In this document: in pieces, positions 1 to 64,000 of the stretch
Numbering within the stretch: the first letter of the stretch is position 1
Layout of the letters: each line of letters opens with the position of its first letter
Source: Paludisphaera soli
GTDB lineage: Bacteria; Planctomycetota; Planctomycetia; Isosphaerales; Isosphaeraceae
DNA length: 64,000 nt
Direction: 5' to 3'
Assembly (NCBI RefSeq): GCF_011064595.1
Contig: NZ_JAALJI010000005.1
Location: 248,001 to 312,000, forward strand
The notes under the pieces: generated by a model
Told to the model about the DNA's origin: nothing
The model's database searches: none
What the model saw: the letters and a program-made list of their open reading frames with translations, nothing else
Made by a program: the position numbers and the translations under genes

Positions 1-264
1 AGGAGCCGCCGGTACGCCTTGCCCCGGGCTCGGTCCAGGGCGCTCGGGGCGGCGGGGGCGGGTGAGGAATCAGACGGCATGGGCGCCCTCGGTCATCGAA
101 CGGTGGAGAGAAGGGTTCGCGGCGCGCGACGACCGATCAGTCTAAATCATCCGCGGCCCCCGCCCCACTCCCCAGCGGGGAATGCCCGCCGACGCGCGGC
201 GCGCCGATTGCTACCCAGGCTCGGAGGAACGTCCGCGCAACGAGACTCCAGTCGGGAAGATCCC
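1..264. other. Window edge, no firm gene
   Basis: No complete gene is seen here. In the third forward frame, bases 3-65 read EPPVRLAPGSVQGARGGGGG followed by a TGA stop, which could be the last residues of a forward-strand gene entering from outside the window, but twenty residues cannot establish that. The rest leads up to the PNPOx-like gene that starts at 265; a somewhat AT-richer patch around 140-150 could be part of its promoter, but no clear -35/-10 pair is visible. Confidence 0.3.
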
Positions 265-780
265 ATGAACTCCATCGACAAGAATCAGCCGGAGAAGAAC
301 CACGAGGACCTCCAGGGCCCGGCGGCCGTCGCCAAGATCCGGGAGCTGGTCGACAGGGCCGAGACCTGCTTCTTCCGCACCGAAGGCGCGCGGCCGATGA
401 ACGTCCGCAGGGTCGACGACCGGGGGAGCCTCTGGTTCCTGGCCGCCAACGACACCCACTGGGTCCAGGAGCTGGGCGCGGGGGGGCCGGTGGAGCTGTT
501 CTTCCAGGGCTCCCCGCATTCCGGCTTCCTGCACCTCGAAGGCCGCGCCTCGCTCTCGCGCGACAAGGCGAAGATCAAGGAGCTGTGGGAGCCCACCCTC
601 AACACCTGGTTCACCGAGGGCCAGGACGACCCCCGGATCGCCGTCATCGAGGTCGCCCCGACCGGCGGCCACTACTGGGACCACAAGCACGGCGGCCTCG
701 TCGCCGGCGTCAAGATGCTCATCGGCGCCGCCGTCGGCGTCACCCTGGACGACTCGATCCAGGGCGAGTTGAAGGTCTGA
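265..780 (+). CDS. Pyridoxamine 5'-phosphate oxidase-like (general stress) protein
   Basis: A 171-residue cytoplasmic protein of the split-barrel flavin-binding family close to general stress protein 26. The sequence starts with a polar helix, then KIRELVDRAETCFF and the RPMNVRRVDDRGSLWF strand pair typical of the family, followed by W-rich strands and a C-terminal TGGHYWDHK segment. Family members usually bind FMN or F420; which cofactor is used here cannot be read from sequence. The ATG at 265 is chosen because the family homology begins shortly after it; an in-frame upstream extension to base 19 is Arg/Pro-rich and looks non-coding. It converges with the next gene across a strong hairpin at 796-836. 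Not the canonical PdxH, which is longer. Confidence 0.8.
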   Translation: MNSIDKNQPEKNHEDLQGPAAVAKIRELVDRAETCFFRTEGARPMNVRRVDDRGSLWFLAANDTHWVQELGAGGPVELFFQGSPHSGFLHLEGRASLSRDKAKIKELWEPTLNTWFTEGQDDPRIAVIEVAPTGGHYWDHKHGGLVAGVKMLIGAAVGVTLDDSIQGELKV

Positions 781-795
781 GCCGATTTCGCGATC

Positions 796-836
796 GGCCC
801 GCCTCGCGCGGGAGGGCCGATCGCGCGAGGCGGGCC
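796..836. terminator. Bidirectional hairpin terminator
   Basis: Two perfect 15-base complementary arms, 796-810 (GGCCCGCCTCGCGCG) and 822-836, separated by an 11-base loop. It lies exactly between two convergent genes (stops at 780 and 841). There is no long T run, as is usual in GC-rich genomes, so intrinsic termination is inferred from position and stem strength. Confidence 0.6.
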
Positions 837-840
837 GTCC

Positions 841-1968
841 TCAGGGCTGGGCCGGGGGCGGCGCGGGGGTCGCGTGCGGGCTGGGCTGGGGGCCGAAGTG
901 GCCGTAGTCCATGCCCGAGAAGAACGACTTCGCCTGCGAAGGGTCGGGCCGGCCGGCCTGGGGGCCGTAGGGGTTGGAGGCCGGGGCCTGGAGCTGGTCG
1001 CGCAGGGCGGTCAGCATGGGGTACAGCTGCTGGTAGGCGGCCTGCTGGTCGGGCGTCTCGGCCACGCCGAAGCGCAGGTTGAAGCTGTTCATGAAGGCCA
1101 GCAGGCGGCCGAGAGTCGTGCTGGGGTATTTCTCCAGGCCCTTCAGGAACTGGGCGGTGGAGGGGGCCTTGAGCATCTTCGTGAGGCCGTAGAGGGCCTT
1201 CAGGTAGGCGTCGGCCTCGTCCCGATCCTTCGCGCCGGCGGGGAGCGCGGCGTCGACCTTGGCGTGGAGGGCCTCGATCTTCGCGCGGCACTCCGCGAGC
1301 GTCTCGGGCGAGACGCCGTCGGCGCCGTCCGATTCCTTGCGGGCCTTCGCGACCGTCGCGCGGAGCGCGTCGCGCTCGGGCTTGAAGGCCGGGTTCGTCA
1401 GCAGGGCGTCGGGGACGCCGTTGGCGCTCAGGTCGTCCAGGCTGGTGGCGATCATGTTCGCCGCGTAGCGGAACACGATGTTTTTCACGAGCTCGCTCTC
1501 CACGGGCTGCGGGGCGCCCTGGACGGCCTGGTAGGGGACCTGGGGGTTCGAAAGGTCGTCGAGGACCGCGTTCAGCGCGTCGCCCGTCTGGACGTCGTGC
1601 TGCGAGGGGTTGTCGTGGATCCGCCGGTAGGTCGTCTCGCCCGAGGCGGACGCCTCCTTCTGGTTCGCCTCGGAGCGGGCATAGTACGTCTTGGCGTTGT
1701 TCTTGTTCACTTCATACAGGTACTGATTGACCTGCATGGCGGTGTCCGCGTTGATCGAGCGGGCCTCCGCCGTCTGCTCGTTGTAGGCCCCGGCGCCGGC
1801 GGCGTAGACCCCCATCCCGCGAGCCTGGCTGCCGGCGACCGTGCTGCCCCCGCCCCAGCCGCCCCAACCTCCGTACCCGGACGGATAGCGATACTGGGCC
1901 TGGGCCTGCGCCCCGAGAACGACGAACGCCGCGGCCAGAAGCGCGGCCCGACCGAGATGACCAAGCAT
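841..1968 (-). CDS. Secreted coiled-coil protein of unknown function
   Basis: A 375-residue exported protein. The first 24 residues (MLGHLGRAALLAAAFVVLGAQAQA) form a signal peptide with an AQA cleavage site; then comes a Gly/Trp/Tyr-rich stretch (YPSGYGGWGGWGGG) and a mostly helical body rich in Ala, Asn, Gln and Glu (for example MQVNQYLYEVNKNNAKTYY). The tail is Pro/Ala-rich. I recall similar Tyr/Gly-headed secreted proteins as frequent in Isosphaeraceae, but no function is known to me. The start is set at the ATG preceded by AGGGAG. The body could be coiled-coil; no enzyme motif is visible. Confidence 0.75.
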   Translation of the reverse strand: MLGHLGRAALLAAAFVVLGAQAQAQYRYPSGYGGWGGWGGGSTVAGSQARGMGVYAAGAGAYNEQTAEARSINADTAMQVNQYLYEVNKNNAKTYYARSEANQKEASASGETTYRRIHDNPSQHDVQTGDALNAVLDDLSNPQVPYQAVQGAPQPVESELVKNIVFRYAANMIATSLDDLSANGVPDALLTNPAFKPERDALRATVAKARKESDGADGVSPETLAECRAKIEALHAKVDAALPAGAKDRDEADAYLKALYGLTKMLKAPSTAQFLKGLEKYPSTTLGRLLAFMNSFNLRFGVAETPDQQAAYQQLYPMLTALRDQLQAPASNPYGPQAGRPDPSQAKSFFSGMDYGHFGPQPSPHATPAPPPAQP

Positions 1969-2273
1969 GGGGAAGCTCCCTGTTGAGAAGGCGAGGGCCG
2001 GATCTCGGCGCAGGCGGGGCCGTCGGGGGCGAGGCCCCCCCGAGGTTCGCGGCGAGGCCCAGCTCGACGACGTCGGCCCGCGCCTCGATCGCACCGTCCG
2101 CATCGACGGCGTCAATGACAAGAAATTAATTAACAGGGATATGCGGCTTTAGCAAACTTTTAATCGTCGATTTCGCGAGGCGGCCCGCTCGCCCGCCCGG
2201 AGGGGGCGACGGAGACGCGAGGAAGCGAGGGCGTTCGCGACCGCCCGATCTCTCCGATGGGGCTCGTGCTCGT

Positions 2274-2326
2274 CCCCCCCTCATCCGGCCCTTCGGGCCA
2301 CCTTCCCCCCGCCGGGGGGGAAGGGG
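2274..2326 (-). repeat. Dispersed hairpin repeat, copy A (CTCATCCGGCC family)
   Basis: A copy of the family that reads CTCATCCGGCCCTTCGGGCC and then a CCTTCCCCC...GGGGGAAGG hairpin. Other copies in the window lie at about 10342, 10437, 12725, 13244, 32883, 32979, 46180 and 58468. It lies just beyond the stop of the glutaminase-like gene and may act as its terminator. Confidence 0.75.
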
Positions 2327-2347
2327 TTCTTGGCCGACGCCCGCGTG

Positions 2348-4981
2348 TCACTCGGCGGCTTGCATCTTCACCAGGCCGAGGTCGATGTACTGTCCGCCCT
2401 GGGTCTGGCGGCAATGGACGGCCACGACGTTCTTGCCCGGCTTGAGGGCCTTGAGGGCCTCGGGGCTGATGCGCGTCGGGCGGTACTCGCTGGTGTAGCC
2501 GCTCAGGCGGGCGGCGGGGACGCCGTTGAACGAGACCTCGGCGTCCTCGTCGTGGTGGATGTACAGCCGCAGGTCGTCGCCCGCCTCGATCGCCGCCTGG
2601 GGGACGTCGATCTCGCGGCGGAGCCAGATCCGGGGGCCGTCCCAGACGGTGTTCACGGCCGCGCCGGGGGTGCCCCGGGTGCCGAAGCCGCTCTGGCCCT
2701 GCTTCCAGTCGCGGTCGTCGTAGTCGGCCGCGGTCCAGTTGCCCGGCGGGGGCTGGAGCACGTACTTCCACGTCGCCGGCGCGTCCTGCGCGGTGGGGAC
2801 GAGCGCGACCACCTCGCGGCGGACCGGCATGGGCGCCCACTCCTCGCCCAGGTCCTTGGCGTCGGCGCGGGCCAGCTCCAGGCAGCTCTCCCAGTAGGGG
2901 AGGCCGTCGGTCAGGGCGCGGATGAAGATCCCGCCGATGACCGGCCGGGCGCGGAAGCCGGCCTCCTTGGCGCTGTCGGTCCAGTACCAGTCGGTGAACG
3001 GCACCCGGTCGGGCGTGGCGTTCAGGAACTTGTGCATGGGGGCGATGAACTTGACGAACGTCGCCTTGTCGGGCGCCAGCGAGGCCGTCCAGGCGAGCCA
3101 GTCGCTCTTGGTGAACGCCTTGCGGTTGTCCAGCGGCAGGCCGTACTCGTTGAACTTCGTCGCGTAGAACTTCAGCTCCTTGGCGGCGACCTCGGGGGGG
3201 AAGACGTCCAGACCCAGGATCTTGTCCCAGATCAGGTTGTACTTCTGGCTCCAGCTCTCCTGGGGGTCGAACGTCAGGCGGTAGTGGTCGCCGGCGTCGG
3301 CCATCTCCATCCACTTCCGCGCCAGCTCTTTGGCCCGGTCGGTGTAGTGCCGGGCGACGTCGTCCTCGCCGCGCATCGAGGCCATGCGGCCGAAGGCGGC
3401 CATGCCGAGGATCGCCTTGACCGAGAGGTTGGCGTTGCGCGCCAGGTGGCCGGAGAAGTCGTCGGTGCAGAGCTGGTTCGCCGGGTCGAAGCCCTCGCGC
3501 TCGCAGTATTCGGCCCACTTGGTCAGCTCGGGCCAGTACTTGCCGGCGAAGTCGGCGTTCTTCTCGACGTGGGCGATGGCCGCGAGCATCAGCAGCATGT
3601 TGCCGCTCTCCTCGACGGGCATCTGGTTCTCCTCGGTCCGCTCGCCGCCGCCGTAGACCTGCCCGGTCGCGGCGGGGTACGTCCCCAGGTCGTGCGGGGC
3701 GAACGGCCAGCTCCAGCGCGGGGAGGCCGCGTAGTCGAGCACCGGCACCAGCGACGCCTTCGCCAGCACCGGGCTGAACAGGATCAGGTGCGGGAACTGC
3801 GGGTAGATCACGTCGACCGTGCCGATGCAGCCGTTCGACGAGTTCTCCTTCGAGAACCAGAGCGGCATCCCCCTGGCGTCGGCGACGAGGGTCGCCCCGG
3901 CGAGCGACTGCCGATGCGCCAGCGCGCCCATCTCGGCGTACTCCTTGCCGCCCAGCTCCGTCAGCACCTCGACGAACCGCTTGTCGAAGCCGTCGCAGTA
4001 CTGGTCGTAGACGGCCTTGCGCAGGTGGTGCTTGAGCAGGAGCGCCGTGAACGGCGGCTGCTTGCCCTTCTCGCGCGCCTTGTGCTTCCAGTAGCCGACG
4101 AGCCACTCGTCCATGTAGTCGATGGCGTAATCGTCGTCGTAGGCGATCAGGGCGAACGTCTCGGCGGCCTTGCCGGGCTCGACCGACCCCAGCGCCGTCA
4201 CCAGGGCGATCCCCGGCGCGCCGTCCTCGACCTTGCGGGGCATGGCGTCGTCGTCCTTGCCGGGGAGGCCGCCGTCCTTCGCGAAGGCCTCGGCCAGCGT
4301 CGCCCCGGGCGCGGCGGCGAGGATCGTGCGGGGCTGGCCGGAGGCCAGATACAGCGAGCCCCAGTCGATCCGCACGCCGTCCCCCCGGCGCTGGAGGGTC
4401 GGCTGCTCCTGCGAGCCGATCTTGACCGCCTTGACCGAGCCCAGCTCCTCGCGGCCCCAGACCACCGCCTGGTCGGGCGTGTTCACGGCCAGCAGTCCCG
4501 AAGCGCCGAGGAACACGGAGACCTCGTGCGACTTGTCGTCGCGGGCCTCGACCTTCCACGAGACGTACGTCACCGGGCTGGCCAGCATCTCCAGGTTGTA
4601 CGGCACCGCCAGGCCGAGGAACGTCAGCTCGACGTCCACCTCGTCCGACCGGAATTTGGCGATCGTCCGCGTCGGCCGGACCTCGATCGACGCCTGCTCC
4701 ATCGCCGGCAGGGCCTTGGGCTCGGCCCCCAGGATGCGGAGGGTCTTGCCGTCGACCCGGACCAGGCCGGTCAGCGGGTGGGGCGTCCCGGTCCAGTGCC
4801 GGGTGGTCGCGTCGGTCAGCTTGTCGGCGGGCGACCAGACGCTGAAATAAGGGTCGTGGGCGATCAAGGGGACCGAAGGCGGCCGAAAGGCCTTCGGCTC
4901 GTCCGCCCGCGCGGCGACCGCGCCGGCGAGCGTCGTCGCCAGCCCGGCGAAGGCCGCGAGGGCTCGGGAGTGGTTCTTCAT
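2348..4981 (-). CDS. Exported glutaminase A-like protein (DUF4965/DUF1793)
   Basis: An 877-residue exported protein of the GtaA family known from fungi and bacteria (fungal members hydrolyse glutamine). A signal peptide (about 1-26, ending AARADE) is followed by the DUF4964-like start ([22 protein letters not shown]), a beta-rich DUF5127-like region to about 350, a DUF4965-like region ([21 protein letters not shown]), and a helical DUF1793-like barrel with [21 protein letters not shown] and [18 protein letters not shown]. The last 110 residues look like a galactose-binding sandwich ([20 protein letters not shown]), as in many planctomycete hydrolases. The start is the ATG at 4981 where the signal peptide begins; upstream in-frame sequence is not protein-like. 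The substrate could be a glycan rather than glutamine. Confidence 0.85.
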
Positions 4982-5159
4982 GAGGTCCTCGAAGGGGGAG
5001 AAAGCTCCGGGTGAATCCCCGATGATACAGCGATCTCCCCCCGGACGGCAGGCGCGAGGCGTTCTCCGCCTCGGACGGCAAGGCGACGTCCGGCCTCGGG
5101 CGAGCTTTCGCGAAGCCTCGTCCGGGGGGGCGGGCCCCGTCCGGGCGGTCGGGCCTGGA

Positions 5160-5837
5160 CTATTTCGGCGACACCGTGATGTGGTACGTGAAGTGGAAGT
5201 CGCCGAAAAACTCGCTGTGCACGGTGTACTCGAGCGTGTGCCGGCCCACGGGCAAGGGATGGTAGACCGACCCGATCCCGGTGACCCAGAGGGCCGCCGC
5301 GGCGCCGTTGGCTTGGGTTTGCGCGTAGACGATCGGCTCGTCGAAGTAGATGGGGCCGAACTGGTATCGCTCCAGCTCGTCGCCCGTACCGTCCAGCAGC
5401 ACTCGGCCGTCGAGGACGGTGTGGACCTCGGCGGTCCCGATGATCTCTTCGAGGAGGGGAGCCAGCGCGGCGGGATCGTCGTCCGGCACATTCGGGTCGG
5501 CGTACCTCTCGCCGTAGACGAAGAACGGCGCGGCCACGAACGGCGTCCCCGGTCGCAGGGTGACGTCGAACTCGGGCGTCGGGTCGGAGAACGAGCCCGG
5601 GAGCAGCCGCACGCGGCCGACCGAGCCGCTCAGGCCCGTCTCCCCGCCCAGCCCCGTCGCCAGGGCGAATTGGGTCTGCAGCACGTTCCACCCTTCGAAC
5701 GACCTGCCGAACGCGTGCGACTGCGGAGGCGTCAACGGCGATCCTCCGCCCTGCCCGAAGGAGGGCGAGGGCGCCAGCAGATGGCACCAGAGCGAAACCA
5801 ACAGGATCGCCGCGGGAATCCTCAGCATGCGATTCAT
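5160..5837 (-). CDS. Secreted protein, probable beta-sandwich, unknown function
   Basis: A 225-residue protein with a signal peptide ([28 protein letters not shown]). The mature part has short alternating strands ([49 protein letters not shown]) and ends with [23 protein letters not shown], which reads like an Ig-like or cupin-like sandwich. No catalytic motif is visible. I have seen such secreted proteins as paralogous sets in Isosphaeraceae but cannot give a role. The start is preceded by an AGGAG-like sequence (GGAGGTATCC). It stands alone on this strand, upstream of the glutaminase-like gene. Confidence 0.75.
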
Positions 5838-6593
5838 CGGATACCTCCTTAGGATCTTGTCACTCGCCTCATCGAGATAGCAGGCCGCTGCTTCGGAAGC
5901 CTGACGCCGCGATGTCGAGTCGAGCGCGGTCGCCGCCTTGCCCCTGCTTCGGCGGCCGGATCGATGCGCCGTTCGACGTCAAATTGAAAACATATCGCAG
6001 CGCTGTGGATGAAATTGACCGAAACGGCCGGGAAACGCAACAAGCATCCCCGCGCCGGGCCTCTTTCTCCACCGACTCCCCCCGCCGCCGTCTCTTCAAC
6101 CGCCGATCGTCTCAATCCCCGGGCCCGGCATGCTTCATCAGGCGGCCGGACCGACTTGTTTTCGACAGGCCTTCGGACTCGTCCGCCGCGGTGCCATCGA
6201 CGTCCGCAAATCGGACGACCGGGACGGGAGAATCGAGTTCGTCCTCAATCGCGCACGGAGAACGCGGACTGGTCGTCCAGGTGGTCGTTGAAGGAGAAAA
6301 CTCGCGGCGGGATGGTCGAGGGGCGGCCGGCTTCCGTGATCTCGGAGCCGGCGTGATCTCGAACTCGGAGCAGGTCGCCGGTTTCGCGAAAGGTCCTGGC
6401 GACGTCTCGGAACAGGCTGCCGGCCGATCGTCCCATCGTCGTCCGGAACGCGCGGTAGGCCTCGGGCGGCCGGGGGCCGAGCGACCGCACCTCCTCGGCG
6501 CGGGCCCGGACGAACCGGCGAATATCGCCCGCATCCGGAACGTCTCCCCTGCGGCGGATCCGACCATCCCGCGAGCCTGGAGGGGCCGGCCCG
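5838..6593. other. Long spacer with an AT-richer patch
   Basis: No confident gene. Bases about 5979-6020 are clearly AT-richer (CAAATTGAAAACATATC) and are the best place for a promoter of the secreted-protein gene read leftward, but no convincing -35/-10 pair is found. The right half carries a possible decayed or short reverse-strand gene described separately. Confidence 0.4.
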
Positions 6594-6616
6594 ATGCTTC
6601 CACGCCGATTCACCAC
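6245..6616 (-). pseudogene. Possible gene remnant, unknown protein
   Basis: An open frame of up to 123 residues whose second half looks protein-like: PPEAYRAFRTTMGRSAGSLFRDVARTF and PPRVFSFNDHLDDQSAFSVRD, with Glu, Asp and Phe in normal proportion and GC-rich third positions. The first 30 residues are Arg/Gly-rich and may not be translated; no good ribosome site fixes a start. Its 5' end overlaps the divergent gene at 6594. I list it as a possible small or truncated gene; it may be chance. Confidence 0.25.
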
Positions 6617-6989
6617 CCGTCGCCTGATGGCCCTGATCCTCGCGTTCGCGGCGGTCCTCGGCCTGGCGATCCCGGCGGCCGAGGTCTATCGGACGAAGGA
6701 GTACCACGTCCACGTCGGCGTCGACCCGAAGGGGCCCAACGTGGCGAGTTGGGGCGGGATCGAGCCCCCGTTCTGGCCCCGCTATCTCAAGCGGCTCGCC
6801 GGACGGCCCTGGCGCGGGGTGGGCCCCTGCGGCTTCGCGACGGGATTCGAGGTCGACCATTGCGAATTCGCCCACCCCGAGATGCGGGTGGAGTTCGGCG
6901 GGCGGGCCGCCTACCAGTTCAGCGGCGAGCACGCGAAGCGACTTGAGGAGATCGGGCGGGTGCGGGGGCGCCGGGTGACTGTCCCCTAA
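6594..6989 (+). CDS. Small membrane-anchored hypothetical protein
   Basis: A 131-residue protein beginning with RRFTTRRLMALILAFAAVLGLAIP, a positively charged start plus one membrane segment of the kind common in planctomycete proteins. The rest is a small soluble region with two Cys and several Trp/His (YHVHVGVDPKG, PCGFATGFEVDHCEF). A GGAGG lies about 11 bases before the ATG. The last residues (VTVP) and the stop are encoded by a GACTGTCCCCTAAACG sequence that recurs before the IS element at 7536, so the 3' end may have been replaced by a mobile-element end. Function unknown. Confidence 0.5.
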   Translation: MLPRRFTTRRLMALILAFAAVLGLAIPAAEVYRTKEYHVHVGVDPKGPNVASWGGIEPPFWPRYLKRLAGRPWRGVGPCGFATGFEVDHCEFAHPEMRVEFGGRAAYQFSGEHAKRLEEIGRVRGRRVTVP

Positions 6990-7143
6990 ACGTCGTGACG
7001 CCGCGATCGGCCGTGGATGCGGAACTCGGGATCGACGCCCGAGGGTGTGATCCGATGCGATGATCACGGGCCGGCGTCGCGGTAGAGTGATTTTCGCAGA
7101 AGGCAGCGGCAGCAGACCCACCGCAACACCAAGGGAGGAAGGG

Positions 7144-7533
7144 ATGGGCCAAATCCCGACCGGGACCGAACTCGCACGGCCGTTCCTGCCGGCGAAGGAC
7201 CACGACCTGTCGAAGGCTTTCTACGAAGCGCTAGGCTTCCCGAAGCTGCTCGACGGGGAGGTGGCGATCTTCGCCGCCGGTTCCGGCGGCTTCGTACTCC
7301 AGCGCTACTACCAGAAGGAATGGGCCGAGAACACGATGATGCAGCTGATGGTCGATGACCTCGACGCCTGGTGGGCGCACATCGTCGGGCTTGACTTGCC
7401 CGGCCAATTCGGCGTCCAGGCCCCTCGCCCGCCGGCCGTACAGCCGTGGGGCCTCCGCGTCGCTTATGTCTTCGACCCGGCCGGGGTGCTCTGGCACGTT
7501 TGTGAGCGGCGCTCCGACGCGGTTCAGGACTGA
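7144..7533 (+). CDS. VOC-fold (glyoxalase/bleomycin-resistance-like) protein
   Basis: A 129-residue protein of the vicinal oxygen chelate superfamily. It shows the usual order: RPFLPAKDHDLSKAFYEALGF (first strand and helix), FVLQRYYQKEWAENTMMQLMVDDLDAWW (strand and second helix), and WGLRVAYVFDPAGVLWHV (last strands). The family's conserved G-x-DPxG-x-W/E ending is present as FDPAGVLWHV, with His where many members have a metal-binding Glu. Full length for a single-domain member. A GGAGGAAGGG lies directly before the ATG. It may bind a small molecule or metal; the substrate cannot be inferred. Downstream it abuts the IS element. Confidence 0.8.
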   Translation: MGQIPTGTELARPFLPAKDHDLSKAFYEALGFPKLLDGEVAIFAAGSGGFVLQRYYQKEWAENTMMQLMVDDLDAWWAHIVGLDLPGQFGVQAPRPPAVQPWGLRVAYVFDPAGVLWHVCERRSDAVQD

Positions 7534-7593
7534 GCGACTGTCCCATTAGACGGTGTTACGAACTTTAGGGCCTATGGCCACGTAGTTTCGGGC

Positions 7594-7818
7594 ATGACGA
7601 ACCATCGCAAACCCTACGACTCCGACGTCAGCGACGCCGAATGGGACTTCGTGGCCCCCTACCTGACCCTGTTGACCGATCACGCCGGCCAGCGTCGGCA
7701 CGACCTCCGCGAGGTGTTCAACGCCCTCCGGTGGCTGGTGCGGACCGGCTCGCCCTGGCGGCTGATGCCCCACGACCTGCCGCCCTGGCACACGGTCTAC
7801 GACCAGGCCCGACAATAG
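7594..7818 (+). pseudogene. IS5-family transposase, N-terminal fragment
   Basis: The 74-residue frame shows the DUF4096-like N-terminus of IS5-group transposases: DSDVSDAEWDFVAPYL, RRHDLREVFNALRWLVRTGSPWRLMPHDLPPWHTVYDQAR. An in-frame TAG at 7816-7818 interrupts it; beyond the stop the frame continues with MAAGCFEAIVHDLRALLR, which is normal transposase sequence, up to about base 7900 where similarity ends. The stop therefore looks like a nonsense change in what was a longer gene. The catalytic core is gone, so it is non-functional. Confidence 0.85.
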
Positions 7819-8019
7819 ATGGCGGCCGGCTGCTTCGAGGCGATCGTCCACGACCTCCGGGCCCTGCTGCGCATCGCCGACGGCCGCCGGTCCGGCCCGG
7901 CCATGGTATGGACTTCGCACTCCCGAATGGCGTGCTCCACGGCCTCAAGATCAAGAACGTTTGAGGCGTACTTGGGAAGTTGGTCACCCTTGCGAGAGCG
8001 ATCCAATTCTTCACCCGTC

Positions 8020-8520
8020 GTGTTCATCGCGTTGATTGCCGTGGTTGCGGCTGTCGCCCTCCCTCTGGGTCTCCTCGCAACCTTCGTCCTCTTCCCGATC
8101 CTGTTGCCACTGCAGGCGAGCCGATCCCTGCCCGTGGAGGAAGGTCGGGCCAAGCTCTCAACCCTCCTCTCACGATACTTCGGCCTGAAACTGAGAGAGG
8201 GTGACAGGGTTGTCGCCGCATACGAGGAAAGTGACGGCGTCCACGGCGACGGAACACTTTGGTTCCATGTCCAGATGAAGCCTCGAACGGCGATCCCGTT
8301 TGCGGAGGCCCTAGTGCGACGCGCTGGTTCCAATCCGCGAACATCGAGCGTCAAGGCAGTAGCGGCATCTGCCAGGGATGGATGGGAAAATCGTCCGAAG
8401 TGGTGGGATCCTGCCGCCCGCCCGGATGTGATGGCTTATGAAATAGTCCTCCACGACAATCTATTTATTGCGGCTTCCGATGATGCTAGCGAATTTTTTC
8501 TTTGCAGGCTGAATGAGTAG
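8020..8520 (+). CDS. Hypothetical membrane-anchored protein inside the IS element
   Basis: An open frame that encodes, from a GTG at 8020, 166 residues: one or two membrane segments (VFIALIAVVAAVALPLGLLATFVLFPILLPL) and a soluble part with GDRVVAAYEESDGVHGDGTLWFHVQMK and a C-terminal EIVLHDNLFIAASDDASEFFLCRL. Third positions are noticeably less GC-rich than in neighbours (for example GATGCTAGCGAATTTTTTC), suggesting a different origin. The frame is open upstream to 7819 through transposase remnant, so the true start is uncertain. It has no likeness to a transposase and lies between the two transposase fragments, so it is either cargo or a host fragment brought in by recombination. Confidence 0.45.
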   Translation: MFIALIAVVAAVALPLGLLATFVLFPILLPLQASRSLPVEEGRAKLSTLLSRYFGLKLREGDRVVAAYEESDGVHGDGTLWFHVQMKPRTAIPFAEALVRRAGSNPRTSSVKAVAASARDGWENRPKWWDPAARPDVMAYEIVLHDNLFIAASDDASEFFLCRLNE

Positions 8521-8555
8521 CCTGCAAGTGCCGGGGACAGGTCAGACGGACGGCC

Positions 8556-8663
8556 CGCGACTACTAGAGCCTGGCCTCGACCCTGGAGGGACTGCATTGC
8601 GTCGCCTTCAGCATCCTCATGCTCCACAACGCCGCCCCCATCTTTGCAGCGTTGAGTTCGTAA
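8556..8663 (+). pseudogene. IS5-family transposase, C-terminal fragment
   Basis: Reading 8556-8663 gives RDY, a stop codon at 8565-8567, then SLASTLEGLHCVAFSILMLH and NAAPIFAALSS before a TAA. The pattern RDYxxLxxTLEGLHxVAFxxLMLHxAAP is the usual C-terminus of IS5-group transposases. The internal TAG (where Glu or similar is expected) and the absence of the preceding core show this is a remnant. It is in a different frame from the N-terminal fragment. Confidence 0.75.
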
Positions 8664-8733
8664 CACCCTCTAGTTCGTTACGTCGTCGTTGGCCATGGAT
8701 AGTGGATGCGGTCGAGCGCCCCGTTCGACCGCC

Positions 8734-8839
8734 GGGTGCCACGGGTTCTGTGAACCCGTGGATCGGCGGCGGGCCGCTCCCGGGCCGTCGCCGAGATCCC
8801 CGGCCGGTCCACGGGTTCGGAGAACCCGTGGCACCCGAA
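8734..8839. repeat. Two CCACGGGTTC/GAACCCGTGG hairpins in opposite orientation
   Basis: Two short palindromes: TGCCACGGGTTCTGTGAACC... around 8736-8762 and CCACGGGTTCGGAGAACCCG... around 8810-8838, each a 10-base stem with a 3-base loop. The flanking TGCCAC / GTGGCACC marks show the second copy is inverted relative to the first, so the pair also forms a larger inverted repeat. They resemble REP-type elements; I see no gene in the spacer. Confidence 0.7.
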
Positions 8840-9017
8840 GGGCTTCCGTCCCATCTCGGTGGTTTCGCGTGAGTCAGTGTCTCCGTTTTCCCCGATCCCG
8901 GACCATGGTCAACCTGGGGGATGCCGCGCGCCTTGCGATTTCCGACGCCGCGCCCGGACCCGCCGCACCGAGACGATTCGCCTCCGCCCGGACGACCGAA
9001 ATCCATCGAAAGCGCGC

Positions 9018-9279
9018 CGAACGAACCCAATTCCTGGTCCGAAAAAACGATGTTAACAGATTGCTGCCAAAGGAGAAACGCCGATCGGGTTCGTTTCCGA
9101 GCCGCGCGAACGAACCCAATCCTCGGGAGCGTCGACCCTCGCGAGGCGTCGACGCGGCTTCATGGCGAAAGCGCGCCGAACGAACCCAATTTTCGGGGGC
9201 TGGGACGCAGGTCAAGGCCTTGCTGGGGCGTGGTTTGCGTCGATTGGCTTCGTTTCCGGGGCCGACGAACGAACCCAAT
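9018..9279. repeat. Cluster of CGAACGAACCCAAT repeats
   Basis: Four same-direction copies of CGAACGAACCCAAT(T) at 9018-9032, 9107-9120, 9177-9191 and 9266-9279. Two are paired with upstream complementary half-sites (GGGTTCGTTT at about 9087-9096; ATTGGCTTCGTTT at 9243-9255), so each can fold into a hairpin. Their shadow translation gives the NEPN/ERTQF strings that are seen repeatedly in Isosphaeraceae genomes. The stretch from 8668 to 9411 contains no supported gene other than these repeats. Confidence 0.75.
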
Positions 9280-9411
9280 CCGGGGACCGGGGCCGTCGCG
9301 GGCCCACGCGAGGCCTTCGGACTTTCCTTGGAGGAGGGCGCGCGCCTAAGCTGGACTGGGGAAGTTTCCCGTCATCTCCAACGTCTCGATCAAGCATCGC
9401 AAGGCCGGACC

Positions 9412-10308
9412 ATGATCCACAAGTTCATCGCCGTCGCCGCAACGGTCGGGCTGGTCGGCGTCGCCGCCGCGGTCGGGGCCCAGGACAAGCCGGGGTCGGG
9501 CAAGGACCCGCAGCTCGGCCGGGCGTTCCGCGTGCCGTATCGGCTGACGGACACGAACCACTTCCTGGTCCGCGTCCGGATCAACGGCAAGGGGCCGTTC
9601 AACTTCCTGGTCGACTCCGGCGCCCCGGCGCTCTACGTGGCGACCGAGACCGCCGCCAAGATCGGCATCGCCCCGCCCGAGAAGGGCTTCTGGACGCCCA
9701 TCGACAGCCTGGAGATCGAGGGGGGCGCCCGGCTGGAGAAGGTCAAGGGCCGCGTGGAGGACCCGTTCCAGCTCGTTGGCATGAACGCCCTGGGGCTGCC
9801 GGGGGCGTCGATCGACGGCATCCTCGGGTTCACGATCCTCGCCCGGTTCAAGCTCGACATCGACCTGACGCGGGACCGGATGACCTGGACCCGGCTCGAC
9901 TTCGCCCCCCCCGATCCCCCCGTGCCGACCGACGAGGACCGCAAGAACCCGCCGGCCGAGATGCAGCTCATGAACGCCCTGGGGCCCGTCGCCAAGGGCC
10001 TGGCGTTCCTGATCGGCAAGCAGCCCGAGGAGCAGGTCGCGGCTCGGGGCTTCCTCGGCCTGGAGTGGGACGAGGCCGGCGACGCGAAGGCCGTACGGAT
10101 CGTCCGCGTCCTCCCCGAGTCCCCCGCCGCGGCGGCCGGGGTGGCCGTCGGCGATACGCTCGTCCGCATCGACGGGAAGCCCGTCGGCGGCCTCAGGTCG
10201 GCCCGCGAGGCCCTGGCCGGGCTCCGACAGGGGCGGGCGGTGGAGCTTGTGGTTCGGCGTGGGGACGAGGAGAAGACGCTCAAGGCCACGGCGGGCGAGG
10301 GGCTGTAG
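9412..10308 (+). CDS. Exported aspartyl protease-like protein with PDZ domain
   Basis: A 298-residue exported protein. A signal peptide (MIHKFIAVAATVGLVGVAAAVGA) is followed by a retropepsin-like domain: VRINGKGPFNFLVDSGAPALYV carries the D-S-G catalytic motif with Asp68, and DGILGFTILARFKLDIDLTRDRMTW is the conserved hydrophobic/glycine strand set of bacterial clan AA proteins. The C-terminus (about 215-298) is a PDZ domain: GFLGLEWDE, VLPESPAAAAGVAVGDTLVRIDGKPV. Such proteins would act in the periplasm, probably as homodimers. An ATG with weak Shine-Dalgarno (AAGG) is chosen because the signal peptide starts there. A diverged paralogue follows at 10516, separated by a repeat pair. Confidence 0.8.
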   Translation: MIHKFIAVAATVGLVGVAAAVGAQDKPGSGKDPQLGRAFRVPYRLTDTNHFLVRVRINGKGPFNFLVDSGAPALYVATETAAKIGIAPPEKGFWTPIDSLEIEGGARLEKVKGRVEDPFQLVGMNALGLPGASIDGILGFTILARFKLDIDLTRDRMTWTRLDFAPPDPPVPTDEDRKNPPAEMQLMNALGPVAKGLAFLIGKQPEEQVAARGFLGLEWDEAGDAKAVRIVRVLPESPAAAAGVAVGDTLVRIDGKPVGGLRSAREALAGLRQGRAVELVVRRGDEEKTLKATAGEGL

Positions 10309-10341
10309 GCTTTAGCGGAAGAAGAACAGGCCGTCGCGAAT

Positions 10342-10487
10342 CGTCCTTCCCCCCTGGTGGGGGAAGGTGGCCGGAGGCCGGATGAGGGGGAGACGAGCAC
10401 GAACACCGTCGCGTCCTCGCATCGTCCGCCTTGATGGCCCCCCTCATCGACCGCTTCGCGATCCTTCCCCCACCAGGGGGGAAGGGA
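10342..10487. repeat. Inverted pair of dispersed repeats (copies B and C)
   Basis: Copy B (10342-10390, CGTCCTTCCCCCCTGGTGGG onward) and copy C (about 10437-10487) face each other with a 46-base spacer containing GTCCGCCTTGATGGCCCC. The arrangement and spacer match copies F/G at 32883-33028, so the whole 145-base paired unit is itself repeated. It sits between the two aspartyl protease-like genes and can form strong stems. Confidence 0.75.
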
Positions 10488-10515
10488 AGATTATCGACCG
10501 GGAAGGCAGGTTCTC

Positions 10516-11382
10516 ATGCACGACGAACGACCCTCGAAGCCCCGGATGCTCCGCACGCTGCTGGTCCTGACGGCGGCGGCCCTCGCGGGCGCCTCGCTGT
10601 GGCTCGGGCCGGCGCCGGCGGAGGAGGCGGGATCGAAGGCCACAGCCACGGCGCGGTTCACGATGCTGCCGTCGAACCACATGGTGCTGAGGGCGATGCT
10701 CAACGGCAAGGGGCCGTACCGCCTGATCTTCGACCTGGGCGCGCCGATCACCCTGCTGAGCAACAAGGCCGCCGAAGGGTCCGGCACGGTCGATGCGAAC
10801 GCCCCCAAGTCGTTCCTGTTCTCGATGCGCGGCGAGGCCGAGGTGGCGAAGCTCCAGGTGGGGAGCCTGACGGCCGAGAAGCTCCCCGTCGTCGTCTTCG
10901 ACCACCCGGCGCTCGGCGTGTTGAGCCAGGTGCTGGGCGAGCCGATCGACGGCATCATCGGCTTCACGTTCTTCGCGCGGTATCGGACGACGATCGACTA
11001 CCAGAAGGACGAGATGACCTTCACGCCGGTCGACTTCTCCGTCCGCGACCTGATGAAGGACCTGCCCGACCGGATCGCCGGGCCCAAGGTCGCCCGCCAG
11101 CGGGTGCTCGCCCCCGGCGGCCTCTGGGGCCTGCGGCTGGGCGCGGCCGAGCCCGACGGCAAGGGCGTCCGGGTCGCGTCGGTCGTCCCCGACTCCCCCG
11201 CGGCGCTCGCGGGACTGGCCGCCGGCGACGTGCTGACCGCCGTCGACGAGCGCTGGACCGCGTCCGTCGAGGACGTCTACGCCGCCGCCTCGGGCGTCGA
11301 GCCCGGCCGCGAGGCCCCCGTCGCCGTCCTTCGCGAAGGCAAGGAACAGACCCTCACCGTCCGCCCCGCCGACGGGGCCTGA
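10516..11382 (+). CDS. Exported aspartyl protease-like/PDZ protein, catalytic motif altered
   Basis: A 288-residue paralogue of the preceding gene with the same order: signal anchor (MLRTLLVLTAAALAGASLWLG), retropepsin-like fold (LNGKGPYRLIFDLGAPITLLS; IDGIIGFTFFARYRTTIDYQKDEMTF) and a C-terminal PDZ domain (RVASVVPDSPAALAGLAAGDVLTAVDE). Here the D-S/T-G active-site triplet reads D73-L-G, so the hydroxyl residue that normally supports the catalytic Asp is lost and protease activity is doubtful. It could be a binding or regulatory partner of the first protein. GGAAGG lies 8 bases before the ATG. The lipoprotein gene follows after 23 bases, so they are probably co-transcribed. Confidence 0.75.
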   Translation: MHDERPSKPRMLRTLLVLTAAALAGASLWLGPAPAEEAGSKATATARFTMLPSNHMVLRAMLNGKGPYRLIFDLGAPITLLSNKAAEGSGTVDANAPKSFLFSMRGEAEVAKLQVGSLTAEKLPVVVFDHPALGVLSQVLGEPIDGIIGFTFFARYRTTIDYQKDEMTFTPVDFSVRDLMKDLPDRIAGPKVARQRVLAPGGLWGLRLGAAEPDGKGVRVASVVPDSPAALAGLAAGDVLTAVDERWTASVEDVYAAASGVEPGREAPVAVLREGKEQTLTVRPADGA

Positions 11383-11405
11383 ACCCACCACCGGAGATCC
11401 CCGCC

Positions 11406-11915
11406 ATGACTTCGCGACCCTGGACGCCCCGCCTGGCGCCGACGACGGCCCTGGTCCTGACCCTGACCCTCGCCGGCTGCGAGGAGCCGCGCCACGTGGG
11501 GGGCGGCAAGAAGAACGCCGTGGCCCACGGCCCCGGCGCGTCGGCCGAGAAGAAGGAGCCCGAGTTCATAGTCGGCAAGCGCACCCAGGACATCAAGCGC
11601 ATGGAGCCCGAGGTCGCCGCCGGCGCCGACGTGATCGTGAAGCCCAAGATCACCGCCAAGGACCCGATCACCCTGCAGGGCAACGCCTACGTCACGATGA
11701 TCGGCCAGACCTCGATCCTCCAGATCCAGCACGCCATGAACCTCTACCAGGCGGCCAACGACCGCCTCCCCAAGGACTTCGACGAGTTCATGGCCGAGAT
11801 CATCCGCGCCAACAACATCGCCCTCCCCAAGCTCCCCCACTATCAGGAATACGGCTACGACGAGAAGGAGCACCGGCTCGTCATCCTGGAGTACCCCGAC
11901 CGCAAGAACCCCTGA
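11406..11915 (+). CDS. Putative lipoprotein of unknown function
   Basis: A 169-residue protein. The N-terminus has a signal peptide ending in LTLAGC, a lipobox that would put a lipid on Cys, followed by a charged linker with Lys/Glu (KKNAVAHGPGASAEKKE). The folded part (about 70-169) carries SILQIQHAMNLYQAANDRLPKDFDEFMAEI and LPKLPHYQEYGYDEKEHRLVIL, a pattern found at the C-terminal end of pseudopilin-like and other planctomycete secreted proteins. It follows the PDZ protein closely and ends 22 bases before the next gene, so three genes (10516-12717) are probably one operon. Role unknown. Confidence 0.7.
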   Translation: MTSRPWTPRLAPTTALVLTLTLAGCEEPRHVGGGKKNAVAHGPGASAEKKEPEFIVGKRTQDIKRMEPEVAAGADVIVKPKITAKDPITLQGNAYVTMIGQTSILQIQHAMNLYQAANDRLPKDFDEFMAEIIRANNIALPKLPHYQEYGYDEKEHRLVILEYPDRKNP

Positions 11916-11937
11916 TGCGGAGGGCGGAGCCTCGCCC

Positions 11938-12717
11938 ATGACCCGCGAACGCCCGCCGATCCAGGTCCCCGCGACGCCGGAGTACGTGCTGGCGACGCTC
12001 CAGGACCAGCATCGGCACCTGGCCGGGATCTACGAAGCCGATGCGGACGCCGTCCTCACGGCCGAAATGTCCATCATTCACTGGTGCGCGGTCATGGACC
12101 TGGGGGACGACTGGCGGCGGCTCTCCTGGGCTCTGGACGACGCTTGGAAGCTCGGCCGGTCGCGGGCCGAGTGGAAGGCCGTCCTCGAACCGACGAGCAA
12201 GCGCACCCTCGGCGGGCTCTGCGCGTTCATCGCCGCCTCGGGCGCGACGCGGCCCGTGATCGAGCCCTTCGGCTTCCTCGGCGTCCGCCCCTGCCGCGCC
12301 GCGGGGGCGTTCCTGGCCGTCCGCTCGGCCCTCCGCGAGGCCGACGCGATCGCCCCCGAGACGCCCCTGGGACCTTTCCTCCAACGGCACGTCCGCGCCT
12401 TCGGCTTCTCGCCGATCCCATTCCTCGCCCCAGGGGCGCTGCCGCCCCTGAGCGTGGACCTGCCGCCGGGAGGAGCGCCCCTGGCGGGCTTCGCCCTTGG
12501 ATCCCTGCTCGCCTCCGCCGTCGGCTACGCCGGCTTCAGGCTCACCGCGATCCCGCTCTTCCAGCCGATCCTGATCATCTCCGCCACGCTGTTCTTGATG
12601 TCATTCCTCGCCCTCGGCAGCGTCCTGCAGAGTCATCGGCCCAACTATGAACTCGGCGACCTGCGGACGTTCAAGGACCTCGCCCGGGCGCTCGCCGCGG
12701 GAGCGGGGACGAACTGA
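11938..12717 (+). CDS. Hypothetical protein with C-terminal membrane segments
   Basis: A 259-residue protein. The first 170 residues are soluble and mostly helical (EYVLATLQDQHRHLAGIYEADADAVLTAEMS, HWCAVMDLGDDWRRLSWALDDAWK). The C-terminal part carries two likely membrane helices (GFALGSLLASAVGYAGFRLTAIPLF and ILIISATLFLMSFLALGSVL). It has no signal peptide, so it may be a C-terminally anchored cytoplasmic protein. It begins with GGAGG-like sequence 12-15 bases upstream. I do not recognise the family. It lies at the end of a putative operon and is followed directly by the repeat-bounded DUF559 unit. Confidence 0.6.
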   Translation: MTRERPPIQVPATPEYVLATLQDQHRHLAGIYEADADAVLTAEMSIIHWCAVMDLGDDWRRLSWALDDAWKLGRSRAEWKAVLEPTSKRTLGGLCAFIAASGATRPVIEPFGFLGVRPCRAAGAFLAVRSALREADAIAPETPLGPFLQRHVRAFGFSPIPFLAPGALPPLSVDLPPGGAPLAGFALGSLLASAVGYAGFRLTAIPLFQPILIISATLFLMSFLALGSVLQSHRPNYELGDLRTFKDLARALAAGAGTN

Positions 12718-12724
12718 CGCCAAG

Positions 12725-12789
12725 CGTCCTTCTCCCCTGGTGGGAGAAGGTGGCCCGAAGGGCCGGATGAGGGGGACCATCAAGGCGAC
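12725..12789 (+). repeat. Left 65-bp terminal inverted repeat of DUF559 unit (copy D)
   Basis: This copy of the dispersed repeat family matches the reverse complement of 13244-13308 over 65 bases with three mismatches by eye. It includes the hairpin CTTCTCCCC...GAGAAG, the GGCCCGAAGGGCC hairpin and ATGAGGGGG, and extends into ATCAAGGCGAC beyond the common core. Confidence 0.85.
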
Positions 12790-12808
12790 GTCGCCAGGAG
12801 CCGAGGCC

Positions 12809-13207
12809 ATGCCTGACCACACCGATCGAGTTCAGGACGATCCGGGCCTTATCGAGGGCCGGATCTATCCCGCCCGGCGGCTCCGTCGCGAGATGACCAA
12901 GCCTGAGTTAAAGCTTTGGCTCGCCCTGCGAGGTCGTCGCTGCGCCGGGCTCAAGTTCCGCCGTCAAGTGCCGATGGGCCCGTTCTTCCTGGACTTCTTC
13001 GAAGCGGCCCACAAGCTGGCCGTCGAGGTCGACGGGCGCAGCCACGACGACCGCGGCGCGTACGATCGCGCCCGCCAGCTTGAACTGGAACGGCGAGGCT
13101 TGACCGTGCTGCGGATTTCGAATGACGAGGTGCTGGAGGATGTCGAGAGGGTCGTCGACGGGATCGTCGCCTTGACTCACCGCTTGGCTCAAGGCGGAGG
13201 GAGATAG
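12809..13207 (+). CDS. DUF559 (Vsr-like) endonuclease-fold protein
   Basis: A 132-residue protein of the DUF559 family, which has a restriction-endonuclease-like fold related to Vsr. The sequence has the family's marks: ARRLRREMTKPELKLWLALRGRR, GLKFRRQVPMGPFFLDFF (the F-R-R-Q...DFF core strands), LAVEVDGRSH (E-x-D metal and catalytic region) and GLTVLRISNDEVLEDVERVV (the C-terminal strand and helix). Full length for the family. It is enclosed by two 65-base inverted repeats of a family scattered through the window, an arrangement suggesting the gene and repeats move together. It may nick or cut DNA at the repeats by analogy with REP-associated enzymes; that is inference. Confidence 0.85.
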   Translation: MPDHTDRVQDDPGLIEGRIYPARRLRREMTKPELKLWLALRGRRCAGLKFRRQVPMGPFFLDFFEAAHKLAVEVDGRSHDDRGAYDRARQLELERRGLTVLRISNDEVLEDVERVVDGIVALTHRLAQGGGR

Positions 13208-13243
13208 CGCGGGCATCACCCCCGCTGCGTCGGCCGCCTGCTG

Positions 13244-13308
13244 GTCGCCTTGGTGATCCCCCTCATCCGGCCCTGCGGGCCACCTTCTCCCACCAGGGGA
13301 GAAGGACG
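13244..13308 (-). repeat. Right 65-bp terminal inverted repeat of DUF559 unit (copy E)
   Basis: Inverted partner of 12725-12789 with three mismatches. Read on the reverse strand it also shows the GCCGTCGCGAATCGTCC leader shared with copies B and F. It ends 15 bases before the stop of the cysteine desulfurase gene, so it may also serve as terminator for that gene. Confidence 0.85.
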
Positions 13309-13323
13309 ATTCGCGACGGCATC

Positions 13324-14478
13324 TCACCGCGAAAGCCACTTCACCGCGGCGGCGACGTGGGTGACGGCCTGGTCGACCTCGTCCTCGGTGGTGAAGGCGC
13401 CGAGGCTGAAGCGGACGGACGAGCGCAGGCAATCGGCGGGGACGCCCATCGCGACGAGGGTCGGCGAGGGCTGCGTGGAGCCGCTCGCGCAGGCCGAGCC
13501 GAGCGAGACGGCCACGCCGGCCAGGTCGAGCTGCATGAGGAGCGCGTCGCCGTCGACCCGGAGGAAGCCCAGGTTCACCGTCTGCGGCAGCCTCTTCGAC
13601 GGGTCGACCGGGCCGTTGGGGAGGATGCGGTCGGGGCCGACCGCGGCGTAAAGGCCGTCGATCAGGCGTCGGGTGAGCCGTCGCCAGAGTGAAGTCCGGG
13701 CCTGGTATTCGCGTCGCCAGAGGTCGAGCGCCGTCGCGAAGCCCACGGCCAGGGGGACGGCGATCGTCCCCGGACGTCGGCCCTGCTGCTGGCCGCCGCC
13801 GTAGAGGCGGGGCGTGAGCCGGACGCCCCGGCGCACCAGGAGCACGCCCGAGCCGGCGGGGCCGTGGAACTTGTGGCCGCTGGCCGCCAGCGTGGCGACC
13901 CCCAGCGCGGCGAAGTCCACCGGGATCCGCCCCACGGCCTGCACCGCGTCGGTGTGGACCGGCACGCCCCGCGCGGCGGCGAGGTCCGCCAGCTTCGCGA
14001 CGGGCTGGATCGCGCCGGTCTCGTTGTTGGCGAGCATCAACGTCGCCAGCCTCGTCCGCTCGTAGAAGAGGGCCGCCATCCGGTCGACGTCGACGACCCC
14101 CTCGGCGTCCACCGGCGCGACGTCGGCGACGAAGCCCCGGGCCTCCAGGTGGGCGACGAACTCGTTGACCGCCGGGTGCTCGATCGGCGAGGTCGCGATC
14201 CGGCCCGGCGGCGAGGTCCCGTCGACCGACAGGCCGAACACGGCCAGGTTGTTGGACTCGGTCCCGCCGGACGTGAAGACGACCTCGTCCGGCCGCGCGC
14301 CGAGGATCTCGGCGACGAGTTCCGTCGCCTCCTCGAACGCCCGACGCGCCCGACGCCCGGCCGAGTGCCGGCTCTCGGCGTTGCCGGCGACCAGGAAGTA
14401 CGGGCTCATCGCCTCCAGCACCCGGGGGTCCAGGGCCGTGGTCGCGTTGTGGTCCAGGTAGATCGTGGTGGCGTTCAT
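13324..14478 (-). CDS. Cysteine desulfurase (NifS/IscS family)
   Basis: A 384-residue PLP-dependent enzyme that takes sulfur from cysteine for Fe-S clusters or tRNA thiolation. Visible marks: YLDHNATT start; SGGTESNN phosphate-binding loop (70-77); H101 in IEHPAV stacking on PLP; D177 in HTDAVQ; the PLP lysine K203 in ASGHKFHGPAG; and the persulfide cysteine C330 in SLGSACASGSTQPS. The long loop after the Cys (ASGSTQPSPTL) fits group I (IscS/NifS-like). Length matches the family. No iscU or other Fe-S gene is next to it, so it appears to be an isolated desulfurase; a small membrane-protein gene lies just upstream on the same strand. Confidence 0.93.
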   Translation of the reverse strand: MNATTIYLDHNATTALDPRVLEAMSPYFLVAGNAESRHSAGRRARRAFEEATELVAEILGARPDEVVFTSGGTESNNLAVFGLSVDGTSPPGRIATSPIEHPAVNEFVAHLEARGFVADVAPVDAEGVVDVDRMAALFYERTRLATLMLANNETGAIQPVAKLADLAAARGVPVHTDAVQAVGRIPVDFAALGVATLAASGHKFHGPAGSGVLLVRRGVRLTPRLYGGGQQQGRRPGTIAVPLAVGFATALDLWRREYQARTSLWRRLTRRLIDGLYAAVGPDRILPNGPVDPSKRLPQTVNLGFLRVDGDALLMQLDLAGVAVSLGSACASGSTQPSPTLVAMGVPADCLRSSVRFSLGAFTTEDEVDQAVTHVAAAVKWLSR

Positions 14479-14526
14479 GGGCGGTGGAGGGGAGGCTCCC
14501 TGGGGCCCGGGGCGTCCGTCCCGATT

Positions 14527-14868
14527 CTACCCCAGGCTCCGCATGGTCAACAGCAGGCCGACGAGGAAGATCGGGATCCCGATCAGGAAGAACGGCCCCG
14601 CCCCCAGGGCCATGCCGACGACCATCAGCGTGAAGCCCACCGCCACGCCCGTCAGCCGGCCCAGCAGCGCCATCACGCCGAAGACCAGCCGGAACGGGAA
14701 CGTCAGGATCGACCAGGCCGCCCCGAACAGGAAGCCCAACGTCGCCGCCACCGGATTCCTCCTCGCCCGAACCTCGAAGCGCGGGGCCGCCTCCCACGCG
14801 CCGGCCGTCGGATGGGGCCGGAACGCCCGGGTTCGCAGGCGCGGTCGGTCGGACTGGGCTTGCCTCAT
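14527..14868 (-). CDS. Small membrane protein of unknown function
   Basis: A 113-residue protein. An Arg-rich soluble N-terminus (about 1-38) precedes two long hydrophobic stretches: GFLFGAAWSILTFPFRLVFGVMALLG and VGFTLMVVGMALGAGPFFLIGIPIFLVGLLL. This reads as two to three membrane helices. The gene is 48 bases upstream of the cysteine desulfurase on the same strand and may be co-transcribed. No family is recognised; the start might be a later codon because the first residues are low-complexity. Confidence 0.6.
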   Translation of the reverse strand: MRQAQSDRPRLRTRAFRPHPTAGAWEAAPRFEVRARRNPVAATLGFLFGAAWSILTFPFRLVFGVMALLGRLTGVAVGFTLMVVGMALGAGPFFLIGIPIFLVGLLLTMRSLG

Positions 14869-15160
14869 GAACGCGACTCGGTTAAATACTGCCCGTTTTC
14901 CGGGGCATGGGACCGGCGGCTCGGCGTCGATGCACGCAGGCGCGACGAGGGGCGGGAGAAGGACGGCGAACCGCCGCTTCTCTCCCCAGGTATCGACGCG
15001 AGACGCCGAAAGTCTTCATCCGCCGGGAAAGTCTCTTCGCACCCACACTTGGAATTATTGCGGACGACCGGGTTTTGACAAGACGGCCCGCGCATGCGTG
15101 GAGGTCGACGGGACGTCGGCCGCAGTCCGCGTGCGACGGGGGTGGCAGGGAGGCCGAGTC

Positions 15161-15961
15161 GTGCGTCAAGCGTTGCTGGTGATCGTGCTCGTGGGGGCGG
15201 CTTTCGGGGGCGGGGCGCTGGTGAGCGGCCCCGGCTTCCGGTTCGCCCAGGAGCACCTGCTGGATTACATGGGGCTGCAGGACGGCGGCGAGATCGACGC
15301 GCTCGACCTGGCCCCCCCGCCGGACGCCGCGGCCCCGACGCCCGGGCCGCTCGTCGGGGCCGCCGCCGTCGCCGCGTCCAAACCCACGCCCGAGACGCCC
15401 GCCCCGGCCCCGTCCTCCCCGCCCGCTCCGGCGCCGGCGCCCAGGCCGACCGAGCCGTTCGCGGAAACCCAGGCGTCGCAAGCGGCTGCGACGCCGGCTC
15501 CGGCCCCCGAGCCGGCCAAGGCCGAGCCGCCTGCGCTGCTGGGGGCCCTCTCGGCCATGCTCCCCCAGGCGCCCGCTCCCGGCTCGACCCCCGCCGGATC
15601 GACCCGCCCGGCGTCCGAGGCCCCGGCCCCGGCCCCGGCCCCGGCCCCGCTCGACCCCGGCGTCGCCCCGTCGGCCCTCGCCCCGCCGGAGGCCGCCCCG
15701 GCCCCCGGCCCCGCCGGGACGGGGGGCGACTGGGCCGAGGTCCGCCGCAAGCTGGCCGCCGCCGGCGTCGGCCGCTACACCATCGAGGGCGAGCCCGGCG
15801 GCCGGGTCGTCTTCGCCTGCCTGATCCCGGTCGCCGGCAAGCAGGCCGTCTCCCAGCGGTTCGAGGCCGAGGCCGCCGACGAGTTCCAGGCGGCCCAGGC
15901 CGTGTTGAAAAGAATCAACCTGTGGCGGGCCTCGCATCCCGCGGCCCCCGACTCCCCCTGA
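15161..15961 (+). CDS. Pro/Ala-rich membrane-anchored protein with small C-terminal domain
   Basis: A 266-residue protein starting at a GTG with GGGAGG eight bases before it. Residues 1-25 (RQALLVIVLVGAAFGGGALVSG) form an uncleaved or cleavable signal anchor. About 45-190 is a low-complexity Pro/Ala linker, including four APAP-type runs. The last 75 residues (DWAEVRRKLAAAGVGRYTIEGEPGGRVVFACLIPV ... FEAEAADEFQAAQAVLKRINLWRA) form a compact alpha/beta unit that looks conserved rather than random. The design suggests a domain held away from the membrane on a flexible stalk. Function unknown. An upstream TTGACA at 15075-15080 is a possible -35 without a good -10. Confidence 0.65.
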   Translation: MRQALLVIVLVGAAFGGGALVSGPGFRFAQEHLLDYMGLQDGGEIDALDLAPPPDAAAPTPGPLVGAAAVAASKPTPETPAPAPSSPPAPAPAPRPTEPFAETQASQAAATPAPAPEPAKAEPPALLGALSAMLPQAPAPGSTPAGSTRPASEAPAPAPAPAPLDPGVAPSALAPPEAAPAPGPAGTGGDWAEVRRKLAAAGVGRYTIEGEPGGRVVFACLIPVAGKQAVSQRFEAEAADEFQAAQAVLKRINLWRASHPAAPDSP

Positions 15962-16012
15962 CCCCGATCTCCGGAAAGGAGGCGGCCGGGGTCCGGCGAT
16001 CGACCGGGCCCC

Positions 16013-16018
16013 TATAAT
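16013..16018 (+). promoter_or_regulatory. Consensus -10 box upstream of 16143 gene
   Basis: A perfect TATAAT at 16013-16018, rare in this GC-rich sequence, 125 bases before the gene at 16143. No recognisable -35 is found at 16-18 bases. A small stem (CGACGCCG at 16045-16052 with CGGCGTCG at 16062-16069) lies in what would be the leader. Confidence 0.4.
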
Positions 16019-16142
16019 GGAATCGGTGAAGAACTTGGTAAGATCGACGCCGCGAGGAAGTCGGCGTCGTCCGATGAAAGACTGTCGCCTCGCGCGACGT
16101 TGAGATGCAGTCGACCGAAGGTCGGAAAGGTTCGGGCCGTCC

Positions 16143-16628
16143 ATGGCCGAGGGTGCGAGGCTCCTCTTGATCGTGACGGGCAGTACGCTGCGGGCCGAGG
16201 AGATGGATCGGCCGCTGGCCTACTACCTGAAGCAACGCGTCGAGGAGGCGCTGGCCGTATCCCCCGACGACGACCTGGCCGACTTCCAGGTGCAGGTGAT
16301 CGCCGATTTCCGCTGGCTCCACGACGACGCCCTCCAGGGCATGGCCACGATCTCCCTGGGGGGGCCGGGCGTCAACGAGCTGGCCCACCGCTGGCTGGAG
16401 GAGGTCCCGGTCGCCCTCGCGGTGAACGAACGCTACTTTATCCAGATGGACCCCGAGCTGGCCGACGCCCACGCCAGCGTCTGGGGCATGGACAACCCGA
16501 CGACCCAGATCGCGGTCTCCGTGTTCCTCGACCGGTTCCTCCCCCGGTTCCTGGAACGTTGTGCGACGATCCCCCCGGCCCCCCTCGATCTCGACGACGA
16601 GGCGGAATCGGGACCCGAGGACGACTGA
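16143..16628 (+). CDS. Conserved hypothetical cytoplasmic protein
   Basis: A 161-residue acidic protein without signal peptide or membrane segment. It opens with RLLLIVTGSTLRAEEMDRPLAYYLKQRVEEAL, an alpha/beta start, continues with DDLADFQVQVIADFRWLHDDALQGMATISLGGPGVNELAHRW, and ends in an acidic tail (DLDDEAESGPEDD). The pattern (strand-helix-strand, GGPGVN loop) suggests a Rossmann-like or small alpha/beta fold. I believe homologues occur in planctomycetes but cannot assign a role. The start is the ATG at 16143; a leader of about 120 bases with a TATAAT box lies upstream. Confidence 0.65.
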   Translation: MAEGARLLLIVTGSTLRAEEMDRPLAYYLKQRVEEALAVSPDDDLADFQVQVIADFRWLHDDALQGMATISLGGPGVNELAHRWLEEVPVALAVNERYFIQMDPELADAHASVWGMDNPTTQIAVSVFLDRFLPRFLERCATIPPAPLDLDDEAESGPEDD

Positions 16629-16988
16629 CGGATCGCAGTCCCCCGGTCCGGATCGACTCGACTCGACTCGCAGCCCGGCGTGCCCCTCCCGGCCCGCCGT
16701 TTCTCTCTCCCGACCGCCGCGCCGACTTCTTCCCCCTCTCCCCTCCCGTCGGCGCGGGGGCCTGCACGAACGGATTCGAATTCGGTTTCGGTGCAACTCG
16801 ATCGACTTGGTCGCGAACCTCGTACGCAATCGACGGTCGGAGTCCAGGATCTCGGTAGGAGGAGACGCCCGGTCTTCTCGGCGTCCCCGCGCGGAAAGGC
16901 GCGTGGTCCGCCGCGGAATCCGGCGATCGACAGGTACGCCATGGATGGCGGACGGTTCGTTCCAATCCCAGGGAAGGACGGGTGGATC
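16629..16988. other. Spacer without a supported gene
   Basis: A 360-base stretch between two forward genes. It holds a short 5-base tandem (TCGAC repeated, 16653-16670) and an AT-richer patch at about 16766-16840 (GAACGGATTCGAATTCGG). No tRNA, strong hairpin or good promoter pair was seen. Frames open through it are Arg/Ser-rich and not protein-like. Confidence 0.4.
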
Positions 16989-18095
16989 ATGCGGCATTCG
17001 ACGCGATCGCACGGCCGGGGCGGGGGGATCCGAGGCGTCCTGCGGGCGGCGGGGCTCGCCGGCCTGCTGACGGCGACGGCCCTGACAGGCGCGACGGCCG
17101 CCGCCGACGACGGCGGGGAGGCGTCGATCGGCCAGCCCAACCGGGTCACGCTGGAACGCCGCTCCGCCCGGCGGGACCGGGGGGCGTGGGTCGTCGACTA
17201 TCAGATCAAGAACGAGACCTCGGCGGGCCTGATCGTGGCCCCCTCGGAGATCGAGGCGCGGTCCGAGGGCTGGGTGTCGAACTCGCGGGTCCCCGGCCAC
17301 GCGGCCCCGCGGCGGGCGGTCGTGACGGTGAAGGCGGCCGAGAAGGCGACGGCCGACGCCGACGTCATCCCCGCGTCCGACGACGCGGCGCGCTGCCGCG
17401 AGCGGCTTTCGCTGGCGATCTGGAGCGACGACCAGGCGCCCGAGCCCTCGGCCCGGCCCGCCGAGGCGGTCGCGCCGATCAGCCTGGCCCCGGGCGCGAC
17501 CGGCCTGGTCCGGCTCCGGTTCGCCCACCAGCACGTCGTCCACGGCGAGTACGACCCGCTCCTGGGCGTGCGGGCCGTGGCCGTCCGCATCGGCCAGGAG
17601 ACGTTCCATGACGTCGTGCCGCTCGACCGTGAGCCCGGCCCCGCCCACCCCCCGGCCGGCTGGCCCGAACCCCCCGCCGACCGCCGCGACGCCGCCCGGT
17701 TCGTCTCCGCGCCGGACAGCCTGCACCTGGAGGCGCACGTCCCCGGCCGGCAGTACTACCGCTTCGACGAGCGGCCGGTCCGCCACGGGGCCCGGATGCG
17801 GCTGAGCTTCTGGTACCTCGTCGCCAACGGGACCGCCGGCGAGTGCCGCGTCCGCCTGGCCCAGTACCGCGACACCCCCACCTCGCACCGCGTCCTCCCC
17901 GCCGGCGGGATCGATCGCGAGCTGGACGCCGTCGGCCGCTGGACCCGCGTCGAGACCCTCGTCCGCATCGAGGACGAGGCGACCAGCGTCGGGCTCGACT
18001 TCCGGGTCTCCAGCGACGCCAACCTCGGCGAGATGTGGATCGACGACGTCGCCCTGGAGCCGCTCGACGCCGAGGCCCTGGCCCAGGGGCCCTGA
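16989..18095 (+). CDS. Exported hypothetical protein with carbohydrate-binding-like C-terminus
   Basis: A 368-residue exported protein: basic start, membrane-spanning signal (GVLRAAGLAGLLTATALTGATAAA), then a region from about 50 to 210 with strands such as RVTLERRSARRDRGAWVVDYQIKNETSAGLIVAP, and a C-terminal sandwich domain (about 240-360) that ends with VETLVRIEDEATSVGLDFRVSSDANLGEMWIDDVALEPLD. That last segment is the usual closing strand set of carbohydrate-binding/discoidin-like modules (the W-I-D-D-V motif). The ATG at 16989 is chosen for the signal peptide; an ATG at 16941 is possible. Likely a periplasmic or surface protein; the ligand is unknown. Confidence 0.65.
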   Translation: MRHSTRSHGRGGGIRGVLRAAGLAGLLTATALTGATAAADDGGEASIGQPNRVTLERRSARRDRGAWVVDYQIKNETSAGLIVAPSEIEARSEGWVSNSRVPGHAAPRRAVVTVKAAEKATADADVIPASDDAARCRERLSLAIWSDDQAPEPSARPAEAVAPISLAPGATGLVRLRFAHQHVVHGEYDPLLGVRAVAVRIGQETFHDVVPLDREPGPAHPPAGWPEPPADRRDAARFVSAPDSLHLEAHVPGRQYYRFDERPVRHGARMRLSFWYLVANGTAGECRVRLAQYRDTPTSHRVLPAGGIDRELDAVGRWTRVETLVRIEDEATSVGLDFRVSSDANLGEMWIDDVALEPLDAEALAQGP

Positions 18096-18121
18096 GCGGT
18101 CGTGGACGCGGCGCGGGGATT

Positions 18122-18134
18122 TGGGGTAAGCTTG
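18122..18134 (+). promoter_or_regulatory. Putative promoter element TGGGGTAAGCTTG
   Basis: This 13-base element is 78 bases before the start of the gene at 18212. Near copies stand at the same sort of distance before genes at 19007 (18918-18934), 33184 (33107-33123) and 37557 (37499-37514). The common core GGTAnnCTTGGGG contains a TAnnCT that could be a -10 box. No shared -35 was found. Confidence 0.4.
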
Positions 18135-18211
18135 ACGGGGGCCGGCTCGCGGGCCGGCAAGGCCCGGCCGGCCCCGATCCGCCATCATCCGCACCGGCAA
18201 GGGACCCCAGG

Positions 18212-18865
18212 ATGCTTCGTCGACTCTGCATCGGGCTGATCGCCCTGGCGACGCTCTGCGCCGCCGGCGCGGAGGTCCGGGCCCAGGACCGCTTCTACGT
18301 CGTCGTCTTCGGCGCCCAGCCGCATCCGAAGCAGCTCCGGCGCACGCACGCCTGGGCCACGTTCGTGCGGGTGTCGGGCGACCCGGCCGATCCCAACGCC
18401 CCCTGCTGGCAGCACACGATCAGCTGGCTGCCGGCGACGCTGGAGATCCGCCCCCTGGCGGCCCACCCCGAGCCGGGGGTCAACCTGGACCTGGACCGGA
18501 CGCTCGCCGTGATGCGGGACTACGGCGCGCACACCACGGCCTGGGGGCCGATCGAGATCGGCCCCGACCTCTACAACCGGTCGCTGGCGGTGAAGGCGAG
18601 GCTCGAATCCGGCCAGGTCGGGTATCGGGCCCTCACCAGCGACTGCGACCTCCTGATGGACGACTGCAACCACGCGGTCGCGTCCGCCGGCCCGGAGTTC
18701 GGCCGCCACAACAGCCCGCTGTTCCGAGCGGGCAAGCCCGCCGGCCGCCGCCTGGCCCGCCAGGTGGCGCGACGGGGCGAGGTCGGCCCCGGGGGCGCGG
18801 ACGCCTCGTGGCTCCTCGCCCGCCTCGGGCTCCCCCGGCAGGGCGTCGAGGTGGTCTCGCCCTAG
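18212..18865 (+). CDS. Exported hypothetical protein, tandem paralogue 1
   Basis: A 217-residue exported protein. After a signal peptide (MLRRLCIGLIALATLCAAGAEVRA) comes a domain starting QDRFYVVVFGAQPHPKQLRRTHAWATFVRVSG and HTISWLPATLEIRPLAAHPEPGVNLDLDRTL, with conserved DCDLLMDDCNHAVASAG further on. The C-D-x-x-x-x-D-C-x-H-A spacing, kept in part in the next gene, suggests a Cys/His-containing active or metal site, perhaps of an NlpC/P60- or DUF-type amidase, but the family is not certain. It shares about half its residues with the next gene and also its upstream region, so the pair arose by tandem duplication. Confidence 0.7.
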   Translation: MLRRLCIGLIALATLCAAGAEVRAQDRFYVVVFGAQPHPKQLRRTHAWATFVRVSGDPADPNAPCWQHTISWLPATLEIRPLAAHPEPGVNLDLDRTLAVMRDYGAHTTAWGPIEIGPDLYNRSLAVKARLESGQVGYRALTSDCDLLMDDCNHAVASAGPEFGRHNSPLFRAGKPAGRRLARQVARRGEVGPGGADASWLLARLGLPRQGVEVVSP

Positions 18866-18917
18866 GACGCCGCCCGGTCTTCGGCCTCGTCCCCGGGTGC
18901 CGCGCCGGGTCGGATCG

Positions 18918-18934
18918 TGGGGTATGCTTGGGGC
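18918..18934 (+). promoter_or_regulatory. Putative promoter element TGGGGTATGCTTGGGGC
   Basis: Second copy of the element seen at 18122, here 73 bases before the start of the gene at 19007. The surrounding GCCGGC-rich stem sequence (GAGCCGGCTTGTGGG) is also shared with the first copy, showing that the duplication included the promoter region. Confidence 0.4.
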
Positions 18935-19006
18935 GAGCCGGCTTGTGGGCCCGCGCAGGCCCCGCCGGCCTCGTTCCCCCTCCGTCCGCTCCGGGAAGGG
19001 CCCAGG

Positions 19007-19753
19007 ATGGCTGCTCGTCGACACCGATCCCGACTCCGCGTCGGGGTGCTGATCCTGGCCGCGGCCTGCGGCCTCGTCGCCGGCGCCGCGACGGAGGCCC
19101 GGGCCCAGGACCGCTTCTTCGTCGTCATCTTCGGCTCCCAGTCCCGGCCGAAGCAGTTGCGGCTGACCCATACCTGGGCCACGTTCGTCCGGGTCTCGGG
19201 CGAGTCGGCCGACCCGAACACGGCGGAGGCCTACCAGCACACGATCAGCTGGCTGCCGGCCACGCTGGACGTCCGGGTCTGGGCCGCGCGGCCGGAGCCG
19301 GGGACCAACCTGGACCTGGACCGATCGCTCGCCTACGTGCAGGGGAACGGCGAGCACGTCACGGCCTGGGGGCCGTTCGAGATCCGGCCCGACGCCTACG
19401 CCCGGTCGCTGGAGATCCTGTCCCTGCTGGAATCGGGCCAGGTCGAGTATCGCGCCGTCAGCACCCGATACAACCTCCTGATCAGCGACTGCATCCACGC
19501 CGTGGCCGCCGTCGACCCGCAGTTCGGCCGCGGCCACTACCCGCTGATCCGCGTGGGCAAGCCCGCGAGCCGCTACATCGCCCGCCAGTTGATCCGGCGG
19601 AGCGATTTCGACCAGACCCGCGTGCACGCCTCGTGGCTGGTCGCCCGCCTCGGCCTGGTCGAGCGGGGCGTCGAGATGGTCTCGCCCCAGGCCATCCCCC
19701 CCCACCCCTGCGCCCTCTGCCTCATCCCGGAGCACGGGGCGGGAGGCGGCTGA
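19007..19753 (+). CDS. Exported hypothetical protein, tandem paralogue 2
   Basis: A 248-residue exported paralogue of the preceding gene. Signal peptide to about residue 33 (GVLILAAACGLVAGAATEARA), then QDRFFVVIFGSQSRPKQLRLTHTWATFVRVSG, HTISWLPATLDVRVWAARPEPGTNLDLDRSL, and NLLISDCIHAVAAVDPQFGRGHYP where the second Cys-His-Ala is preserved but the first Cys of the D-C-D motif is Tyr-Asn. The C-terminus is about 20 residues longer and contains two further Cys (HPCALCLIPEHG). Loss of one Cys hints at functional divergence between the copies. The stop is 66 bases from the convergent kinase gene. Confidence 0.7.
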   Translation: MAARRHRSRLRVGVLILAAACGLVAGAATEARAQDRFFVVIFGSQSRPKQLRLTHTWATFVRVSGESADPNTAEAYQHTISWLPATLDVRVWAARPEPGTNLDLDRSLAYVQGNGEHVTAWGPFEIRPDAYARSLEILSLLESGQVEYRAVSTRYNLLISDCIHAVAAVDPQFGRGHYPLIRVGKPASRYIARQLIRRSDFDQTRVHASWLVARLGLVERGVEMVSPQAIPPHPCALCLIPEHGAGGG

Positions 19754-19819
19754 GGTTCGACCGCGGGCCGGCCGTCCCCCCTCCACGCCGCATCGGGCCT
19801 CCGCCCGTCGGTCGCGCCG

Positions 19820-22800
19820 TCACTTCCCGGCGGCGGGGGCGGCGAGGCTGCCGAGGAGCAGCTGGAACTCGGCGTGGGCGAGCAGGTCCTTGAAGGCGGG
19901 GTCGGCCTTCACGTCGGCGTCGAGCTTGGGGTCGGCGTCGAGGGCCTCGCGGAGCAGGAGGACGGCGGCGGAGAGCCCCTTGCGTTCGAGGTCGTCGCGG
20001 CGGGGGCGGTCGAGCTTCTCGTCGGCCCGGGCCTGGGACGCCATGCGGGCCAGCAGCCTGGCTGCGGCGACGCAGCCGGGGGCGTGGTCGACGGCCTCGC
20101 GGGGGATCTCCAGGGCGACCCGGCGGGCGTCGTCGTACGCGGCCAGCTTCAGGTCGACGTCGGCGAGCGCCTCGCGGGCCTCGGTCAGCAGGGCGCGGTA
20201 GGTGGGGTTCCGGCCCGAGGTCAGCTCGACGGCCTGCCTGTCGTGGGCGACGGCCTCTTCGAGCGGCGTGCGGGCGTCCTCGGGCCGGGTCGCGGCGGCG
20301 GCCTGCTTGGCCAGCATATAGCCCAGGTAGAAGCGCTTCTCGGGGGCGGCGGGGGCCTTGGCGACCAGCCCCTTCATCCCCTCGACGGCCTGCGCGAACA
20401 GGGGGGCGGCCTCGGCGGCGGCGCCCCGGGCCTGGAGCGACTCGGCCAGGGTGGAGCGGGCGACGGCCAGCGACTCCACGTCCTCGTCGGCCGGCGGCTC
20501 GCGCCGGGCCAGCTGCTCGGAGATCGCCAGCGCGCGGCGGATCGGCCCCTCGGCGTCGCCCCCCTTGGCGGCGCCCTGGCGGGTGCTCCCCAGGTTGCTC
20601 AGGACGATGGAGGTCTCGCGCTGGACCTGCACCGGCGGCCCGCCCGGCGCGGCGGCGGCGAGGGCGTCGAGCGCGGCGAGGGCGTCGACGAACGCCTTCT
20701 CGGCCTCATCGAGCCGGCCGGCGGCGACCTTCTGGTTCCCCAGGCTGGTCAGGCAGCGGGCCAGCTCGAGCCGATAGGCGGCGTTGGCGGGATGCTCGGT
20801 CGTCAGCTTCGCGAGGAGTTCCAGGGCCGCGAGGTAGGAAGGCTCGGCGCCGGGCCGGCCGGCGGCGTCGAGGGCCTCGCCCAGGCGGCGGAGGTAGGTG
20901 GCCTGGAAGTGGCGGTGGCGGGGGACGTCGGGCCGCTCGGCGACGAGCGTCGCGTTCAGGTCGCGCGCCTTCTCGATCTCGGCGACGGCCTCGTCGATCC
21001 GCCCCCGCTTCAGTTGCAGGTAGCCGAGGTTGAAGTGGCACTTCGCCAGGTCGAACCGCACCTGGAGGTCCTCGGGCGAGCGGGCGGCGAGATCCGTGTT
21101 CAGCTCGACGGCCTTCTTCAGGATCGGCTCGGCCTCGCGGACGCGGGCCAGGTCGACGAGGACGCCGCCGTAGTTGGTCGCGGCGGCGGCCAGGTCGCGG
21201 GCGTACTCGGGGCGGTCGGGGTAGTCCTCGGCGAGCCGCGAGGCCTCGCGCCAGCCGCGGCCCCAGAGGGACTCGGCCTCGTCGAACCGGGAGGCGTCGT
21301 AGGCGAACCAGCCCAGCTCGGCGCAGGCCTGGCAGAGGGCCTCGCGATAGCGCGGGATCGTGGGATATTCGGCGACCAGGCCGTCGAGCAGGTCGTAGCC
21401 CCGGCGCGAGGCGGCCTCGGCCGCCCCCAGGTCGCCGGCCTCGCGGTCGCAACGGGCCAGGAAGTCCTCGGACCGGGCCAGCTCGCCGCGGACCTCGGGC
21501 GAGTCGGGGGCGTCGACGCGGGCCTTCTCCAGCAGGTCGCGGGCCTCGGCGTAGGCGGGGCGGGCGGCGGCCAGGTCCCCCTTGCGGCGGAGGAGCTGCC
21601 CCCGGGCCCGGAGGACGCGGGCGAGCAGGCGGCGGTCGTCGGCCGCGGCGCCGTCGGGGAGGGCCAGGGGCCGCGCCAGGTCCTCGGCCGAGTCGAGCAG
21701 GGCGGCGGCCTCGTCGAACCGGTCGCGGCGGAAGAGGGCCTCGGCGAACCGCGCCCGGGTCGAGGCCAGCTCGCGGCGGGCCTCGGGCTCGCTGCGATGG
21801 GCTTCGACGAGCGGCCCGAGCCGGTCCAGGCTGCGGCGGTAGGCGCGCTCGGCGTCCTCGAACCGGCCGAACTTGGCGTAGACGTCGGCCATGCGGCGGA
21901 GCATCCGGCCGTGCTCCAGGCGGACGGCCGGCGCGTCGTCGTCCCCCTTCGTGCGGCCCTCGTAGAAGGCCACGGTCTTCTCCAGGAACTCCTTCTGGAG
22001 CGGGTCGAGCCGGTCTTCCAGCCAGCTCTCGCCGACCCTGGCGTACATGTCGTCGACGGTCTGGCGGGCCACCGCCCCCTGGGCCTCGGCCTCGTCCCGC
22101 CAGCGGTTGACGACCACCGCGCCGACGCCCGAGGCGATCGTGGAGACCGTCAGCAGGACGGTCGCCGCGGCCACCGCCGTGCGATGCTTGCGCGCCCAGC
22201 GCGCGGCGCGTCGGCTCCAGGGCTCGACGTAGGCCGAGACCGGCTCGTCGGCCAGGTGGCGCTGCACGTCCTTCGCCAGCTCGCCGGCGGTCGGGTAGCG
22301 GTCGGCCCGGTCCTTCGCGATCGCCTTCAGGCAGACGGCCTGGAGGTCGGGCGGGGTCGCGGGGTTGTGCGAGCGGGGCGGGGCGGGGGGGTCCTCGATC
22401 ACCTTCTTGAGGATCTCGGCGGTGCGCCTCGCCAGGAACGGGGGCTGGCCGGCGAGGATCTCGTACAGGATGGCGCCCAGGCCGTAGACGTCGGTGCGGA
22501 CGTCGACGAGGTCGTGGCGGCCCCGGGCCTGCTCGGGGGCCATGTACGCGGGCGTCCCCAGGAGCTGGCCCTGCAGGGTCCCTTCGGGCCCCGCGCCCGA
22601 CTCCTTCGCCGGCGGGGCGTCGGCGCTCGGGGGCGGGGGGGCCGCCGCGGTGGGCGCGCCCGCGATCGTCTCGGGCCCGCCCGTCGGGGCGTCGCCCCCC
22701 GTCCGGCCGAAGGCCTGGGTGGACAGGTCCTCCTCGCCGACGGCGACGGTCGCGGCGTCGAAGTCGGGCGGGGCCTCGACGCCCGTCGGGCCGCCCTCGC

Positions 22801-23677
22801 CGTCGCCATCGTCGCCGAACTGCTTGGCCAGGCCCCAGTCCAGGACGATGACCTCGCCGAAGTCCCCCAGGACGACGTTCTGGCCCTTCAGGTCGCGGTG
22901 CAGGATCTTCCGCGAGTGGGCGTAGTCGATCGCCTGGCAGACCGAGACGAAGGCGGTCAGCAGCCGCATCAGGTCCACGTCGGACTCGGTCCCGGCGGCC
23001 CTCGCCTTGTGGTAGGCGCGGGTGGCCTCGCTGAGCGTGCGGCCCTTCACGAACCGCATCGTGTAGTAGGGGGACGAGCCGCCCCCCATCTCGTACACCG
23101 GGACGACGCCGGGGTGCTCCAGCCGGGCCGTGACCTTCGCCTCGTACAGGAACCGCGACCAGACCACCGAGTCGCCGGCCGACTCCGGGCGCAGCTCCTT
23201 CAGGGCGATCTCGCGGCCGAGCGCCGCGTCGCGCGCCTTCCAGACCTGGCCCATGCCCCCCTTGGCGTGGAGCTGGGTCAGGGCGTACCGCTGGTCGCGC
23301 GAATCGTCGCCCTCGCCCTTGTCCAGGGTCGAGATCAGGACGTGCCCCGCCGGCGCGCCGACGGTCTCCTCGACGGGCCCCGAAGGGCCGAGGGCCCGGG
23401 GCACCGCGCCCCGCAGGACGTCGAGCGAGCGGCCGTCGACCGTCGCCGCCAGGGTCGCCGCGACGTCGCCGCCGTGGCGGGCCAGGTTCTCCTCGACGAG
23501 CCGCTCGACGGCCCGCTTCTGCTCGTCGGTCAGCGCGGCCGACGCCGCCGGGGCCTCGCCCACGCCGACGGTCCGGCCCTCGTCGAGCCCGGCGCAGGTC
23601 TCGGCGAACTGGTCGGCGTCGATGGCCCCGGTCTGAAACGCGATCAGGCCGAACAGCAGGTCGCGATCCCCGTCCAT
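19820..23677 (-). CDS. Ser/Thr protein kinase with C-terminal TPR-like repeats
   Basis: A 1285-residue PknB-type membrane kinase. Residues 1-120 form an N-terminal helical region (DGDRDLLFGLIAFQTGAIDADQF). Kinase domain about 131-480: glycine loop AKGGMGQVWKARD, ATP lysine K160 (IALKEL), HRD at 260-262 with K264 and N267, and DWG at 280-282 in place of DFG, common in planctomycete kinases. The activation segment, from DWG 280 to APE at 380-382, holds an insert of about 75 residues rich in Pro, Ala and Thr. One membrane helix (RTAVAAATVLLTVSTIASGVGAVVV) follows, then about 700 residues of TPR-like helical pairs, presumably extracytoplasmic. The start is at 23677 (GAGGTGGGG before ATG); a 30-residue upstream extension is Arg-rich. 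Confidence 0.9.
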   Translation of the reverse strand: MDGDRDLLFGLIAFQTGAIDADQFAETCAGLDEGRTVGVGEAPAASAALTDEQKRAVERLVEENLARHGGDVAATLAATVDGRSLDVLRGAVPRALGPSGPVEETVGAPAGHVLISTLDKGEGDDSRDQRYALTQLHAKGGMGQVWKARDAALGREIALKELRPESAGDSVVWSRFLYEAKVTARLEHPGVVPVYEMGGGSSPYYTMRFVKGRTLSEATRAYHKARAAGTESDVDLMRLLTAFVSVCQAIDYAHSRKILHRDLKGQNVVLGDFGEVIVLDWGLAKQFGDDGDGEGGPTGVEAPPDFDAATVAVGEEDLSTQAFGRTGGDAPTGGPETIAGAPTAAAPPPPSADAPPAKESGAGPEGTLQGQLLGTPAYMAPEQARGRHDLVDVRTDVYGLGAILYEILAGQPPFLARRTAEILKKVIEDPPAPPRSHNPATPPDLQAVCLKAIAKDRADRYPTAGELAKDVQRHLADEPVSAYVEPWSRRAARWARKHRTAVAAATVLLTVSTIASGVGAVVVNRWRDEAEAQGAVARQTVDDMYARVGESWLEDRLDPLQKEFLEKTVAFYEGRTKGDDDAPAVRLEHGRMLRRMADVYAKFGRFEDAERAYRRSLDRLGPLVEAHRSEPEARRELASTRARFAEALFRRDRFDEAAALLDSAEDLARPLALPDGAAADDRRLLARVLRARGQLLRRKGDLAAARPAYAEARDLLEKARVDAPDSPEVRGELARSEDFLARCDREAGDLGAAEAASRRGYDLLDGLVAEYPTIPRYREALCQACAELGWFAYDASRFDEAESLWGRGWREASRLAEDYPDRPEYARDLAAAATNYGGVLVDLARVREAEPILKKAVELNTDLAARSPEDLQVRFDLAKCHFNLGYLQLKRGRIDEAVAEIEKARDLNATLVAERPDVPRHRHFQATYLRRLGEALDAAGRPGAEPSYLAALELLAKLTTEHPANAAYRLELARCLTSLGNQKVAAGRLDEAEKAFVDALAALDALAAAAPGGPPVQVQRETSIVLSNLGSTRQGAAKGGDAEGPIRRALAISEQLARREPPADEDVESLAVARSTLAESLQARGAAAEAAPLFAQAVEGMKGLVAKAPAAPEKRFYLGYMLAKQAAAATRPEDARTPLEEAVAHDRQAVELTSGRNPTYRALLTEAREALADVDLKLAAYDDARRVALEIPREAVDHAPGCVAAARLLARMASQARADEKLDRPRRDDLERKGLSAAVLLLREALDADPKLDADVKADPAFKDLLAHAEFQLLLGSLAAPAAGK

Positions 23678-24468
23678 CCCCACCTCGCACGCCAGGGTGC
23701 CGCGTCCGGGGCCGCGCCGGGAACGTCCGGGGGCCCGCCTCCATCGACGCATGAACCAACGCCGCATTCTACAATCGTCCCCACCCGCGCGAGTAGCACA
23801 TTCTCGACCGATTCGCAGCGAAGGGACCGGCCCGCCGGCCTCCCCGCAAGCAGGATCGCCCGCGTGCGGCCGCCCGCCTCCGCAATCGGCGCGTCGCCGT
23901 GGGGAAACACGGAATTCCTTCGGCCTGGCAATAACAAGTGGGGGGTTGACGATCCGATATATCCATCATAACAATAGCTCTATCCAGGTCGTCGTTCGTG
24001 GGCGGAAATCGGTCGGAGTCGGCGAGGGTTCGCTCTCGCCCTGACTCCCGTCCCCGCAAGCGAACGGCCTCGGGGCGTCTCGAACGCGGGAAATCCCGCG
24101 AATTTCGACCTCCCCGCGCCCGGTCGCCCCGTCCCGAGCCCGGAAGCCGCGCGTTCCGATGCGGATTCCAAACCCGTCCTCTTCCGGGGACGGCCAATTA
24201 TTAATAATCCATAATACGCCGTTTGTTGAGCAATTGCTGAGCGTCGATTCTCGTTGCGGGATCGTCGCGTCCCTCGGTGCGTCCGCGATTCGTCGTCAGG
24301 AAGAGTGTCCGAGGGTCGAGCGTCGGCGATCCACGGCCTCGGGCTTGGTCCCGGGGGCCTGGCCGCCCGCGTCCTCTCATGATGTGTCCGTGATCGAGAG
24401 TCATCCAGTTCATCGGAAGGTCCGCCCCGAATCGCGACGTCCGCGCGGGGGGCCTTCAAGGAGAAGCC
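23678..24468. other. Divergent intergenic region with AT-rich palindromes
   Basis: About 790 bases between the kinase and the first DUF1559 gene, without a supported gene. Two AT-rich patches stand out against 70% GC: 23930-23975 with a TTGACG at 23946-23951 followed by ATATATCCATCATAACAATA (a possible promoter, the -10 unclear), and 24190-24240. The latter contains the palindromes ATTATTAATAAT (24197-24208) and AGCAATTGCT (24229-24238). The long leader to 24469 may hold regulation of the pilin-like gene. Confidence 0.5.
24197..24238. promoter_or_regulatory. Two AT-rich palindromes, possible operator/promoter
   Basis: ATTATTAATAAT at 24197-24208 is a perfect 12-base palindrome; AGCAATTGCT at 24229-24238 is a perfect 10-base palindrome, with CATAATACG between them. 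Their centres are about 31 bases apart, near three helical turns. They lie 230-270 bases before the DUF1559 start. A binding site for a regulator is an inference from symmetry and base composition. Confidence 0.4.
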
Positions 24469-25554
24469 ATGTCAGCGTCGAAGCGTTCGGGGTTCACCCT
24501 CATCGAACTCCTGGTGGTCATCGCCATCATCGCGGTCCTCATCGCCCTCTTGCTGCCGGCCGTGCAGTCGGCCCGCGAGGCCGCCCGCCGGGCCCAGTGC
24601 ACCAACAACCTGAAGCAGATCGGCCTGGCCTGCCACAACTTCGAGTCCGCGAACTCGAAGTTCCCGGACGGCGTCGGGCCGGTGCCGACGGCGACCGGCG
24701 TGGGCCCGTACATCCGGTCCTCGGTCCAGGCGCTCATCCTGCCGTACCTGGAGCAGGCCAGCCTGTTCTCGACGTTCAACCTGGGGCTGGACGTCAACAA
24801 CTCGGGCGAGAACGAGACGGCCCGGTGTCAGCTGATCGGTGCGTTCATCTGCCCGTCCGACTCGTCCTCGACCCGGATGCCGGGGAGCACGGTCTTCGCG
24901 GGGAGCACGGGCCAAATCGGTTACTCGAACTACTTCGCGAGCCTCGGGGCCACCGCGGCCCAGCTCCACGACACGGCCACCGCCACGGCCGAGACGAACT
25001 CGGCGACCCTGGGCATTTTCAACTTCAAGATGAACCTGACGGGCACGCTGGCGACCAACCCCAAGTTCCGTTCGGTCGAGAGCATCGTGACGATCGCCTC
25101 GGTGACCGACGGCACCTCGAACACGTCGCTCTTCTCGGAGATCCGGCGGTCGCCGTTGCCGGTCAGCCCCGCGATGAACCCGCTGGACAAGAACCAGGTG
25201 CACCGCCTGTCGGCCTGGGATCGGACCGTCGACAACTACGTCCCCCGGGTCCCCGAGTGCGACACCACCGTGTCGCCGACACCGCTCCAGTATCGCGGGC
25301 AGCAGTATTATCGCGGCCAGCAGTTCACGGCCAACTACAACCACACCGTCACGCCCAACTACAAGGGGTTCGACTGCATGGACTCCGCCTTCGGGGTCGG
25401 CCACATCGCCGCGAGGAGCTACCACTCCGGCGGCGTGAACGTGGCGATGGCCGACGGCTCGGTCCGGTTCGTCAAGGACTCGGTGAACCTGCAGGCCTGG
25501 CGCGGGCTCGGGACCCGGGCCGGCGGCGAGATCATCAGCGCCGACGCGCTCTGA
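24469..25554 (+). CDS. DUF1559 protein with prepilin-type N-terminus (1)
   Basis: A 361-residue protein of the large planctomycete DUF1559 family. The start [41 protein letters not shown] is a type IV prepilin-like signal: cleavage before F of GFTLIELL, Glu5 present, then a long hydrophobic helix. Next comes the family's [17 protein letters not shown], the globular domain, [28 protein letters not shown] and the C-terminal [23 protein letters not shown]. These proteins are thought to be exported pseudopilin-like, in many copies per genome. Shine-Dalgarno AAGGAG lies before the ATG. A lipoprotein gene follows after a hairpin; the same pairing recurs at 30644/31703. Confidence 0.92.
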
Positions 25555-25579
25555 TCGCCGCGGCTCGCCGCGACGTCGA

Positions 25580-25606
25580 CCGCGCGCCGGCCCCGCCGGC
25601 GCGCGG
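25580..25606. terminator. Strong hairpin after DUF1559 gene
   Basis: Perfect 12-base arms 25580-25591 (CCGCGCGCCGGC) and 25595-25606 with a 3-base loop, 26 bases after the DUF1559 stop and before the lipoprotein gene. No U-run follows, so it could be a terminator, an attenuator, or an mRNA-end stabiliser separating expression of the two genes. Confidence 0.5.
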
Positions 25607-25649
25607 CCCCGATCCCCCCACCCACCTTGATCGATCGAGAGAACGCCGG

Positions 25650-26114
25650 ATGACGAAGTCCCTGACCGCCGCGTGGATGCTCGGCCTCGCCGCCTGCCTC
25701 GGGGCCGCCGGCTGCGGCGGCGACCCGAACCCGCCGAACTCGCCCGAGCTGTATCAGAACAACGTGCTGTCCGAAGTCGGCGACATGTACAACACCTACT
25801 TCATCCAGTTCAAGAAGCCCCCGCAGGGCGTCAAGGACCTGGCCATGTTCGCCGAGGGGCTCCCCACCGGCGTCGGCGCGGTGCGTCGGGGCGAGGTCGT
25901 CGTGCTCTGGGGCGTCGACCCGGTCGACCCGGCCGCGACCGACCCGGCCGGCGACGAGATCCTCGCCTACCTGAAGGAAGTCCCCGACGCCGGCGGCCCC
26001 GTCATCACCCGGAACCTCAAGGTCAAGCCCCTGACCGCCGCCGAGTTCCAGGCCGCCCCCAAGGCCGCCGGCAAGGCCGAGGATCCGTCCGCCAAGTCGT
26101 CCAAGGCGCGCTGA
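25650..26114 (+). CDS. Putative lipoprotein paired with DUF1559 gene
   Basis: A 154-residue lipoprotein: signal peptide with GAAGC lipobox at about residues 18-22, then CGGDPNPPNSPELYQNNVLSEVGDMYNTYFIQFKKPPQGVKDLAMF, a mixed alpha/beta core (EVVVLWGVDPVDPAA, EILAYLKEVPDAGGPVITRN) and a Lys/Ala-rich tail. Proteins with this short order often follow DUF1559 genes in planctomycetes. It is probably outer-surface or periplasmic and may work with the pilin-like protein; this is inferred from the neighbourhood only. Confidence 0.75.
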   Translation: MTKSLTAAWMLGLAACLGAAGCGGDPNPPNSPELYQNNVLSEVGDMYNTYFIQFKKPPQGVKDLAMFAEGLPTGVGAVRRGEVVVLWGVDPVDPAATDPAGDEILAYLKEVPDAGGPVITRNLKVKPLTAAEFQAAPKAAGKAEDPSAKSSKAR

Positions 26115-26168
26115 GGCGGCCCCACGGCGGCCGTCCATATCCTCCGCCCCCATCGCGGCCGCGTCGGC

Positions 26169-26903
26169 TCACTCGCCGGCGCGGCCGCGTTCGCGCCCGA
26201 GGCTCTTGCGATCGAACCGGAACCGGCCTCGGCGGCCGATCGCCTCGTTGTCGGGCCCGGTGGGCGCCAGGCTGGGGTCCCCCCCGATCCCCCCGCCGGG
26301 GCCCCCGGGGGCGCGGGGCGTCCCCGTGAGCAGGGCGGCGTTGTAGGGGAGCGAGATCGGGGTGATCCGGTTCACCTTCCAGACTCCGGGCTTGGTCTCC
26401 TCGAAGCCGAGCGACCACGTCGTGTCGGCCGCGCCCGAGCCGCCGAGGCCCAGCGGCCCCTGGACGCTCCCCCGGACGAAGACCTTGAACTCGGCCTTCC
26501 CCCGGCGGGTCCGCCTCCCCGCGCTGGCCTGCAGGCCGCGGACCCGGACGATGTCGAACTTCGACCGCCCGACGCTCGCCTGGATCATCGTCCGGGTCGC
26601 CAGGGGGGGGATCGACTCGCCGGACTGGACGTACTGGACGTCGTCGGTGAGGTGGGCCAGCATCGCCGCGGAGTCCGACGCCAGGAGCGACCGCCGGAGG
26701 TCGTAGACCACCGCCTCGATCCGCTCCTCGTCCGTCACCCAGAACCACTCCACTCCCGCCGTCAAGACCGCCGCCGCCACGGCCGACAGCCCCCAGATCA
26801 GGTACTTCCCCTCCTGCCGGGCCTTCAACGCCAGGAAGCAGGCGGCCGCGACCAGCAGCAAGGCCCCCACCGGCAACGTCGCGTCGTCCGAGAACATGCT
26901 CAT
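26169..26903 (-). CDS. Membrane protein with NTF2/SnoaL-like domain
   Basis: A 244-residue protein. Two membrane helices at the N-terminus (LPVGALLLVAAACFLALKAR and YLIWGLSAVAAAVLTAGVEWFWV) are followed by EERIEAVVYDLRRSLLASDSAAMLAHLTDDVQYVQSG, which has the helix-turn-strand form of NTF2-like (SnoaL) folds, then strands FKVFVRGSVQGPLG and TTWSLGFEETKPGVWKVNRITPISLPYN. The last 60 residues are Gly/Pro/Arg-rich and probably disordered. Such proteins in planctomycetes have no known function. It converges with the lipoprotein gene and lies upstream of the hydrolase gene on the same strand. Confidence 0.7.
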   Translation of the reverse strand: MSMFSDDATLPVGALLLVAAACFLALKARQEGKYLIWGLSAVAAAVLTAGVEWFWVTDEERIEAVVYDLRRSLLASDSAAMLAHLTDDVQYVQSGESIPPLATRTMIQASVGRSKFDIVRVRGLQASAGRRTRRGKAEFKVFVRGSVQGPLGLGGSGAADTTWSLGFEETKPGVWKVNRITPISLPYNAALLTGTPRAPGGPGGGIGGDPSLAPTGPDNEAIGRRGRFRFDRKSLGRERGRAGE

Positions 26904-26989
26904 CCCGCCGCCCCCCTCGTCCTGAGTCCTACGCTTGTAAGATCACGGGGGTATTGTCGCCCCGGCCCGGCCCCGGGACCAGCCCTCGA

Positions 26990-28132
26990 TCAGTCGGATT
27001 TCCGGGAATCCTCGTCGGGTTCGGCCTTGGCCTTGGCCTTCGGCTCGTCGGGGTCGGCCTTCTCGTCGGGGTCGGCCTTCTCGTCGGGTTCGGCCTTGGC
27101 CTTGTCGGCGGCCTTGGACTTCTCGGCGGGGCCGGGGCGGGCGGTCTGGACGTCGGTGTAGGCGACGGGGACCTGGTTGTAGCGGGGCTCCCACTCGTTG
27201 GGCCGGAGCTTGAGGTTGGCGTCGAGATACTTGACCAGGGCCTCGGCCGCGCCGGGCTCCAGGCGGAGGAGCTTGTAGCCGCGGAGGGGGGAGGGGAACA
27301 GCTCCACCTTGTTGCCCCGGCTGCGCTCCAGGTCCTTGCGCACGGCCTCGACGGCGTCCTTGGACGCGACGTCCTTCTCGCCGGCCATCAGCAGCATGGG
27401 GACGCGGGGGGCGAGCTGGGGGGCGACCCGGGAGAGGAGGTAGCCGGACCCTTCGGGCTGGGGCGAGACCAGGACGAGCGACCCGAGGTCGGCGGGGCGT
27501 CCCTCGGTGGAGACCGCCGCGCCGGGCTGGTAGGCCCACGCCGCGACCAGGTTGGCGCCGTCGCCCACGCCCACGACGCCGAGCTTGCCGACGTTCAGCT
27601 CGCCCCGGTTGTGCCGGTCCAGGAGGAACTGGTAGGCGGCCTGGAGGTCGTCGGCCATGGCCTCGCGCTCGTCGGCGGCGAGGGTCCGCCTGGGGTTCTG
27701 GCCCTGCCCCCTCAGGTCCATCGAGAAGACGGCGTAGCCCTGGGCCTGCAGGTGCTCGGCCAGGCCCTTCCCCTTGAACTCCAGGACCGCGTCCTCGAAG
27801 TCCTTGCGCGAGCGCTGCTTCTCGTGGACCAGCGCGACCGCCGGGGCGTTGGCGCCGAGCTTCGACGGGTAGTAAGAGGCCGCCAGCGGGGTGCCGTCGA
27901 ACGATCGGAGCTTGAACGTGTAGTGATACGTCCCGAGGGCCCCGGCCTTCCCCTCGGCCTGCCTGGCGAGCGGGTCGCCCCCCTCGGGCCGCACCTTCTT
28001 CAGCGGCTCGCCCCCCTGGTCGCGCAGGGGGCGGGCGCCCCGCCGCCGGCCCTCCTGGGCCGCGACGCCCAGCGTGGTCGTCAGCGCGAGCGCGAGGGCC
28101 CAGAATCTCCGACTCGCCAGCAGTCCGCGCAT
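26990..28132 (-). CDS. Exported alpha/beta hydrolase-like protein lacking nucleophile Ser
   Basis: A 380-residue exported protein with a signal peptide (to about 26) and an alpha/beta hydrolase-like core: FDGTPLAASYYPSKLGANAPAVALVHE, AQGYAVFSMDLRGQGQNPRR, LGVVGVGDGANLVAAWAY, VPMLLMAGEKDVAS. The nucleophile elbow that normally reads G-x-S-x-G is GVGDG (188-192), without Ser; the segment that should hold the catalytic His reads LRGYKLLRLEP, without His. The protein is therefore probably not a normal esterase. The last 45 residues are a Glu/Asp/Lys/Pro-rich repeat (EPDEKADPDEKADPDEP), likely a flexible tail. A start at 28132 fits the signal peptide. Confidence 0.75.
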   Translation of the reverse strand: MRGLLASRRFWALALALTTTLGVAAQEGRRRGARPLRDQGGEPLKKVRPEGGDPLARQAEGKAGALGTYHYTFKLRSFDGTPLAASYYPSKLGANAPAVALVHEKQRSRKDFEDAVLEFKGKGLAEHLQAQGYAVFSMDLRGQGQNPRRTLAADEREAMADDLQAAYQFLLDRHNRGELNVGKLGVVGVGDGANLVAAWAYQPGAAVSTEGRPADLGSLVLVSPQPEGSGYLLSRVAPQLAPRVPMLLMAGEKDVASKDAVEAVRKDLERSRGNKVELFPSPLRGYKLLRLEPGAAEALVKYLDANLKLRPNEWEPRYNQVPVAYTDVQTARPGPAEKSKAADKAKAEPDEKADPDEKADPDEPKAKAKAEPDEDSRKSD

Positions 28133-28298
28133 GGGCTCGGCTCCCCGTATTCGGCTCGTTTCGACGCGGCGTGCTCGCGCGCGGGGCCGACGGCCACGCC
28201 GCCCCCCGACGCCTTCGCCTTCCCCCTCATCCTAAGACGCCCGGGGCCGATCCACAAGCACGAGCGCGAGGAGGCTCGCCGGGCGATGCGCGCGCGGG

Positions 28299-29264
28299 TC
28301 AGCCCCGTTCGACCCCACGGCGGGCGTCGTCCAGCATGTCGGCGAGGGTCTGCTCGATGGGGACGATCGGCTCCCACCCCACGGCGGCGCGGAGCCTGGA
28401 GGCGTCGGCGACGAGGTAGGGGAGGTCCACCGCGCGGAACCGGGCCGGGTCGACGCGGACCTCGACCGGCCGGGAGGCCAGGCCGCGGAGGGTCTCCAGG
28501 GCGTCGGCCAGCCTGAGGCCCCGGCCGGAGCCCAGGTTGTAGATCTCGCCGGGGGTCCCGCCAAGGGCGAGCAGGCGGTAGGCGCGGACGACGTCGCGGA
28601 CGTCGGTGTAGTCGCGGACTACGTCCAGGTTGCCGACCTCGACGGCCTCCTTCCGGCCGGCCTCGACCTCGGCGACCTGCCGCGCGAGCGTCGCCAGGAC
28701 GTACCGGGGGGACTGCCGGGGGCCGGCGTGGTTGAACGGCCGGGCCATGACCACGTCCAGGTGGTCGGCCAGGTGCATCTGCACGCCCAGCAGGTCGGCC
28801 GCCGCCTTGCTCGCCGCGTAGGGGTTGTTCGGCCGCAGCGGGCACGACTCCGAGACCGGGATGAACTCGGGCGCGGGGTCGCCGTAGCAGGTCCCGGAGC
28901 CGACGATCACGACCCGGGGCGTGGGCTCCAGGCCGGCCGCCTTCACGGCCGAGAGCAGGTTGAGCGTCCCCCCCAGGTTCAAGGCCCAGGTGCCGCGCGG
29001 GTCGTCCACGCTGGCCCGGGGGTTGGACTGGGCGGCCAGGTGGTAGATCGCCTCGGGCCGCTTGCGGGCGAGCAGCCCGGCCAGGTCCGTCTCGGCGTCG
29101 GCCAGGTCGGCGCGCTCGACCCGGACCTCGCGGGCCAGGGCCGCCAGGTCGTCCGGGAACCGGCCCGAAGCCGAGACCCCGACCACCTGATCGCCGCTCG
29201 CCAGCAGGTGCTCGGCGAGGTGCCCCCCCACGAACCCGGTGATCCCGGTCACGAACGCTCGCAC
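28299..29264 (-). CDS. rmd: NAD-dependent sugar epimerase/dehydratase, GDP-4-keto-6-deoxymannose reductase-like
   Basis: A 321-residue short-chain dehydrogenase of the extended type. NAD(P)-binding loop GITGFVGGHLAEHLL at 7-21; IYHLAAQSNPRASVDDPRGTWALNLGGTLNLL; catalytic Ser/Thr and Tyr-x3-Lys in VGSGTCYG and NPYAASKAAADLL; and VVMARPFNHAGPRQSPRYV, a pattern found in GDP-mannose 4,6-dehydratase and the reductase Rmd. It probably acts on a nucleotide-activated 6-deoxysugar for surface glycans. The GTG at 29264, preceded by GGGAGG, is preferred over a longer start. It lies just downstream of rfbB on the same strand (81-base gap), so the two form a sugar-nucleotide operon. The precise substrate is uncertain. 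Confidence 0.82.
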   Translation of the reverse strand: MRAFVTGITGFVGGHLAEHLLASGDQVVGVSASGRFPDDLAALAREVRVERADLADAETDLAGLLARKRPEAIYHLAAQSNPRASVDDPRGTWALNLGGTLNLLSAVKAAGLEPTPRVVIVGSGTCYGDPAPEFIPVSESCPLRPNNPYAASKAAADLLGVQMHLADHLDVVMARPFNHAGPRQSPRYVLATLARQVAEVEAGRKEAVEVGNLDVVRDYTDVRDVVRAYRLLALGGTPGEIYNLGSGRGLRLADALETLRGLASRPVEVRVDPARFRAVDLPYLVADASRLRAAVGWEPIVPIEQTLADMLDDARRGVERG

Positions 29265-29299
29265 GGCGGCCGACCTCCCGAAAGGCTGTGGTTGCAACG

Positions 29300-29323
29300 C
29301 CTTCCCCCGGCGGGGGAAGGGAA
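29300..29323. repeat. Partial repeat copy J (CCTTCCCCC..GGGGGAAGG)
   Basis: Only the CCTTCCCCC-GGC-GGGGGAAGG hairpin of the dispersed repeat family is present here, between the two sugar-nucleotide genes. It could be a decayed copy or an independent terminator-like stem. Confidence 0.5.
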
Positions 29324-29345
29324 GAACTCGGATTCCCCGCCGCCG

Positions 29346-30350
29346 TCAGGCTTGGCGATAAGCCCCCGACTTCACCCGGTCGACCCAGACGGAGTTGGCA
29401 TTGTACCAGGCGACGGTCTCTTCCAGGCCCTGCTCGAAGGTGACGGTCGGCTTCCAGCCCAGCTCGCGCTCGGACTTGGCGCAGTCGACGGCGTAGCGGC
29501 GGTCGTGGCCGGGGCGGTCGGTGACGTACCTGATGAGGGCCTCGGTCTTGCCGGTCAGCCGCAGGACGGCCCGGGTGACGTCCATGTTGAACCGCTCGCT
29601 GCGGCCGCCGAAGTTGTAGACCTCGCCGGCCTTCCCCTTCCGCAGGGCCGCGTCGACCCCCCGGCAGTGGTCGATCACGTGGATCCAGTCGCGGACCTGC
29701 ATGCCGTCGCCGTAGACCGGCACGGGCTGGTCCGCCAGGGCGTTGGTGATGAACAGCGGGATGAGCTTCTCGGGGAACTGGTACGGCCCGTAGTTGTTCG
29801 AGCAGCGGGTCGTCACCACGTCCATGCCGTGGGTGTGGAACGCCGCCCGGACGAGCAGGTCGGAGCCGGCCTTGCTGGCCGAGTAGGGGCTGTTGGGCGT
29901 GAGCGGGGTCTCCTCGGTGAACGCCGGGTCCTTCGGGCCGAGGGTGCCGTAGACCTCGTCGGTGGAGACGTGGACGAACCGGGGGACCCTGGCCGCGCGG
30001 GCGGCGTCCAGCAGGTTCTGGGTGCCGATCACGTTGGTCCGCAAAAACGGCGTGGCGTCGTCGATCGAGCGGTCGACGTGGCTCTCGGCGGCGAAGTGGA
30101 CGATCGCGTCGAAGCCGCCGCCGGCGATCAGGTCGGCCACGAACGGCCGGTCGGCGATGTCGCCGCGGACGAACGCGTACCGCGAGTCCCCGGCCAGGTC
30201 CGCCAGGTTGTCCGGGTTGCCCGCGTAGGTGAGGGCGTCCAGGTTGGTGATCGCAACTTCTGGGTATTCCCGGAGTTGCAGCCTGACGAAGTTGGCCCCG
30301 ATGAACCCGCAGCCGCCGGTCACGAGGATCCGCTTGAACGAGGAGCCCAT
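29346..30350 (-). CDS. rfbB: dTDP-glucose 4,6-dehydratase
   Basis: A 334-residue enzyme that makes dTDP-4-keto-6-deoxyglucose, the branch point for rhamnose and other deoxysugars. Clear marks: RILVTGGCGFIGANFVR NAD-binding loop; VHFAAESHVDRSI; the catalytic HVSTDEVYG (Thr, Asp, Glu); TPNSPYSASKAGSDLLVRA with Tyr-x3-Lys; TRCSNNYGPYQFPEKLIPLFI; and VYGDGMQVRDWIHVIDHCRG. The length is typical. No rfbA/C/D is seen next to it within the window, so the rest of the pathway must be elsewhere. It is probably co-transcribed with the Rmd-like reductase downstream. Confidence 0.95.
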   Translation of the reverse strand: MGSSFKRILVTGGCGFIGANFVRLQLREYPEVAITNLDALTYAGNPDNLADLAGDSRYAFVRGDIADRPFVADLIAGGGFDAIVHFAAESHVDRSIDDATPFLRTNVIGTQNLLDAARAARVPRFVHVSTDEVYGTLGPKDPAFTEETPLTPNSPYSASKAGSDLLVRAAFHTHGMDVVTTRCSNNYGPYQFPEKLIPLFITNALADQPVPVYGDGMQVRDWIHVIDHCRGVDAALRKGKAGEVYNFGGRSERFNMDVTRAVLRLTGKTEALIRYVTDRPGHDRRYAVDCAKSERELGWKPTVTFEQGLEETVAWYNANSVWVDRVKSGAYRQA

Positions 30351-30643
30351 AGTCGCCCTTGCCCCATCCCTGAGCCTTCCGAGATTCTACCGTCACGAGG
30401 CTCGCCAGGGTAATCGGCGCAAGCCTTGACGGCAAGGCGGATTGCCGCCCCCGATCGCCCGCCGCCCCCCGGACGCGGGACGGGCCGGGCCCCGCGGCCC
30501 GATCCTCCCGGCCTTCTCACGCGGCCTTCACGCGGCCTTCTCATTCTTCTGTATCGTTATATGAGCGGTCGACACCGGTCCTCCGGCGGCCCGCTCCCCG
30601 CGATCCCCCCCATCCGATCGTGCATTCTTCCCAGGAGTCGAAC
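30351..30643. promoter_or_regulatory. Intergenic region with short tandem repeats and a TTATAT box
   Basis: This spacer between divergent rfbB and the second DUF1559 gene contains about three tandem copies of a 12-13 base unit (CGGCCTTCTCACG, about 30509-30545), then TGTATCGTTATATGAGC (about 30549-30565) with TTATAT as a possible -10 about 80 bases before the TTG start of the DUF1559 gene. The tandem units may be a binding site. Confidence 0.4.
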
Positions 30644-31681
30644 TTGATCCCGCAACGTACCCACGCGCGACCCCGCGCGGGCTTCACGCTCATCGAGCTT
30701 CTCGTCGTCATCGCCATCATCGCCGTCCTGATCTCGCTCTTGCTGCCGGCCGTGCAGTCGGCCCGCGAGGCCGCCCGCCGGGCCCAGTGCACCAACAACC
30801 TGAAGCAGGTGGGGCTGGGGCTGCACAACTTCGAGAGCACGAACGGCTTCTTCCCCCCCTCGGGCATCCGGGGCTCGGGCGTCTGCCGACCGATGAACAT
30901 CAACGTCGGCCCCAACGGCGGGATCCCGCTGAACGGCGAGTCGACCTCCAGCTACCTCTTTACGCACATCCTGCCGTACATGGAGCAGCAGCCGCTCTAC
31001 TCCGCGTACAACATCCAGCGCGACTTCCGCCGGGCCGACAACTCCACGGCCGTCTCCACCCTGATCCCGACCCTCCTCTGCCCGTCGTCGGCGAACAGCG
31101 AGAAGTACCACACTTTCAATGATGCCAACGGCGACGCGACGGTCTGCGGCGGCCCTTTCACGAACGTCAAAACGGCCGTCACCGACTACGCGGTCAACAA
31201 CGGGGTGGAGGAGAATTTCGTCAAGTCGGGCCTGATCGACATGACGACCTGGGGCCAGTTCGCGATGCTCCAGAACGTCACCGGCGGCGAGCCCGACAAC
31301 ATCACCCGGATCTCCCAGGTGACCGACGGGCTGTCCAACACCATCATGATGAGCGAGTCCGCCGGCCGCCCCCACCTGTACCGCAGCGGCGGCCGCCGGG
31401 CTTCGACCGCCGCCCCCGGCGAGGGCTCCGCCGGCGGCTGGGCCGACTACGACACCGGCTACACCCTGCACAGCTACACCCTCGACGGCAGCAAGACCCC
31501 CGGCCCCTGCTTCACCAGCTGCTACAACGGCAACGAGGACTACTCGTTCCACCCCGGCGGCGGCAACTACCTGATGGGCGACGGCTCCGTCCGCTTCATC
31601 AAGGGGACCACCAGCATCCAGATCTACGTCCGCCTGCTCACCCGAGCGCAGGGCGAGATCGTCTCCAGCGACCAGTTCTGA
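30644..31681 (+). CDS. DUF1559 protein with prepilin-type N-terminus (2)
   Basis: A 345-residue second member of the family. The start is read as TTG at 30644 because CAGGAG stands seven bases before it; an upstream GTG at 30620 lacks a ribosome site. The signal is [42 protein letters not shown], identical in the helix to the first copy. Downstream: NNLKQVGLGLHNFESTNGFFPP, ILPYMEQQPLYSAYN, VTDYAVNNGVEENF, RISQVTDGLSNTIMMSESAGRPHLYR, and the C-terminal YSFHPGGGNYLMGDGSVRFIKGTTS. Thus a distinct paralogue in its globular part. Immediately followed by a lipoprotein gene 21 bases on. Confidence 0.92.
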   Translation: MIPQRTHARPRAGFTLIELLVVIAIIAVLISLLLPAVQSAREAARRAQCTNNLKQVGLGLHNFESTNGFFPPSGIRGSGVCRPMNINVGPNGGIPLNGESTSSYLFTHILPYMEQQPLYSAYNIQRDFRRADNSTAVSTLIPTLLCPSSANSEKYHTFNDANGDATVCGGPFTNVKTAVTDYAVNNGVEENFVKSGLIDMTTWGQFAMLQNVTGGEPDNITRISQVTDGLSNTIMMSESAGRPHLYRSGGRRASTAAPGEGSAGGWADYDTGYTLHSYTLDGSKTPGPCFTSCYNGNEDYSFHPGGGNYLMGDGSVRFIKGTTSIQIYVRLLTRAQGEIVSSDQF

Positions 31682-31702
31682 CCCGAGCGAAGGACCCCGG
31701 CC

Positions 31703-32287
31703 ATGTTCCGTCGAATCCTCCACGCCTCGGCCCCGATCGCCGTCGCTCTGGCCGTAGTCGGCTGCGGCGAGGACCTTGGCTACCAGTTCCCCGTCCACCC
31801 CGCCTCCGGCCAGGTCTCCTGGAAGGGGTCGCCGGTGAGGGGGGCCATGGTGCGGTTCCACCCCGTCGATCCCTCGGCCCTCCAGCCCCCCAAGGGGGAG
31901 GAGGCCCTCCCCCTGGCCCTGGCCACAGAGACCGAGGCCGACGGCTCGTTCACGATGAGCACCTACTTCGCCGACGACGGCGTCCCCGCCGGCGAATACG
32001 TCGTCACCGTCACCCCCCTCCGCGAGGGGGCCGCCGCGGCCGACGCCGGACCCGACGTCGACCCGACCGTCCCGGTCGAGGAGACCGAGGTCCACCCCGA
32101 CGACCTCCCCCCGGGCACCCGCCGCAAGGCCGCCCCCAAGCCCACCTTCGCCAAGCTCTACCGCGACCCGGCCGCCTCCCCCCTCCGGGCCACCGTCAAG
32201 CCCGGCGGCGAGAACCGCTTCACCTTCGAACTCGACGCCCCCGAAGGCAAGGCCGCCCGCGCCGTCGCCACCCGATCGTCCGAGTAA
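31703..32287 (+). CDS. Lipoprotein with transthyretin/carboxypeptidase-regulatory-like fold
   Basis: A 194-residue lipoprotein: signal peptide with VVGC lipobox at about 18-21, then FPVHPASGQVSWKGSPVRGAMVRFHPVD and a closing AEADGSFTMSTYFADDGVPAGEYVVTVTPL, the 'G-x-V-x-x-x-G-x-P-x-x-G-A-x-V' and 'G-x-Y-x-V-x-V' pattern of carboxypeptidase regulatory-like (transthyretin-like) domains that is very frequent in planctomycete lipoproteins. A long acidic/Pro-rich part follows and then LRATVKPGGENRFTFEL. It sits 21 bases after the second DUF1559 gene, so both are surely in one transcript. A perfect 16-base-stem hairpin follows its stop. Confidence 0.8.
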   Translation: MFRRILHASAPIAVALAVVGCGEDLGYQFPVHPASGQVSWKGSPVRGAMVRFHPVDPSALQPPKGEEALPLALATETEADGSFTMSTYFADDGVPAGEYVVTVTPLREGAAAADAGPDVDPTVPVEETEVHPDDLPPGTRRKAAPKPTFAKLYRDPAASPLRATVKPGGENRFTFELDAPEGKAARAVATRSSE

Positions 32288-32316
32288 GCCCAAGCCCGAC
32301 ATCGCCGGTCCCCGAG

Positions 32317-32353
32317 ATTGGGTTCGTTCGCGCAGGCCGCGAACGAACCCAAT
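32317..32353. repeat. Perfect 16-base hairpin of the NEPN repeat family
   Basis: Arms 32317-32332 (ATTGGGTTCGTTCGCG) and 32338-32353 are perfectly complementary with a 5-base loop. The right arm is the same CGAACGAACCCAAT seen four times at 9018-9279. Thirty bases after a stop codon, it could also terminate the lipoprotein transcript. Confidence 0.75.
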
Positions 32354-32882
32354 TCGCCGTAACGAGCCATCGAGGATGGCTTTAGGCTTGTTGCGTCCGG
32401 CCGGCGATTGGCTTCGTTCGACCACTTTCCCCATGCTTTCTCCGCACATCGGACGCTTCATCCGCCCTACTCCCCAAGCTCCCGACCGCCCCTCGCGATT
32501 TGGCTTCGTTCGCGCCGCCCCGGAAACGAACCCATCGGGCGCAAGCGATTTCCAGAATAAGGGTTGCGGCGTTCGTTCGGGGCTTGAAATTGGGTTCGTT
32601 CGGCGTGTCTTCCGCGAGTCCTCGATCCTCGTCGTCGGGGCGGCCGCCGTCGACGCGTCGTGGATCGAGAGTCCACCAACTTACACGGTGACGCCGATCC
32701 GCAGATTGCGGCGGCGATGTCTCGCGATTCCCACGCCGGGCCCCCGTGGGCTCTCCTGGCGCGTACCTCCGACCTTTCCCCGGTTCTTCCCGCCCGGCGC
32801 GGGGAGGAGGCTCTGAGGGCCAGATGGGGGGAAAACGAGCACGAAAACCGGCGGAGAATCGGCCAGGTCGGCCGTCGCGAAT

Positions 32883-33028
32883 CGTCCTTCTCCCCTCGTG
32901 GGAGAAGGTGCCGCGCAGCGGCGGATGAGGGGGCGGGCGCGAGAAGCCGTCGCCTCCTCGCTCCGTCCGCCTTGAGGATCCCCCTCATCGACCGCTCCGC
33001 GGCCCTTCCCCCACCGAGGGAGAAGGGA
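32883..33028. repeat. Inverted pair of dispersed repeats (copies F and G)
   Basis: Copy F (32883-32933) begins CGTCCTTCTCCCCTCGTGGG; copy G (about 32979-33028) is inverted. The 45-base spacer contains GTCCGCCTTGAGGATCCCC and matches the spacer of copies B/C at 10391-10436. Both pairs begin with GCCGTCGCGAATCGTCCTT. The unit looks like a miniature inverted-repeat element. Confidence 0.75.
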
Positions 33029-33183
33029 GGAGAGACGAATCCCTTCCCGGAGTTCGGAGGAAGCTCCGGGTGCCGGCGGGTTGCCCGATGTCCCCTCGAC
33101 CTCCGCTCGGTTACGCTTGGGGCATGCACCCATCCGAGGGGGTGGGACGCCGGCCGGGGTCGTCGAGGGGGAGGACGAGGGTC

Positions 33184-34686
33184 ATGGTTCGCATCGCCGG
33201 GGTTCGGGGCGCGGCGGTCGCCTTGGGGGCGGCCTGGCTGCTGACGGGCTGGTGGGAACGGCCGGCGGCGGGCCAGGCGACGGAGCCGCGCCTCCCGGGC
33301 GCGGTGACGTCTTGCCCGGCCTGGCTGAAGTCGGGCGCTCCGTTCGACATGACGGCCTTCTTCGCCGAGCCGCCCGCCGGGAAGAACGCCGCGCCGCTGT
33401 ACTTCCCGGCCTTCGCCGAGTTCGGCCCCGAGGTGGACGCATGCCTGCCGCCGCCCGAGAAGGGCCGGGGGCAGATCCCGGAGGCCACGGATCGGGCCAG
33501 GCGGATCGGCGAGCTTTACGGCGTGATGGACAAGACGCCCGAGAGCCTGGATCGGAAGGCGCTCGACGCCCTGCTCGCCGAGCTGAACGACGGCTACCGC
33601 AAGCTCGCGGGCGTCCAGCGGCGGCCGGAATGCGCCTTCGCGGTCGGTCTCACGCCCGATTCGCTCCTGCCGCACGCCCAGGCCGCGCGCACGGTCGCCC
33701 GGGCGGTCTGCCTGCGGATCTTCCGCGACGCCGAGAAGGGGAACCTGGAGCGGGCGATCCCCGACCTGGCGATGATCCTCCGCCTGAGCCGCGACCTCCG
33801 CCCGCGCGGGCCGGCGATCGTGCAGCTGGTGAGCGGGGCGATCGACGGCATCGCGCTCCTGGAGTCGCTGCCGGCGATCCTCCGCTCGCCGACGCTGAAG
33901 GTCGCGCATTGCGACCGCCTCGTCGCCCTCCTGCGCGAGCACGACGCCGGGCTCGACCGCTTCGTCACGGGGGCCAAGGCGGAGTACGTCATGCAGCGGA
34001 CGTTCCTGCGGGCCTGCCAGGAGAAGCGGCTCGCGCAGGCGGGGCCGGACGGCCGGCCCTTCGACAAGCTGCTGTCGATCACCGACGCGGCCGAGATGGT
34101 GGTGGCGACCCTGAACATGGCCACGCCGGACCAGAAGCCCGCCCAGGCCAACTCGGTGGCCGCCGTCGAGGTCCTGCTCCGGGCCCACACCCCCGCCTGG
34201 CCCCAGGAACGGCGCGCGTTGGACGAGATCGCCCGCGCGATGACCGCGCCGGGACCGATCCGCTACGCCGACCGGATCCGCCAGATCGAGGAGCTGAAGG
34301 TCAAGCACCTGGGCGGCCGGATCCCCGACTCGCTCTGGGTGGCCCAGGCGTGCGCCTTCCCCTACGACACGCAGGCGCTCTCCATCGCCCGGGTCGACGC
34401 CTACAACCGGGCCTCGCAGGGCCTGGCGGCGATCCGCCGCTGGCAGCTCGCGCACGGCGGCGAGTCGCCGGCCTCGTTCGAGGCGGCCTGCAAGGAGGCC
34501 GGGCTCCCCGCCGTCCCCGTCGACCCGTTCCCGCTCGCCCCGATGAAGGCGACGGTGATCGACGGCCGCCCCGTGGTCTACTCCATCGGCCCCGACGGCG
34601 TCGACGACAAGGGCCGCAACGACTCCAACCTCGGCCGCCGCCCCCAGGGCGACCTGGTCTTCCGCCTCCCCGAACCGGCGAAGTGA
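33184..34686 (+). CDS. Exported hypothetical protein (helical, planctomycete type)
   Basis: A 500-residue exported protein. The signal peptide runs to about residue 30 (GAAWLLTGWWERPAAGQA). The mature part is nearly all helical: ATDRARRIGELYGVMDKTPESLDRKALDALLAEL, IPDLAMILRLSRDLRPRG, LVSGAIDGIALLESLPAIL, ALLREHDAGLDRFVTGAKAEYVMQRTFL. It ends in ASQGLAAIRRWQLAHGGESPASFEAACKEAGLPAVPVDPF and VVYSIGPDGVDDKGRND, the 'VDPF...YSIGPDGxDDxG' ending seen in many planctomycete secreted proteins and pseudopilins. The ATG at 33184 has a GGGGGAGG before it. Function unknown. Confidence 0.75.
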   Translation: MVRIAGVRGAAVALGAAWLLTGWWERPAAGQATEPRLPGAVTSCPAWLKSGAPFDMTAFFAEPPAGKNAAPLYFPAFAEFGPEVDACLPPPEKGRGQIPEATDRARRIGELYGVMDKTPESLDRKALDALLAELNDGYRKLAGVQRRPECAFAVGLTPDSLLPHAQAARTVARAVCLRIFRDAEKGNLERAIPDLAMILRLSRDLRPRGPAIVQLVSGAIDGIALLESLPAILRSPTLKVAHCDRLVALLREHDAGLDRFVTGAKAEYVMQRTFLRACQEKRLAQAGPDGRPFDKLLSITDAAEMVVATLNMATPDQKPAQANSVAAVEVLLRAHTPAWPQERRALDEIARAMTAPGPIRYADRIRQIEELKVKHLGGRIPDSLWVAQACAFPYDTQALSIARVDAYNRASQGLAAIRRWQLAHGGESPASFEAACKEAGLPAVPVDPFPLAPMKATVIDGRPVVYSIGPDGVDDKGRNDSNLGRRPQGDLVFRLPEPAK

Positions 34687-34710
34687 CGGGATCCGGCGGG
34701 ATCGGCGGGT

Positions 34711-34739
34711 CTTCCCTTCACCCGCCAGGGGGGAAGGGG
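34711..34739. repeat. Partial repeat copy K
   Basis: A CTTCCC...GGGGAAGGGG hairpin in the style of the dispersed repeat family, without the CTCATCCGGCC arm, between two convergent genes (stops at 34686 and 34748). It may serve as terminator for both. Confidence 0.45.
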
Positions 34740-34747
34740 TGGAGATA

Positions 34748-35503
34748 TCAGGATAAGTCCACGACGAAGGCGTCCGGGACCTCGGCCTCGACGAGGAGGC
34801 GGGCGAGGTTGAGCCAGGGGCCGCAGCGGTCGAGGACGCCGGAATCGGCGGTCGCGACGGGGGGGCCGGGGAGGAGCAGGAGGGGGTCGGGGTCGGGGAC
34901 GACCTCGGCCGTCGCGCGGAGGTCGACCGCGCGGATCAGGGCGGCGAGTAGTCCGCTGTTGGAGACCGGCGCGTCGAGCAGCCACGCCCGCGGGCCGACG
35001 CCCCAGGCGTCCAGCCGACGCGCGGCCAGCTCCAGGGCGGGGCGGGTCTCCGCGACCTTGCGGTAGGAGCCGTGGACGCCCGCCAGGTCGCGGAAGCAGC
35101 CGTCGCGGCCCCCCAGGACCACGCCGCCGCCGAGCGCGGATTCCAGCGTCAAGACGAGGTTGAAGCCGTCGATCCGGATCGGTCGTCCGCGCAGGGCGTC
35201 CACGCCCAGGAGCCGTTCCCGACGGCCCGCGACGGCCGCGTCCGGCCCGGCGCAGCGGAGCACGGCGAGGCGCTGGCGCTCGACCAGGCGGTGGCGGTCC
35301 CCCACCAGCTTGAGCGCCGAGGGCCCGGCGTAGCCGCGCGAGAGCAGCCACGAGAACTCGGCCGCGGCCGTCGCCAGCGCCGGGCGGGCCGGCCCGCCGA
35401 AAAGCTCCCGGTCCCGAGGCCCCGGCCCTCGATGCGTCCGCGTGTCCGGCACGGCCTCGCCCCACGTCGCCCCCGGTCGTTCGGCCCTCGACGCGGTCGG
35501 CAT
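34748..35503 (-). CDS. DUF434 domain-containing protein
   Basis: A 251-residue cytoplasmic protein of the DUF434 family. Typical parts: FSWLLSRGYAGPSALKLVGDRHRLVERQRLAVLRCAGPDAA (the DUF434 helical core), LRGRPIRIDGFNLVLTLESALGGGVVLGGRDGCFRDLAGVHGSYRKV (start of a PIN/NYN-like second domain with an Asp), and RAWLLDAPVSNSGLLAALIRAV. The second half has the acid pattern of NYN-type nucleases, so an RNA-cleaving role is possible, but the family is uncharacterised to my knowledge. The ATG at 35503 is chosen as the start of a sensible reading; about 30 polar residues precede the conserved part. It diverges from the LEDR-motif gene. Confidence 0.85.
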   Translation of the reverse strand: MPTASRAERPGATWGEAVPDTRTHRGPGPRDRELFGGPARPALATAAAEFSWLLSRGYAGPSALKLVGDRHRLVERQRLAVLRCAGPDAAVAGRRERLLGVDALRGRPIRIDGFNLVLTLESALGGGVVLGGRDGCFRDLAGVHGSYRKVAETRPALELAARRLDAWGVGPRAWLLDAPVSNSGLLAALIRAVDLRATAEVVPDPDPLLLLPGPPVATADSGVLDRCGPWLNLARLLVEAEVPDAFVVDLS

Positions 35504-35825
35504 CGTACCACGCCCCGGGCCGGGCGCCGTCCGCGCCGGGGCGGGCCTTGCAAAATCGACAATCGAGATTTCCGGTTTTTCGCGTCGCCATCCCGGGCCG
35601 TCCCTCGAATGATCCCTCGGACGGCCGTCCAGATCCTCACTTCCAAGGCGCACCTCGATCGACAGGGAACGGCGAGAACGGCGATCGACGGGGCCAATTC
35701 TCGGTCCCGCGTCGGCGCTCGTCGTCCGCGCCCGCCCGCCGCAGGATGGCGGGATGCATCGCCGGGGGAACGTGGTAGGACGCCCGCCCCCGGCGATGCG
35801 GACATTCACGAAAGGATTCAAGACG
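35504..35825. other. Divergent spacer, AT-richer patch and hairpin
   Basis: Between the divergent DUF434 and LEDR-motif genes. Bases 35550-35580 (CAAAATCGACAATCGAGATT) are AT-richer and likely hold promoters for one or both genes, though no clear hexamers are fixed. A perfect 13-base-stem hairpin stands at 35756-35799, just before the LEDR gene start. Confidence 0.45.
35756..35799. promoter_or_regulatory. Leader hairpin with 13-base perfect stem
   Basis: Arms 35756-35768 (GCATCGCCGGGGG) and 35787-35799 (CCCCCGGCGATGC), loop 18 bases, ending 26 bases before the ATG at 35826. In a leader this could control translation or be a transcription regulator site. No known riboswitch class was recognised. 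Confidence 0.45.
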
Positions 35826-37298
35826 ATGTCGAGAAGGAAGGACCAGTCCGCCTCGCCCGGCCGGCCGGGAAGGCGCGAGAAGCGGAAGAGCGCCCCGGCG
35901 CTCGCGCCGCTGGAGGACCGCCGGCTCATGTCGGCCGACCTGAGCCTGGGGGCGGCGCCGATCCCGCGCGACGCGACGGTCACGATGGTCCGGGCCGCGG
36001 ACCACGGCGTGACGACCCTGGCGGCCGCCAGCCCGTCGCTCTCGTTCGAGGGGGACTACGTCGTCCAGTCCTCGTCCGCCGAGTGGGTCAACCTGGGCTC
36101 GGACGCCCAGTTCGGCCCGACGGCCCAGTTCGCCCTCCACGCCCCCTCCGGCCTGGACGTGGCGTATCCCGCGACCGGCCTGCCGGCCGACCCGCCGGTC
36201 TTCCACGCCACGACCCTGCCGGCCTTCGACGGCCGGGCGATCGACCCGGCGGCCCTGCCATACACCAGCGGCTTCGCCGGGGAGGGCGCGACGATCGAGG
36301 TCGACCCCGAGGCCCAGGCGCGCCGCGAGGCGCTCGACGCGGCCTTCGCCAAGCTCGACGCCGACACCCGGGCCGTCACGGACAAGTCCGAGGTGACGCC
36401 GAAGCTCCTGGCCACGCTCCGCAAGGCGAGCGAGAAGGCCGCCGAGGAGGCGGGCGAGCCCGACGCCGAACTCGTGCAGGCGCTCCGCGACGACGCCCTG
36501 GCGGTGCAGGAATCCGGCACGTTCACCGACGAGCAGCAGCAGCGGCTCAAGGACGGCTACACGGCCGTCCTCAAGAGCGCCGGCGTCTCCGACGGCACGA
36601 TCGCCGAGCTGTTCGCGGCGCAGGACGCCGTGAAGGCGGCCAGCCGCGTCACGCCCGAGGACCTGCGGACCCTCGCCGCCGACCACGCGGCGATCCAGGA
36701 CTTCCTCGACGCCATGCCCCAGGAGCCGGTCTCGATCCTCCCCGCGTTCGACGGCGGCCCGATCGCCTTCTCGGGCCGGGAGCCCGCGGCCTTCCGGGGC
36801 TCCTGGGACGGCGCGGGGGGCGCCGCCGGCGCGACGCTGCCGGCCGGCCAACCGGTGACGATCGCGGCTACGGACGCGGACCTCGCCGCCACCTCGCAGC
36901 CGGTGACGATCGCGGCTACGGACGCGGACCTGGCCGCCACGTCGCAGCCGGTGACGATCGCCGCTCGGCCGGGGGTGGTGAACTTCGGCAACGTGCAGGG
37001 CCTCCCGTCGCGGTTCCACCAGGGCGACTTCGAGGCGATCCGCCAGAGCGCGGGGCTCGGGCTCCGTCAGGGCGGGGGGCTCGCCCGGCGCATGACGATG
37101 CGAGGCGGCCAGGGGACGGCGAACGTCGTCGTCCAGCCGGGCGGCTCCAACGCGGTCGCGCGGCGGGGGCCCGTCTCGGGCTTCGTCCGCCAGGCGGGCC
37201 AGCCGGCCGCCGTCCCGTCGACGCAGGGCAAGGCCGACCCGAACGCCGTCATCGGCCTCGGCGCGTCGCGGAATCGGGCCAAGCTTCCCGGCTCCTGA
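35826..37298 (+). CDS. Surface protein with planctomycetal LEDR N-terminal motif and 48-nt repeat
   Basis: A 490-residue protein. It lacks a classical signal peptide but begins with a Lys/Arg-rich segment followed by APALAPLEDRRLMSADLS, a form of the 'LEPLEDRxLLS' motif at the N-terminus of many large planctomycete extracellular proteins, thought to be a localisation or export mark. The mature part has a helical centre (QARREALDAAFAKLDADTRAVTDKSEV to LADDAL) and a C-terminal region with two and a third copies of a 16-residue repeat (PVTIAATDADLAATSQ). The chosen ATG has AAAGGA before it; a longer start at 35754 would add 24 residues. Probable role at the cell surface; no enzyme motif visible. 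Confidence 0.75.
   Translation: MSRRKDQSASPGRPGRREKRKSAPALAPLEDRRLMSADLSLGAAPIPRDATVTMVRAADHGVTTLAAASPSLSFEGDYVVQSSSAEWVNLGSDAQFGPTAQFALHAPSGLDVAYPATGLPADPPVFHATTLPAFDGRAIDPAALPYTSGFAGEGATIEVDPEAQARREALDAAFAKLDADTRAVTDKSEVTPKLLATLRKASEKAAEEAGEPDAELVQALRDDALAVQESGTFTDEQQQRLKDGYTAVLKSAGVSDGTIAELFAAQDAVKAASRVTPEDLRTLAADHAAIQDFLDAMPQEPVSILPAFDGGPIAFSGREPAAFRGSWDGAGGAAGATLPAGQPVTIAATDADLAATSQPVTIAATDADLAATSQPVTIAARPGVVNFGNVQGLPSRFHQGDFEAIRQSAGLGLRQGGGLARRMTMRGGQGTANVVVQPGGSNAVARRGPVSGFVRQAGQPAAVPSTQGKADPNAVIGLGASRNRAKLPGS
36852..36965 (+). repeat. 48-nt tandem repeat inside surface protein gene
   Basis: Units at 36852-36899 and 36900-36947 differ at two positions; a third partial copy follows to about 36965. 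The 48-base length keeps frame and encodes the 16 residues PVTIAATDADLAATSQ. Slippage would change copy number without breaking the protein. Confidence 0.8.
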
Positions 37299-37317
37299 GC
37301 CGGGGCCGATCGCCGTC

Positions 37318-37352
37318 GCGCCGGCCGAGGGGGGACGCCCCCCGGCCGGCGC
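37318..37352. terminator. GC hairpin after surface protein gene
   Basis: GCGCCGGCCG-A-GGGGGG pairs with CCCCCCGGCCGGCGC across a two- to three-base loop, with a single bulged A. It begins 20 bases after the stop at 37298. No U-tract follows. Confidence 0.5.
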
Positions 37353-37556
37353 GCGGACGGTCCGTCGTCCGGGCGGCGTCGGCCCGCCCCCGGGCTCGCC
37401 CTCGGGCGCGAACCCGCGGACATCCCTCGGGCCCGGGGGCGGGCCCGCGCCGCCCCTCGTCGTTTCTTCTCCGAATCCCCCGGCGAGCTTCATCGCCCCG
37501 GGGTATCCTGGGGCCTCGTTCGACGACCCGGAACGCAACCGAACAGGACCCCGACC

Positions 37557-39149
37557 GTGCTCGACCTTTCCGAACTGCGCGCCGCGGCGCGGACCGAGGG
37601 CGGCGTCAGCCGCCGCCTCTTCCTGGCCTACGGCGCCGCCCTGTCGTCGCTGCCGCTCCTGGGCTCTCGGGCCGTCGCCGGCTCGCGCCGCGCGAGCTTC
37701 GAGTCCGACCCGTTCACGCTCGGCGTGGCGTCGGGCGACCCGACGGACACGGGCGTCGTCCTGTGGACCCGGCTCGCGCCGAAGCCGCTCGACCCCGACG
37801 GCGGCCTCGCCCCCGAGGCGGTCGAGGTGGCGTGGGAGGTCGCGACCGACGACGGCATGCGCGAGGTCGTCCGCAAGGGGACGACCGTCGCCACGCCCCA
37901 GCTCGCGCACTCGGTCCACGTCGAGGTCGAGGGCCTGGAGCCCGACCGCTGGTACTTCTACCGCTTCCGCGCCGGCGACGCCGCCAGCCCGGTCGGCCGG
38001 ACCCGCACCGTCCCGGCCGCCGACGCCTCGCCCGACCGCCTCCGGTTCGCCTTCGCCTCCTGCTCGCACTTCGAGGCCGGCTACTTCACCGCCTACCAGC
38101 ACATGGCCCAGGACGACCTCGACCTGGCGTTCCACCTGGGCGACTACATCTACGAAGGCCCCGGCCGCGACGGCGGGGTCCGCCGGCACTCCGGGCTTGA
38201 GATCGAGACCCTGGCCGACTACCGGATCCGCCACGCCCAGTACAAGACCGACGAGCACCTGCGGGCCGCGCACGCCCGCTGCCCCTGGGTCGTCACCTGG
38301 GACGACCACGAGTTCGACAACAACTACGCCGCCGAGATCTCCGAGAAGCAGGGGATCGACCCGGTCGACTTCCTGGAGCGCCGCGCCAACGCCTATCAGG
38401 CGTACTACGAGGCGATGCCCCTGCGGGCCAGGTCGCTGCCCCACGGCCCCCACATGAAGCTGTATCGCACCGTCGGCTACGGCCGACTGGCGGCGTTCCA
38501 GGTCCTCGACACCCGCCAGTACCGCACCGACCAGCCCAACGACGACCGCCCCGCCGAGCTGGACGACGCCGCGCTCAGCCCCAAGAACACCATCCTGGGC
38601 GCGAAGCAGGCCGACTGGCTGAAGGCGTCCCTCCTTCGGTCGACCGGGACGTGGAACGTGCTGGCCCAGCAGGTGATGATGGGCATGGTCGCCCGTTCCC
38701 GACGGCCGGGCGAGCGCGAGCTGTACTCGATGGACCAGTGGCCCGGCTACGCGGCCGAGCGGATTAAGCTGGCGAAGTTCCTGGCCGACCGCCGCGTGCC
38801 GAACCCCGTCGTCCTCACGGGCGACATCCACTCCAACTGGGTGAACGACCTGCGCGTCGACGACCGCAAGCCCGAAAGCCCGATCGTCGCCACCGAGTTC
38901 GTCGGCACGTCGATCACGAGCGGCGGCAACGGCGTCGCCGAGGTCGAAGGCCTCGACGCCCTGCTCGCCGCCAACCCCGGCGTCCGCTTCCACAACCGCC
39001 AGCGCGGCTACGTCCTCTGCACCCTCACGCCGCAGTCGTACACCAGCGACTACCGCATCGTCGAGGACGTGAAGTCCCCCGGCGCGGCGATCAAGACGCT
39101 CAAGTCGTTCGTCGTCGAGGCCGGCAAGCCCGGCGCGCAGCCGGCCTGA
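37557..39149 (+). CDS. phoD: PhoD-family alkaline phosphatase, Tat-exported
   Basis: A 530-residue secreted phosphatase/phosphodiesterase. The N-terminus has a twin-arginine signal (VSRRLFLAYGAALSSLPLL), so it is exported folded with metals. Next the PhoD N-domain (FTLGVASGDPTDTGVVLWTRLAPKPLDPDG), a strand region (VHVEVEGLEPDRWYFYRFRAG), and the metallophosphatase core: FAFASCSHFEAGYFTAYQHMA, LAFHLGDYIYEGP (metal Asp), VVTWDDHEFDNNYA (Asp-His), VLTGDIHSNWVNDL (Asp-His). It starts at GTG with AGGA before it; a GGGTATCCTGGGG promoter-like element is at 37499-37514. A typical role is recovery of phosphate from phosphoesters under phosphate limitation. Confidence 0.93.
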   Translation: MLDLSELRAAARTEGGVSRRLFLAYGAALSSLPLLGSRAVAGSRRASFESDPFTLGVASGDPTDTGVVLWTRLAPKPLDPDGGLAPEAVEVAWEVATDDGMREVVRKGTTVATPQLAHSVHVEVEGLEPDRWYFYRFRAGDAASPVGRTRTVPAADASPDRLRFAFASCSHFEAGYFTAYQHMAQDDLDLAFHLGDYIYEGPGRDGGVRRHSGLEIETLADYRIRHAQYKTDEHLRAAHARCPWVVTWDDHEFDNNYAAEISEKQGIDPVDFLERRANAYQAYYEAMPLRARSLPHGPHMKLYRTVGYGRLAAFQVLDTRQYRTDQPNDDRPAELDDAALSPKNTILGAKQADWLKASLLRSTGTWNVLAQQVMMGMVARSRRPGERELYSMDQWPGYAAERIKLAKFLADRRVPNPVVLTGDIHSNWVNDLRVDDRKPESPIVATEFVGTSITSGGNGVAEVEGLDALLAANPGVRFHNRQRGYVLCTLTPQSYTSDYRIVEDVKSPGAAIKTLKSFVVEAGKPGAQPA

Positions 39150-39161
39150 GACGACGTCGCG

Positions 39162-39193
39162 ATCCGGCCTCGGTCGTCGCATCGAGGCCGGAT
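39162..39193. terminator. Hairpin after phoD
   Basis: Perfect 11-base arms 39162-39172 (ATCCGGCCTCG) and 39183-39193 (CGAGGCCGGAT) with a 10-base loop, starting 12 bases after the phoD stop. It also ends close to the decayed gene read from the right. Confidence 0.55.
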
Positions 39194-39221
39194 TCGCCCG
39201 CCGATGCGGATCGGCGGCACG

Positions 39222-39585
39222 TCAGCCGGTCGCGCCGATGGTCGCCTTCAGGGTCGTGCGGTCGCAGGTCGGGACGTGGTCGCGCTTGTCCTTGTCGGCC
39301 GCCGAGGAGACCAGGGTCGCGACGTCGGGTTACGCGAGCACCTTCATCGGGATCGCCAGCATGGCCGGATTCCCGTCGGCGGTGTTGTCCGCGGATCGGC
39401 GATAGACGGGCCGCAGGCATCTCGCGACGTCCCAGGTCTTCACCTGCGCGGTCGTGACCCAGTCGTACCAGCCGTCGGACCTGACGACGCCCTCGTCGTC
39501 CACGGAGTAGTCTTCGAAGCAGTGGCCCAACTGCCCCCGCGACGGGGTACGGCAGCGGGACGGGGTAGGCGAAGTAGGCGGGCAT
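39222..39585 (-). pseudogene. Decayed small gene (frameshift plus nonsense)
   Basis: The reverse strand reads MPAYFAYPVPLPYPVAG, then needs a one-base shift in a run of five G before GQLGHCFEDYSVDDEGVV and a 66-codon stretch ending MLAIPMKVLA at a TAA (39330-39332). After the TAA the same frame stays protein-like (PDVATLVSSAADKDKRDHVPTCDRTTLKATIGATG) until TGA at 39222-39224. Two lesions in 120 codons show a pseudogene. The original protein would be about 115-120 residues, with Cys and Trp but no recognised family. It lies between phoD and another decayed gene. Confidence 0.6.
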
Positions 39586-39770
39586 GGCTTTCCTGTCGTC
39601 TGGATGAGGAAGTCCGTCGGGCACGGAGGGCCGCCGGAGCGGCGATCTCATGCCGCCGCGCCCATCCCTGGGGCGCTTCGGGCGTCGAGGGCCGGGACGG
39701 CGTCGCGCCGGACCGGCCATCTCCCTCAAACTGCTACAGGAATGCGGAATTGCGACAAGGACGCGCGGAT

Positions 39771-40270
39771 TCAATGGGCCGGCGCGTCCTCGCTCCGAGT
39801 CCGCGGACGCCGCATCCGGGCTGGGACGAATCGGCTCGGCGGGCGTCCGGGGCGGGGCTTGAAGAGGAGGAACGCCAGGACCTCATCGAGCCGTCCGTGG
39901 GCGTCGAGGTCGCCAAGTCTCTTCATGCTGGGCACGTCGGCCACGTAGGGGCCGCATCAGGTCGCCTGGAAATCGAGGACGACGACGCGCCCCTTGAGGT
40001 CCGCGATCGCGCTGGAGCGTCCCGAGGCCTCGTCGTCGAACTTCAAGGTGGAGGAGCTTGCCCACGAGTTCCATGACGGCGAGCGAGCCGAAAGCGGCCT
40101 TGCTGCGGGCGTCTCGGGATAGTCGGCGATCAGGCGGTCGAGCAGCATTCGCTTCACCGCGTCGCAGGTCGTCTGGGCGAAGCCAGGGAGGCTGGCGTCC
40201 AGGCGGTCCCCAGGTAGTCGGCTAGGAACCGCTCGACCACGGGGACCGCACTCGGGGAGACGAATCCTCG
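39771..40270 (-). pseudogene. Decayed thioredoxin/TlpA-like gene
   Basis: On the reverse strand, sequence pieces in changing frames assemble into a TlpA-like protein: VSPSAVPVVERFLADYL, then DASLPGFAQTTCDAVKRMLLDRLIADYPETP, LAVMELVGKLLHL in another frame, and KFDDEASGRSSAIADLKGRVVVLDFQAT followed by a TGA. The next codons read CGPYVADVPSMKRL in the same frame, so the stop replaces the Trp of the expected ATWCGPC motif (TGG to TGA), and the second Cys is Tyr. After PSMKRL the thioredoxin fold is cut short to a Pro-rich end and TGA at 39771-39773. At least two frameshifts, one nonsense and one deletion make it non-functional. Confidence 0.7.
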
Positions 40271-40462
40271 GCGCCTCGACCCGGGCGTGCAAATTTTGTC
40301 CTTGTTTGGGTCTTTTAACTCGATGCTGTCTTGGTTTTAAAAAATTGTGACGATATGGGTTTTTTTTGTTTGAAACAAGGCGGCGGAGATGGAATATTGG
40401 TCGAGAACATCCTGGCATGATTTGGTCTGAACCGCAAAGGCTCGCTGGCCGAAGGGGGGGGG
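40271..40462 (+). promoter_or_regulatory. AT-rich promoter region of the protease gene set
   Basis: Bases 40290-40400 are the most AT-rich of the window (for example GGTTTTAAAAAATTGTGACG and a run of eight T). A good sigma-70-like pair is TTGAAA at 40370-40375 and AATATT at 40393-40398 with a 17-base spacer. The -35 overlaps a near-perfect inverted repeat TTGTTTGAAACAA (40366-40378), a possible operator. The start codon is about 60 bases further on. Confidence 0.55.
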
Positions 40463-42685
40463 ATGTTTACGCGTCGCGCACATCTCGGCCGTCTCAAGCT
40501 AGATTTCGCGATCGTCCTTCTGACCTCGCTGGCATCTGCCGCGGCCGGTCGGTCCGAGGCGCAAGATCAACTTGAACAACTCGTCTACGACCATCCTCCG
40601 ACCCCAAGGCTCCTGCCGAAACAGGAGCCATCCTTTGCGCCTCTAGACGCCGAATCCGATCGGTTCATCCACGTCCGCGAGGCGAGATCGGAGTTTGGCG
40701 TCAGCGGCGCGGGGCTTGCCGTGGTCGTCGTCGACACCGGAGTGAATCAGGATCATGTCTCGTTCCAGGGCCAGTTGCTTCCTGGAATGAACTTCAGCGA
40801 GAAAGGGGCGCCGGAGAACACGCTGGACCTCGATGGGCATGGGAGCAACGTCGCGGGAATCATCGGTGCGAAGGTTCTTCTGAACGAGGATATGCCCGTC
40901 GGGATCGCTCCCGGTGCCCGGATCATCCCACTCAAAGTGTTCCCCGGCGGCCAGTCTTCCCGCATCGTCGACGCATTGCAGTGGACCCTGGATCACCAAG
41001 ATCGATACCTGACCGAGCACGGGGTCTTGATCTCCGCCGTCAACCTCTCGCTTGGCACCAGGGAGAATATCACCAGGGGGATGGGGAGAGAGGCGCCCGA
41101 CAAGGCGAAGCAGGCCGAACTGATTGGGCGACTTCGATCGCGGGGGATCGTGGTGACGGTTTCGGCCGGCAATCATTACTTCCCGTTCGAGTCGAAAGAG
41201 GGGATGAGCTTTCCGGCGATCTGTCAAGATACCGTGAGTGTCGGCGCCGTTTTCGACGACGTGTATCGAGCCCGTCCTGGAGGCGTCCCGTGGCGAGAGT
41301 ACACCGACGGATCGGTGGTATTCTCTGGCCTTCCGTCGCGGTGCGTGGCGTTCTCGCAGAGATTGGGCGAGCATGTCGGGGGGGCGAGTCGTACGGACCT
41401 GTTCGCCCCTGGCTTCATCATGACTTCCATGGGTCCATCGACGGATCGCGAGGGCCAGGACAAGGCCCGCACGCGCACCACGCAGGACGGCACGAGTCAG
41501 GCTGCCCCGGTCACGGCCGGCGTGGCGCTCCTGCTGCAGGAAAGCTATATGCGAATGAACATGGCGACGGGACGCTCGTCGTCGGATCTCCCGTCCGTCG
41601 ATCTAATCGAGGAATGCCTCCGCAATGGCGGCGTGGAATTCGACGACGTCGAGGATGCGGAAGCCGCGCGGATGGACAACGTCAGCGGCTGCGGGGCCCG
41701 CTTCGTGCGGCTCGACGCGCTTGGCGCCTTGAGGTATCTGAGGAGCCGTTGGGAGCCGAACCTCGTGCCGGATCTCAGGGCGAGGCAGGCCGACCTGCTG
41801 GCGAATGCGAAGCCGTCGGTGGAGATCGCCCCACGCTCGACGAAGATCAAGCTGGTGATGGCGTCCACGGTGAAAGGGGTGGTCGAGCCTGCCCGAGATT
41901 TGGATCGTATCGAGAACATGATTCGACGGGGCGCGGTCGCCTCCGGAATCGAGCCCCCGATCGTCTCTCCATTGATCGGGCCGTTCGGTCGGAAAGCGTT
42001 GGAGGATCAGATCGAGAAAGCCCTGGCAGACGAGACGACTACGCTTGTTTGCTATCTGAAGCTTCACGGTCGGATCGATAAGAATCGTGAAGGCGCTCAT
42101 ATCATGGAACTTGATTTCTTGGACGCCGCGCAGCCAGAGCAGATCACGCGAGCCGAGGTGCGCAGGATCCTGGAGAATCAACAGGCCCGCCTGACGGTCT
42201 TGATCACCGAATCCTGCAGCCAGTCGGAGATCATCAGCGCGCCGATCGCGAGGGCGGGTGGATTCCCTAGGGAGCTTTTCGAAGCCCTATTCGTGAACCC
42301 CAGCGGTTTCACCGACGTCAACTCGTCGACTTACGCGCGTAACGGCCAGATCCTGGATCAGGCCGCCTGGATGGATGCGGATGGTGCAGTGTTCACCCGG
42401 ATGCTCGTTCATGCTTTCGATGCGGGCGATCAGCAGGACGATATTCTGGCGCGGATCAGGCGAGAGGGCTCCGGAGCCTTCACCTGGCCAGGCTTTCTGA
42501 GCTATCTCACGGCGGAAACCACCTCCGAGTATCGGCGGTTGAAGACGAACCAACTGGTCGTCATCGACCGGGAACTGTCGGATCCGAGAACCATGCTCGA
42601 CCGGCTCCAAAAATCACATTCGCTTCGCAATGGACTCGATCGGCAAACCGATCAATTTCCTCAGGCGTATGAGCTGGCCAGGTGA
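40463..42685 (+). CDS. Exported subtilisin-caspase-like fusion protease
   Basis: A 740-residue exported protein with two protease domains. Signal peptide about 1-34 (FAIVLLTSLASAAAGRSEAQ). Subtilisin (S8) domain about 65-430 with a complete triad: Asp91 in VVVVDTGVNQDHVSF, His126 in LDLDGHGSNVAGI, Ser345 in TQDGTSQAAPVTAG, plus oxyanion Asn237 in TVSAGNHYF. A C-terminal caspase-like (C14) domain about 458-700: strand IKLVMASTV, helix EPARDLDRIENMIRRG, LVCYLKLHGRID with His535, MELDFLD, and LTVLITESCSQSE with Cys585. This corresponds to the caspase H-G and (D/E)-x-C signature. Third codon positions are less GC-rich than in neighbours. It is followed after 37 bases by a stand-alone caspase-like gene. 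The substrate is unknown. Confidence 0.85.
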   Translation: MFTRRAHLGRLKLDFAIVLLTSLASAAAGRSEAQDQLEQLVYDHPPTPRLLPKQEPSFAPLDAESDRFIHVREARSEFGVSGAGLAVVVVDTGVNQDHVSFQGQLLPGMNFSEKGAPENTLDLDGHGSNVAGIIGAKVLLNEDMPVGIAPGARIIPLKVFPGGQSSRIVDALQWTLDHQDRYLTEHGVLISAVNLSLGTRENITRGMGREAPDKAKQAELIGRLRSRGIVVTVSAGNHYFPFESKEGMSFPAICQDTVSVGAVFDDVYRARPGGVPWREYTDGSVVFSGLPSRCVAFSQRLGEHVGGASRTDLFAPGFIMTSMGPSTDREGQDKARTRTTQDGTSQAAPVTAGVALLLQESYMRMNMATGRSSSDLPSVDLIEECLRNGGVEFDDVEDAEAARMDNVSGCGARFVRLDALGALRYLRSRWEPNLVPDLRARQADLLANAKPSVEIAPRSTKIKLVMASTVKGVVEPARDLDRIENMIRRGAVASGIEPPIVSPLIGPFGRKALEDQIEKALADETTTLVCYLKLHGRIDKNREGAHIMELDFLDAAQPEQITRAEVRRILENQQARLTVLITESCSQSEIISAPIARAGGFPRELFEALFVNPSGFTDVNSSTYARNGQILDQAAWMDADGAVFTRMLVHAFDAGDQQDDILARIRREGSGAFTWPGFLSYLTAETTSEYRRLKTNQLVVIDRELSDPRTMLDRLQKSHSLRNGLDRQTDQFPQAYELAR

Positions 42686-42722
42686 AGGCGCGACGTTCAA
42701 CGAGGATAGGAGGACCGGAACC

Positions 42723-43898
42723 ATGCCCGCGCGATTCGTCCACGCTTCGCTGCTCGCGGCGTTGATCCTGACGTCCGTCTCGACCCCGGCGGCCGGACAG
42801 GCGACGCCGGATGGGCCGCCGCCCGCCCGGAAGAAGACGATCAGGACGCTCTGGACCGGGAATCCGCGCATCAAGCCTGCTCGGTTCTTCACGCTGTTTA
42901 TGTATTCGGAATCATTCAATCAAGGGCAAAGGGAAGATACTCATAAGAATATGACCAACATGTTCAGGGAGTTCAATAACGATGTCTCCGATCTTCGTGA
43001 GGCGCTTGGTCCGGAGCTTATCGATATCAGCAGGCCGGTTCGTGTCGATTCATCGGCGCGAGCGCCGCGCCCGCCCCGCTCTCAGAAGGACGGCGTCGAC
43101 GAGTCGTACGTGGTGATCAAGGATAAGCGCGGCCTCCGAGATTGCATCGACGCCCTCAAGAAGGAACTCGAGGAGAACGATCCCGGAACCGACGACGTCG
43201 TTTTCGTCTATCTGCTCACGCACGGCGGCAAGGACCAGAACGGACGCGTCGTGCTTGAGGCCGGCGACCGTGACCTGGTCGATCGTCAGAACGACCTGGT
43301 GATGCCGTTGAAGTCGTTGGTGGCCGTGGATGATGGACCGGCGCGTTTGGTCGTGCTGATCACTGATAACTGCGCGGGGGACCGACTTGTTCGTGGGGTA
43401 CGCCCCCAACCCGCGGCTCAGCCTGCCGCGGCCCCCCTCCTTCCCGAAACCTCGGAGAGGCGCGTAGGCGGCATCTGGCGAGCCCTCTACTTCGGCCACG
43501 AGGGCTTCGTCGACATCCAATCCGCCGATCCGAACCTGAACCAATCTGGGTATATCGTGGGTTCGAGTGGTTCGCTATTCCTGTTGGCATTCAGCTCCGC
43601 GCTGAGCGCCAATTCTATTGATTATCTGTTGGATCCTGATGAGCGCGATAGATTCAAGAGCATGAACAATTTTGCCAAGCGCAACCGTTTCGTAGAGAAA
43701 CTCGATCGGCCTGACGCCAATGGCCTCAAAGACGGCGTCGTGGCCTGGAAGGATGAGTTCAGAGGGCATCTTGAACACGAGATGTCCCGGCTGTTCGACC
43801 AGGCTTTCAAGCGGAATGAGGGGCAACAGCGTCAGACGATCTCGTTCGACCTGTCCGGCGTGAAGGTGAGGCCGGCCGACGGCGGCATCCGAAATTGA
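42723..43898 (+). CDS. Exported caspase-like (C14/metacaspase-type) protein
   Basis: A 391-residue exported protein. Signal peptide about 1-25 (RFVHASLLAALILTSVSTPAAGQ). The fold follows caspase p20 order: PARFFTLFMYSESFN strand, a helix with NMFREFNNDVSDLREALG, GLRDCIDALKKELEE helix, DDVVFVYLLTHGGKDQNG with His167, and ARLVVLITDNCAGD with Cys217. The spacing between His and Cys is 50 residues, the same as in the upstream fusion. A downstream segment (GIWRALYFGHEGFVDIQSAD) could be the p10-like part. GGAGG precedes the ATG. It is 37 bases after the subtilisin-caspase gene and shares its lower GC. It might be a precursor cut by the S8 domain or an effector; activity is not proven by sequence. 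Confidence 0.8.
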   Translation: MPARFVHASLLAALILTSVSTPAAGQATPDGPPPARKKTIRTLWTGNPRIKPARFFTLFMYSESFNQGQREDTHKNMTNMFREFNNDVSDLREALGPELIDISRPVRVDSSARAPRPPRSQKDGVDESYVVIKDKRGLRDCIDALKKELEENDPGTDDVVFVYLLTHGGKDQNGRVVLEAGDRDLVDRQNDLVMPLKSLVAVDDGPARLVVLITDNCAGDRLVRGVRPQPAAQPAAAPLLPETSERRVGGIWRALYFGHEGFVDIQSADPNLNQSGYIVGSSGSLFLLAFSSALSANSIDYLLDPDERDRFKSMNNFAKRNRFVEKLDRPDANGLKDGVVAWKDEFRGHLEHEMSRLFDQAFKRNEGQQRQTISFDLSGVKVRPADGGIRN

Positions 43899-43946
43899 AT
43901 CAAGTGTAGGCTCCCCTCTCGCATTGTCGCTGCGGAGATCACGTAG

Positions 43947-44282
43947 ATGAAGCGCTTCAAACGGTCCATGCTCGTCACCGTCGCGCTCCTCAACGGGGTG
44001 TCTCAGGTTGAGGCCGGCGGATGGTGCCGGATCTTCCACCATCGCGCGCGCCCTTGCGTGCCGGGCTCCAACCAAGTCTCCCCCGGCCTCGACGTGCACC
44101 CCAAGAGCGATGGAATCCGCGACGTCGATCAGGCGAAGGGATTCTATGTCGTCTTCCTGATCACCGAAGCCGGACATCGCGTCTACGACGGAGAGTTCGG
44201 GGATTTTGGGCCGGCTCTTCGACGATATCAGAGCTTCAACCCCGAGGTACAGCCGGCGGAGCTCTGGTGGTATCCCGAGTGA
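43947..44282 (+). CDS. Small exported protein of the protease gene set
   Basis: A 111-residue protein with a signal peptide (MKRFKRSMLVTVALLNGVSQVEAGG). The mature part begins GWCRIFHHRARPCVPGSNQVSPG and ends KGFYVVFLITEAGHRVYDGEF and QPAELWWYPE. The two Cys may form a disulfide. The gene is 48 bases after the caspase-like gene, with CGGAG ten bases before the ATG, so the three genes are probably one transcript. It could be a substrate, inhibitor or chaperone of the proteases. No family is recognised. Confidence 0.6.
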   Translation: MKRFKRSMLVTVALLNGVSQVEAGGWCRIFHHRARPCVPGSNQVSPGLDVHPKSDGIRDVDQAKGFYVVFLITEAGHRVYDGEFGDFGPALRRYQSFNPEVQPAELWWYPE

Positions 44283-44352
44283 GGACTTCGACGTCCTGGG
44301 TCGGACGGTGGAAGCGGAGGACCGCGATGGAATCACGGCGCAATCCAAGCTT

Positions 44353-45204
44353 CTACATCCCGACGACCTGCACGGAGACGTCCATCCGGTCGAACGCGCC
44401 GGCGGGGCCGATCCAGGAGCCGGAGAGGGGGGAGGCCTTGTCGTGGTCGCGCGAGACGGCCACCGAGACGTGCTCGGAGCCGGCGAGCTTGTCGTTGGTC
44501 GGGTCGAATCCCCGCCAGCCGGCGCCGGGGAGGTAGATCTCGGTCCAGGCGTGGGTCGCGCCGTGCTGGCCCTCGCCCATCTGGATGTAGCCGGTGACGA
44601 ACCGCGAGGCGAAGCCCAGGTGCCGCGCCGCCTCCATCATGAAGACGGCGTAGTCGCGGCAGGAGCCGGTCCCCCACTCCAGCGTCTGGCAGGGGAGCTG
44701 CACGCCCGGCTCCTCGCGGCGGACGTAGCGGAACGAGTCGTGGACGCGGGTGTTCAGCGCGTTCAGCAGCTCGGCCGTGAGGACCGACCGGCCGGGCTTG
44801 TAGAGGTCGCCGAGCCATCGCCGGACCGCCGCGCCGTCGTGGGGGTAGCTGGAGAGCCGGTAGGCGACCAGCTCGACCTGCTCGGCCGCGTCGTAATGGA
44901 ACGGATACCACTGGGCCTCGGGGTCGACCGAGCAGTCGATCGGGCCGTCCTCGTACAGGTCGACGTCGACCTCGCTGAGCAGGCGGAACGTCGACCCCGG
45001 CTCGTGGAACGTCAGGACGGCGATCGAGTTGCCGTAGACGTCGCGATACCACCGCACGTCGGCGCCCGGCTCGACCGCGAGCCGCGAGCTGGCGATGTGG
45101 ACGTCGTGCCCCTCGCGCGGCCGGACGAGCGCCCGATGGGGCAGGAACCGGACCGGCTCGTGATAGTGGTACTCGGTCGAGTGCGTGATCCGGATTCGCT
45201 TCAT
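44353..45204 (-). CDS. Transglutaminase-like (bacterial, N-terminal domain) protein
   Basis: A 283-residue cytoplasmic protein. The N-terminal beta domain (MKRIRITHSTEYHYHEPVRFLPHRALVRPREGHDV) is the bacterial transglutaminase-like N-domain; the catalytic core follows with Cys182 in LEWGTGSCRDYAVFMMEAARHLGF, His218 in HGATHAWTEIYLPGAGW, and Asp234 in RGFDPTND. These match the Cys-His-Asp triad. Such proteins may act as proteases or cross-linkers; in many bacteria they occur in operons with alpha-E and circularly permuted ATP-grasp proteins, which are not seen here. The C-terminus (DHDKASPLSGSWIGPAGAFDRMDVSVQV) is typical. It converges with the protease set. Confidence 0.9.
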   Translation of the reverse strand: MKRIRITHSTEYHYHEPVRFLPHRALVRPREGHDVHIASSRLAVEPGADVRWYRDVYGNSIAVLTFHEPGSTFRLLSEVDVDLYEDGPIDCSVDPEAQWYPFHYDAAEQVELVAYRLSSYPHDGAAVRRWLGDLYKPGRSVLTAELLNALNTRVHDSFRYVRREEPGVQLPCQTLEWGTGSCRDYAVFMMEAARHLGFASRFVTGYIQMGEGQHGATHAWTEIYLPGAGWRGFDPTNDKLAGSEHVSVAVSRDHDKASPLSGSWIGPAGAFDRMDVSVQVVGM

Positions 45205-45492
45205 GGCGGGCGCCTCCCTTGGTCCGGCCCTGTCCGCGCGACGCCCGCCTCGGGCGCGGCGGCCTTCGTGCGGTCATCGTAGCAGACGAGGCCGGGCGCG
45301 ATGGCGTCCATCCGCGACGATTCCGCGACCGGGCCGCCGTTCGGGGTCCGTGAGCGAGGCGGAGCACGGTCCGCCGAGCCCTCGCGGGGCTGTCCGGGGC
45401 TCGCTATCGTGAATCCGGCGATCGGGCCGCCGGCCCGGGGTCGAGAGGGGTCGCACGCGGGCGGCGGCGCGCGACTCGGGCGGGAGGGTGCC

Positions 45493-46107
45493 ATGGCGGG
45501 GCCTGGGCGGAAGGAGCGCTGGGAAGAGGTCTACTCGACGAAGGCCGAGGTCAGCTGGTATCAGGAGGACCCCCGGCTCTCCCAGGAACTCATCCGGAAA
45601 TTCGCCCCGCCCGGGAGGGGGCGGATCCTCGACGTGGGCGGCGGCGCCTCGCGGCTGGTCGACGCGCTGCTCGGCCTGGATTTCGAGCGGGTGGCGGTGC
45701 TCGACATCGCGGAGGCCGCGCTGGAGCGATCCCGGCGACGCCTGGGCGCGCGGGCCAGCGAGGTGGAATGGATCGTCGCCGACGTGACGACCGTCGGGGA
45801 CGTCGGCGGCTTCGACCTGTGGCACGACCGCGCGGTCTTCCACTTCCTGACCGACGCGGAGGACCGCGAGGCGTACGTCGACCTGGCCCGTCGGACCCTC
45901 CCGGTCGGCGGCCACCTGATCGTCGCCACCTTCGCCGACGACGGCCCGACCCGGTGCAGCCGCCTCGACGTCCGTCGCTACGACGCGGAGTCGATGGCGG
46001 CCGCGCTCGGCGACGGATTCCGGCTCATCGAGCAAGCCCGGGAGCGGCACGAGACCCCCTGGGGGGCGTCGCAATCCTTCTTCTACGGCGTCTTCCGGCG
46101 CGTCTGA
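45493..46107 (+). CDS. Class I SAM-dependent methyltransferase
   Basis: A 204-residue cytoplasmic methyltransferase. RWEEVYSTKAEVSWYQEDPRLSQELI is the start typical of small-molecule methyltransferases near the thiopurine/tellurite type. The SAM site reads RGRILDVGGGASRLVDALLGL (motif I), VAVLDIAEAALERSRRRL with the acidic residue binding ribose (motif II), IVADVTTVGDVGGFDLWHDRAVFHFL (motif IV), and LPVGGHLIVATFADDGPTRCS. Full length. The ATG at 45493 has GGGAGGG before it. The substrate cannot be read from sequence; WYQEDP-type proteins are often called tellurite or thiol methyltransferases. Confidence 0.88.
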   Translation: MAGPGRKERWEEVYSTKAEVSWYQEDPRLSQELIRKFAPPGRGRILDVGGGASRLVDALLGLDFERVAVLDIAEAALERSRRRLGARASEVEWIVADVTTVGDVGGFDLWHDRAVFHFLTDAEDREAYVDLARRTLPVGGHLIVATFADDGPTRCSRLDVRRYDAESMAAALGDGFRLIEQARERHETPWGASQSFFYGVFRRV

Positions 46108-46179
46108 GTCGGGGAGGGGCCGCGCGAGGCGCCGGCGGCGGCCGGCCCGGTCGATCGTCCCGCGGCCTCCCGGCTCGTC

Positions 46180-46229
46180 CTCCCCCGATCCGGCCCGTCG
46201 GGCCATTTTCCCCCGCCCGGCGGGAAGGG
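46180..46229 (-). repeat. Dispersed hairpin repeat, copy H
   Basis: A moderately diverged copy of the CTCATCCGGCC family with both stems present. It begins about 70 bases after the methyltransferase stop and may terminate that gene. Confidence 0.65.
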
Positions 46230-46308
46230 CGTCGGGGCCCCGCTTCGCCCGCGCAAAACGTCTTGCGAGGTTTGCACTTAACGGGGGTTGAAAGGGAGGC
46301 CGTCGGCG

Positions 46309-46337
46309 TTGCGGGGAGGGGCCGGATCGGATAAAAT
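46309..46337 (+). promoter_or_regulatory. gyrA promoter
   Basis: TTGCGG at 46309-46314 and TAAAAT at 46332-46337 are 17 bases apart, a good sigma-70-like match in this GC-rich sequence. The leader to the GTG start at 46416 is about 70 bases. Confidence 0.6.
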
Positions 46338-46415
46338 CGACGTGATTGGAATGGCTCTTGCGACGTCGCGCGCCCGGGCGCGTCGATCGGCTCTTGACGA
46401 GGGAACGGAACCGAC

Positions 46416-49112
46416 GTGAGTACCGCCGAACTGCCGCCCAACGCGCCGCTCGCCCCCCTGCCGCTGGACATCGAGGAGGAGCTGAAGGAGAGCTACCTCA
46501 ACTACGCGATGTCCGTCATCATCAGCCGGGCCCTGCCCGACGTGCGCGACGGGCTGAAGCCCTCGCAGCGGCGGATCCTGGTCGCCATGCGCGACCTCGG
46601 GCTGAACCCGGGCTCGTCCACCAGCAAGTGCGCGGGCATCGTCGGCGAGACGATGAAGCGGTACCACCCCCACGGCGACAACTCCATCTACCCCACGCTG
46701 GCGCGCATGGCCCAGTGGTGGAACATGCGGCACCTCCTGATCACCGGCCAGGGGAACTTCGGCAGCATCCACGGCCTGCCGCCGGCCGCCATGCGGTACA
46801 CCGAGGCCAAGCTCAGCCCGGTCGCCGCCGAGATGCTGGAGGACCTGAACTACGACACGGTCGACTTTCAGCCCAACTACGACGAGAAGTACCAGGAGCC
46901 CCGGGTCCTCCCCGCCAAGTTCCCGAACCTGCTGGTGAACGGCTCCGGCGGCATCGCCGTCGGCATGGCGACCTCGATCCCGCCGCACAACCTGGGCGAG
47001 GTCTGCGACGCCGTGGTCGCCTACATCGACGACCCGGCGATCGACCTCGACGAGATCATGGAGATCCTCCCCGCGCCCGACTTCCCCACCGGGGGCGTCA
47101 TCTGCGGCCGGATGGGCGTGAAGGAGGCGTACCGCAGCGGCCGGGGCCGCGTGATCCTCCGCGCCACGTCGTCGATCGAGGAGCTGAAGGACGGCCGCTC
47201 GCAGATCGTCTTCAGCGACATCCCCTACCAGCTCACCAAGGAGCCGCTGTTCAAGAAGCTGGCCGAGCTGGTCAACAACGGCCGGATCACCGGCGTCTCC
47301 GACATCGTCGACGAGAGCGACCGCAAGCAGCCGGTGCGGATCGTCGTGAAGCTGAAGAAGGCGGAAGACCCCAACGTCATCCTCAACCAGCTTTATGAGT
47401 TCTCGCCGCTGCAGGACACGTTCAGCGTCATCATGCTGGCCCTGGTCGACGGCCGGCCCAAGACGCTGCCGATCAAGGAGTTCCTCCGCCTCTTTGTCGA
47501 GCACCGCGTCAACGTGATCCGCCGACGCACCCGCTACCTGCTCCGCCAGGCGAAGCAGCGGGCGCACATCGTCGAGGGCCTGTTGATCGCCCTGCACCAC
47601 ATCGACGAGATCATCCGCGTCATCCGCACCTCGGCCAACCCGCCCGAGGCCCGCGTCCGCCTGATGACGATGGAGGTCTCCGCCCAGATCCTCCAGCGCG
47701 CCCTCGACGACCCGAACGCCCGCGAGTCCACCAGCCTGACCCGCATGCAGGCCGACGCCATCCTCGCCATGCAGCTCCAGCGCCTGACCGGCCTCGAGGC
47801 CGACAAGCTGGCGGCCGAGTACCTGGGCCTCAAGGCCGACATCGACCGCTACGAGGAGATCCTCGGCGACGAGCGGATCATCCTGGGCATGATCCGCGAC
47901 GACCTGCTGGAGCTGAAGTCGAAGTACGCCAACCCCCGCCGGAGCACGATCTCCGACGAGGAGCTGGGCAACTACGACAAGGAAGCCCTGATCCGCGAAG
48001 AGTACATGGTCGTCACCGTCACCCACGACGGCTACATCAAGCGCCAGCCCCCCAGCACCTACCGCGCCCAGGGCCGCGGCGGCCGCGGCATCACCGCCGC
48101 CGGCACCCGCGACGGCGACTTCCTCGAACATATGTTCGTCGCCCTGACGCACGACTACCTCCTCTTCTTCACCGACCTCGGCAAGGTCTTCTGGCTGAAG
48201 GTCTACGACCTCCCCATCGCCACCCGGACCTCGGGCGGCCGCGCGATCGTCAACCTGCTGCAGGTCGCCGAGGGGGAGAAGATCACCGGCATCATCCCGG
48301 TCCGCCGATTCCTGGAGGGCGAGTCCTTGATGATGGTCACCCGCCGGGGGACCGTGAAGAAGACCGACCTCACCGCCTTCAAGCGGCCTTTGGGACGCGG
48401 GATCATCGCGCTGGGCCTGGACGAGGGGGACCACCTGATCGGCGTCGCCCGGACCAAGCCCGGCGACCACGTCATCCTGAGCACCCGCGAGGGGATGGCC
48501 GTCCGGTTCGACGAGTCCGACGTCCGCAGCATGGGACGCCCCGCCCACGGCGTGCGCGGGATCAACCTGGAGGAAGGCGACGAGGTCGTCGGCATGATCG
48601 TGGCCAACGGCCCGGACGACCCGGCGAGCCTCTTGACGGTCTGCGAGAACGGCTACGGCAAGCGGACCCTGCTGTCGGAGTATCGCTCGCAGAACCGGGG
48701 CGGCAAGGGCCTGATCGACATCAAGACCAGCGACCGCAACGGCCGCGTGGTCGCCATCAGCAAGGTGACCGACGCCGACGAGGTGATGATCACCACCACC
48801 GGCGGCATCCTGATCCGCACCCGCGTGGGCGACACCCGCCCCATCGGCCGCAACACCCAGGGCGTCCGCCTGATCCGCCTGGACGAGGGCGACGCCGTCA
48901 GCAGCCTCGCCAAGCTCCCCGAGGAGCAGCTCGCCGCCGACGCCGCCCTCGCCGCCGACCTCGCCGCCGAGGCCGAGGCCGCCGCCCTCGCCGCCCCGGC
49001 CGACGGCGACGGCCACATCCTCGACGACGGCGTCGCCGAGGCCGAGGCCCAGGACCACCCGGAGATCGAGGCCGAGTCCGACGACGAGGCCGAAGACGAC
49101 GCGGAGGCGTGA
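46416..49112 (+). CDS. gyrA: DNA gyrase subunit A
   Basis: An 898-residue subunit of DNA gyrase, which introduces negative supercoils. It starts at GTG. Marks: [32 protein letters not shown], the active-site Tyr128 in [12 protein letters not shown], and the tower and coiled-coil regions. Gyrase-type boxes in the C-terminal beta-pinwheel are [11 protein letters not shown] and SQNRGGKG, supporting gyrase rather than topoisomerase IV. The last 90 residues are Ala/Glu/Asp-rich, a regulatory-type acidic tail. In the quinolone region [17 protein letters not shown], the sites equal to E. coli Ser83 and Asp87 are Asn89 and Pro93. No gyrB is next to it. A -35/-10 pair lies upstream. Confidence 0.95.
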
Positions 49113-49253
49113 TCCGGGAGGATCGCCGACACGCCGCGGCCGCCGGGGGCGGGAATGTCATCGAGGGCCGGCTCCGCACGGGCGTCTGGCGGGTGTGATC
49201 ACCGCCGTCGTCCCGTGCGGGTGGGCCTTTCCATTCATCTGGTTGGGTGTCCC

Positions 49254-49685
49254 ATGGCATTCCCCGACGTTCGCGAGTTCCCGGAGGAGAGCGGTCCCGG
49301 CCCGTATGGGCTCCAGATGGGAAGCGTCATCGCCGCTTTGCTCAGGTTGTTCGCCGGAAAGGTGCCCGACCTGGAGAGCAACACCTGCGTGCTGGAACTG
49401 GCGTCCGACCCGACTCGATGGTCGGCCGGACACGCCGTCTTCGACGAGGTGCGGAAGCGGCTGCTTACGGCCCTTGAGGCCGAGGATGGAACGCGAGGGT
49501 GGCAATATCAGTTCGAAGAGTCTTGCTGCCAGGCCATGTACAACGCCACCTGCCCGCTAGATGAATTCGACTCGGAATCGGCGTTTTTCATAGCCGGCCA
49601 GGCGATCGACCTGGCGCGAGTCGTGGGCGTGCCGGTGGAACGGGTCGTCGCCGTCCTCGCCCCGGAGGTCGAGGCTCCGGAATAG
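49254..49685 (+). CDS. Small hypothetical protein
   Basis: A 143-residue protein without signal peptide. It shows PYGLQMGSVIAALLRLFAGKVPDLESNTCVLELASDP, HAVFDEVRKRLLTALEAEDG, and a helical ending SAFFIAGQAIDLARVVGVPVERVVAVLAPEVEAPE with several Cys in the middle (EESCCQAMYNATC). No motif is recognised. The start at ATG 49254 is a choice: the frame is open further upstream but that part is Arg/Ser-rich. It lies 140 bases after gyrA, with a moderate base composition difference. It could be a regulatory or immunity-type small protein; nothing in the surroundings supports that. Confidence 0.55.
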   Translation: MAFPDVREFPEESGPGPYGLQMGSVIAALLRLFAGKVPDLESNTCVLELASDPTRWSAGHAVFDEVRKRLLTALEAEDGTRGWQYQFEESCCQAMYNATCPLDEFDSESAFFIAGQAIDLARVVGVPVERVVAVLAPEVEAPE

Positions 49686-49782
49686 GCGAGACCGAGACAC
49701 GACACCAGGACCGCATCGCCCGGCGAGCGAGGCCGAGACCGACGCTGGACCCAAGGCCGGCGGACCGGCCGAGACCCGCGCC

Positions 49783-50376
49783 CTACCGGTCCGCCACCTC
49801 TCCCGCCCCTGGGTTTCCGGCCTTCTTCAGGCGGACGGCGACCGGGGGCAGGACGCCGCCGAGCGGCAGGCGGACGCCGGCCTCGCGACGCAGGTCTTCG
49901 AGCCGCATCGTGCGGGGCTCGCAGCCGACCGCCCGGATGCGGAACCCGTCGCGGGGATGGAAGACGACCTCGGGATCGCCCGCGACGGGGAGCAGGCCGA
50001 AGGCCCCCCGGCGGGGGAGCCTTTGGTAGTCGCCCTGCGTGTAGACCCGGACCCAGCCGTCGTCGCGCGTCCGCGAGGAGGGAGGCCGGAGATCTCCCCC
50101 GAGGGTTTCCAGGCCGTCCAGCCCGTCGGGGAGGACATGAGCCCGGAAGACCTCGGCGTCCGGGATCGGCCTCCCCGCCTCGTCCAGCACCCGGACGTCC
50201 ACGGCGATGAAATTCTTGATTCCGACCGGCACGCGGCCCAGCCTCCGCTCGACCGCGCGGACGTAGAGCCCCAAGGCGATCGCGATCATCGCCAGGGCCG
50301 CCGCCGTCGCCCGCAGGCTGAGCCGGAATCGACGCCATCCCCCCCTCGGTCCCGAATCGCGCTCGACCAGGCCCAT
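49783..50376 (-). CDS. Membrane-anchored protein with carboxypeptidase-regulatory-like domain
   Basis: A 197-residue protein: basic start, one membrane segment (SLRATAAALAMIAIALGLYVRAVERR), then IKNFIAVDVRVLDEAGRPIPDAEVFRAHVL, which is the entry strand of a transthyretin-like regulatory domain, and DDGWVRVYTQGDYQRLPRRGAFGLLPVAGDPEVVFHPRDGFRIRAVG closing it. A final strand LRREAGVRLPLGGVLPPVAVRLKKAG ends the domain. GAGG precedes the ATG at 50376. Extracytoplasmic carbohydrate- or protein-binding is possible. The neighbour to the right (50554) diverges. Confidence 0.65.
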   Translation of the reverse strand: MGLVERDSGPRGGWRRFRLSLRATAAALAMIAIALGLYVRAVERRLGRVPVGIKNFIAVDVRVLDEAGRPIPDAEVFRAHVLPDGLDGLETLGGDLRPPSSRTRDDGWVRVYTQGDYQRLPRRGAFGLLPVAGDPEVVFHPRDGFRIRAVGCEPRTMRLEDLRREAGVRLPLGGVLPPVAVRLKKAGNPGAGEVADR

Positions 50377-50553
50377 GCTCCGCCCTCCTCGCCCCTGCGG
50401 CGTATCGCTCGGCGTCCCGATCCAGCGTATCTCCATGAGTCGATCCGATCCAGAGCGCCGCCCCGTCGCGAATTCCCTGGACTCGGTCGTCCCGGCGGGG
50501 TCCAATCGATGGGGTGACGATGGGCTGACGCACCCCGGTGGAGTGGCCGCAAG

Positions 50554-51213
50554 ATGATTCGTCCGCATCGGTTACTTGGGCTCGGACTTCGGGTTTTGCT
50601 GGCGGCGGCGATCTCGGTCGCGGCTTCGGGATCGGTCTTCGCCGAGCAGTTCGTGCTGTTCGACGAGACGTTCACCTTCACCAAGAAGGACGCGGATGAG
50701 TCCCGGCCGAGCAAGTCGCATTATTATGTGAAGGGGGCGAAGATCAACCCGGACCGGCCGAAGGACTGGACCGCGCCGGTAGATTACCGCAACGGCACGG
50801 TGCACATCCGGGCCGAGGTGATCGAGAAGCCCGAAGGGGGCGCGCCGACAACCTGGACGCTCTGCTACATCCCCAACAAGGGCCGGGGCAACGGCTACGG
50901 CTGCACCGGGACCGGGATCTACACGGAGGCGGGCGTCTATGAGAAGGACGTCGCCATGACCGAGTTCTGGGAGAACGGCTCGATCGTCTGGGAGGAGGGG
51001 ATCAAGCAGATGGACCTCGTCATCAAGGACGACAGCGGCGGCCAGGGCCACGCCCACAAGCGGGCCGACCACGAGAAGTTCTTCCCCACGAAGATGCGGA
51101 TCACCATGATCCAGGTCTCCGCCGGGTCGAACTACGACCCGAGCCTCGTCCCGGGCCTCCCCGAATCGAAGGCCGCCGCGAAGGCTGCGGAAGGCTGCGG
51201 CTCCTGCGAGTGA
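50554..51213 (+). CDS. Exported hypothetical protein
   Basis: A 219-residue exported protein. Signal peptide about 1-31 (LGLGLRVLLAAAISVAASGSVFA), then FVLFDETFTFTKKDADESRPSKSHYYVKGAKINPDRPKDWTAPVDYRNGTVHIRAEVIEKPEG, TTWTLCYIPNKGRGNGYGCTGTGIYTEAGVYEKDV, and DLVIKDDSGGQGHAHKRADHEKFFPTKMRITMIQVSAGSNYDP. The beta-rich pattern with W and Y suggests a sandwich, perhaps a carbohydrate- or polysaccharide-acting protein. The C-terminus EGCGSCE carries two Cys. I remember proteins like this in planctomycetes (often DUF-less) but no role. The SWIM-domain gene follows after 27 bases. Confidence 0.7.
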   Translation: MIRPHRLLGLGLRVLLAAAISVAASGSVFAEQFVLFDETFTFTKKDADESRPSKSHYYVKGAKINPDRPKDWTAPVDYRNGTVHIRAEVIEKPEGGAPTTWTLCYIPNKGRGNGYGCTGTGIYTEAGVYEKDVAMTEFWENGSIVWEEGIKQMDLVIKDDSGGQGHAHKRADHEKFFPTKMRITMIQVSAGSNYDPSLVPGLPESKAAAKAAEGCGSCE

Positions 51214-51240
51214 AGGTCGACGACGACCGGGAGGTCGGCC

Positions 51241-53322
51241 ATGCCGCGAGCGAAGTCCGAGACGCCGGCCGGATCCGCCGAGGCCGCCTGGCGCGCCCTG
51301 AGCTGGGATGACCTGGAAGCCTGGGCCGGCGAGAAGGCCCTCGAACGCGGCAAGAATTATCAGGCCGAGGGCCGCGTCACGGACCTGGCGCTCACCGAGG
51401 AAGGGGGCCTGCTCGCCTCGGTCGAGGGGACGGAGGAGTATGCGACTCACGCCTGGCTGGAGTCGCGCGGCAAGCGGTTCGTCCTGGAGTCGCACTGCTC
51501 CTGCCCGGTCGGCTACGCCTGCAAGCACGCGGTGGCCGTCGTGGTCGAGTACCTCAAGGCCCTCGCCGAGAAGCGCGAAATCCCGACCGCCTTGGAAGAC
51601 GACCCCCGTTGGTACGACCTGGACGTGCCCGAGGACGAGGACGAAGGCTACGACGAGCCCGAGGACCGGCCGCAGAAGTCGGCGAAGGCGACGAAGGAGT
51701 GGGACGAGAAGGTCCGCGACCACCTGCGGAACCTCCCGCAGGCCGAGCTGGCCGAACTCGCCTGGGGCCTCGTCCGCAAGTCCCCGCGCGACTACGAGGC
51801 GATCCGCGAGAAGGTCGCCCTCGCCGAGCTGGACCCGAAGGGCCTGGTCGCCGAGGCCCGGCGCGAGATCCGCGAGACGACCGCCGTCCAGCCCTGGCGG
51901 AACCACTGGGACGGCGGCGGCGAGCTGCCCGACTACCGCCCGACCCGCCGGCTGCTCGAACGCCTGCTGGAACTCGGCCGGGCCGACGACGTGGTGAGCC
52001 TGGGCCGCGACCTGATCCGCAAGGGGTTCGCCCAGGTGGGCCGGGCCGACGACGAGGGGGAGACGATCGACCGCCTCGCCCGCTGCCTCCCCGTCGTCTT
52101 CGAGGCCGTCGCCCGGTCCAGCCTGTCGCCGCCGGAACGCCTGCTGTTTGCCATCGACGCCGAGCTGGCCGACCAAACCGACATGGTCGCCGAGGCGAGC
52201 GAGGCCGTCTTCGAATCCCCGCTCACGCCCGAGGACTGGTCGGCCGCCGCCGACGCGCTCCTGAAGCGCATCAAGGGTCGGACCGTCGCCGGGACGGACG
52301 ACTTCTCCGATCGCTGGAACCGCGACCAGCTCACCGGCTGGATCGCGCGGGCGCTCGAGGAGGCCGGCCGCCGCGACGAGCTGGCGGCCCTCTACGAGGC
52401 CGAGGCCCGACTCACCGGGAGTTACGAGCGGCTCGTCGCGTTCCTCGCCGACGAGGGCCGGCTCGACGACGCCGAGCGCCGGGCGACCGAGGGGATCGCC
52501 GCCGTGATCGCCGCGGCGCCCGGCACGGCGTCGCACCTGGCGGTCTGGCTCCGCGACCTGGCCGCGCGCCGAGGACGCTGGGACGTCGTCGCCGCGCACG
52601 CCGCGCGGACCTTCTTCGACCATCCCGGCGTCGTCCCCTACGACGACCTGATCGAGGCCGCCGCGAAGGCCGGCGTCGCGGAGCCCGTCCGCGCCTGGGC
52701 CCGACGGTTCCTCGAGACGGGCGAGCGGCCCTACCGTGTCGTCGTGCCGAAGGCCGCCGCGAAAGCCTCGCGCTCCCGGGCGAAGGCTGCGCCGAAGTCC
52801 TCCAGGCCGGCCGAAGAAGCCCCCTCGACCCCGAGCGTGAAGGTCGACCCGACGTGGCCGCTCCCGGTGCCCGAGGTGCTCATTCCCCTGCTGGCCCAGC
52901 CCCGGGGGTTCGGGTCGACCGGGCCGCGTTGGAGCGTCCTGATCGACCTGGCCCTGGCCGCCGGAGAGCCCGCCGAGGTCCTGAGGTGGTACGACCGGAT
53001 GCGGGCTGCGGAGGAGGGGACGCCCTATCCGTCCGACTCCCCGCGCCTCGCCGACCGCGTGGCCGAGGCCGTCGCCGCGACCCACCCCGATCGCGCGCTG
53101 GCGATCTACCGCGACCGTCTCGACGCGCAACTCCCCCACACCGACCCCTCGGCCTACGCGGCCTGCGCCGACTATCTCGACCGCATGGGCCCGATCTACC
53201 GCGCCCAGGGCCGGATGCCCGAATGGTCGGCCCTCGTCGCCTCCATCCGCGAGAAGTACCGCAACCGCCCCCGCTTCATGGAGCAGCTCGACCGCACCCT
53301 CGGCCGCGCGCCGGCGAAGTGA
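51241..53322 (+). CDS. SWIM zinc-finger protein with long helical repeat region
   Basis: A 693-residue cytoplasmic protein. The zinc-binding SWIM motif CxCx(n)CxH is clear: Cys86, Cys88, Cys94 and His96 in SHCSCPVGYACKHAVAVVVEYLKAL. After an acidic linker (DVPEDEDEGYDEPEDRPQ), about 500 residues of helical repeats follow, with motifs such as LLERLLELGRADDVVSLGRDLIRKGF and AIDAELADQTDMVAEASEAVFES, resembling TPR/SEL1-type stacking. Such proteins are common in bacteria, often near SNF2 helicases, which are absent here. The SWIM may bind DNA or protein. It starts with GGTCGGCC before the ATG (weak site). Confidence 0.88.
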   Translation: MPRAKSETPAGSAEAAWRALSWDDLEAWAGEKALERGKNYQAEGRVTDLALTEEGGLLASVEGTEEYATHAWLESRGKRFVLESHCSCPVGYACKHAVAVVVEYLKALAEKREIPTALEDDPRWYDLDVPEDEDEGYDEPEDRPQKSAKATKEWDEKVRDHLRNLPQAELAELAWGLVRKSPRDYEAIREKVALAELDPKGLVAEARREIRETTAVQPWRNHWDGGGELPDYRPTRRLLERLLELGRADDVVSLGRDLIRKGFAQVGRADDEGETIDRLARCLPVVFEAVARSSLSPPERLLFAIDAELADQTDMVAEASEAVFESPLTPEDWSAAADALLKRIKGRTVAGTDDFSDRWNRDQLTGWIARALEEAGRRDELAALYEAEARLTGSYERLVAFLADEGRLDDAERRATEGIAAVIAAAPGTASHLAVWLRDLAARRGRWDVVAAHAARTFFDHPGVVPYDDLIEAAAKAGVAEPVRAWARRFLETGERPYRVVVPKAAAKASRSRAKAAPKSSRPAEEAPSTPSVKVDPTWPLPVPEVLIPLLAQPRGFGSTGPRWSVLIDLALAAGEPAEVLRWYDRMRAAEEGTPYPSDSPRLADRVAEAVAATHPDRALAIYRDRLDAQLPHTDPSAYAACADYLDRMGPIYRAQGRMPEWSALVASIREKYRNRPRFMEQLDRTLGRAPAK

Positions 53323-53334
53323 GGGGATCGCTGT

Positions 53335-53886
53335 TCAGGCGTTGTCGGATCGGAGCCATCCGCGCTTCTCCAGGATTCGCACGTTCGGCGAGTCGCGAAG
53401 GGTCGCCAGGTAGGCGGCCAACCTGGGGAGGACGTCGTCGGCCGGGTCTCCCAGGAACGCGGGGATGTAGACCGCGTTGCCGTATTGCCGGGCGACCTTA
53501 CTGGGCGTGTCGTCGACGATCAGGGTTCGTTCCAGGGCGAATCCTCGACGTCGGATCTTCTTCAAGTCCTTGAGATAGACGTCCTCGAACGTTTCCGGGT
53601 CGAAGCGACGCGAGCAGCGGCTTCGCCCCCAGACGAATGCCGGGGCCGTCCCCTCGGGCAGGATCCGCGCGACTACGGCCTCGACATAGGCGTCGGTCGC
53701 GGTCGACCAGAACGCCAGCGTCGACCAACGGGCGCCGCTTTTCAGGAAGGCGTCCAGGTGCGGACGCCTCTTCACCGCATACGGCCCGACCTGGAAGTCC
53801 GGACCGCACGCCGAGGCGTCCTCGACGGCGTGAATCAGCGTATCGTCCAGGTCCAGGATCAGCAGCATCGGCGCGTCGCTCGTCAT
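53335..53886 (-). CDS. FCP1/NIF-type HAD phosphatase
   Basis: A 183-residue protein. The N-terminal LLILDLDDTLIHAVED has the HAD signature D-x-D-x-T with Asp12 and Asp14. The rest, VKRRPHLDAFLKSGARWSTLAFWSTATDAYVEAVV and RFDPETFEDVYLKDLKKIRRRGFALERTLIVDDTPSKVARQYGNAVYI, has the K-R-R-P-x-x-x-x-F-L and L-x-x-x-L-I-V-D-D-x-P patterns of the FCP1/SCP family, which dephosphorylates Ser in proteins. A bacterial member of this kind could act on a protein substrate. The ATG at 53886 follows GAGGCG; a start at 53910 would add 8 residues. Convergent with the SWIM gene, with only 12 bases between the stops. Confidence 0.85.
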   Translation of the reverse strand: MTSDAPMLLILDLDDTLIHAVEDASACGPDFQVGPYAVKRRPHLDAFLKSGARWSTLAFWSTATDAYVEAVVARILPEGTAPAFVWGRSRCSRRFDPETFEDVYLKDLKKIRRRGFALERTLIVDDTPSKVARQYGNAVYIPAFLGDPADDVLPRLAAYLATLRDSPNVRILEKRGWLRSDNA

Positions 53887-54198
53887 GGGTCGCCTCATCG
53901 GCCGGCCCATCGGACACCAGCCTTCCCGACACGGTTCGTCAGCGCCGGAGGATTGCGATCGCCCCGAGGATGCGACGGGCCCCCTCTTCGCCAGCCCCTG
54001 TGCGGAGTCCTTGATCGGGGAACCATGCGAGTTTCGGGCTGGTTCGGCGGGGCGTCATGCGCTGTTCTCTGGATACGCATCGAATGACGCCGGGAACCGT
54101 CGGGAGGGGTGTTGAAGGAAATGGGATGACCGACTTCGAAACGCTGCGCACGCATCGATCGACGTTCGCGTCCGAAGGGAACCCTCTCGGAACGGCCG
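53887..54198. other. Spacer without a supported gene
   Basis: A 312-base stretch between two reverse-strand genes. I see no repeat of the window's families, no strong hairpin and no promoter hexamers that stand out. Its short forward frames are not protein-like. Confidence 0.4.
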
Positions 54199-54876
54199 TC
54201 AATAGCCTTCGGGATTCTCGGCGGTGGCCGTGCGGGCCGACAGCAGGGTCTCCAGGCTGCGAAACTGCTGAACGCGATAGCGATCATCGAGCAGGTCGCG
54301 GATCCGCTCGAAGGCCTCCTGATCGAGAGGCCCCACGTAGACCAGGGCCCGGGGCGAGCGGCCGCCCTTTCGCTTGATGGTGAGGGCCGCAAGCTGGGCG
54401 CCACCCGGCTGTCCGCCGAAGATTTCGGCGATGAACGAACGCGATCCGGCCTGGCTGACGACCCGGGAGAGCTCAAGGGGGCCCGGCCAGTCCGAGAGGG
54501 GGGCGCTCTCTCGGGCGACGCCGGCGCGTTCCCCGTCGTAGGAGGACTCTCGGATCAACTTCCCGTCGCGGCACTCGAACTGCCAGGCGTCCCCCGTCTC
54601 CTCTCCGCGGCCCCGCGCCCGGAAAAGCACGCCCGGGAAGCCGGAGGAAACGAAGGTTACGAGTCCGATCGCCCACTCCTCTTCCACGACCTTGATGTCG
54701 GCTCCCCTGCCGACGAAAGCCTCGCGGAACTCGTCCATCCAACCGTCCGCATCGTAAGTCCCTTCACTTCGAAGGTAGTCCTCCACGCGCGCGAGTACCG
54801 CATCCTGCGAGGTTTTGATTCGCGGGCCGAATCCCTTACAGCCCCACGTCACCCGAAACCGGACGAAGTAGCTCAT
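54199..54876 (-). CDS. Hypothetical cytoplasmic protein
   Basis: A 225-residue acidic protein with no signal. It opens MSYFVRFRVTWGCKGFGPRIKTSQDAVLARVEDYLRSEGTYDADGWMDEFREAF, then strands (IKVVEEEWAIGLVTFVSSGFPGVLFRARGRGEETGDAWQFECRDGKLIRESSYDG) and a second half FIAEIFGGQPGGAQLAALTIKRKGGRSPRALVYVGPLDQEAFERIRDLLDD. It has alternating strands and helices, like an alpha/beta fold, but no known motif. The start is the ATG at 54876; no strong ribosome site is seen. No functional clue from neighbours. Confidence 0.6.
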   Translation of the reverse strand: MSYFVRFRVTWGCKGFGPRIKTSQDAVLARVEDYLRSEGTYDADGWMDEFREAFVGRGADIKVVEEEWAIGLVTFVSSGFPGVLFRARGRGEETGDAWQFECRDGKLIRESSYDGERAGVARESAPLSDWPGPLELSRVVSQAGSRSFIAEIFGGQPGGAQLAALTIKRKGGRSPRALVYVGPLDQEAFERIRDLLDDRYRVQQFRSLETLLSARTATAENPEGY

Positions 54877-55123
54877 CGGCGACGGCCCTTTCCATCCATC
54901 CCGCGAACGGGGACGACTCGGCCCGTCCCGCTGGCCGCGCGGCCGGGAGCCCTCGGGCGTTCAGCCTTCCCACCTCGACGCATCGGGGAAGAAATGCCGG
55001 CAGGATCGATCGGCTGCCGCACGGCGCCGGCGGAGGAGGCCGGCGGCGTCGTGATCATCTCGAGGTCGTACCCGCGAAACGGGCCGGGAATCCGGAGTCC
55101 GTCGGATCCCCGGCGAGGCCGCT

Positions 55124-55789
55124 TCAGCGCTTCTTGAGCGTGACGCCCAGCCCGGCTCCGTCCATCAGCAGGAACGAGGTGTCCAGGTCGGGGTTGGTGG
55201 TGACGGCCTCGACGTACCTGGGATTGGGGGCGGGCGTGTGCATGTTGTGGGCGAGGATCAGGCCGCCGGGACGGACGAGGGGGAGCAGCTCGCGGAGGTA
55301 GGCGTCGTAGCCGGGCTTCTCGGCGTCGATGAACAGGACGTCGATGGGCTCGGTGTTCTTCGGGGCGGTCTCGTGGGCGTCGCCCAGGGTGACGACGATC
55401 AGGTCCTCGACGCCCGCCCGCTTGAAGTTGGCCTTGGCGACCTCCACCCGGCCGGGGTCGATGTCGTACGTGTAGAGCTTGCCGCCGGTCTTGCGCAGGG
55501 CGAGCGAGAAGTACAGGCCAGACTCGCCGGTGGAAGTCCCCAGCTCGACGACCCGCTTGGCGTTCACGGCCTCGACGAGCTGCCGCATCAGCCGGCCGTC
55601 GGCGTCGGAGACGTTGGCGTAACGCTGGCCTTTGCGGGCCTCGGCGATCGCCTCCAGGATCCGCTTCTCGCCGTCGTCCTTCGGCAGGGCGGGCTTCGGC
55701 TCGGCCGTCTGCGCGGCGCTCATCGCGGGCGTCCCCAGCAGCAGGGCCCCGGCCAGGCAGGCCAGGGCGGTCTTGTGGATGGTCGTCAT
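55124..55789 (-). CDS. SAM-dependent O-methyltransferase with a signal peptide
   Basis: A 221-residue protein with the class I methyltransferase pattern of the caffeoyl-CoA/catechol type O-methyltransferases: AKRVVELGTSTGESGLYFSLAL (motif I, SAM-binding, about 78-98), LYTYDIDPGRVEVAKANFKRAG (acidic ribose-binding residue), and IDVLFIDAEKPGYDAYLRELLPLVRPGGLILAHNM, which carries the D-x-E/K metal-side pattern. It begins with MTTIHKTALACLAGALLLGTPAMSAAQ, a good signal peptide with an SAAQ cleavage site, which is odd because SAM is normally confined to the cytoplasm. It may be an exported protein that has lost catalysis, or it may receive SAM. The start at 55789 has GAGAGG-like sequence before it. 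Confidence 0.8.
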   Translation of the reverse strand: MTTIHKTALACLAGALLLGTPAMSAAQTAEPKPALPKDDGEKRILEAIAEARKGQRYANVSDADGRLMRQLVEAVNAKRVVELGTSTGESGLYFSLALRKTGGKLYTYDIDPGRVEVAKANFKRAGVEDLIVVTLGDAHETAPKNTEPIDVLFIDAEKPGYDAYLRELLPLVRPGGLILAHNMHTPAPNPRYVEAVTTNPDLDTSFLLMDGAGLGVTLKKR

Positions 55790-55937
55790 GAGAGGTCTCC
55801 ATCGTGACGAGTGGTCCCGGGAGCGGTCGCTCGCCGTCCGCTCGCCCGGGCGACGGACCCCCGTCGAAGCCCGCCGCCGTCCCGAGTATGCGCCGATCCC
55901 CGCGCCGAAGCCAGGACGCGATCGGGCCGGGCCTCGT

Positions 55938-56552
55938 TCAACGCTTCTCGAAGCGATGCCAGTACGATCGGATGGCCTTGCGTGCGTCTCGGCCGTCGGG
56001 CTCGCCGGAGTACTTGTCGAAGAACGCCAGGAAGTCGTGGACCGCCTCGGACTGGGCGAGGTCGAGCGACGCGAACCGTTCCGATGTCATCAGCGGGTCC
56101 GAAGGCCAGTCCGTGCGGAGCGTCAGGGTCCAGATCGTTGAGGCCACGGTGGTGGTCTTCGCCGTACGCCAGTTCCGGAGCGACCAGCACAGGAAGGCGG
56201 GGAGGTAGAACCGCCAGCCCTCGAGGTCGAAGAACGTGAGCGTGGAGGCCCCTTGCTCCAGCTTCCAGTCCGGGACCTCGGTCCAGTCGGATTCCGGGTC
56301 CTTCGCGCCCTCCGCAGCCCACCTCGCGTCCCGGCCGAAGATGCCTTCGAGATGGGCCTGGTGGATGGTCTCGCCCTCGCCGCGACTGACCCCGGCGAAC
56401 GCCTCGCGGATCCGGCGGATCAGCTCGGCGACGTCGCGGAGTTCCTCGTCGGTCTGCGTCGCCGGGTACACGGCCCCGCCGTAGTTCCGGTTGCACTCGG
56501 GGCAGTATTCCCAGTCGTACTCCCACGGGACGCCGCAATGACGACATTGCAT
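55938..56552 (-). CDS. Zinc-ribbon protein, DUF6714-like
   Basis: A 204-residue cytoplasmic protein. An N-terminal zinc ribbon, CxxC...CxxC in MQCRHCGVPWEYDWEYCPECNRN (Cys3, 6, 18, 21), is followed by a domain with ELRDVAELIRRIREAFAGVSRGEG, TLTFFDLEGWRFYLPAFLCWSLRNW and DLAQSEAVHDFLAFFDKYSG. This second part matches what I know as DUF6714 (F-Y-L-P-A-F-L and the L-x-x-x-Q-x-x-x-V-x-x-F-L ending), a family with no known function. It ends well; the start is fixed by the zinc ribbon. It lies between the exported methyltransferase and the GNAT-like operon, all on the reverse strand. Confidence 0.75.
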   Translation of the reverse strand: MQCRHCGVPWEYDWEYCPECNRNYGGAVYPATQTDEELRDVAELIRRIREAFAGVSRGEGETIHQAHLEGIFGRDARWAAEGAKDPESDWTEVPDWKLEQGASTLTFFDLEGWRFYLPAFLCWSLRNWRTAKTTTVASTIWTLTLRTDWPSDPLMTSERFASLDLAQSEAVHDFLAFFDKYSGEPDGRDARKAIRSYWHRFEKR

Positions 56553-56576
56553 TTCGGGCTCTCCGCCGAGGTGCGA

Positions 56577-57617
56577 TCAGGTGTAGCCGTAATCCGCCTC
56601 GATGGGCGTGAGGTAGAACGGCGCGTGAGGCAGGAGTTCGCGACGGTCGCGGAGGCTGAGTTCCAGCGGATGCCGCATCACGAAGCCGGCGCGGCGGAGG
56701 GCCTCGGCGGTCCACGGCGGGGCGGCGAAGACGCGGGCGACGTCGGCCCCGCGGCGGGCCAGCTCGGCGGAGAGGAGGAGCAGGGCGGCGTGCCAGGCGT
56801 CGGGGTCGTCGTCGTCCATCAAGAGGTCGACGACGCGGCCGAGCGCGGTCCGGCCCGCGTCCTGCGGGAGGACGTTGAGCACGGCGAAGCCGCGCACCCC
56901 GCCGCCCGATTCGCGGAGGAGGAAGCCGGAGGGGGGGCGTCGGGGATAGCGCAGGGCGAGGTCCAGCCGGCCCGGCGTGCGGGCCGTGACGACGGCGAAG
57001 CGGGAGGCCCCCCGGACGACCTCGGCGACCTCCGGCCCGAACGTCGAGACCGGCTCCAGTTGCAGGCGAAGGCCTGCGGGACGGGGGCGATGGACGAGGC
57101 TTCGGGCCACGTCCCGCAGCGCCCGCGCGGCCGATTTCGGTGCGAGGCCGCCGGCGCGGAGGCGTCGCAGCGGGCTCAGGAGCCGATCGAACACGAGGAC
57201 CGGGGGCATGGGCTCATACCCCCCGCGCTTGATGACGGCGCGGCCGGCGTCGCTGCCCCCCAGGCCGAACTGCACGGGCGCCGCCTCGTGCGCCCGTCGC
57301 ATCAGGCTGGCGCCGACCGAGCGGTGCTCGCGCGAGCCCAGCCAGTCGATCATGTGCAACGCCGGGATCGGCTCCGCGAGGCCCGGGGCCGCGAAGGCGG
57401 TCGGACAGAGCCCGACGTGGCCGACGATCGCGCCCGACTCGTCGATCGCCACGAAGCTGCGCGGCCCCGGAGCGTCGTCGCGGGCGTCGAGGAACTTCCA
57501 GCGCAGGACGTCCACGGCCGCGAACTCGGCGTCGGCCGGGGTGTGGAACCCGGCCGTCAGGAACCGCGAGAGGGCCGGAAGGTCGGCCTCGGCCAGGGGG
57601 CGGATGCTCACGCTCAT
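56577..57617 (-). CDS. GNAT-like acyltransferase, two-domain type
   Basis: A 346-residue cytoplasmic protein. It starts SVSIRPLAEADLPALSRFLTAGFHTPADAEFAAVDVLRWKFLDAR, then a GNAT-like core SFVAIDESGAIVGHVGLCPTAF, MIDWLGSREHRSVGASLMRRAHEAAPVQFGLGGSDAGRAVIKRGGY, with the pyrophosphate-binding turn replaced by R-S-V-G-A-S-L. The C-terminal half repeats a similar fold (SGFLLRESGGGVRGFAVLNVLPQDAG). It resembles acyl-CoA N-acyltransferase proteins found in polysaccharide clusters; the group transferred is unknown. The start (ATG 57617) overlaps the stop of the upstream gene by four bases (ATGA), so the two are translationally coupled. Confidence 0.7.
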   Translation of the reverse strand: MSVSIRPLAEADLPALSRFLTAGFHTPADAEFAAVDVLRWKFLDARDDAPGPRSFVAIDESGAIVGHVGLCPTAFAAPGLAEPIPALHMIDWLGSREHRSVGASLMRRAHEAAPVQFGLGGSDAGRAVIKRGGYEPMPPVLVFDRLLSPLRRLRAGGLAPKSAARALRDVARSLVHRPRPAGLRLQLEPVSTFGPEVAEVVRGASRFAVVTARTPGRLDLALRYPRRPPSGFLLRESGGGVRGFAVLNVLPQDAGRTALGRVVDLLMDDDDPDAWHAALLLLSAELARRGADVARVFAAPPWTAEALRRAGFVMRHPLELSLRDRRELLPHAPFYLTPIEADYGYT

Positions 57618-58372
57618 GCCGGACCCTGAAGGGTTGATAAGCCCCCCTGGTCGGTTCCATCGGGGAGTTCGGCGGATTGGATCAGGCTGGCGAGCCGGTC
57701 GAGCGGGACGCGGAGGCTCGCCCGCGTCGGCCGTTCGTCCCGCGCGACGTGATCCAGCAGCTCCGCCATCGCGGCGTCGATCGCCCCCATGACGGCATCT
57801 CCCTCGACGAGCCGGTCGATGGCGGCGTATACCTTCTCGGTCGGCTCGTCCGATGGGTGACGGAGGACGTGCCCATTCCACAAGCGTCTGCGTAAGTGTT
57901 CCACGACCAGTTCCGTCGCCTTGGCGGCATCCGACGCCGAGTCGGCCTGGGCGGACCGGATGGCCAGGTCGACCACGCCGACGGCGTCGAGCGCCTCCCA
58001 GTAATGCCGGTAGGATGCGTCGGCGACCCGGCAGGGGACGTCGTCGGCGGCGGGCAAGGCGGCGACTGCGGACTCGCAGCGGTTCGCCAGGTCGTCGATC
58101 TCCCGCATCGACGCCTCGCTGTCGTTGAGCGAGAGCCAGAAGCGATCGATGATCGGTCGAAGCGCGTCCGGCTCATTCCTTTCGTCCTGGAATCGCCGAT
58201 AGCCCGGGTGCAGGAGGTCGCAGCAGGCCGCTGCGACGGCGAGCCGGCCGCTCGTCGGCATCCGTGCGATGCGGTCTCGGACCTCGCGGAGGTGCGGCGA
58301 GAGGGCGAAGATCAGGTCGGGGCCGAGTCGCAGCATCTCGTCGGGGTCCCGCAACAGCTCGTCGGCGTTCAT
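57614..58372 (-). CDS. Hypothetical helical protein coupled to GNAT-like gene
   Basis: A 252-residue soluble protein that is nearly all helical. It opens MNADELLRDPDEMLRLGPDLIFALSPHLREVRDRIARMPTSGRLAVAAACCDLLHPGYRRFQDERNEPDALRPIIDRFWL and ends RASLRVPLDRLASLIQSAEL. The start resembles DUF416-type proteins (L-x-x-L-P-x-x-x-x-x-x-x-A-x-x-C-x-x-L-x-P-x-Y-x-x-F), a guess rather than an assignment. The ATG at 58372 opens the conserved helices. Four-base overlap with the GNAT-like gene downstream shows an operon. No functional clue. Confidence 0.65.
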   Translation of the reverse strand: MNADELLRDPDEMLRLGPDLIFALSPHLREVRDRIARMPTSGRLAVAAACCDLLHPGYRRFQDERNEPDALRPIIDRFWLSLNDSEASMREIDDLANRCESAVAALPAADDVPCRVADASYRHYWEALDAVGVVDLAIRSAQADSASDAAKATELVVEHLRRRLWNGHVLRHPSDEPTEKVYAAIDRLVEGDAVMGAIDAAMAELLDHVARDERPTRASLRVPLDRLASLIQSAELPDGTDQGGLSTLQGPA

Positions 58373-58467
58373 CGTCTGGGACTCCGGCTCAGAAGGATAT
58401 CCGATGGCCGGGGCGTCGAGGGCTGGAGGTTGCGGGAGCGACGAACGGCCCTCGTGTTCGGCTTCCC

Positions 58468-58513
58468 GCTCATCCGGCTCTGCGGGCCGCCTTCCCCCGC
58501 GAGGGGGAAGGGG
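58468..58513 (-). repeat. Dispersed hairpin repeat, copy I
   Basis: CTCATCCGGCTCTGCGGGCC followed by CCTTCCCCC-GCGA-GGGGGAAGG. It stands 15 bases beyond the stop of the GH5-like gene, in inverse orientation, and so could end that transcript. Confidence 0.7.
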
Positions 58514-58527
58514 TCGTCTTCACCCGC

Positions 58528-59670
58528 TTACTTCTTCGCGCCGGTGACGGACTTGATGTAGTCCACCTCGTCCTGCTTGTAGGGCGTGCCGTCGGTGCGG
58601 AGGATGTCGTGGAACCAGACGGGGGGCTCGCCGTCGTAGGGCTTCTTCCAGGAGTCCCAGGGGTAGATGGTCTGGCTCTTGCCGTCGATGAAGCCCCAGT
58701 TGTACGCGCCGACCTTCTCGGCCTTGAGGTAGCCGAGGAGCGGGTCGAACCGGCTGCCGTTGGGGCGGGCCATGTACTCGGTGCAGAGGACGGGCCGGCC
58801 GTACTTCTTGAGGGCGTCGACGTCGGCCTTCATCCTCTCGGGCGGGTTGTAGTTGTGGAAGCTGATGACGTCGGACTGCTCGACCTGGAACTTGTTGAAG
58901 GGGGAGAGTTTCTCGGGATTCGTCAGGTCGCCGGTCCAGAGGCCCATGGTGAGGGGCTGGCTGGGGTTGAGCGGGCGGACCCAGGCGAGCGTCTTCTTCA
59001 ACAGGTCCCACGCGCGTTCGCGCTTGTCCTTCAGCTCGGTGGCGCCGTAGCTGTTGGCGTTGGGGTTGTCGGCCTCGTTGAAGAGGTCCCAGGCGTGGAC
59101 GCGGGGGTCGTCCTTGAACCGGCCGACGACGCCGACGACGTAGTCCTTCAACTCGTCGTGCCGCGCGGGATCGCCCAGGATGGCGCGGCCGGGACTCTGG
59201 ACCCAGCCCGAGTTGTGCAGGCCGGGCTTCGGGTCGCGTTGCTTGCCCGGCTTGGGATCGGTGTCCCAGACGCCGTCGAAGAGGACGAGCATCACGCCGA
59301 TCTTGTGGCGGTCGGCGACCTTGAGGAATTCGTCGATCCGCTTGAGGAACGCCTCGGGGTCCTGCTTGTAGGGGATGTCGTGGAGGAACACGCGCATGCT
59401 GTTGAAGCCCAGGTCATGCGCCCAGCCCAGCTCGCGGTCGATGGTGGGGATGTCGAAGGTCTCGGCCTGCCACATCTCCAGCTGGTTGATGGCCGTGCTG
59501 GGGCAGTAGTTGCAGCCGACGAGCCAGGGGTGGGCCTCGCCCCAGGCCCGGGCCTTGTCGACGGGCCAGGGGCCGTCGTCGGCCCGGGAGGGGGTTCCGA
59601 ACGCCGCGCCGGCGAGGGCGATTGCGGCGGTCGCGAGGATTCCCGCGAGCGGGAGGCGTGTGCGTCTCAT
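58528..59670 (-). CDS. Exported GH5-like glycoside hydrolase
   Basis: A 380-residue exported enzyme with a (beta/alpha)8 clan GH-A fold. Signal peptide about 1-30 (LAGILATAAIALAGAAFGTPSRA). Sequence marks: RAWGEAHPWLVGCNYCPSTAINQLEMW, LGFNSMRVFLHDIPYKQDPEAFLKRID, WDLFNEADNP with acid/base Glu199, ISFHNYNPPERM, and VLCTEYMARPNGS with nucleophile Glu298. This is a cellulase-type (GH5 or relative) enzyme; planctomycete genomes often carry them and annotate them as 1,4-beta-xylanase or cellulase. The substrate is not fixed by sequence. The ATG at 59670 is preferred; 59688 is also possible. It stands alone; the nearest neighbours are unrelated. Confidence 0.85.
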   Translation of the reverse strand: MRRTRLPLAGILATAAIALAGAAFGTPSRADDGPWPVDKARAWGEAHPWLVGCNYCPSTAINQLEMWQAETFDIPTIDRELGWAHDLGFNSMRVFLHDIPYKQDPEAFLKRIDEFLKVADRHKIGVMLVLFDGVWDTDPKPGKQRDPKPGLHNSGWVQSPGRAILGDPARHDELKDYVVGVVGRFKDDPRVHAWDLFNEADNPNANSYGATELKDKRERAWDLLKKTLAWVRPLNPSQPLTMGLWTGDLTNPEKLSPFNKFQVEQSDVISFHNYNPPERMKADVDALKKYGRPVLCTEYMARPNGSRFDPLLGYLKAEKVGAYNWGFIDGKSQTIYPWDSWKKPYDGEPPVWFHDILRTDGTPYKQDEVDYIKSVTGAKK

Positions 59671-60066
59671 GGCGATGTCTTCATCCATCCGGGGAATGCG
59701 GAGAGGTCTACGGGAGGCCCGTGCAGGGCCCAGTCTACGCCCTGCCGGACCCCCTTATCAACCGCCCCGCCCGCCCACGCCGGACCCCCTCCCGACGAAT
59801 CCCCGCGAATCCCCCGCGCCGATTTGCGTTCCGCCCCGGGGGTGGCATAATACAGCCGATCGCGGAGCCCGGACGGCCGAAACGCCCTCGCAAATCTTCA
59901 TCCCACGTCGCCGCCGAATCCCGCCGATCCATCTTGAGACACTCCCCGGGCGGGCGGGGCGCCAAGGACTCAGTGCGCCTCGCCCGCTTTTTCGACCTCC
60001 TCGTCCGGGACCGGTCCCGGCATCGCTCTTGCAAGGTCCTCCAGGTCCATCATGGGGGGCACGACG
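59671..60066. other. Divergent spacer
   Basis: About 400 bases between the GH5-like gene and the membrane protein at 60067. It holds the promoter pair listed below and no supported gene; a short open frame to the right is Arg/Pro-rich. No repeats of the window's main families were noticed. Confidence 0.45.
59824..59851 (+). promoter_or_regulatory. Promoter for 60067 gene
   Basis: TTGCGT at 59824-59829 and CATAAT at 59846-59851 with a 16-base spacer; CATAAT is a good -10 for this GC-rich sequence. The leader would be about 210 bases long, which is long for a simple promoter but contains no recognised riboswitch. Confidence 0.5.
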
Positions 60067-60804
60067 ATGTGGCGGAGCATGCTGAAGACGGCGGCGGCGA
60101 CGGCGGCCTTCGGGCTGGTGCACAGCGCCCTGGCCTCGCGCCCGGCCAAGCGGGCGGCGGCGGGGCTGATCGGCCGGAGGGCCCGCGACGGCCTCTACCG
60201 GCCGCTCTACCTCGGCCAGTCGATCGCCGCGACGGCCGCGCTGGTTTCCTACGTCCGGCGGCTCCCCGACCGCGAGCTGTACCACGTCCGGGGGCCGGCG
60301 GCCGCGCTGATGCGCGGCGGGCAGGCGGCCGGCCTAGCCTACATGACCTGGGCCGCCTTCCAGGTCGGCGTCCCCCGCCTGACCGGCCTCGCGGGCCTGG
60401 CCGCCCTCGGCGCCGGGGACCCGGACCCGCCGCCGCCGGTCGAGGCCCAGGGACCGGCCCCCGACGCCGACGGCCGAATCCGCGCCGAGGGGCCGTTCCG
60501 GCACAGCCGGCACCCGCTGAACCTGGCGCCCCTGCCGGTCTTCTGGCTCCAGCCCCGGATGACCGCCAACCTGCTGGCCTTCAACCTGGCGGCCACGGCG
60601 TACCTCGTCCTGGGCTCGAAACACGAGGAGCATCGCCTGCGCGCCGCCTACGGGAAGGCCTACGAGGGCTATCTCCGCACCGGCGTGCCGTTCTACCTGC
60701 CCGGCCCGGGGTCGTCAGGCTGGGTCGACCACGCCCTCGATCACGCACATCGGGGAGCCGGTGGGGACGATGCGCGACAGCCGGATCCCGGCCGAGGCGA
60801 GTAG
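60067..60804 (+). CDS. Isoprenylcysteine methyltransferase/NnrU-type membrane protein
   Basis: A 245-residue integral membrane protein with four or five hydrophobic stretches (MLKTAAATAAFGLVHSALA, LYLGQSIAATAALVSYVRR, GGQAAGLAYMTWAAFQVG, MTANLLAFNLAATAYLVLG). The C-terminal RHSRHPLNLAPLPVFWLQ and GSKHEEHRLRAAYGKAYEGYLRTGVPFYLP have the R-H-x-x-x-x-x-N and E-E-x-x-L-x-x-x-Y-G-x-x-Y-x-x-Y motifs that bind SAM in the ICMT/PEMT/NnrU families. It may methylate a lipid or thiol. The start at 60067 has GGGGGG 8-9 bases before it; 60052 is also possible. Its last 90 bases overlap the 3' end of the convergent O-methyltransferase gene. Confidence 0.78.
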   Translation: MWRSMLKTAAATAAFGLVHSALASRPAKRAAAGLIGRRARDGLYRPLYLGQSIAATAALVSYVRRLPDRELYHVRGPAAALMRGGQAAGLAYMTWAAFQVGVPRLTGLAGLAALGAGDPDPPPPVEAQGPAPDADGRIRAEGPFRHSRHPLNLAPLPVFWLQPRMTANLLAFNLAATAYLVLGSKHEEHRLRAAYGKAYEGYLRTGVPFYLPGPGSSGWVDHALDHAHRGAGGDDARQPDPGRGE

Positions 60805-61740
60805 GTCGCGGAACTGCTCCTCGGTGCGCTCGCGGCCGCCGGCCAGGACGAGCATCTCCAGGTCCAGCAGCTTGCCGGGATGGCGGTCGTTGCCGGGGGG
60901 GATCACCATCTCCGCCAGCAGCACGCGGCCGCCGGGGCCGAGGGCCCTGGCGCAGTTCCGCAGGATCCGCGCGGCGCGGGCGTCGTCCCAGTCGTGGATC
61001 ACGCTCTTGAGGATGCAGGCGTCGGCGCCCTGGGGGACCGTCTCGAAGAAGTCGCCCGGGACGACCCGGCAGCGGTCGGCGAGCCCCTCGGCTTCGAACC
61101 GCTCGCGGGCCCCCTCGCAGACCTCGGGCGTCTCGTACAGGATCCCCTTGAGCGAAGGGTTGGCCTTGAGGATCGTGGCGAGCAGCAGGCCGTGGCCGCC
61201 ACCGACGTCCATCAGCGTGTCGATCCCGGAGAAGTCCCAGGCCGCCGCGACCGGCGGGGAGTTCTGCGTCGACCAGCCGGTCATGGCCTCGTCGAAGACC
61301 GTGGCCGCGATCGGGTTCTTCGCGAGGTACTCGAACGGCGGCATGCCGAACACGCGGTCGAACGCGCGCTCGCCGGTCTTCACGCTGCCGTAGAGGTCCC
61401 CCCAGGGCCGCCAGGTCCAGTCCTCGCCGACCATCGTCGCCACGGCCCGGAGCGAGCCGGGCGCGTCCGATCGCAGGAATTCGGCCGTCGGCGTGAGGGC
61501 GAACCGGCGGTCCTCCACCTCGGCGAAGACGCCCACGCTCGCCAGGGCGCGGAGCACGCGGTAGAGCGAGTCGGCGTCCATCTGGTTCATCCGGGCCAGC
61601 TCGTCGCAGCCCTTCGGCCCGTCCTTCAGCGAGTCGGCGATCCCCAGCTTCGCCGCGAAGCTCACCGCCTGGGCGACCCACTTGCCCAGGATCATGTCGT
61701 GCAGGGCCATCAGCTCGGCGGGAGGCGTGTTCTCGGGCAT
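60715..61740 (-). CDS. Acetylserotonin O-methyltransferase-like enzyme
   Basis: A 341-residue methyltransferase of the family-2 O-methyltransferase type (as in ASMT and polyketide tailoring enzymes). The N-terminal winged-helix dimerisation domain (ELMALHDMILGKWVAQAVSFAAKLGIADSL, ELARMNQMDADSLYRVLRALASVGVF) precedes the catalytic domain: LMDVGGGHGLLLATIL (SAM motif I), KGILYETPEVCEGARERF, RCRVVPGDFFETVPQGADACILKSVIHDWDD (with the H-D-W-D motif) and RVLLAEMVIPPG. The ATG at 61740 follows AGGA. Substrate unknown. Its 3' end overlaps the tail of the membrane protein gene by 90 bases. Confidence 0.88.
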   Translation of the reverse strand: MPENTPPAELMALHDMILGKWVAQAVSFAAKLGIADSLKDGPKGCDELARMNQMDADSLYRVLRALASVGVFAEVEDRRFALTPTAEFLRSDAPGSLRAVATMVGEDWTWRPWGDLYGSVKTGERAFDRVFGMPPFEYLAKNPIAATVFDEAMTGWSTQNSPPVAAAWDFSGIDTLMDVGGGHGLLLATILKANPSLKGILYETPEVCEGARERFEAEGLADRCRVVPGDFFETVPQGADACILKSVIHDWDDARAARILRNCARALGPGGRVLLAEMVIPPGNDRHPGKLLDLEMLVLAGGRERTEEQFRDLLASAGIRLSRIVPTGSPMCVIEGVVDPA

Positions 61741-61924
61741 CAAGGCGGTTCCTGTTCAGGGCGGTTGTCGGGGCGGCCGGATCGACGGCCTTTCTACCCT
61801 ACGTAGAGACCTGCCGGCGGACGACACGGGGAGACGGCTTTTCGGGGCGATTCCCGCCGAATCCGCCCGTTCTCCGCGAGGAGGCGCTAGAATGCGAGGC
61901 GATCGTCGACGCGGAGGTGATGGA

Positions 61925-62407
61925 ATGGACGTCTCGAAGCGTTCGGGGCCGAGCCGGATTCCGACCGGGTACGTCGCGCCGCTCGGCCTGCTGGCCGTGG
62001 TGCTGGCGGTCCTCGCCGATCGTTCGCGGTCCCCCGCCGATCGGGCGATCCTCCTGTTCGTCCTCGTCGCGGCCTCGGCGATCTACCTGAAGGACCGCCG
62101 CCTGGTCGCGGCGGCCCTGGCGTTCGGGGCCGCGACGTGGGCGCTGGAACCGATCCCTCCCGCGTGGGCGTCGGGCTTGCTGCGCGGCCTCGTCGCAACT
62201 CGCGTCCCGTCGCCGATCGACGCGCCGACGCACGACTTCGTGGATCATTTCGAGCGAGTCGCGATCCAGGAGCGTTTCGACGAGGAATTTCGACTGTACT
62301 GGTTCGTCCTCCTAGACGGGCTGGCGTTCTCGACGCTCCTGGCGTCCGCGACGATCTTGAGGCAAGGACGAGGGACGGGGCGGTCCGATGGGTCGAGGGA
62401 GGCTTGA
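61925..62407 (+). CDS. Hypothetical membrane protein
   Basis: A 160-residue protein with three or four membrane helices: YVAPLGLLAVVLAVLAD, AILLFVLVAASAIYL, LVAAALAFGAATWALEP, and FRLYWFVLLDGLAFSTLLASATIL. Between helices 3 and 4 is a soluble loop with DFVDHFERVAIQERFDEEF. GGAGGTGATGGA lies before the ATG at 61925. A TAGAAT box at 61888-61893 is too close to serve a leader of ordinary length, but could be a -10. The next gene starts 6 bases after its stop, so the two are probably one transcript. Function unknown. Confidence 0.6.
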   Translation: MDVSKRSGPSRIPTGYVAPLGLLAVVLAVLADRSRSPADRAILLFVLVAASAIYLKDRRLVAAALAFGAATWALEPIPPAWASGLLRGLVATRVPSPIDAPTHDFVDHFERVAIQERFDEEFRLYWFVLLDGLAFSTLLASATILRQGRGTGRSDGSREA

Positions 62408-62413
62408 GCGGCG

Positions 62414-62830
62414 ATGTCATATCAGATCACCGCCGACTTCGAGGGACGATTCGCGATCGAGTTCGAGGGTGAGCCGCATTTCATCCGAGGCTTGCGAATG
62501 GCCCCGGACCGGATCGAGCCTGAACTCATGACCGGTGATTGGCTGCTCCTGACCTTCGCCGTCTGGGACGCCTACGAACGCAAGTCCATCGACGCGGCCG
62601 TCGGCATCGCGAAGGAGCATGCAGGCCGCTTCTCCCTGGGCGTGCGGCCCTTCGAGAGCTTCGAGGAATTCGAAGCCTGGCTGCACCCTCTCGCGGGACA
62701 GGTCCCGAAAGAGGCGTCGCGCGTCCCATGCTGGCACCGCCTAAACTCCGGAGAAATCGTCGCCACGCACTTCGGGCCGCTCGACGCCGCGAGCCTGGAT
62801 GCTCTCATCCGCCGCGTGCCGGCGGGTTGA
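62414..62830 (+). CDS. Small hypothetical protein
   Basis: A 138-residue cytoplasmic protein: MSYQITADFEGRFAIEFEGEPHFIRGLRMAPDRIEPELMTGDWLLLTFAVWDAYERKSIDAAVGIAKEH, then FSLGVRPFESFEEFEAWLHPL and CWHRLNSGEIVATHFGPLDAASLDALIRRV. It is a compact alpha/beta protein without recognised motif. It follows the membrane protein by 6 bases (stop to ATG) and is likely co-transcribed with it. The neighbour to the right converges. No family name comes to mind. Confidence 0.6.
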   Translation: MSYQITADFEGRFAIEFEGEPHFIRGLRMAPDRIEPELMTGDWLLLTFAVWDAYERKSIDAAVGIAKEHAGRFSLGVRPFESFEEFEAWLHPLAGQVPKEASRVPCWHRLNSGEIVATHFGPLDAASLDALIRRVPAG

Positions 62831-62851
62831 GACGCTCGGCCGAGATTCCGA

Positions 62852-64000
62852 TCACTCGAACGCAGGAGGCTGGCCGGTGGACTCCAAAACGGACATCCAG
62901 AGGTCGCCGTTGGGGTCGACGGTGTGGCGGTCGCGGACGGCCAGGGGGATGGGGAGGAGGACGAACCGGCCGTGCCAGCGGCTGACGACGACCTCGGTGC
63001 GGCCGGCCATCGCGGCGTGGACGGCGTTGTGCGCCAGCCGCAGGCAGTACACGGCGTCGAACGGGATGGCCTTCACGCTGCGGACGAGGTAGCTGGGGTC
63101 GAAGTACTTGAGGTTCAGCTCCAGGCCGTCGGCGGCGAACGCCGCCTCGATCCGGCCCTTCAGGAACACGCCCACGTCGCCGAGCTTGGCGTTGCCGGAG
63201 GCGTCCGAGCCGTTGCCGCGGCCCCCCATCAGGTCCTGGCCCGCCCCCTCGGCGACGACGACCACGGCGTGGCCGAACGACCGGACGCGGTCCTTGAGCG
63301 CCGCGAGGAACCCGCCGGGGCCGTCGAGGGCGAAGGGGACCTCGGGGATGAGGACGAAGTTGGCGTCGTTGTGGGCGAGCGAGGCGTAGCAGGCGATGAA
63401 GCCCGAGTGCCGGCCCATCAGCTTCACCAGGCCGATCCCGTTGGGCGACGCCTTGGCCTCGGCGTGCGCCGTGCGGATCACGTCGGCCGCGACCGAGAAG
63501 GCCGTCTGGAAGCCGAAGCTCTGGTCCATGTACATGACGTCGTTGTCGATCGTCTTCGGCACGCCGACGACCGCCAGCTTCGTCCCGCGCGACTCCGCCT
63601 CGCGGCAGATCGCCCGCGCCCCGCGCAGGGTGCCGTCGCCGCCGACGACGAACAGCAGGTTGATCCCCATCCGCTCCAGGCAGTCGACGATCTCGCCCGG
63701 GTCCTGCTCGCCGCGCGAGGTGCCCAGGATCGTCCCCCCCAGCTCGTTGATCCGGCTGACCGACTGCGGCGTCAGCTCCATCACCGGCCGCTTGTACTTG
63801 GGGATGAACCCCTGGTAGCCGTTGCAGAAGCCGTGGATCCGCCGCACCCCGTAGGCGAAGTGCAGCTCCATCACGAGCGCCCGGATCACGTCGTTGAACC
63901 CCGGGCAGAGCCCGCCGCAGGTCACGATCCCGGCGCGGGCCTTGGAGGGGTCGAAGTAGATCTTCCGCCGCGGCCCCGCGGGCTCGAACCCGGGGACGTC
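62852..64000 (-). CDS. pfkA: 6-phosphofructokinase, 5' part outside window
   Basis: The visible 382 residues, open at the window's right edge, are a phosphofructokinase. Marks: KIYFDPSKARAGIVTCGGLCPGFNDVIRALVMEL (substrate-binding start), GGTILGTSRGEQDPGEIVDCLERMG, LLFVVGGDGTLRGARAI (GGDGT), VVGVPKTIDNDVMYMDQSFGFQTA, and GLVKLMGRHSGFIACYASLA. GGDG suggests ATP rather than diphosphate as donor, while PKTIDND has the Lys usual in PPi-dependent and plant-type ATP enzymes; such mixtures (group with plant ATP-PFK and TP0108-like) are known. The gene starts outside the window. The C-terminus is complete. Confidence 0.92.
   Translation of the reverse strand, partial: DVPGFEPAGPRRKIYFDPSKARAGIVTCGGLCPGFNDVIRALVMELHFAYGVRRIHGFCNGYQGFIPKYKRPVMELTPQSVSRINELGGTILGTSRGEQDPGEIVDCLERMGINLLFVVGGDGTLRGARAICREAESRGTKLAVVGVPKTIDNDVMYMDQSFGFQTAFSVAADVIRTAHAEAKASPNGIGLVKLMGRHSGFIACYASLAHNDANFVLIPEVPFALDGPGGFLAALKDRVRSFGHAVVVVAEGAGQDLMGGRGNGSDASGNAKLGDVGVFLKGRIEAAFAADGLELNLKYFDPSYLVRSVKAIPFDAVYCLRLAHNAVHAAMAGRTEVVVSRWHGRFVLLPIPLAVRDRHTVDPNGDLWMSVLESTGQPPAFE

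Follow-up and report, generated by a model that had tools for sequence, protein, structure and literature searches.

A DUF559 nuclease gene between BoxC/PIT-type inverted repeats in Paludisphaera soli, a candidate minimal mobile element with putative gene-less derivatives

BoxC or potential intrastrand triplex (PIT) repeats have been on record since the 1990s without an explained origin. DUF559 proteins form what we take to be a large, little-characterised nuclease family, which includes YcjD from E. coli and VsrA from Caulobacter. We know of no end repeats or non-autonomous copies in homing endonucleases, and of no earlier tie between the Vsr/EDxHD fold and REP-like elements. The excerpted text of Holder et al. 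2015 (PMC4666352) describes BoxC/PIT/TM as a palindromic repeat of E. coli K-12 MG1655 that forms an intrastrand triplex in vitro. According to the same excerpts, PIT elements are intergenic in E. coli, partly arranged in inverted pairs, and present in more than 260 genomes. The excerpts tie them to no transposons, phages, plasmids or class of neighbouring gene, report that promoter and terminator activity is absent in E. coli, and describe BoxC sites as unstable in this species. For E. coli K-12, 23 TM (BoxC) sites have been reported.

We analysed a stretch of 64,000 nucleotides from Paludisphaera soli, referred to as the window, in which an earlier note made from the sequence alone had described a single DUF559 gene enclosed by 65-bp inverted repeats with three mismatches. 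This description was borne out. Direct alignment of positions 12725–12789 and 13244–13308 gave inverted copies that differ at 3 of 65 positions (BLAST of arm against arm in the window, E = 5.7e-22), and a profile search assigned the gene to PF04480 with 109.2 bits against a curated cut-off of 20.6. A repeat search found the inverted match to be longer than 65 bp, covering 12703–12789 and 13244–13330 (87 nt, 86%). The unit is composed as follows.

12725–12789, + strand: left arm, consisting of a hairpin CCTTCTCCC-loop-GGGAGAAGG, a small hairpin GGCCC-GAA-GGGCC, the gene-facing tail GGATGAGGGGG and the sub-terminal sequence CCATCAAGGCGAC
12809–13207, + strand: DUF559 (PF04480) endonuclease gene, 132 aa from ATG, with a predicted fold of the Vsr/EDxHD type
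13244–13308, − strand: right arm, an inverted copy of the left arm with 3/65 mismatches

DNA folding of the left arm gave z = −2.67. The tail GGATGAGGGGG of the window arms is G-rich and directed at the gene. Translation likely starts at the ATG at 12809, yielding 132 aa; the 186-aa frame from 12647, which crosses the left arm, is probably over-long. The part of this frame upstream of the start (12647–12808) translates the arm as ..PSPLVGEGGPKGRMRG.., and arm-derived peptides of this kind may be annotation artefacts elsewhere too.

The repeat had also been reported about nine times in the window, twice as a gene-less inverted pair, and both statements were confirmed. A within-window BLAST recovered nine arm copies at E < 1e-5 (at 2276, 10335, 10414, 12703, 13244, 32876, 32954, 46182 and 58464), and both pairs are present in tail-to-tail arrangement. 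Outside the DUF559 unit the copies are distributed as listed here.

2276–2324, − strand: solo arm (BLAST)
10330–10498, no strand: gene-less tail-to-tail pair with arms at 10335–10391 (+) and 10414–10485 (−), the right arm with sub-terminal CCATCAAGGCGGAC
32871–33028, no strand: gene-less tail-to-tail pair with arms at 32876–32933 (+) and 32954–33026 (−)
46182–46254, − strand: solo arm, degenerate (BLAST)
58464–58511, − strand: solo arm (BLAST)

The host genome (7.97 Mb in 197 contigs) contains at least 84 arm matches (40 candidates scored of 170). Among the matches listed, neighbouring arms are oriented tail-to-tail in 32 cases, hairpin-to-hairpin in one and in the same direction in 12. The tail-to-tail spacers among these matches measure 28–38 bp in 19 pairs and 61–67 bp in nine; the rest are 84, 98, 136 and 453 bp long. 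The 453-bp spacer is that of the DUF559 unit and the sole one above 136 bp among the matches listed. Twenty gene-less pairs were fetched and read out of 31 listed for the host genome. A block of the CCATCAAGGCGGAC type with 0–3 changes is located just inside one tail in 19 of these 20 pairs; in the remaining one (L204) a single arm was read. The window unit has the core CCATCAAGGCG of this block at its left end, and a version of it that differs by two changes at its right. At the other end, all six long-spacer pairs fetched carry a block of the GAAGACGAGCACGGAGACCGTC type, which is common, with changes, to the DUF559 units L002, L003, L020 and L045. Because sub-terminal blocks are common to both, the kinship between gene-less pairs and the ends of gene units goes beyond the bare motif. 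The two ends of the window unit are of the same sub-terminal type; those gene-less pairs of which both ends were read combine the two types. The clustered spacer lengths and the blocks common with DUF559 units support the earlier suggestion that the gene-less pairs are non-autonomous derivatives of such units, and this is our best reading of these sequences.

At many loci the arm has the order pyrimidine half, loop, purine half, short spacer and purine tail, as exemplified by locus L102 (CCCTCTCCC-TCGAT-GGGAGAGGG-TTA-GGGTGAGGG), and TM-like motifs were observed at units of many phyla. Judged by this sequence architecture, the DUF559 arms appear to be repeats of the BoxC, PIT or TM type. The earlier note had left this type unrecognised. 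In a class II triplex motif, the purine half has to be followed by a third purine segment that is its mirror image. In 95 arms the purine half is asymmetric; their tails were nearer to the mirror in 43 cases, nearer to a direct copy in 18 and tied in 34 (p = 0.0019), compared with 28, 22 and 45 in a shuffled-tail control. The window arm tail GGATGAGGG is one position off the mirror of GGGAGAAGG, but is separated from it by a small hairpin, an extra feature that follows the purine half in arms of the window's genus.

By base composition, the G-rich strand points toward the gene at 101 of 118 loci (16 do not, one is tied). Exceptions to the tail-inward orientation include loci with nested pairs. 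Further exceptions are L104, L117, L118, L146 and L151, whose titles name Gastranaerophilales, Melainabacteria, 'Cyanobacteria bacterium SIG32' and Scatousia; their arms are reversed, tail outward, at both ends. One exact PIT pattern was present in 21 of 35 DUF559-positive and in 18 of 211 DUF559-negative Planctomycetota genomes (Fisher p = 3.5e-11, uncorrected for phylogeny); it has no match among the arms of the host genome. Genome G139 has 319 matches to the pattern, and a tandem array at G139:C1:569456-570562 consists of motifs in the same orientation, mostly about 173 bp apart. A terminator role of the arms was considered and set aside on the lack of terminator activity of PIT in E. coli, as reported in the excerpts of PMC4666352.

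The host genome contains two full-length DUF559 genes with arm pairs and a broken third one at a contig end, also with arms; a partial DUF559 match within a 350-aa frame has none. A DUF559 match was found in 33 of 59 genomes of relatives and, at E ≤ 1e-20, in 35 of the 246 Planctomycetota genomes of a phylum sample. The short DUF559 genes read in these two sets are mostly bounded by arms, the sequence of which differs between lineages. To score a locus we used an inverted match with a score of at least 18 between the 400-bp flanks of the gene. In a sample from many phyla (genome_contigs; 80 loci fetched, 72 testable), inverted arms were found at 61 of 72 loci, or 58 of 69 after removal of three duplicates, a sample that is biased to one DUF559 subtype and may lean to arm-flanked ones, because its query alignment (A2) is narrow and was built from four proteins that all came from arm-flanked loci. 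Control positions shifted by +1500 and −1500 bp had inverted arms in 0 of 61 and 1 of 59 cases, respectively. A phylum sample of short DUF559 genes drawn with Pfam gave 22 passes among 25 testable loci (28 fetched). HNH genes gave 0/24 testable (30 fetched) and Vsr genes 1/25 (30 fetched), the single case being a long match unlike the DUF559 arm repeat; partial DUF559 domains in frames of at least 339 aa gave 0/11. Comparisons in direct orientation (28/72) and between mismatched loci (26/72) are not true nulls, because the arms of different loci resemble each other, whereas shifted positions and other gene families are.

Pooling the short DUF559 loci of Planctomycetota and other phyla, 118 of 143 passed, 23 failed and two were too short. 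This count leaves out duplicates (L077, L080, L112), the plasmid-collection loci L157–L164, copies not fetched, split or contig-end copies (L003/L004, L023/L046, L025), genes with an inner stop (L022, L043), as well as L021, L047, L048, the second copy in L193 and partial DUF559 domains in long frames. Among the rows left out, L003, L046 and L023 have arms, L022, L025 and L047 have none, and L043 and L021 show a distant or weak match. Eight loci chosen from the plasmid collection reached a score of 18 in three cases (L160 from Neisseria, L161 from Sinorhizobium, L164 from Synechocystis); L157, L158, L159, L162 and L163, from E. coli, Klebsiella, Azospirillum and a second Synechocystis, stayed below that score, several of them with an arm on one side only. 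A search with one query protein at E 1e-5 returned three phage records and 45 records of the plasmid collection, part of which are mislabelled chromosomes; the elements look mainly chromosomal.

The earlier note had asked whether the repeats flank DUF559 genes above chance. Against shifted positions and other nuclease genes they do, at 118 of 143 pooled loci. It had named two kinds of counter-evidence. DUF559 copies without repeats exist, most sampled short copies having the repeats (118/143) but the plasmid-collection loci only in three of eight cases. Repeats equally common at unrelated genes were not seen for nuclease genes, with HNH at 0/24 and Vsr at 1/25.

Two loci differ from the usual arrangement. 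At L072 (G160:C1, 8715764-8719057) the DUF559 gene is located inside inverted repeats of about 350 bp, 86% alike, with several hairpins and unlike the usual arms. At L159 in Klebsiella pneumoniae (positions ~3001–3430), the interval between cysP and the gene of a Dyp-type peroxidase contains a broken DUF559 gene that lacks annotation, with PIT-type arms after it.

Arm similarity rises with protein similarity. Between genomes the Spearman coefficient was 0.485 for 118 loci, a value reached in 0 of 500 permutations, and shuffling the arms inside each of ten multi-unit genomes gave an equal fit in 29 of 1000 trials. Pairs from the same genome with unlike proteins (score 0.3–0.4, 20 pairs) had a mean arm similarity of 0.34, compared with 0.86 for pairs with like proteins (>0.7, six pairs), the latter in part owing to recent duplication. 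In genome G019, for example, the proteins of L010/L037 and those of L041/L042 have different arm families. On sequence comparison, arm type tracks nuclease subfamily, a specificity indicated by correlation.

Comparison of empty sites in close relatives, which had been proposed as a check, revealed presence and absence between congeners. With flanks only about 76–94% identical, gain can hardly be told from loss or decay, and no target duplication could be defined. At one site two genes of G001 enclose a complete unit; G000 and G005 have a terminator-like hairpin only at the orthologous place. In G002 this place is taken by a gene-less pair whose second arm is degenerate, in G004 by an arm-like hairpin beside a rearranged neighbourhood; the two flanks are separated from each other in G003. 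Among these divergent congeners, the G001 site showed no recognisable target-site duplication. At the site orthologous to that of the window unit, G001 lacks the unit and retains an arm-like scrap. The gene-less pair at 10342–10487 is absent in G005, where 44 bp lie between the blocks matching window positions 10307 and 10552.

Units occur several per genome and at different places. Recent copies in G265 and G244 have arms at both ends, and in the paralogue pairs L041/L042 and L187/L190 the gene is common and the arm positions differ. The unit ends are approximate, because homology between L181 and L193 reaches about 130 bp past the left arm. A comparison of L185 (G287:C10) with L200 (G310:C237) placed the unit between two related, diverged segments, with the flanks closer in G310; given these related flanking segments, a simple insertion does not explain the L185 site.

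In E. coli, ycjD is located between sapF and fabI. Of 5426 genomes of this species, 3361 contain a stretch that covers 80% or more of the query. At the sapF–fabI loci L157 and L158 (cf. L165) a BoxC-like arm lies directly 3' of ycjD; the 5' side has an unrelated hairpin. E. coli was rejected as a source of clean empty sites: the three ycjD-less strains read carry efflux genes between sapF and fabI (cf. the excerpts of PMC12817139).

The repeats also occur without a detectable gene for the enzyme. In the Planctomycetota sample, 13 of the 18 genomes with the PIT pattern and without DUF559 at E 1e-20 had no match even at E 0.001. DUF559-free at E 0.001 are G196 (183 pattern matches, 89% complete), G049 (28, 99%), G062 (28, 91%) and G221 (13, 98%); G175 and G246 have broken DUF559 pieces. 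Within the window's own genus, no DUF559 match was found in the genome of G004, which gave 78 matches to the L020 query, mostly arm-sized among those listed. Given such repeat-rich genomes, the repeats persist, or spread, in the absence of a detectable gene. Either the repeat outlives the enzyme, as REPs are known to outlast RAYTs, or another agent can spread it.

We modeled the structure of the window protein with a pLDDT of 84.5. The best fold match was 3hrl, a DUF559 protein from Neisseria (NGO0050), with Z = 15.5 and an rmsd of 1.3 for 94 residues, followed by the catalytic domain of I-Bth0305I (3r3p; Z = 12.2, rmsd 2.4, 94 residues). Sequence profiles also recover both entries. Vsr (Z = 9.8, rmsd 2.2, 98 residues) was tied with RAP-type mitoribosomal proteins; mitoribosomal or RAP-type proteins had Z = 9.3–9.8 in the fold list, into which we read no function. 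TnsA and Hjc were weaker (Z ~7). The membership of YcjD in the PD-(D/E)XK superfamily was known already (PMC1189080, in excerpt). Of 118 homologues, at least 116 retain each of the residues E87, D116, E127, D129, H133 and D140, and at least 117 retain each of the four residues E87, D116, H133 and D140 (positions counted in the 186-aa frame that begins at 12647; minus 54 for the 132-aa protein). We read these last four as the E, D, H and D of the EDxHD motif. With residues this close to invariant, an active nuclease is probably retained. The modeled fold, of the Vsr/EDxHD homing-endonuclease type, is suggestive of an enzyme that cuts DNA and leaves the rest to host repair, not of one that transfers strands. 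To our knowledge, enzymes of this fold are known to cut and not to join, and for this reason we favour a homing-like process of nuclease plus repair over classical transposition.

Based on the association of arms with gene ends across phyla, the matching of arm and nuclease subfamily, the common end and sub-terminal sequences and the presence and absence between congeners, we propose that the 584-bp unit is a minimal self-propagating element composed of a DUF559 nuclease and BoxC/PIT ends, with the gene-less pairs as its non-autonomous forms. We put the probability of this reading at roughly two in three. From the observations we infer recognition, cutting, copying, excision and insertion by DUF559, which could proceed as follows. 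The unit, with DUF559 as its sole gene, as a rule has the hairpin outward and the tail toward the gene at each end. The nuclease would recognise the folded end, either in single-stranded DNA at replication forks or in a cruciform, and nick or break the DNA at the arms. Host repair or replication restart would then copy the unit into new intergenic sites. A gene-less pair could be copied likewise with DUF559 acting in trans, and solo arms would be remnants. The earlier idea of a minimal mobile unit with derivatives is upheld by the flanking, the derivatives and the presence and absence between congeners; the transposase role is not, the fold being that of a Vsr/EDxHD nuclease. A broader proposition is that the BoxC/PIT repeats of many phyla are the ends and the dead or non-autonomous copies of DUF559 elements that recognise a triplex or hairpin end, as an independently evolved counterpart of REP/RAYT. 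We regard the case for it as evenly balanced.

The strongest alternative reverses the order of events: BoxC/PIT pairs of other origin would be older, a free-standing DUF559 homing gene would have invaded between the arms, and the gene-less pairs would be its empty targets. The fold match to the homing endonuclease I-Bth0305I, the repeat-rich genomes without DUF559, and the arms and some sub-terminal sequence common to units and gene-less pairs are all in line with such targets. This order of events does not readily account for the tracking of nuclease subfamily by arm type inside genomes, and the clustered lengths of the gene-less pairs argue for pairs that were copied as units. Moreover, the window unit is not simply a gene inserted into a local pair, because both its ends are of the same sub-terminal type and the pairs have one of each. 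We consider this alternative unlikely.

Another enzyme, for instance a RAYT (Y1 transposase) or an IS transposase, could move the arms with DUF559 as a hitch-hiker. REP/RAYT is the known precedent, and the host genome has two Y1_Tnp genes, which with 31.9 and 24.1 bits are weak matches although they exceed the cut-off of the family. The RAYT version is weakened by L007, one of these loci, where the palindrome (CCACGGGTTC..GAACCCGTGG) differs from the DUF559 arms; at L006 the top-scoring inverted match is of a kind other than PIT arms. The presence of DUF559 in phylum after phylum and the tracking of its subfamilies by arm type would also be unexpected for a passenger, so that we regard this explanation as highly improbable. 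L007 (G000:C154, 171009-171206), a RAYT-like gene with palindromes of its own, represents a second REP-like system in the host genome. Similarly improbable to us is an immobile unit in which a resident Vsr-like repair nuclease is helped by flanking hairpins through insulation, transcription ends or autoregulation. A role in host DNA-damage biology has been described for Caulobacter VsrA, a DUF559 protein reported to be needed for a DNA-damage response in cells without a cytosine methyltransferase (PMC12907096, in excerpt), and ycjD is reported as highly conserved in the E. coli phylogroups A, B1 and C (PMC12817139, in excerpt); both speak for a resident function. A regulatory pairing is opposed by the absence of promoter and terminator activity of PIT in E. 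coli, as given in the excerpts of PMC4666352, and by several units per genome at varied places, empty sites and gene-less copies.

If a DUF559 nuclease propagates its own BoxC/PIT-bounded unit, as we propose, this would provide a candidate partner enzyme and origin for a widespread, long-orphaned repeat, and a candidate substrate and function for the DUF559 family. It would also bear on the instability of BoxC sites in E. coli reported in the excerpts of PMC4666352. Within the open-licence PMC literature (subscription papers and preprints being outside the scope), we found no link of DUF559, YcjD or COG2852 with BoxC, PIT or flanking repeats. The repeat and the protein family have each been described before; their pairing appears to be new within the literature covered, with an enzyme unrelated to RAYT and a repeat of another type.

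Compared with the described systems, the DUF559 unit combines features of several. The three-part arm of BoxC/PIT/TM is the same as at many DUF559 loci. The excerpts of PMC4666352 name no class of neighbouring gene, whereas here this type of motif bounds DUF559 genes, and the arms of the window's genus differ by the added small hairpin between purine half and tail. With Vsr and the EDxHD homing endonuclease I-Bth0305I the unit shares the nuclease fold and the near-invariant E, D, H and D; unlike a homing endonuclease it has terminal repeats and no intron, and 132 aa leave no room for a separate DNA-binding domain. The short gene-less inverted-repeat units that share their ends with a larger unit are reminiscent of MITEs, from which they differ in that no target duplication was recognised here and the partner is not a DDE transposase. 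CGTC-tagged REPs are a known class, and one feature that favours the RAYT rival is the presence of CGTC immediately beyond the hairpin in four of the nine window arms. In a wider sample of 212 arms there was no such excess: GTAG and CGTC were found at the hairpin 2 and 3 times, respectively, versus 3 and 2 times at 50 nt further out, with a script that may miss the outer hairpin of long arms. The comparison with REP/RAYT made in the earlier note holds by analogy: a small enzyme gene is located between inverted palindromic repeats, and many gene-less copies accompany it in the genome. It does not extend to the enzyme, since the enclosed gene belongs to PF04480 and has a predicted Vsr/EDxHD fold, unrelated to that of a Y1/HUH tyrosine transposase. 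If our reading is true, it adds an enzyme fold to the REP-like elements.
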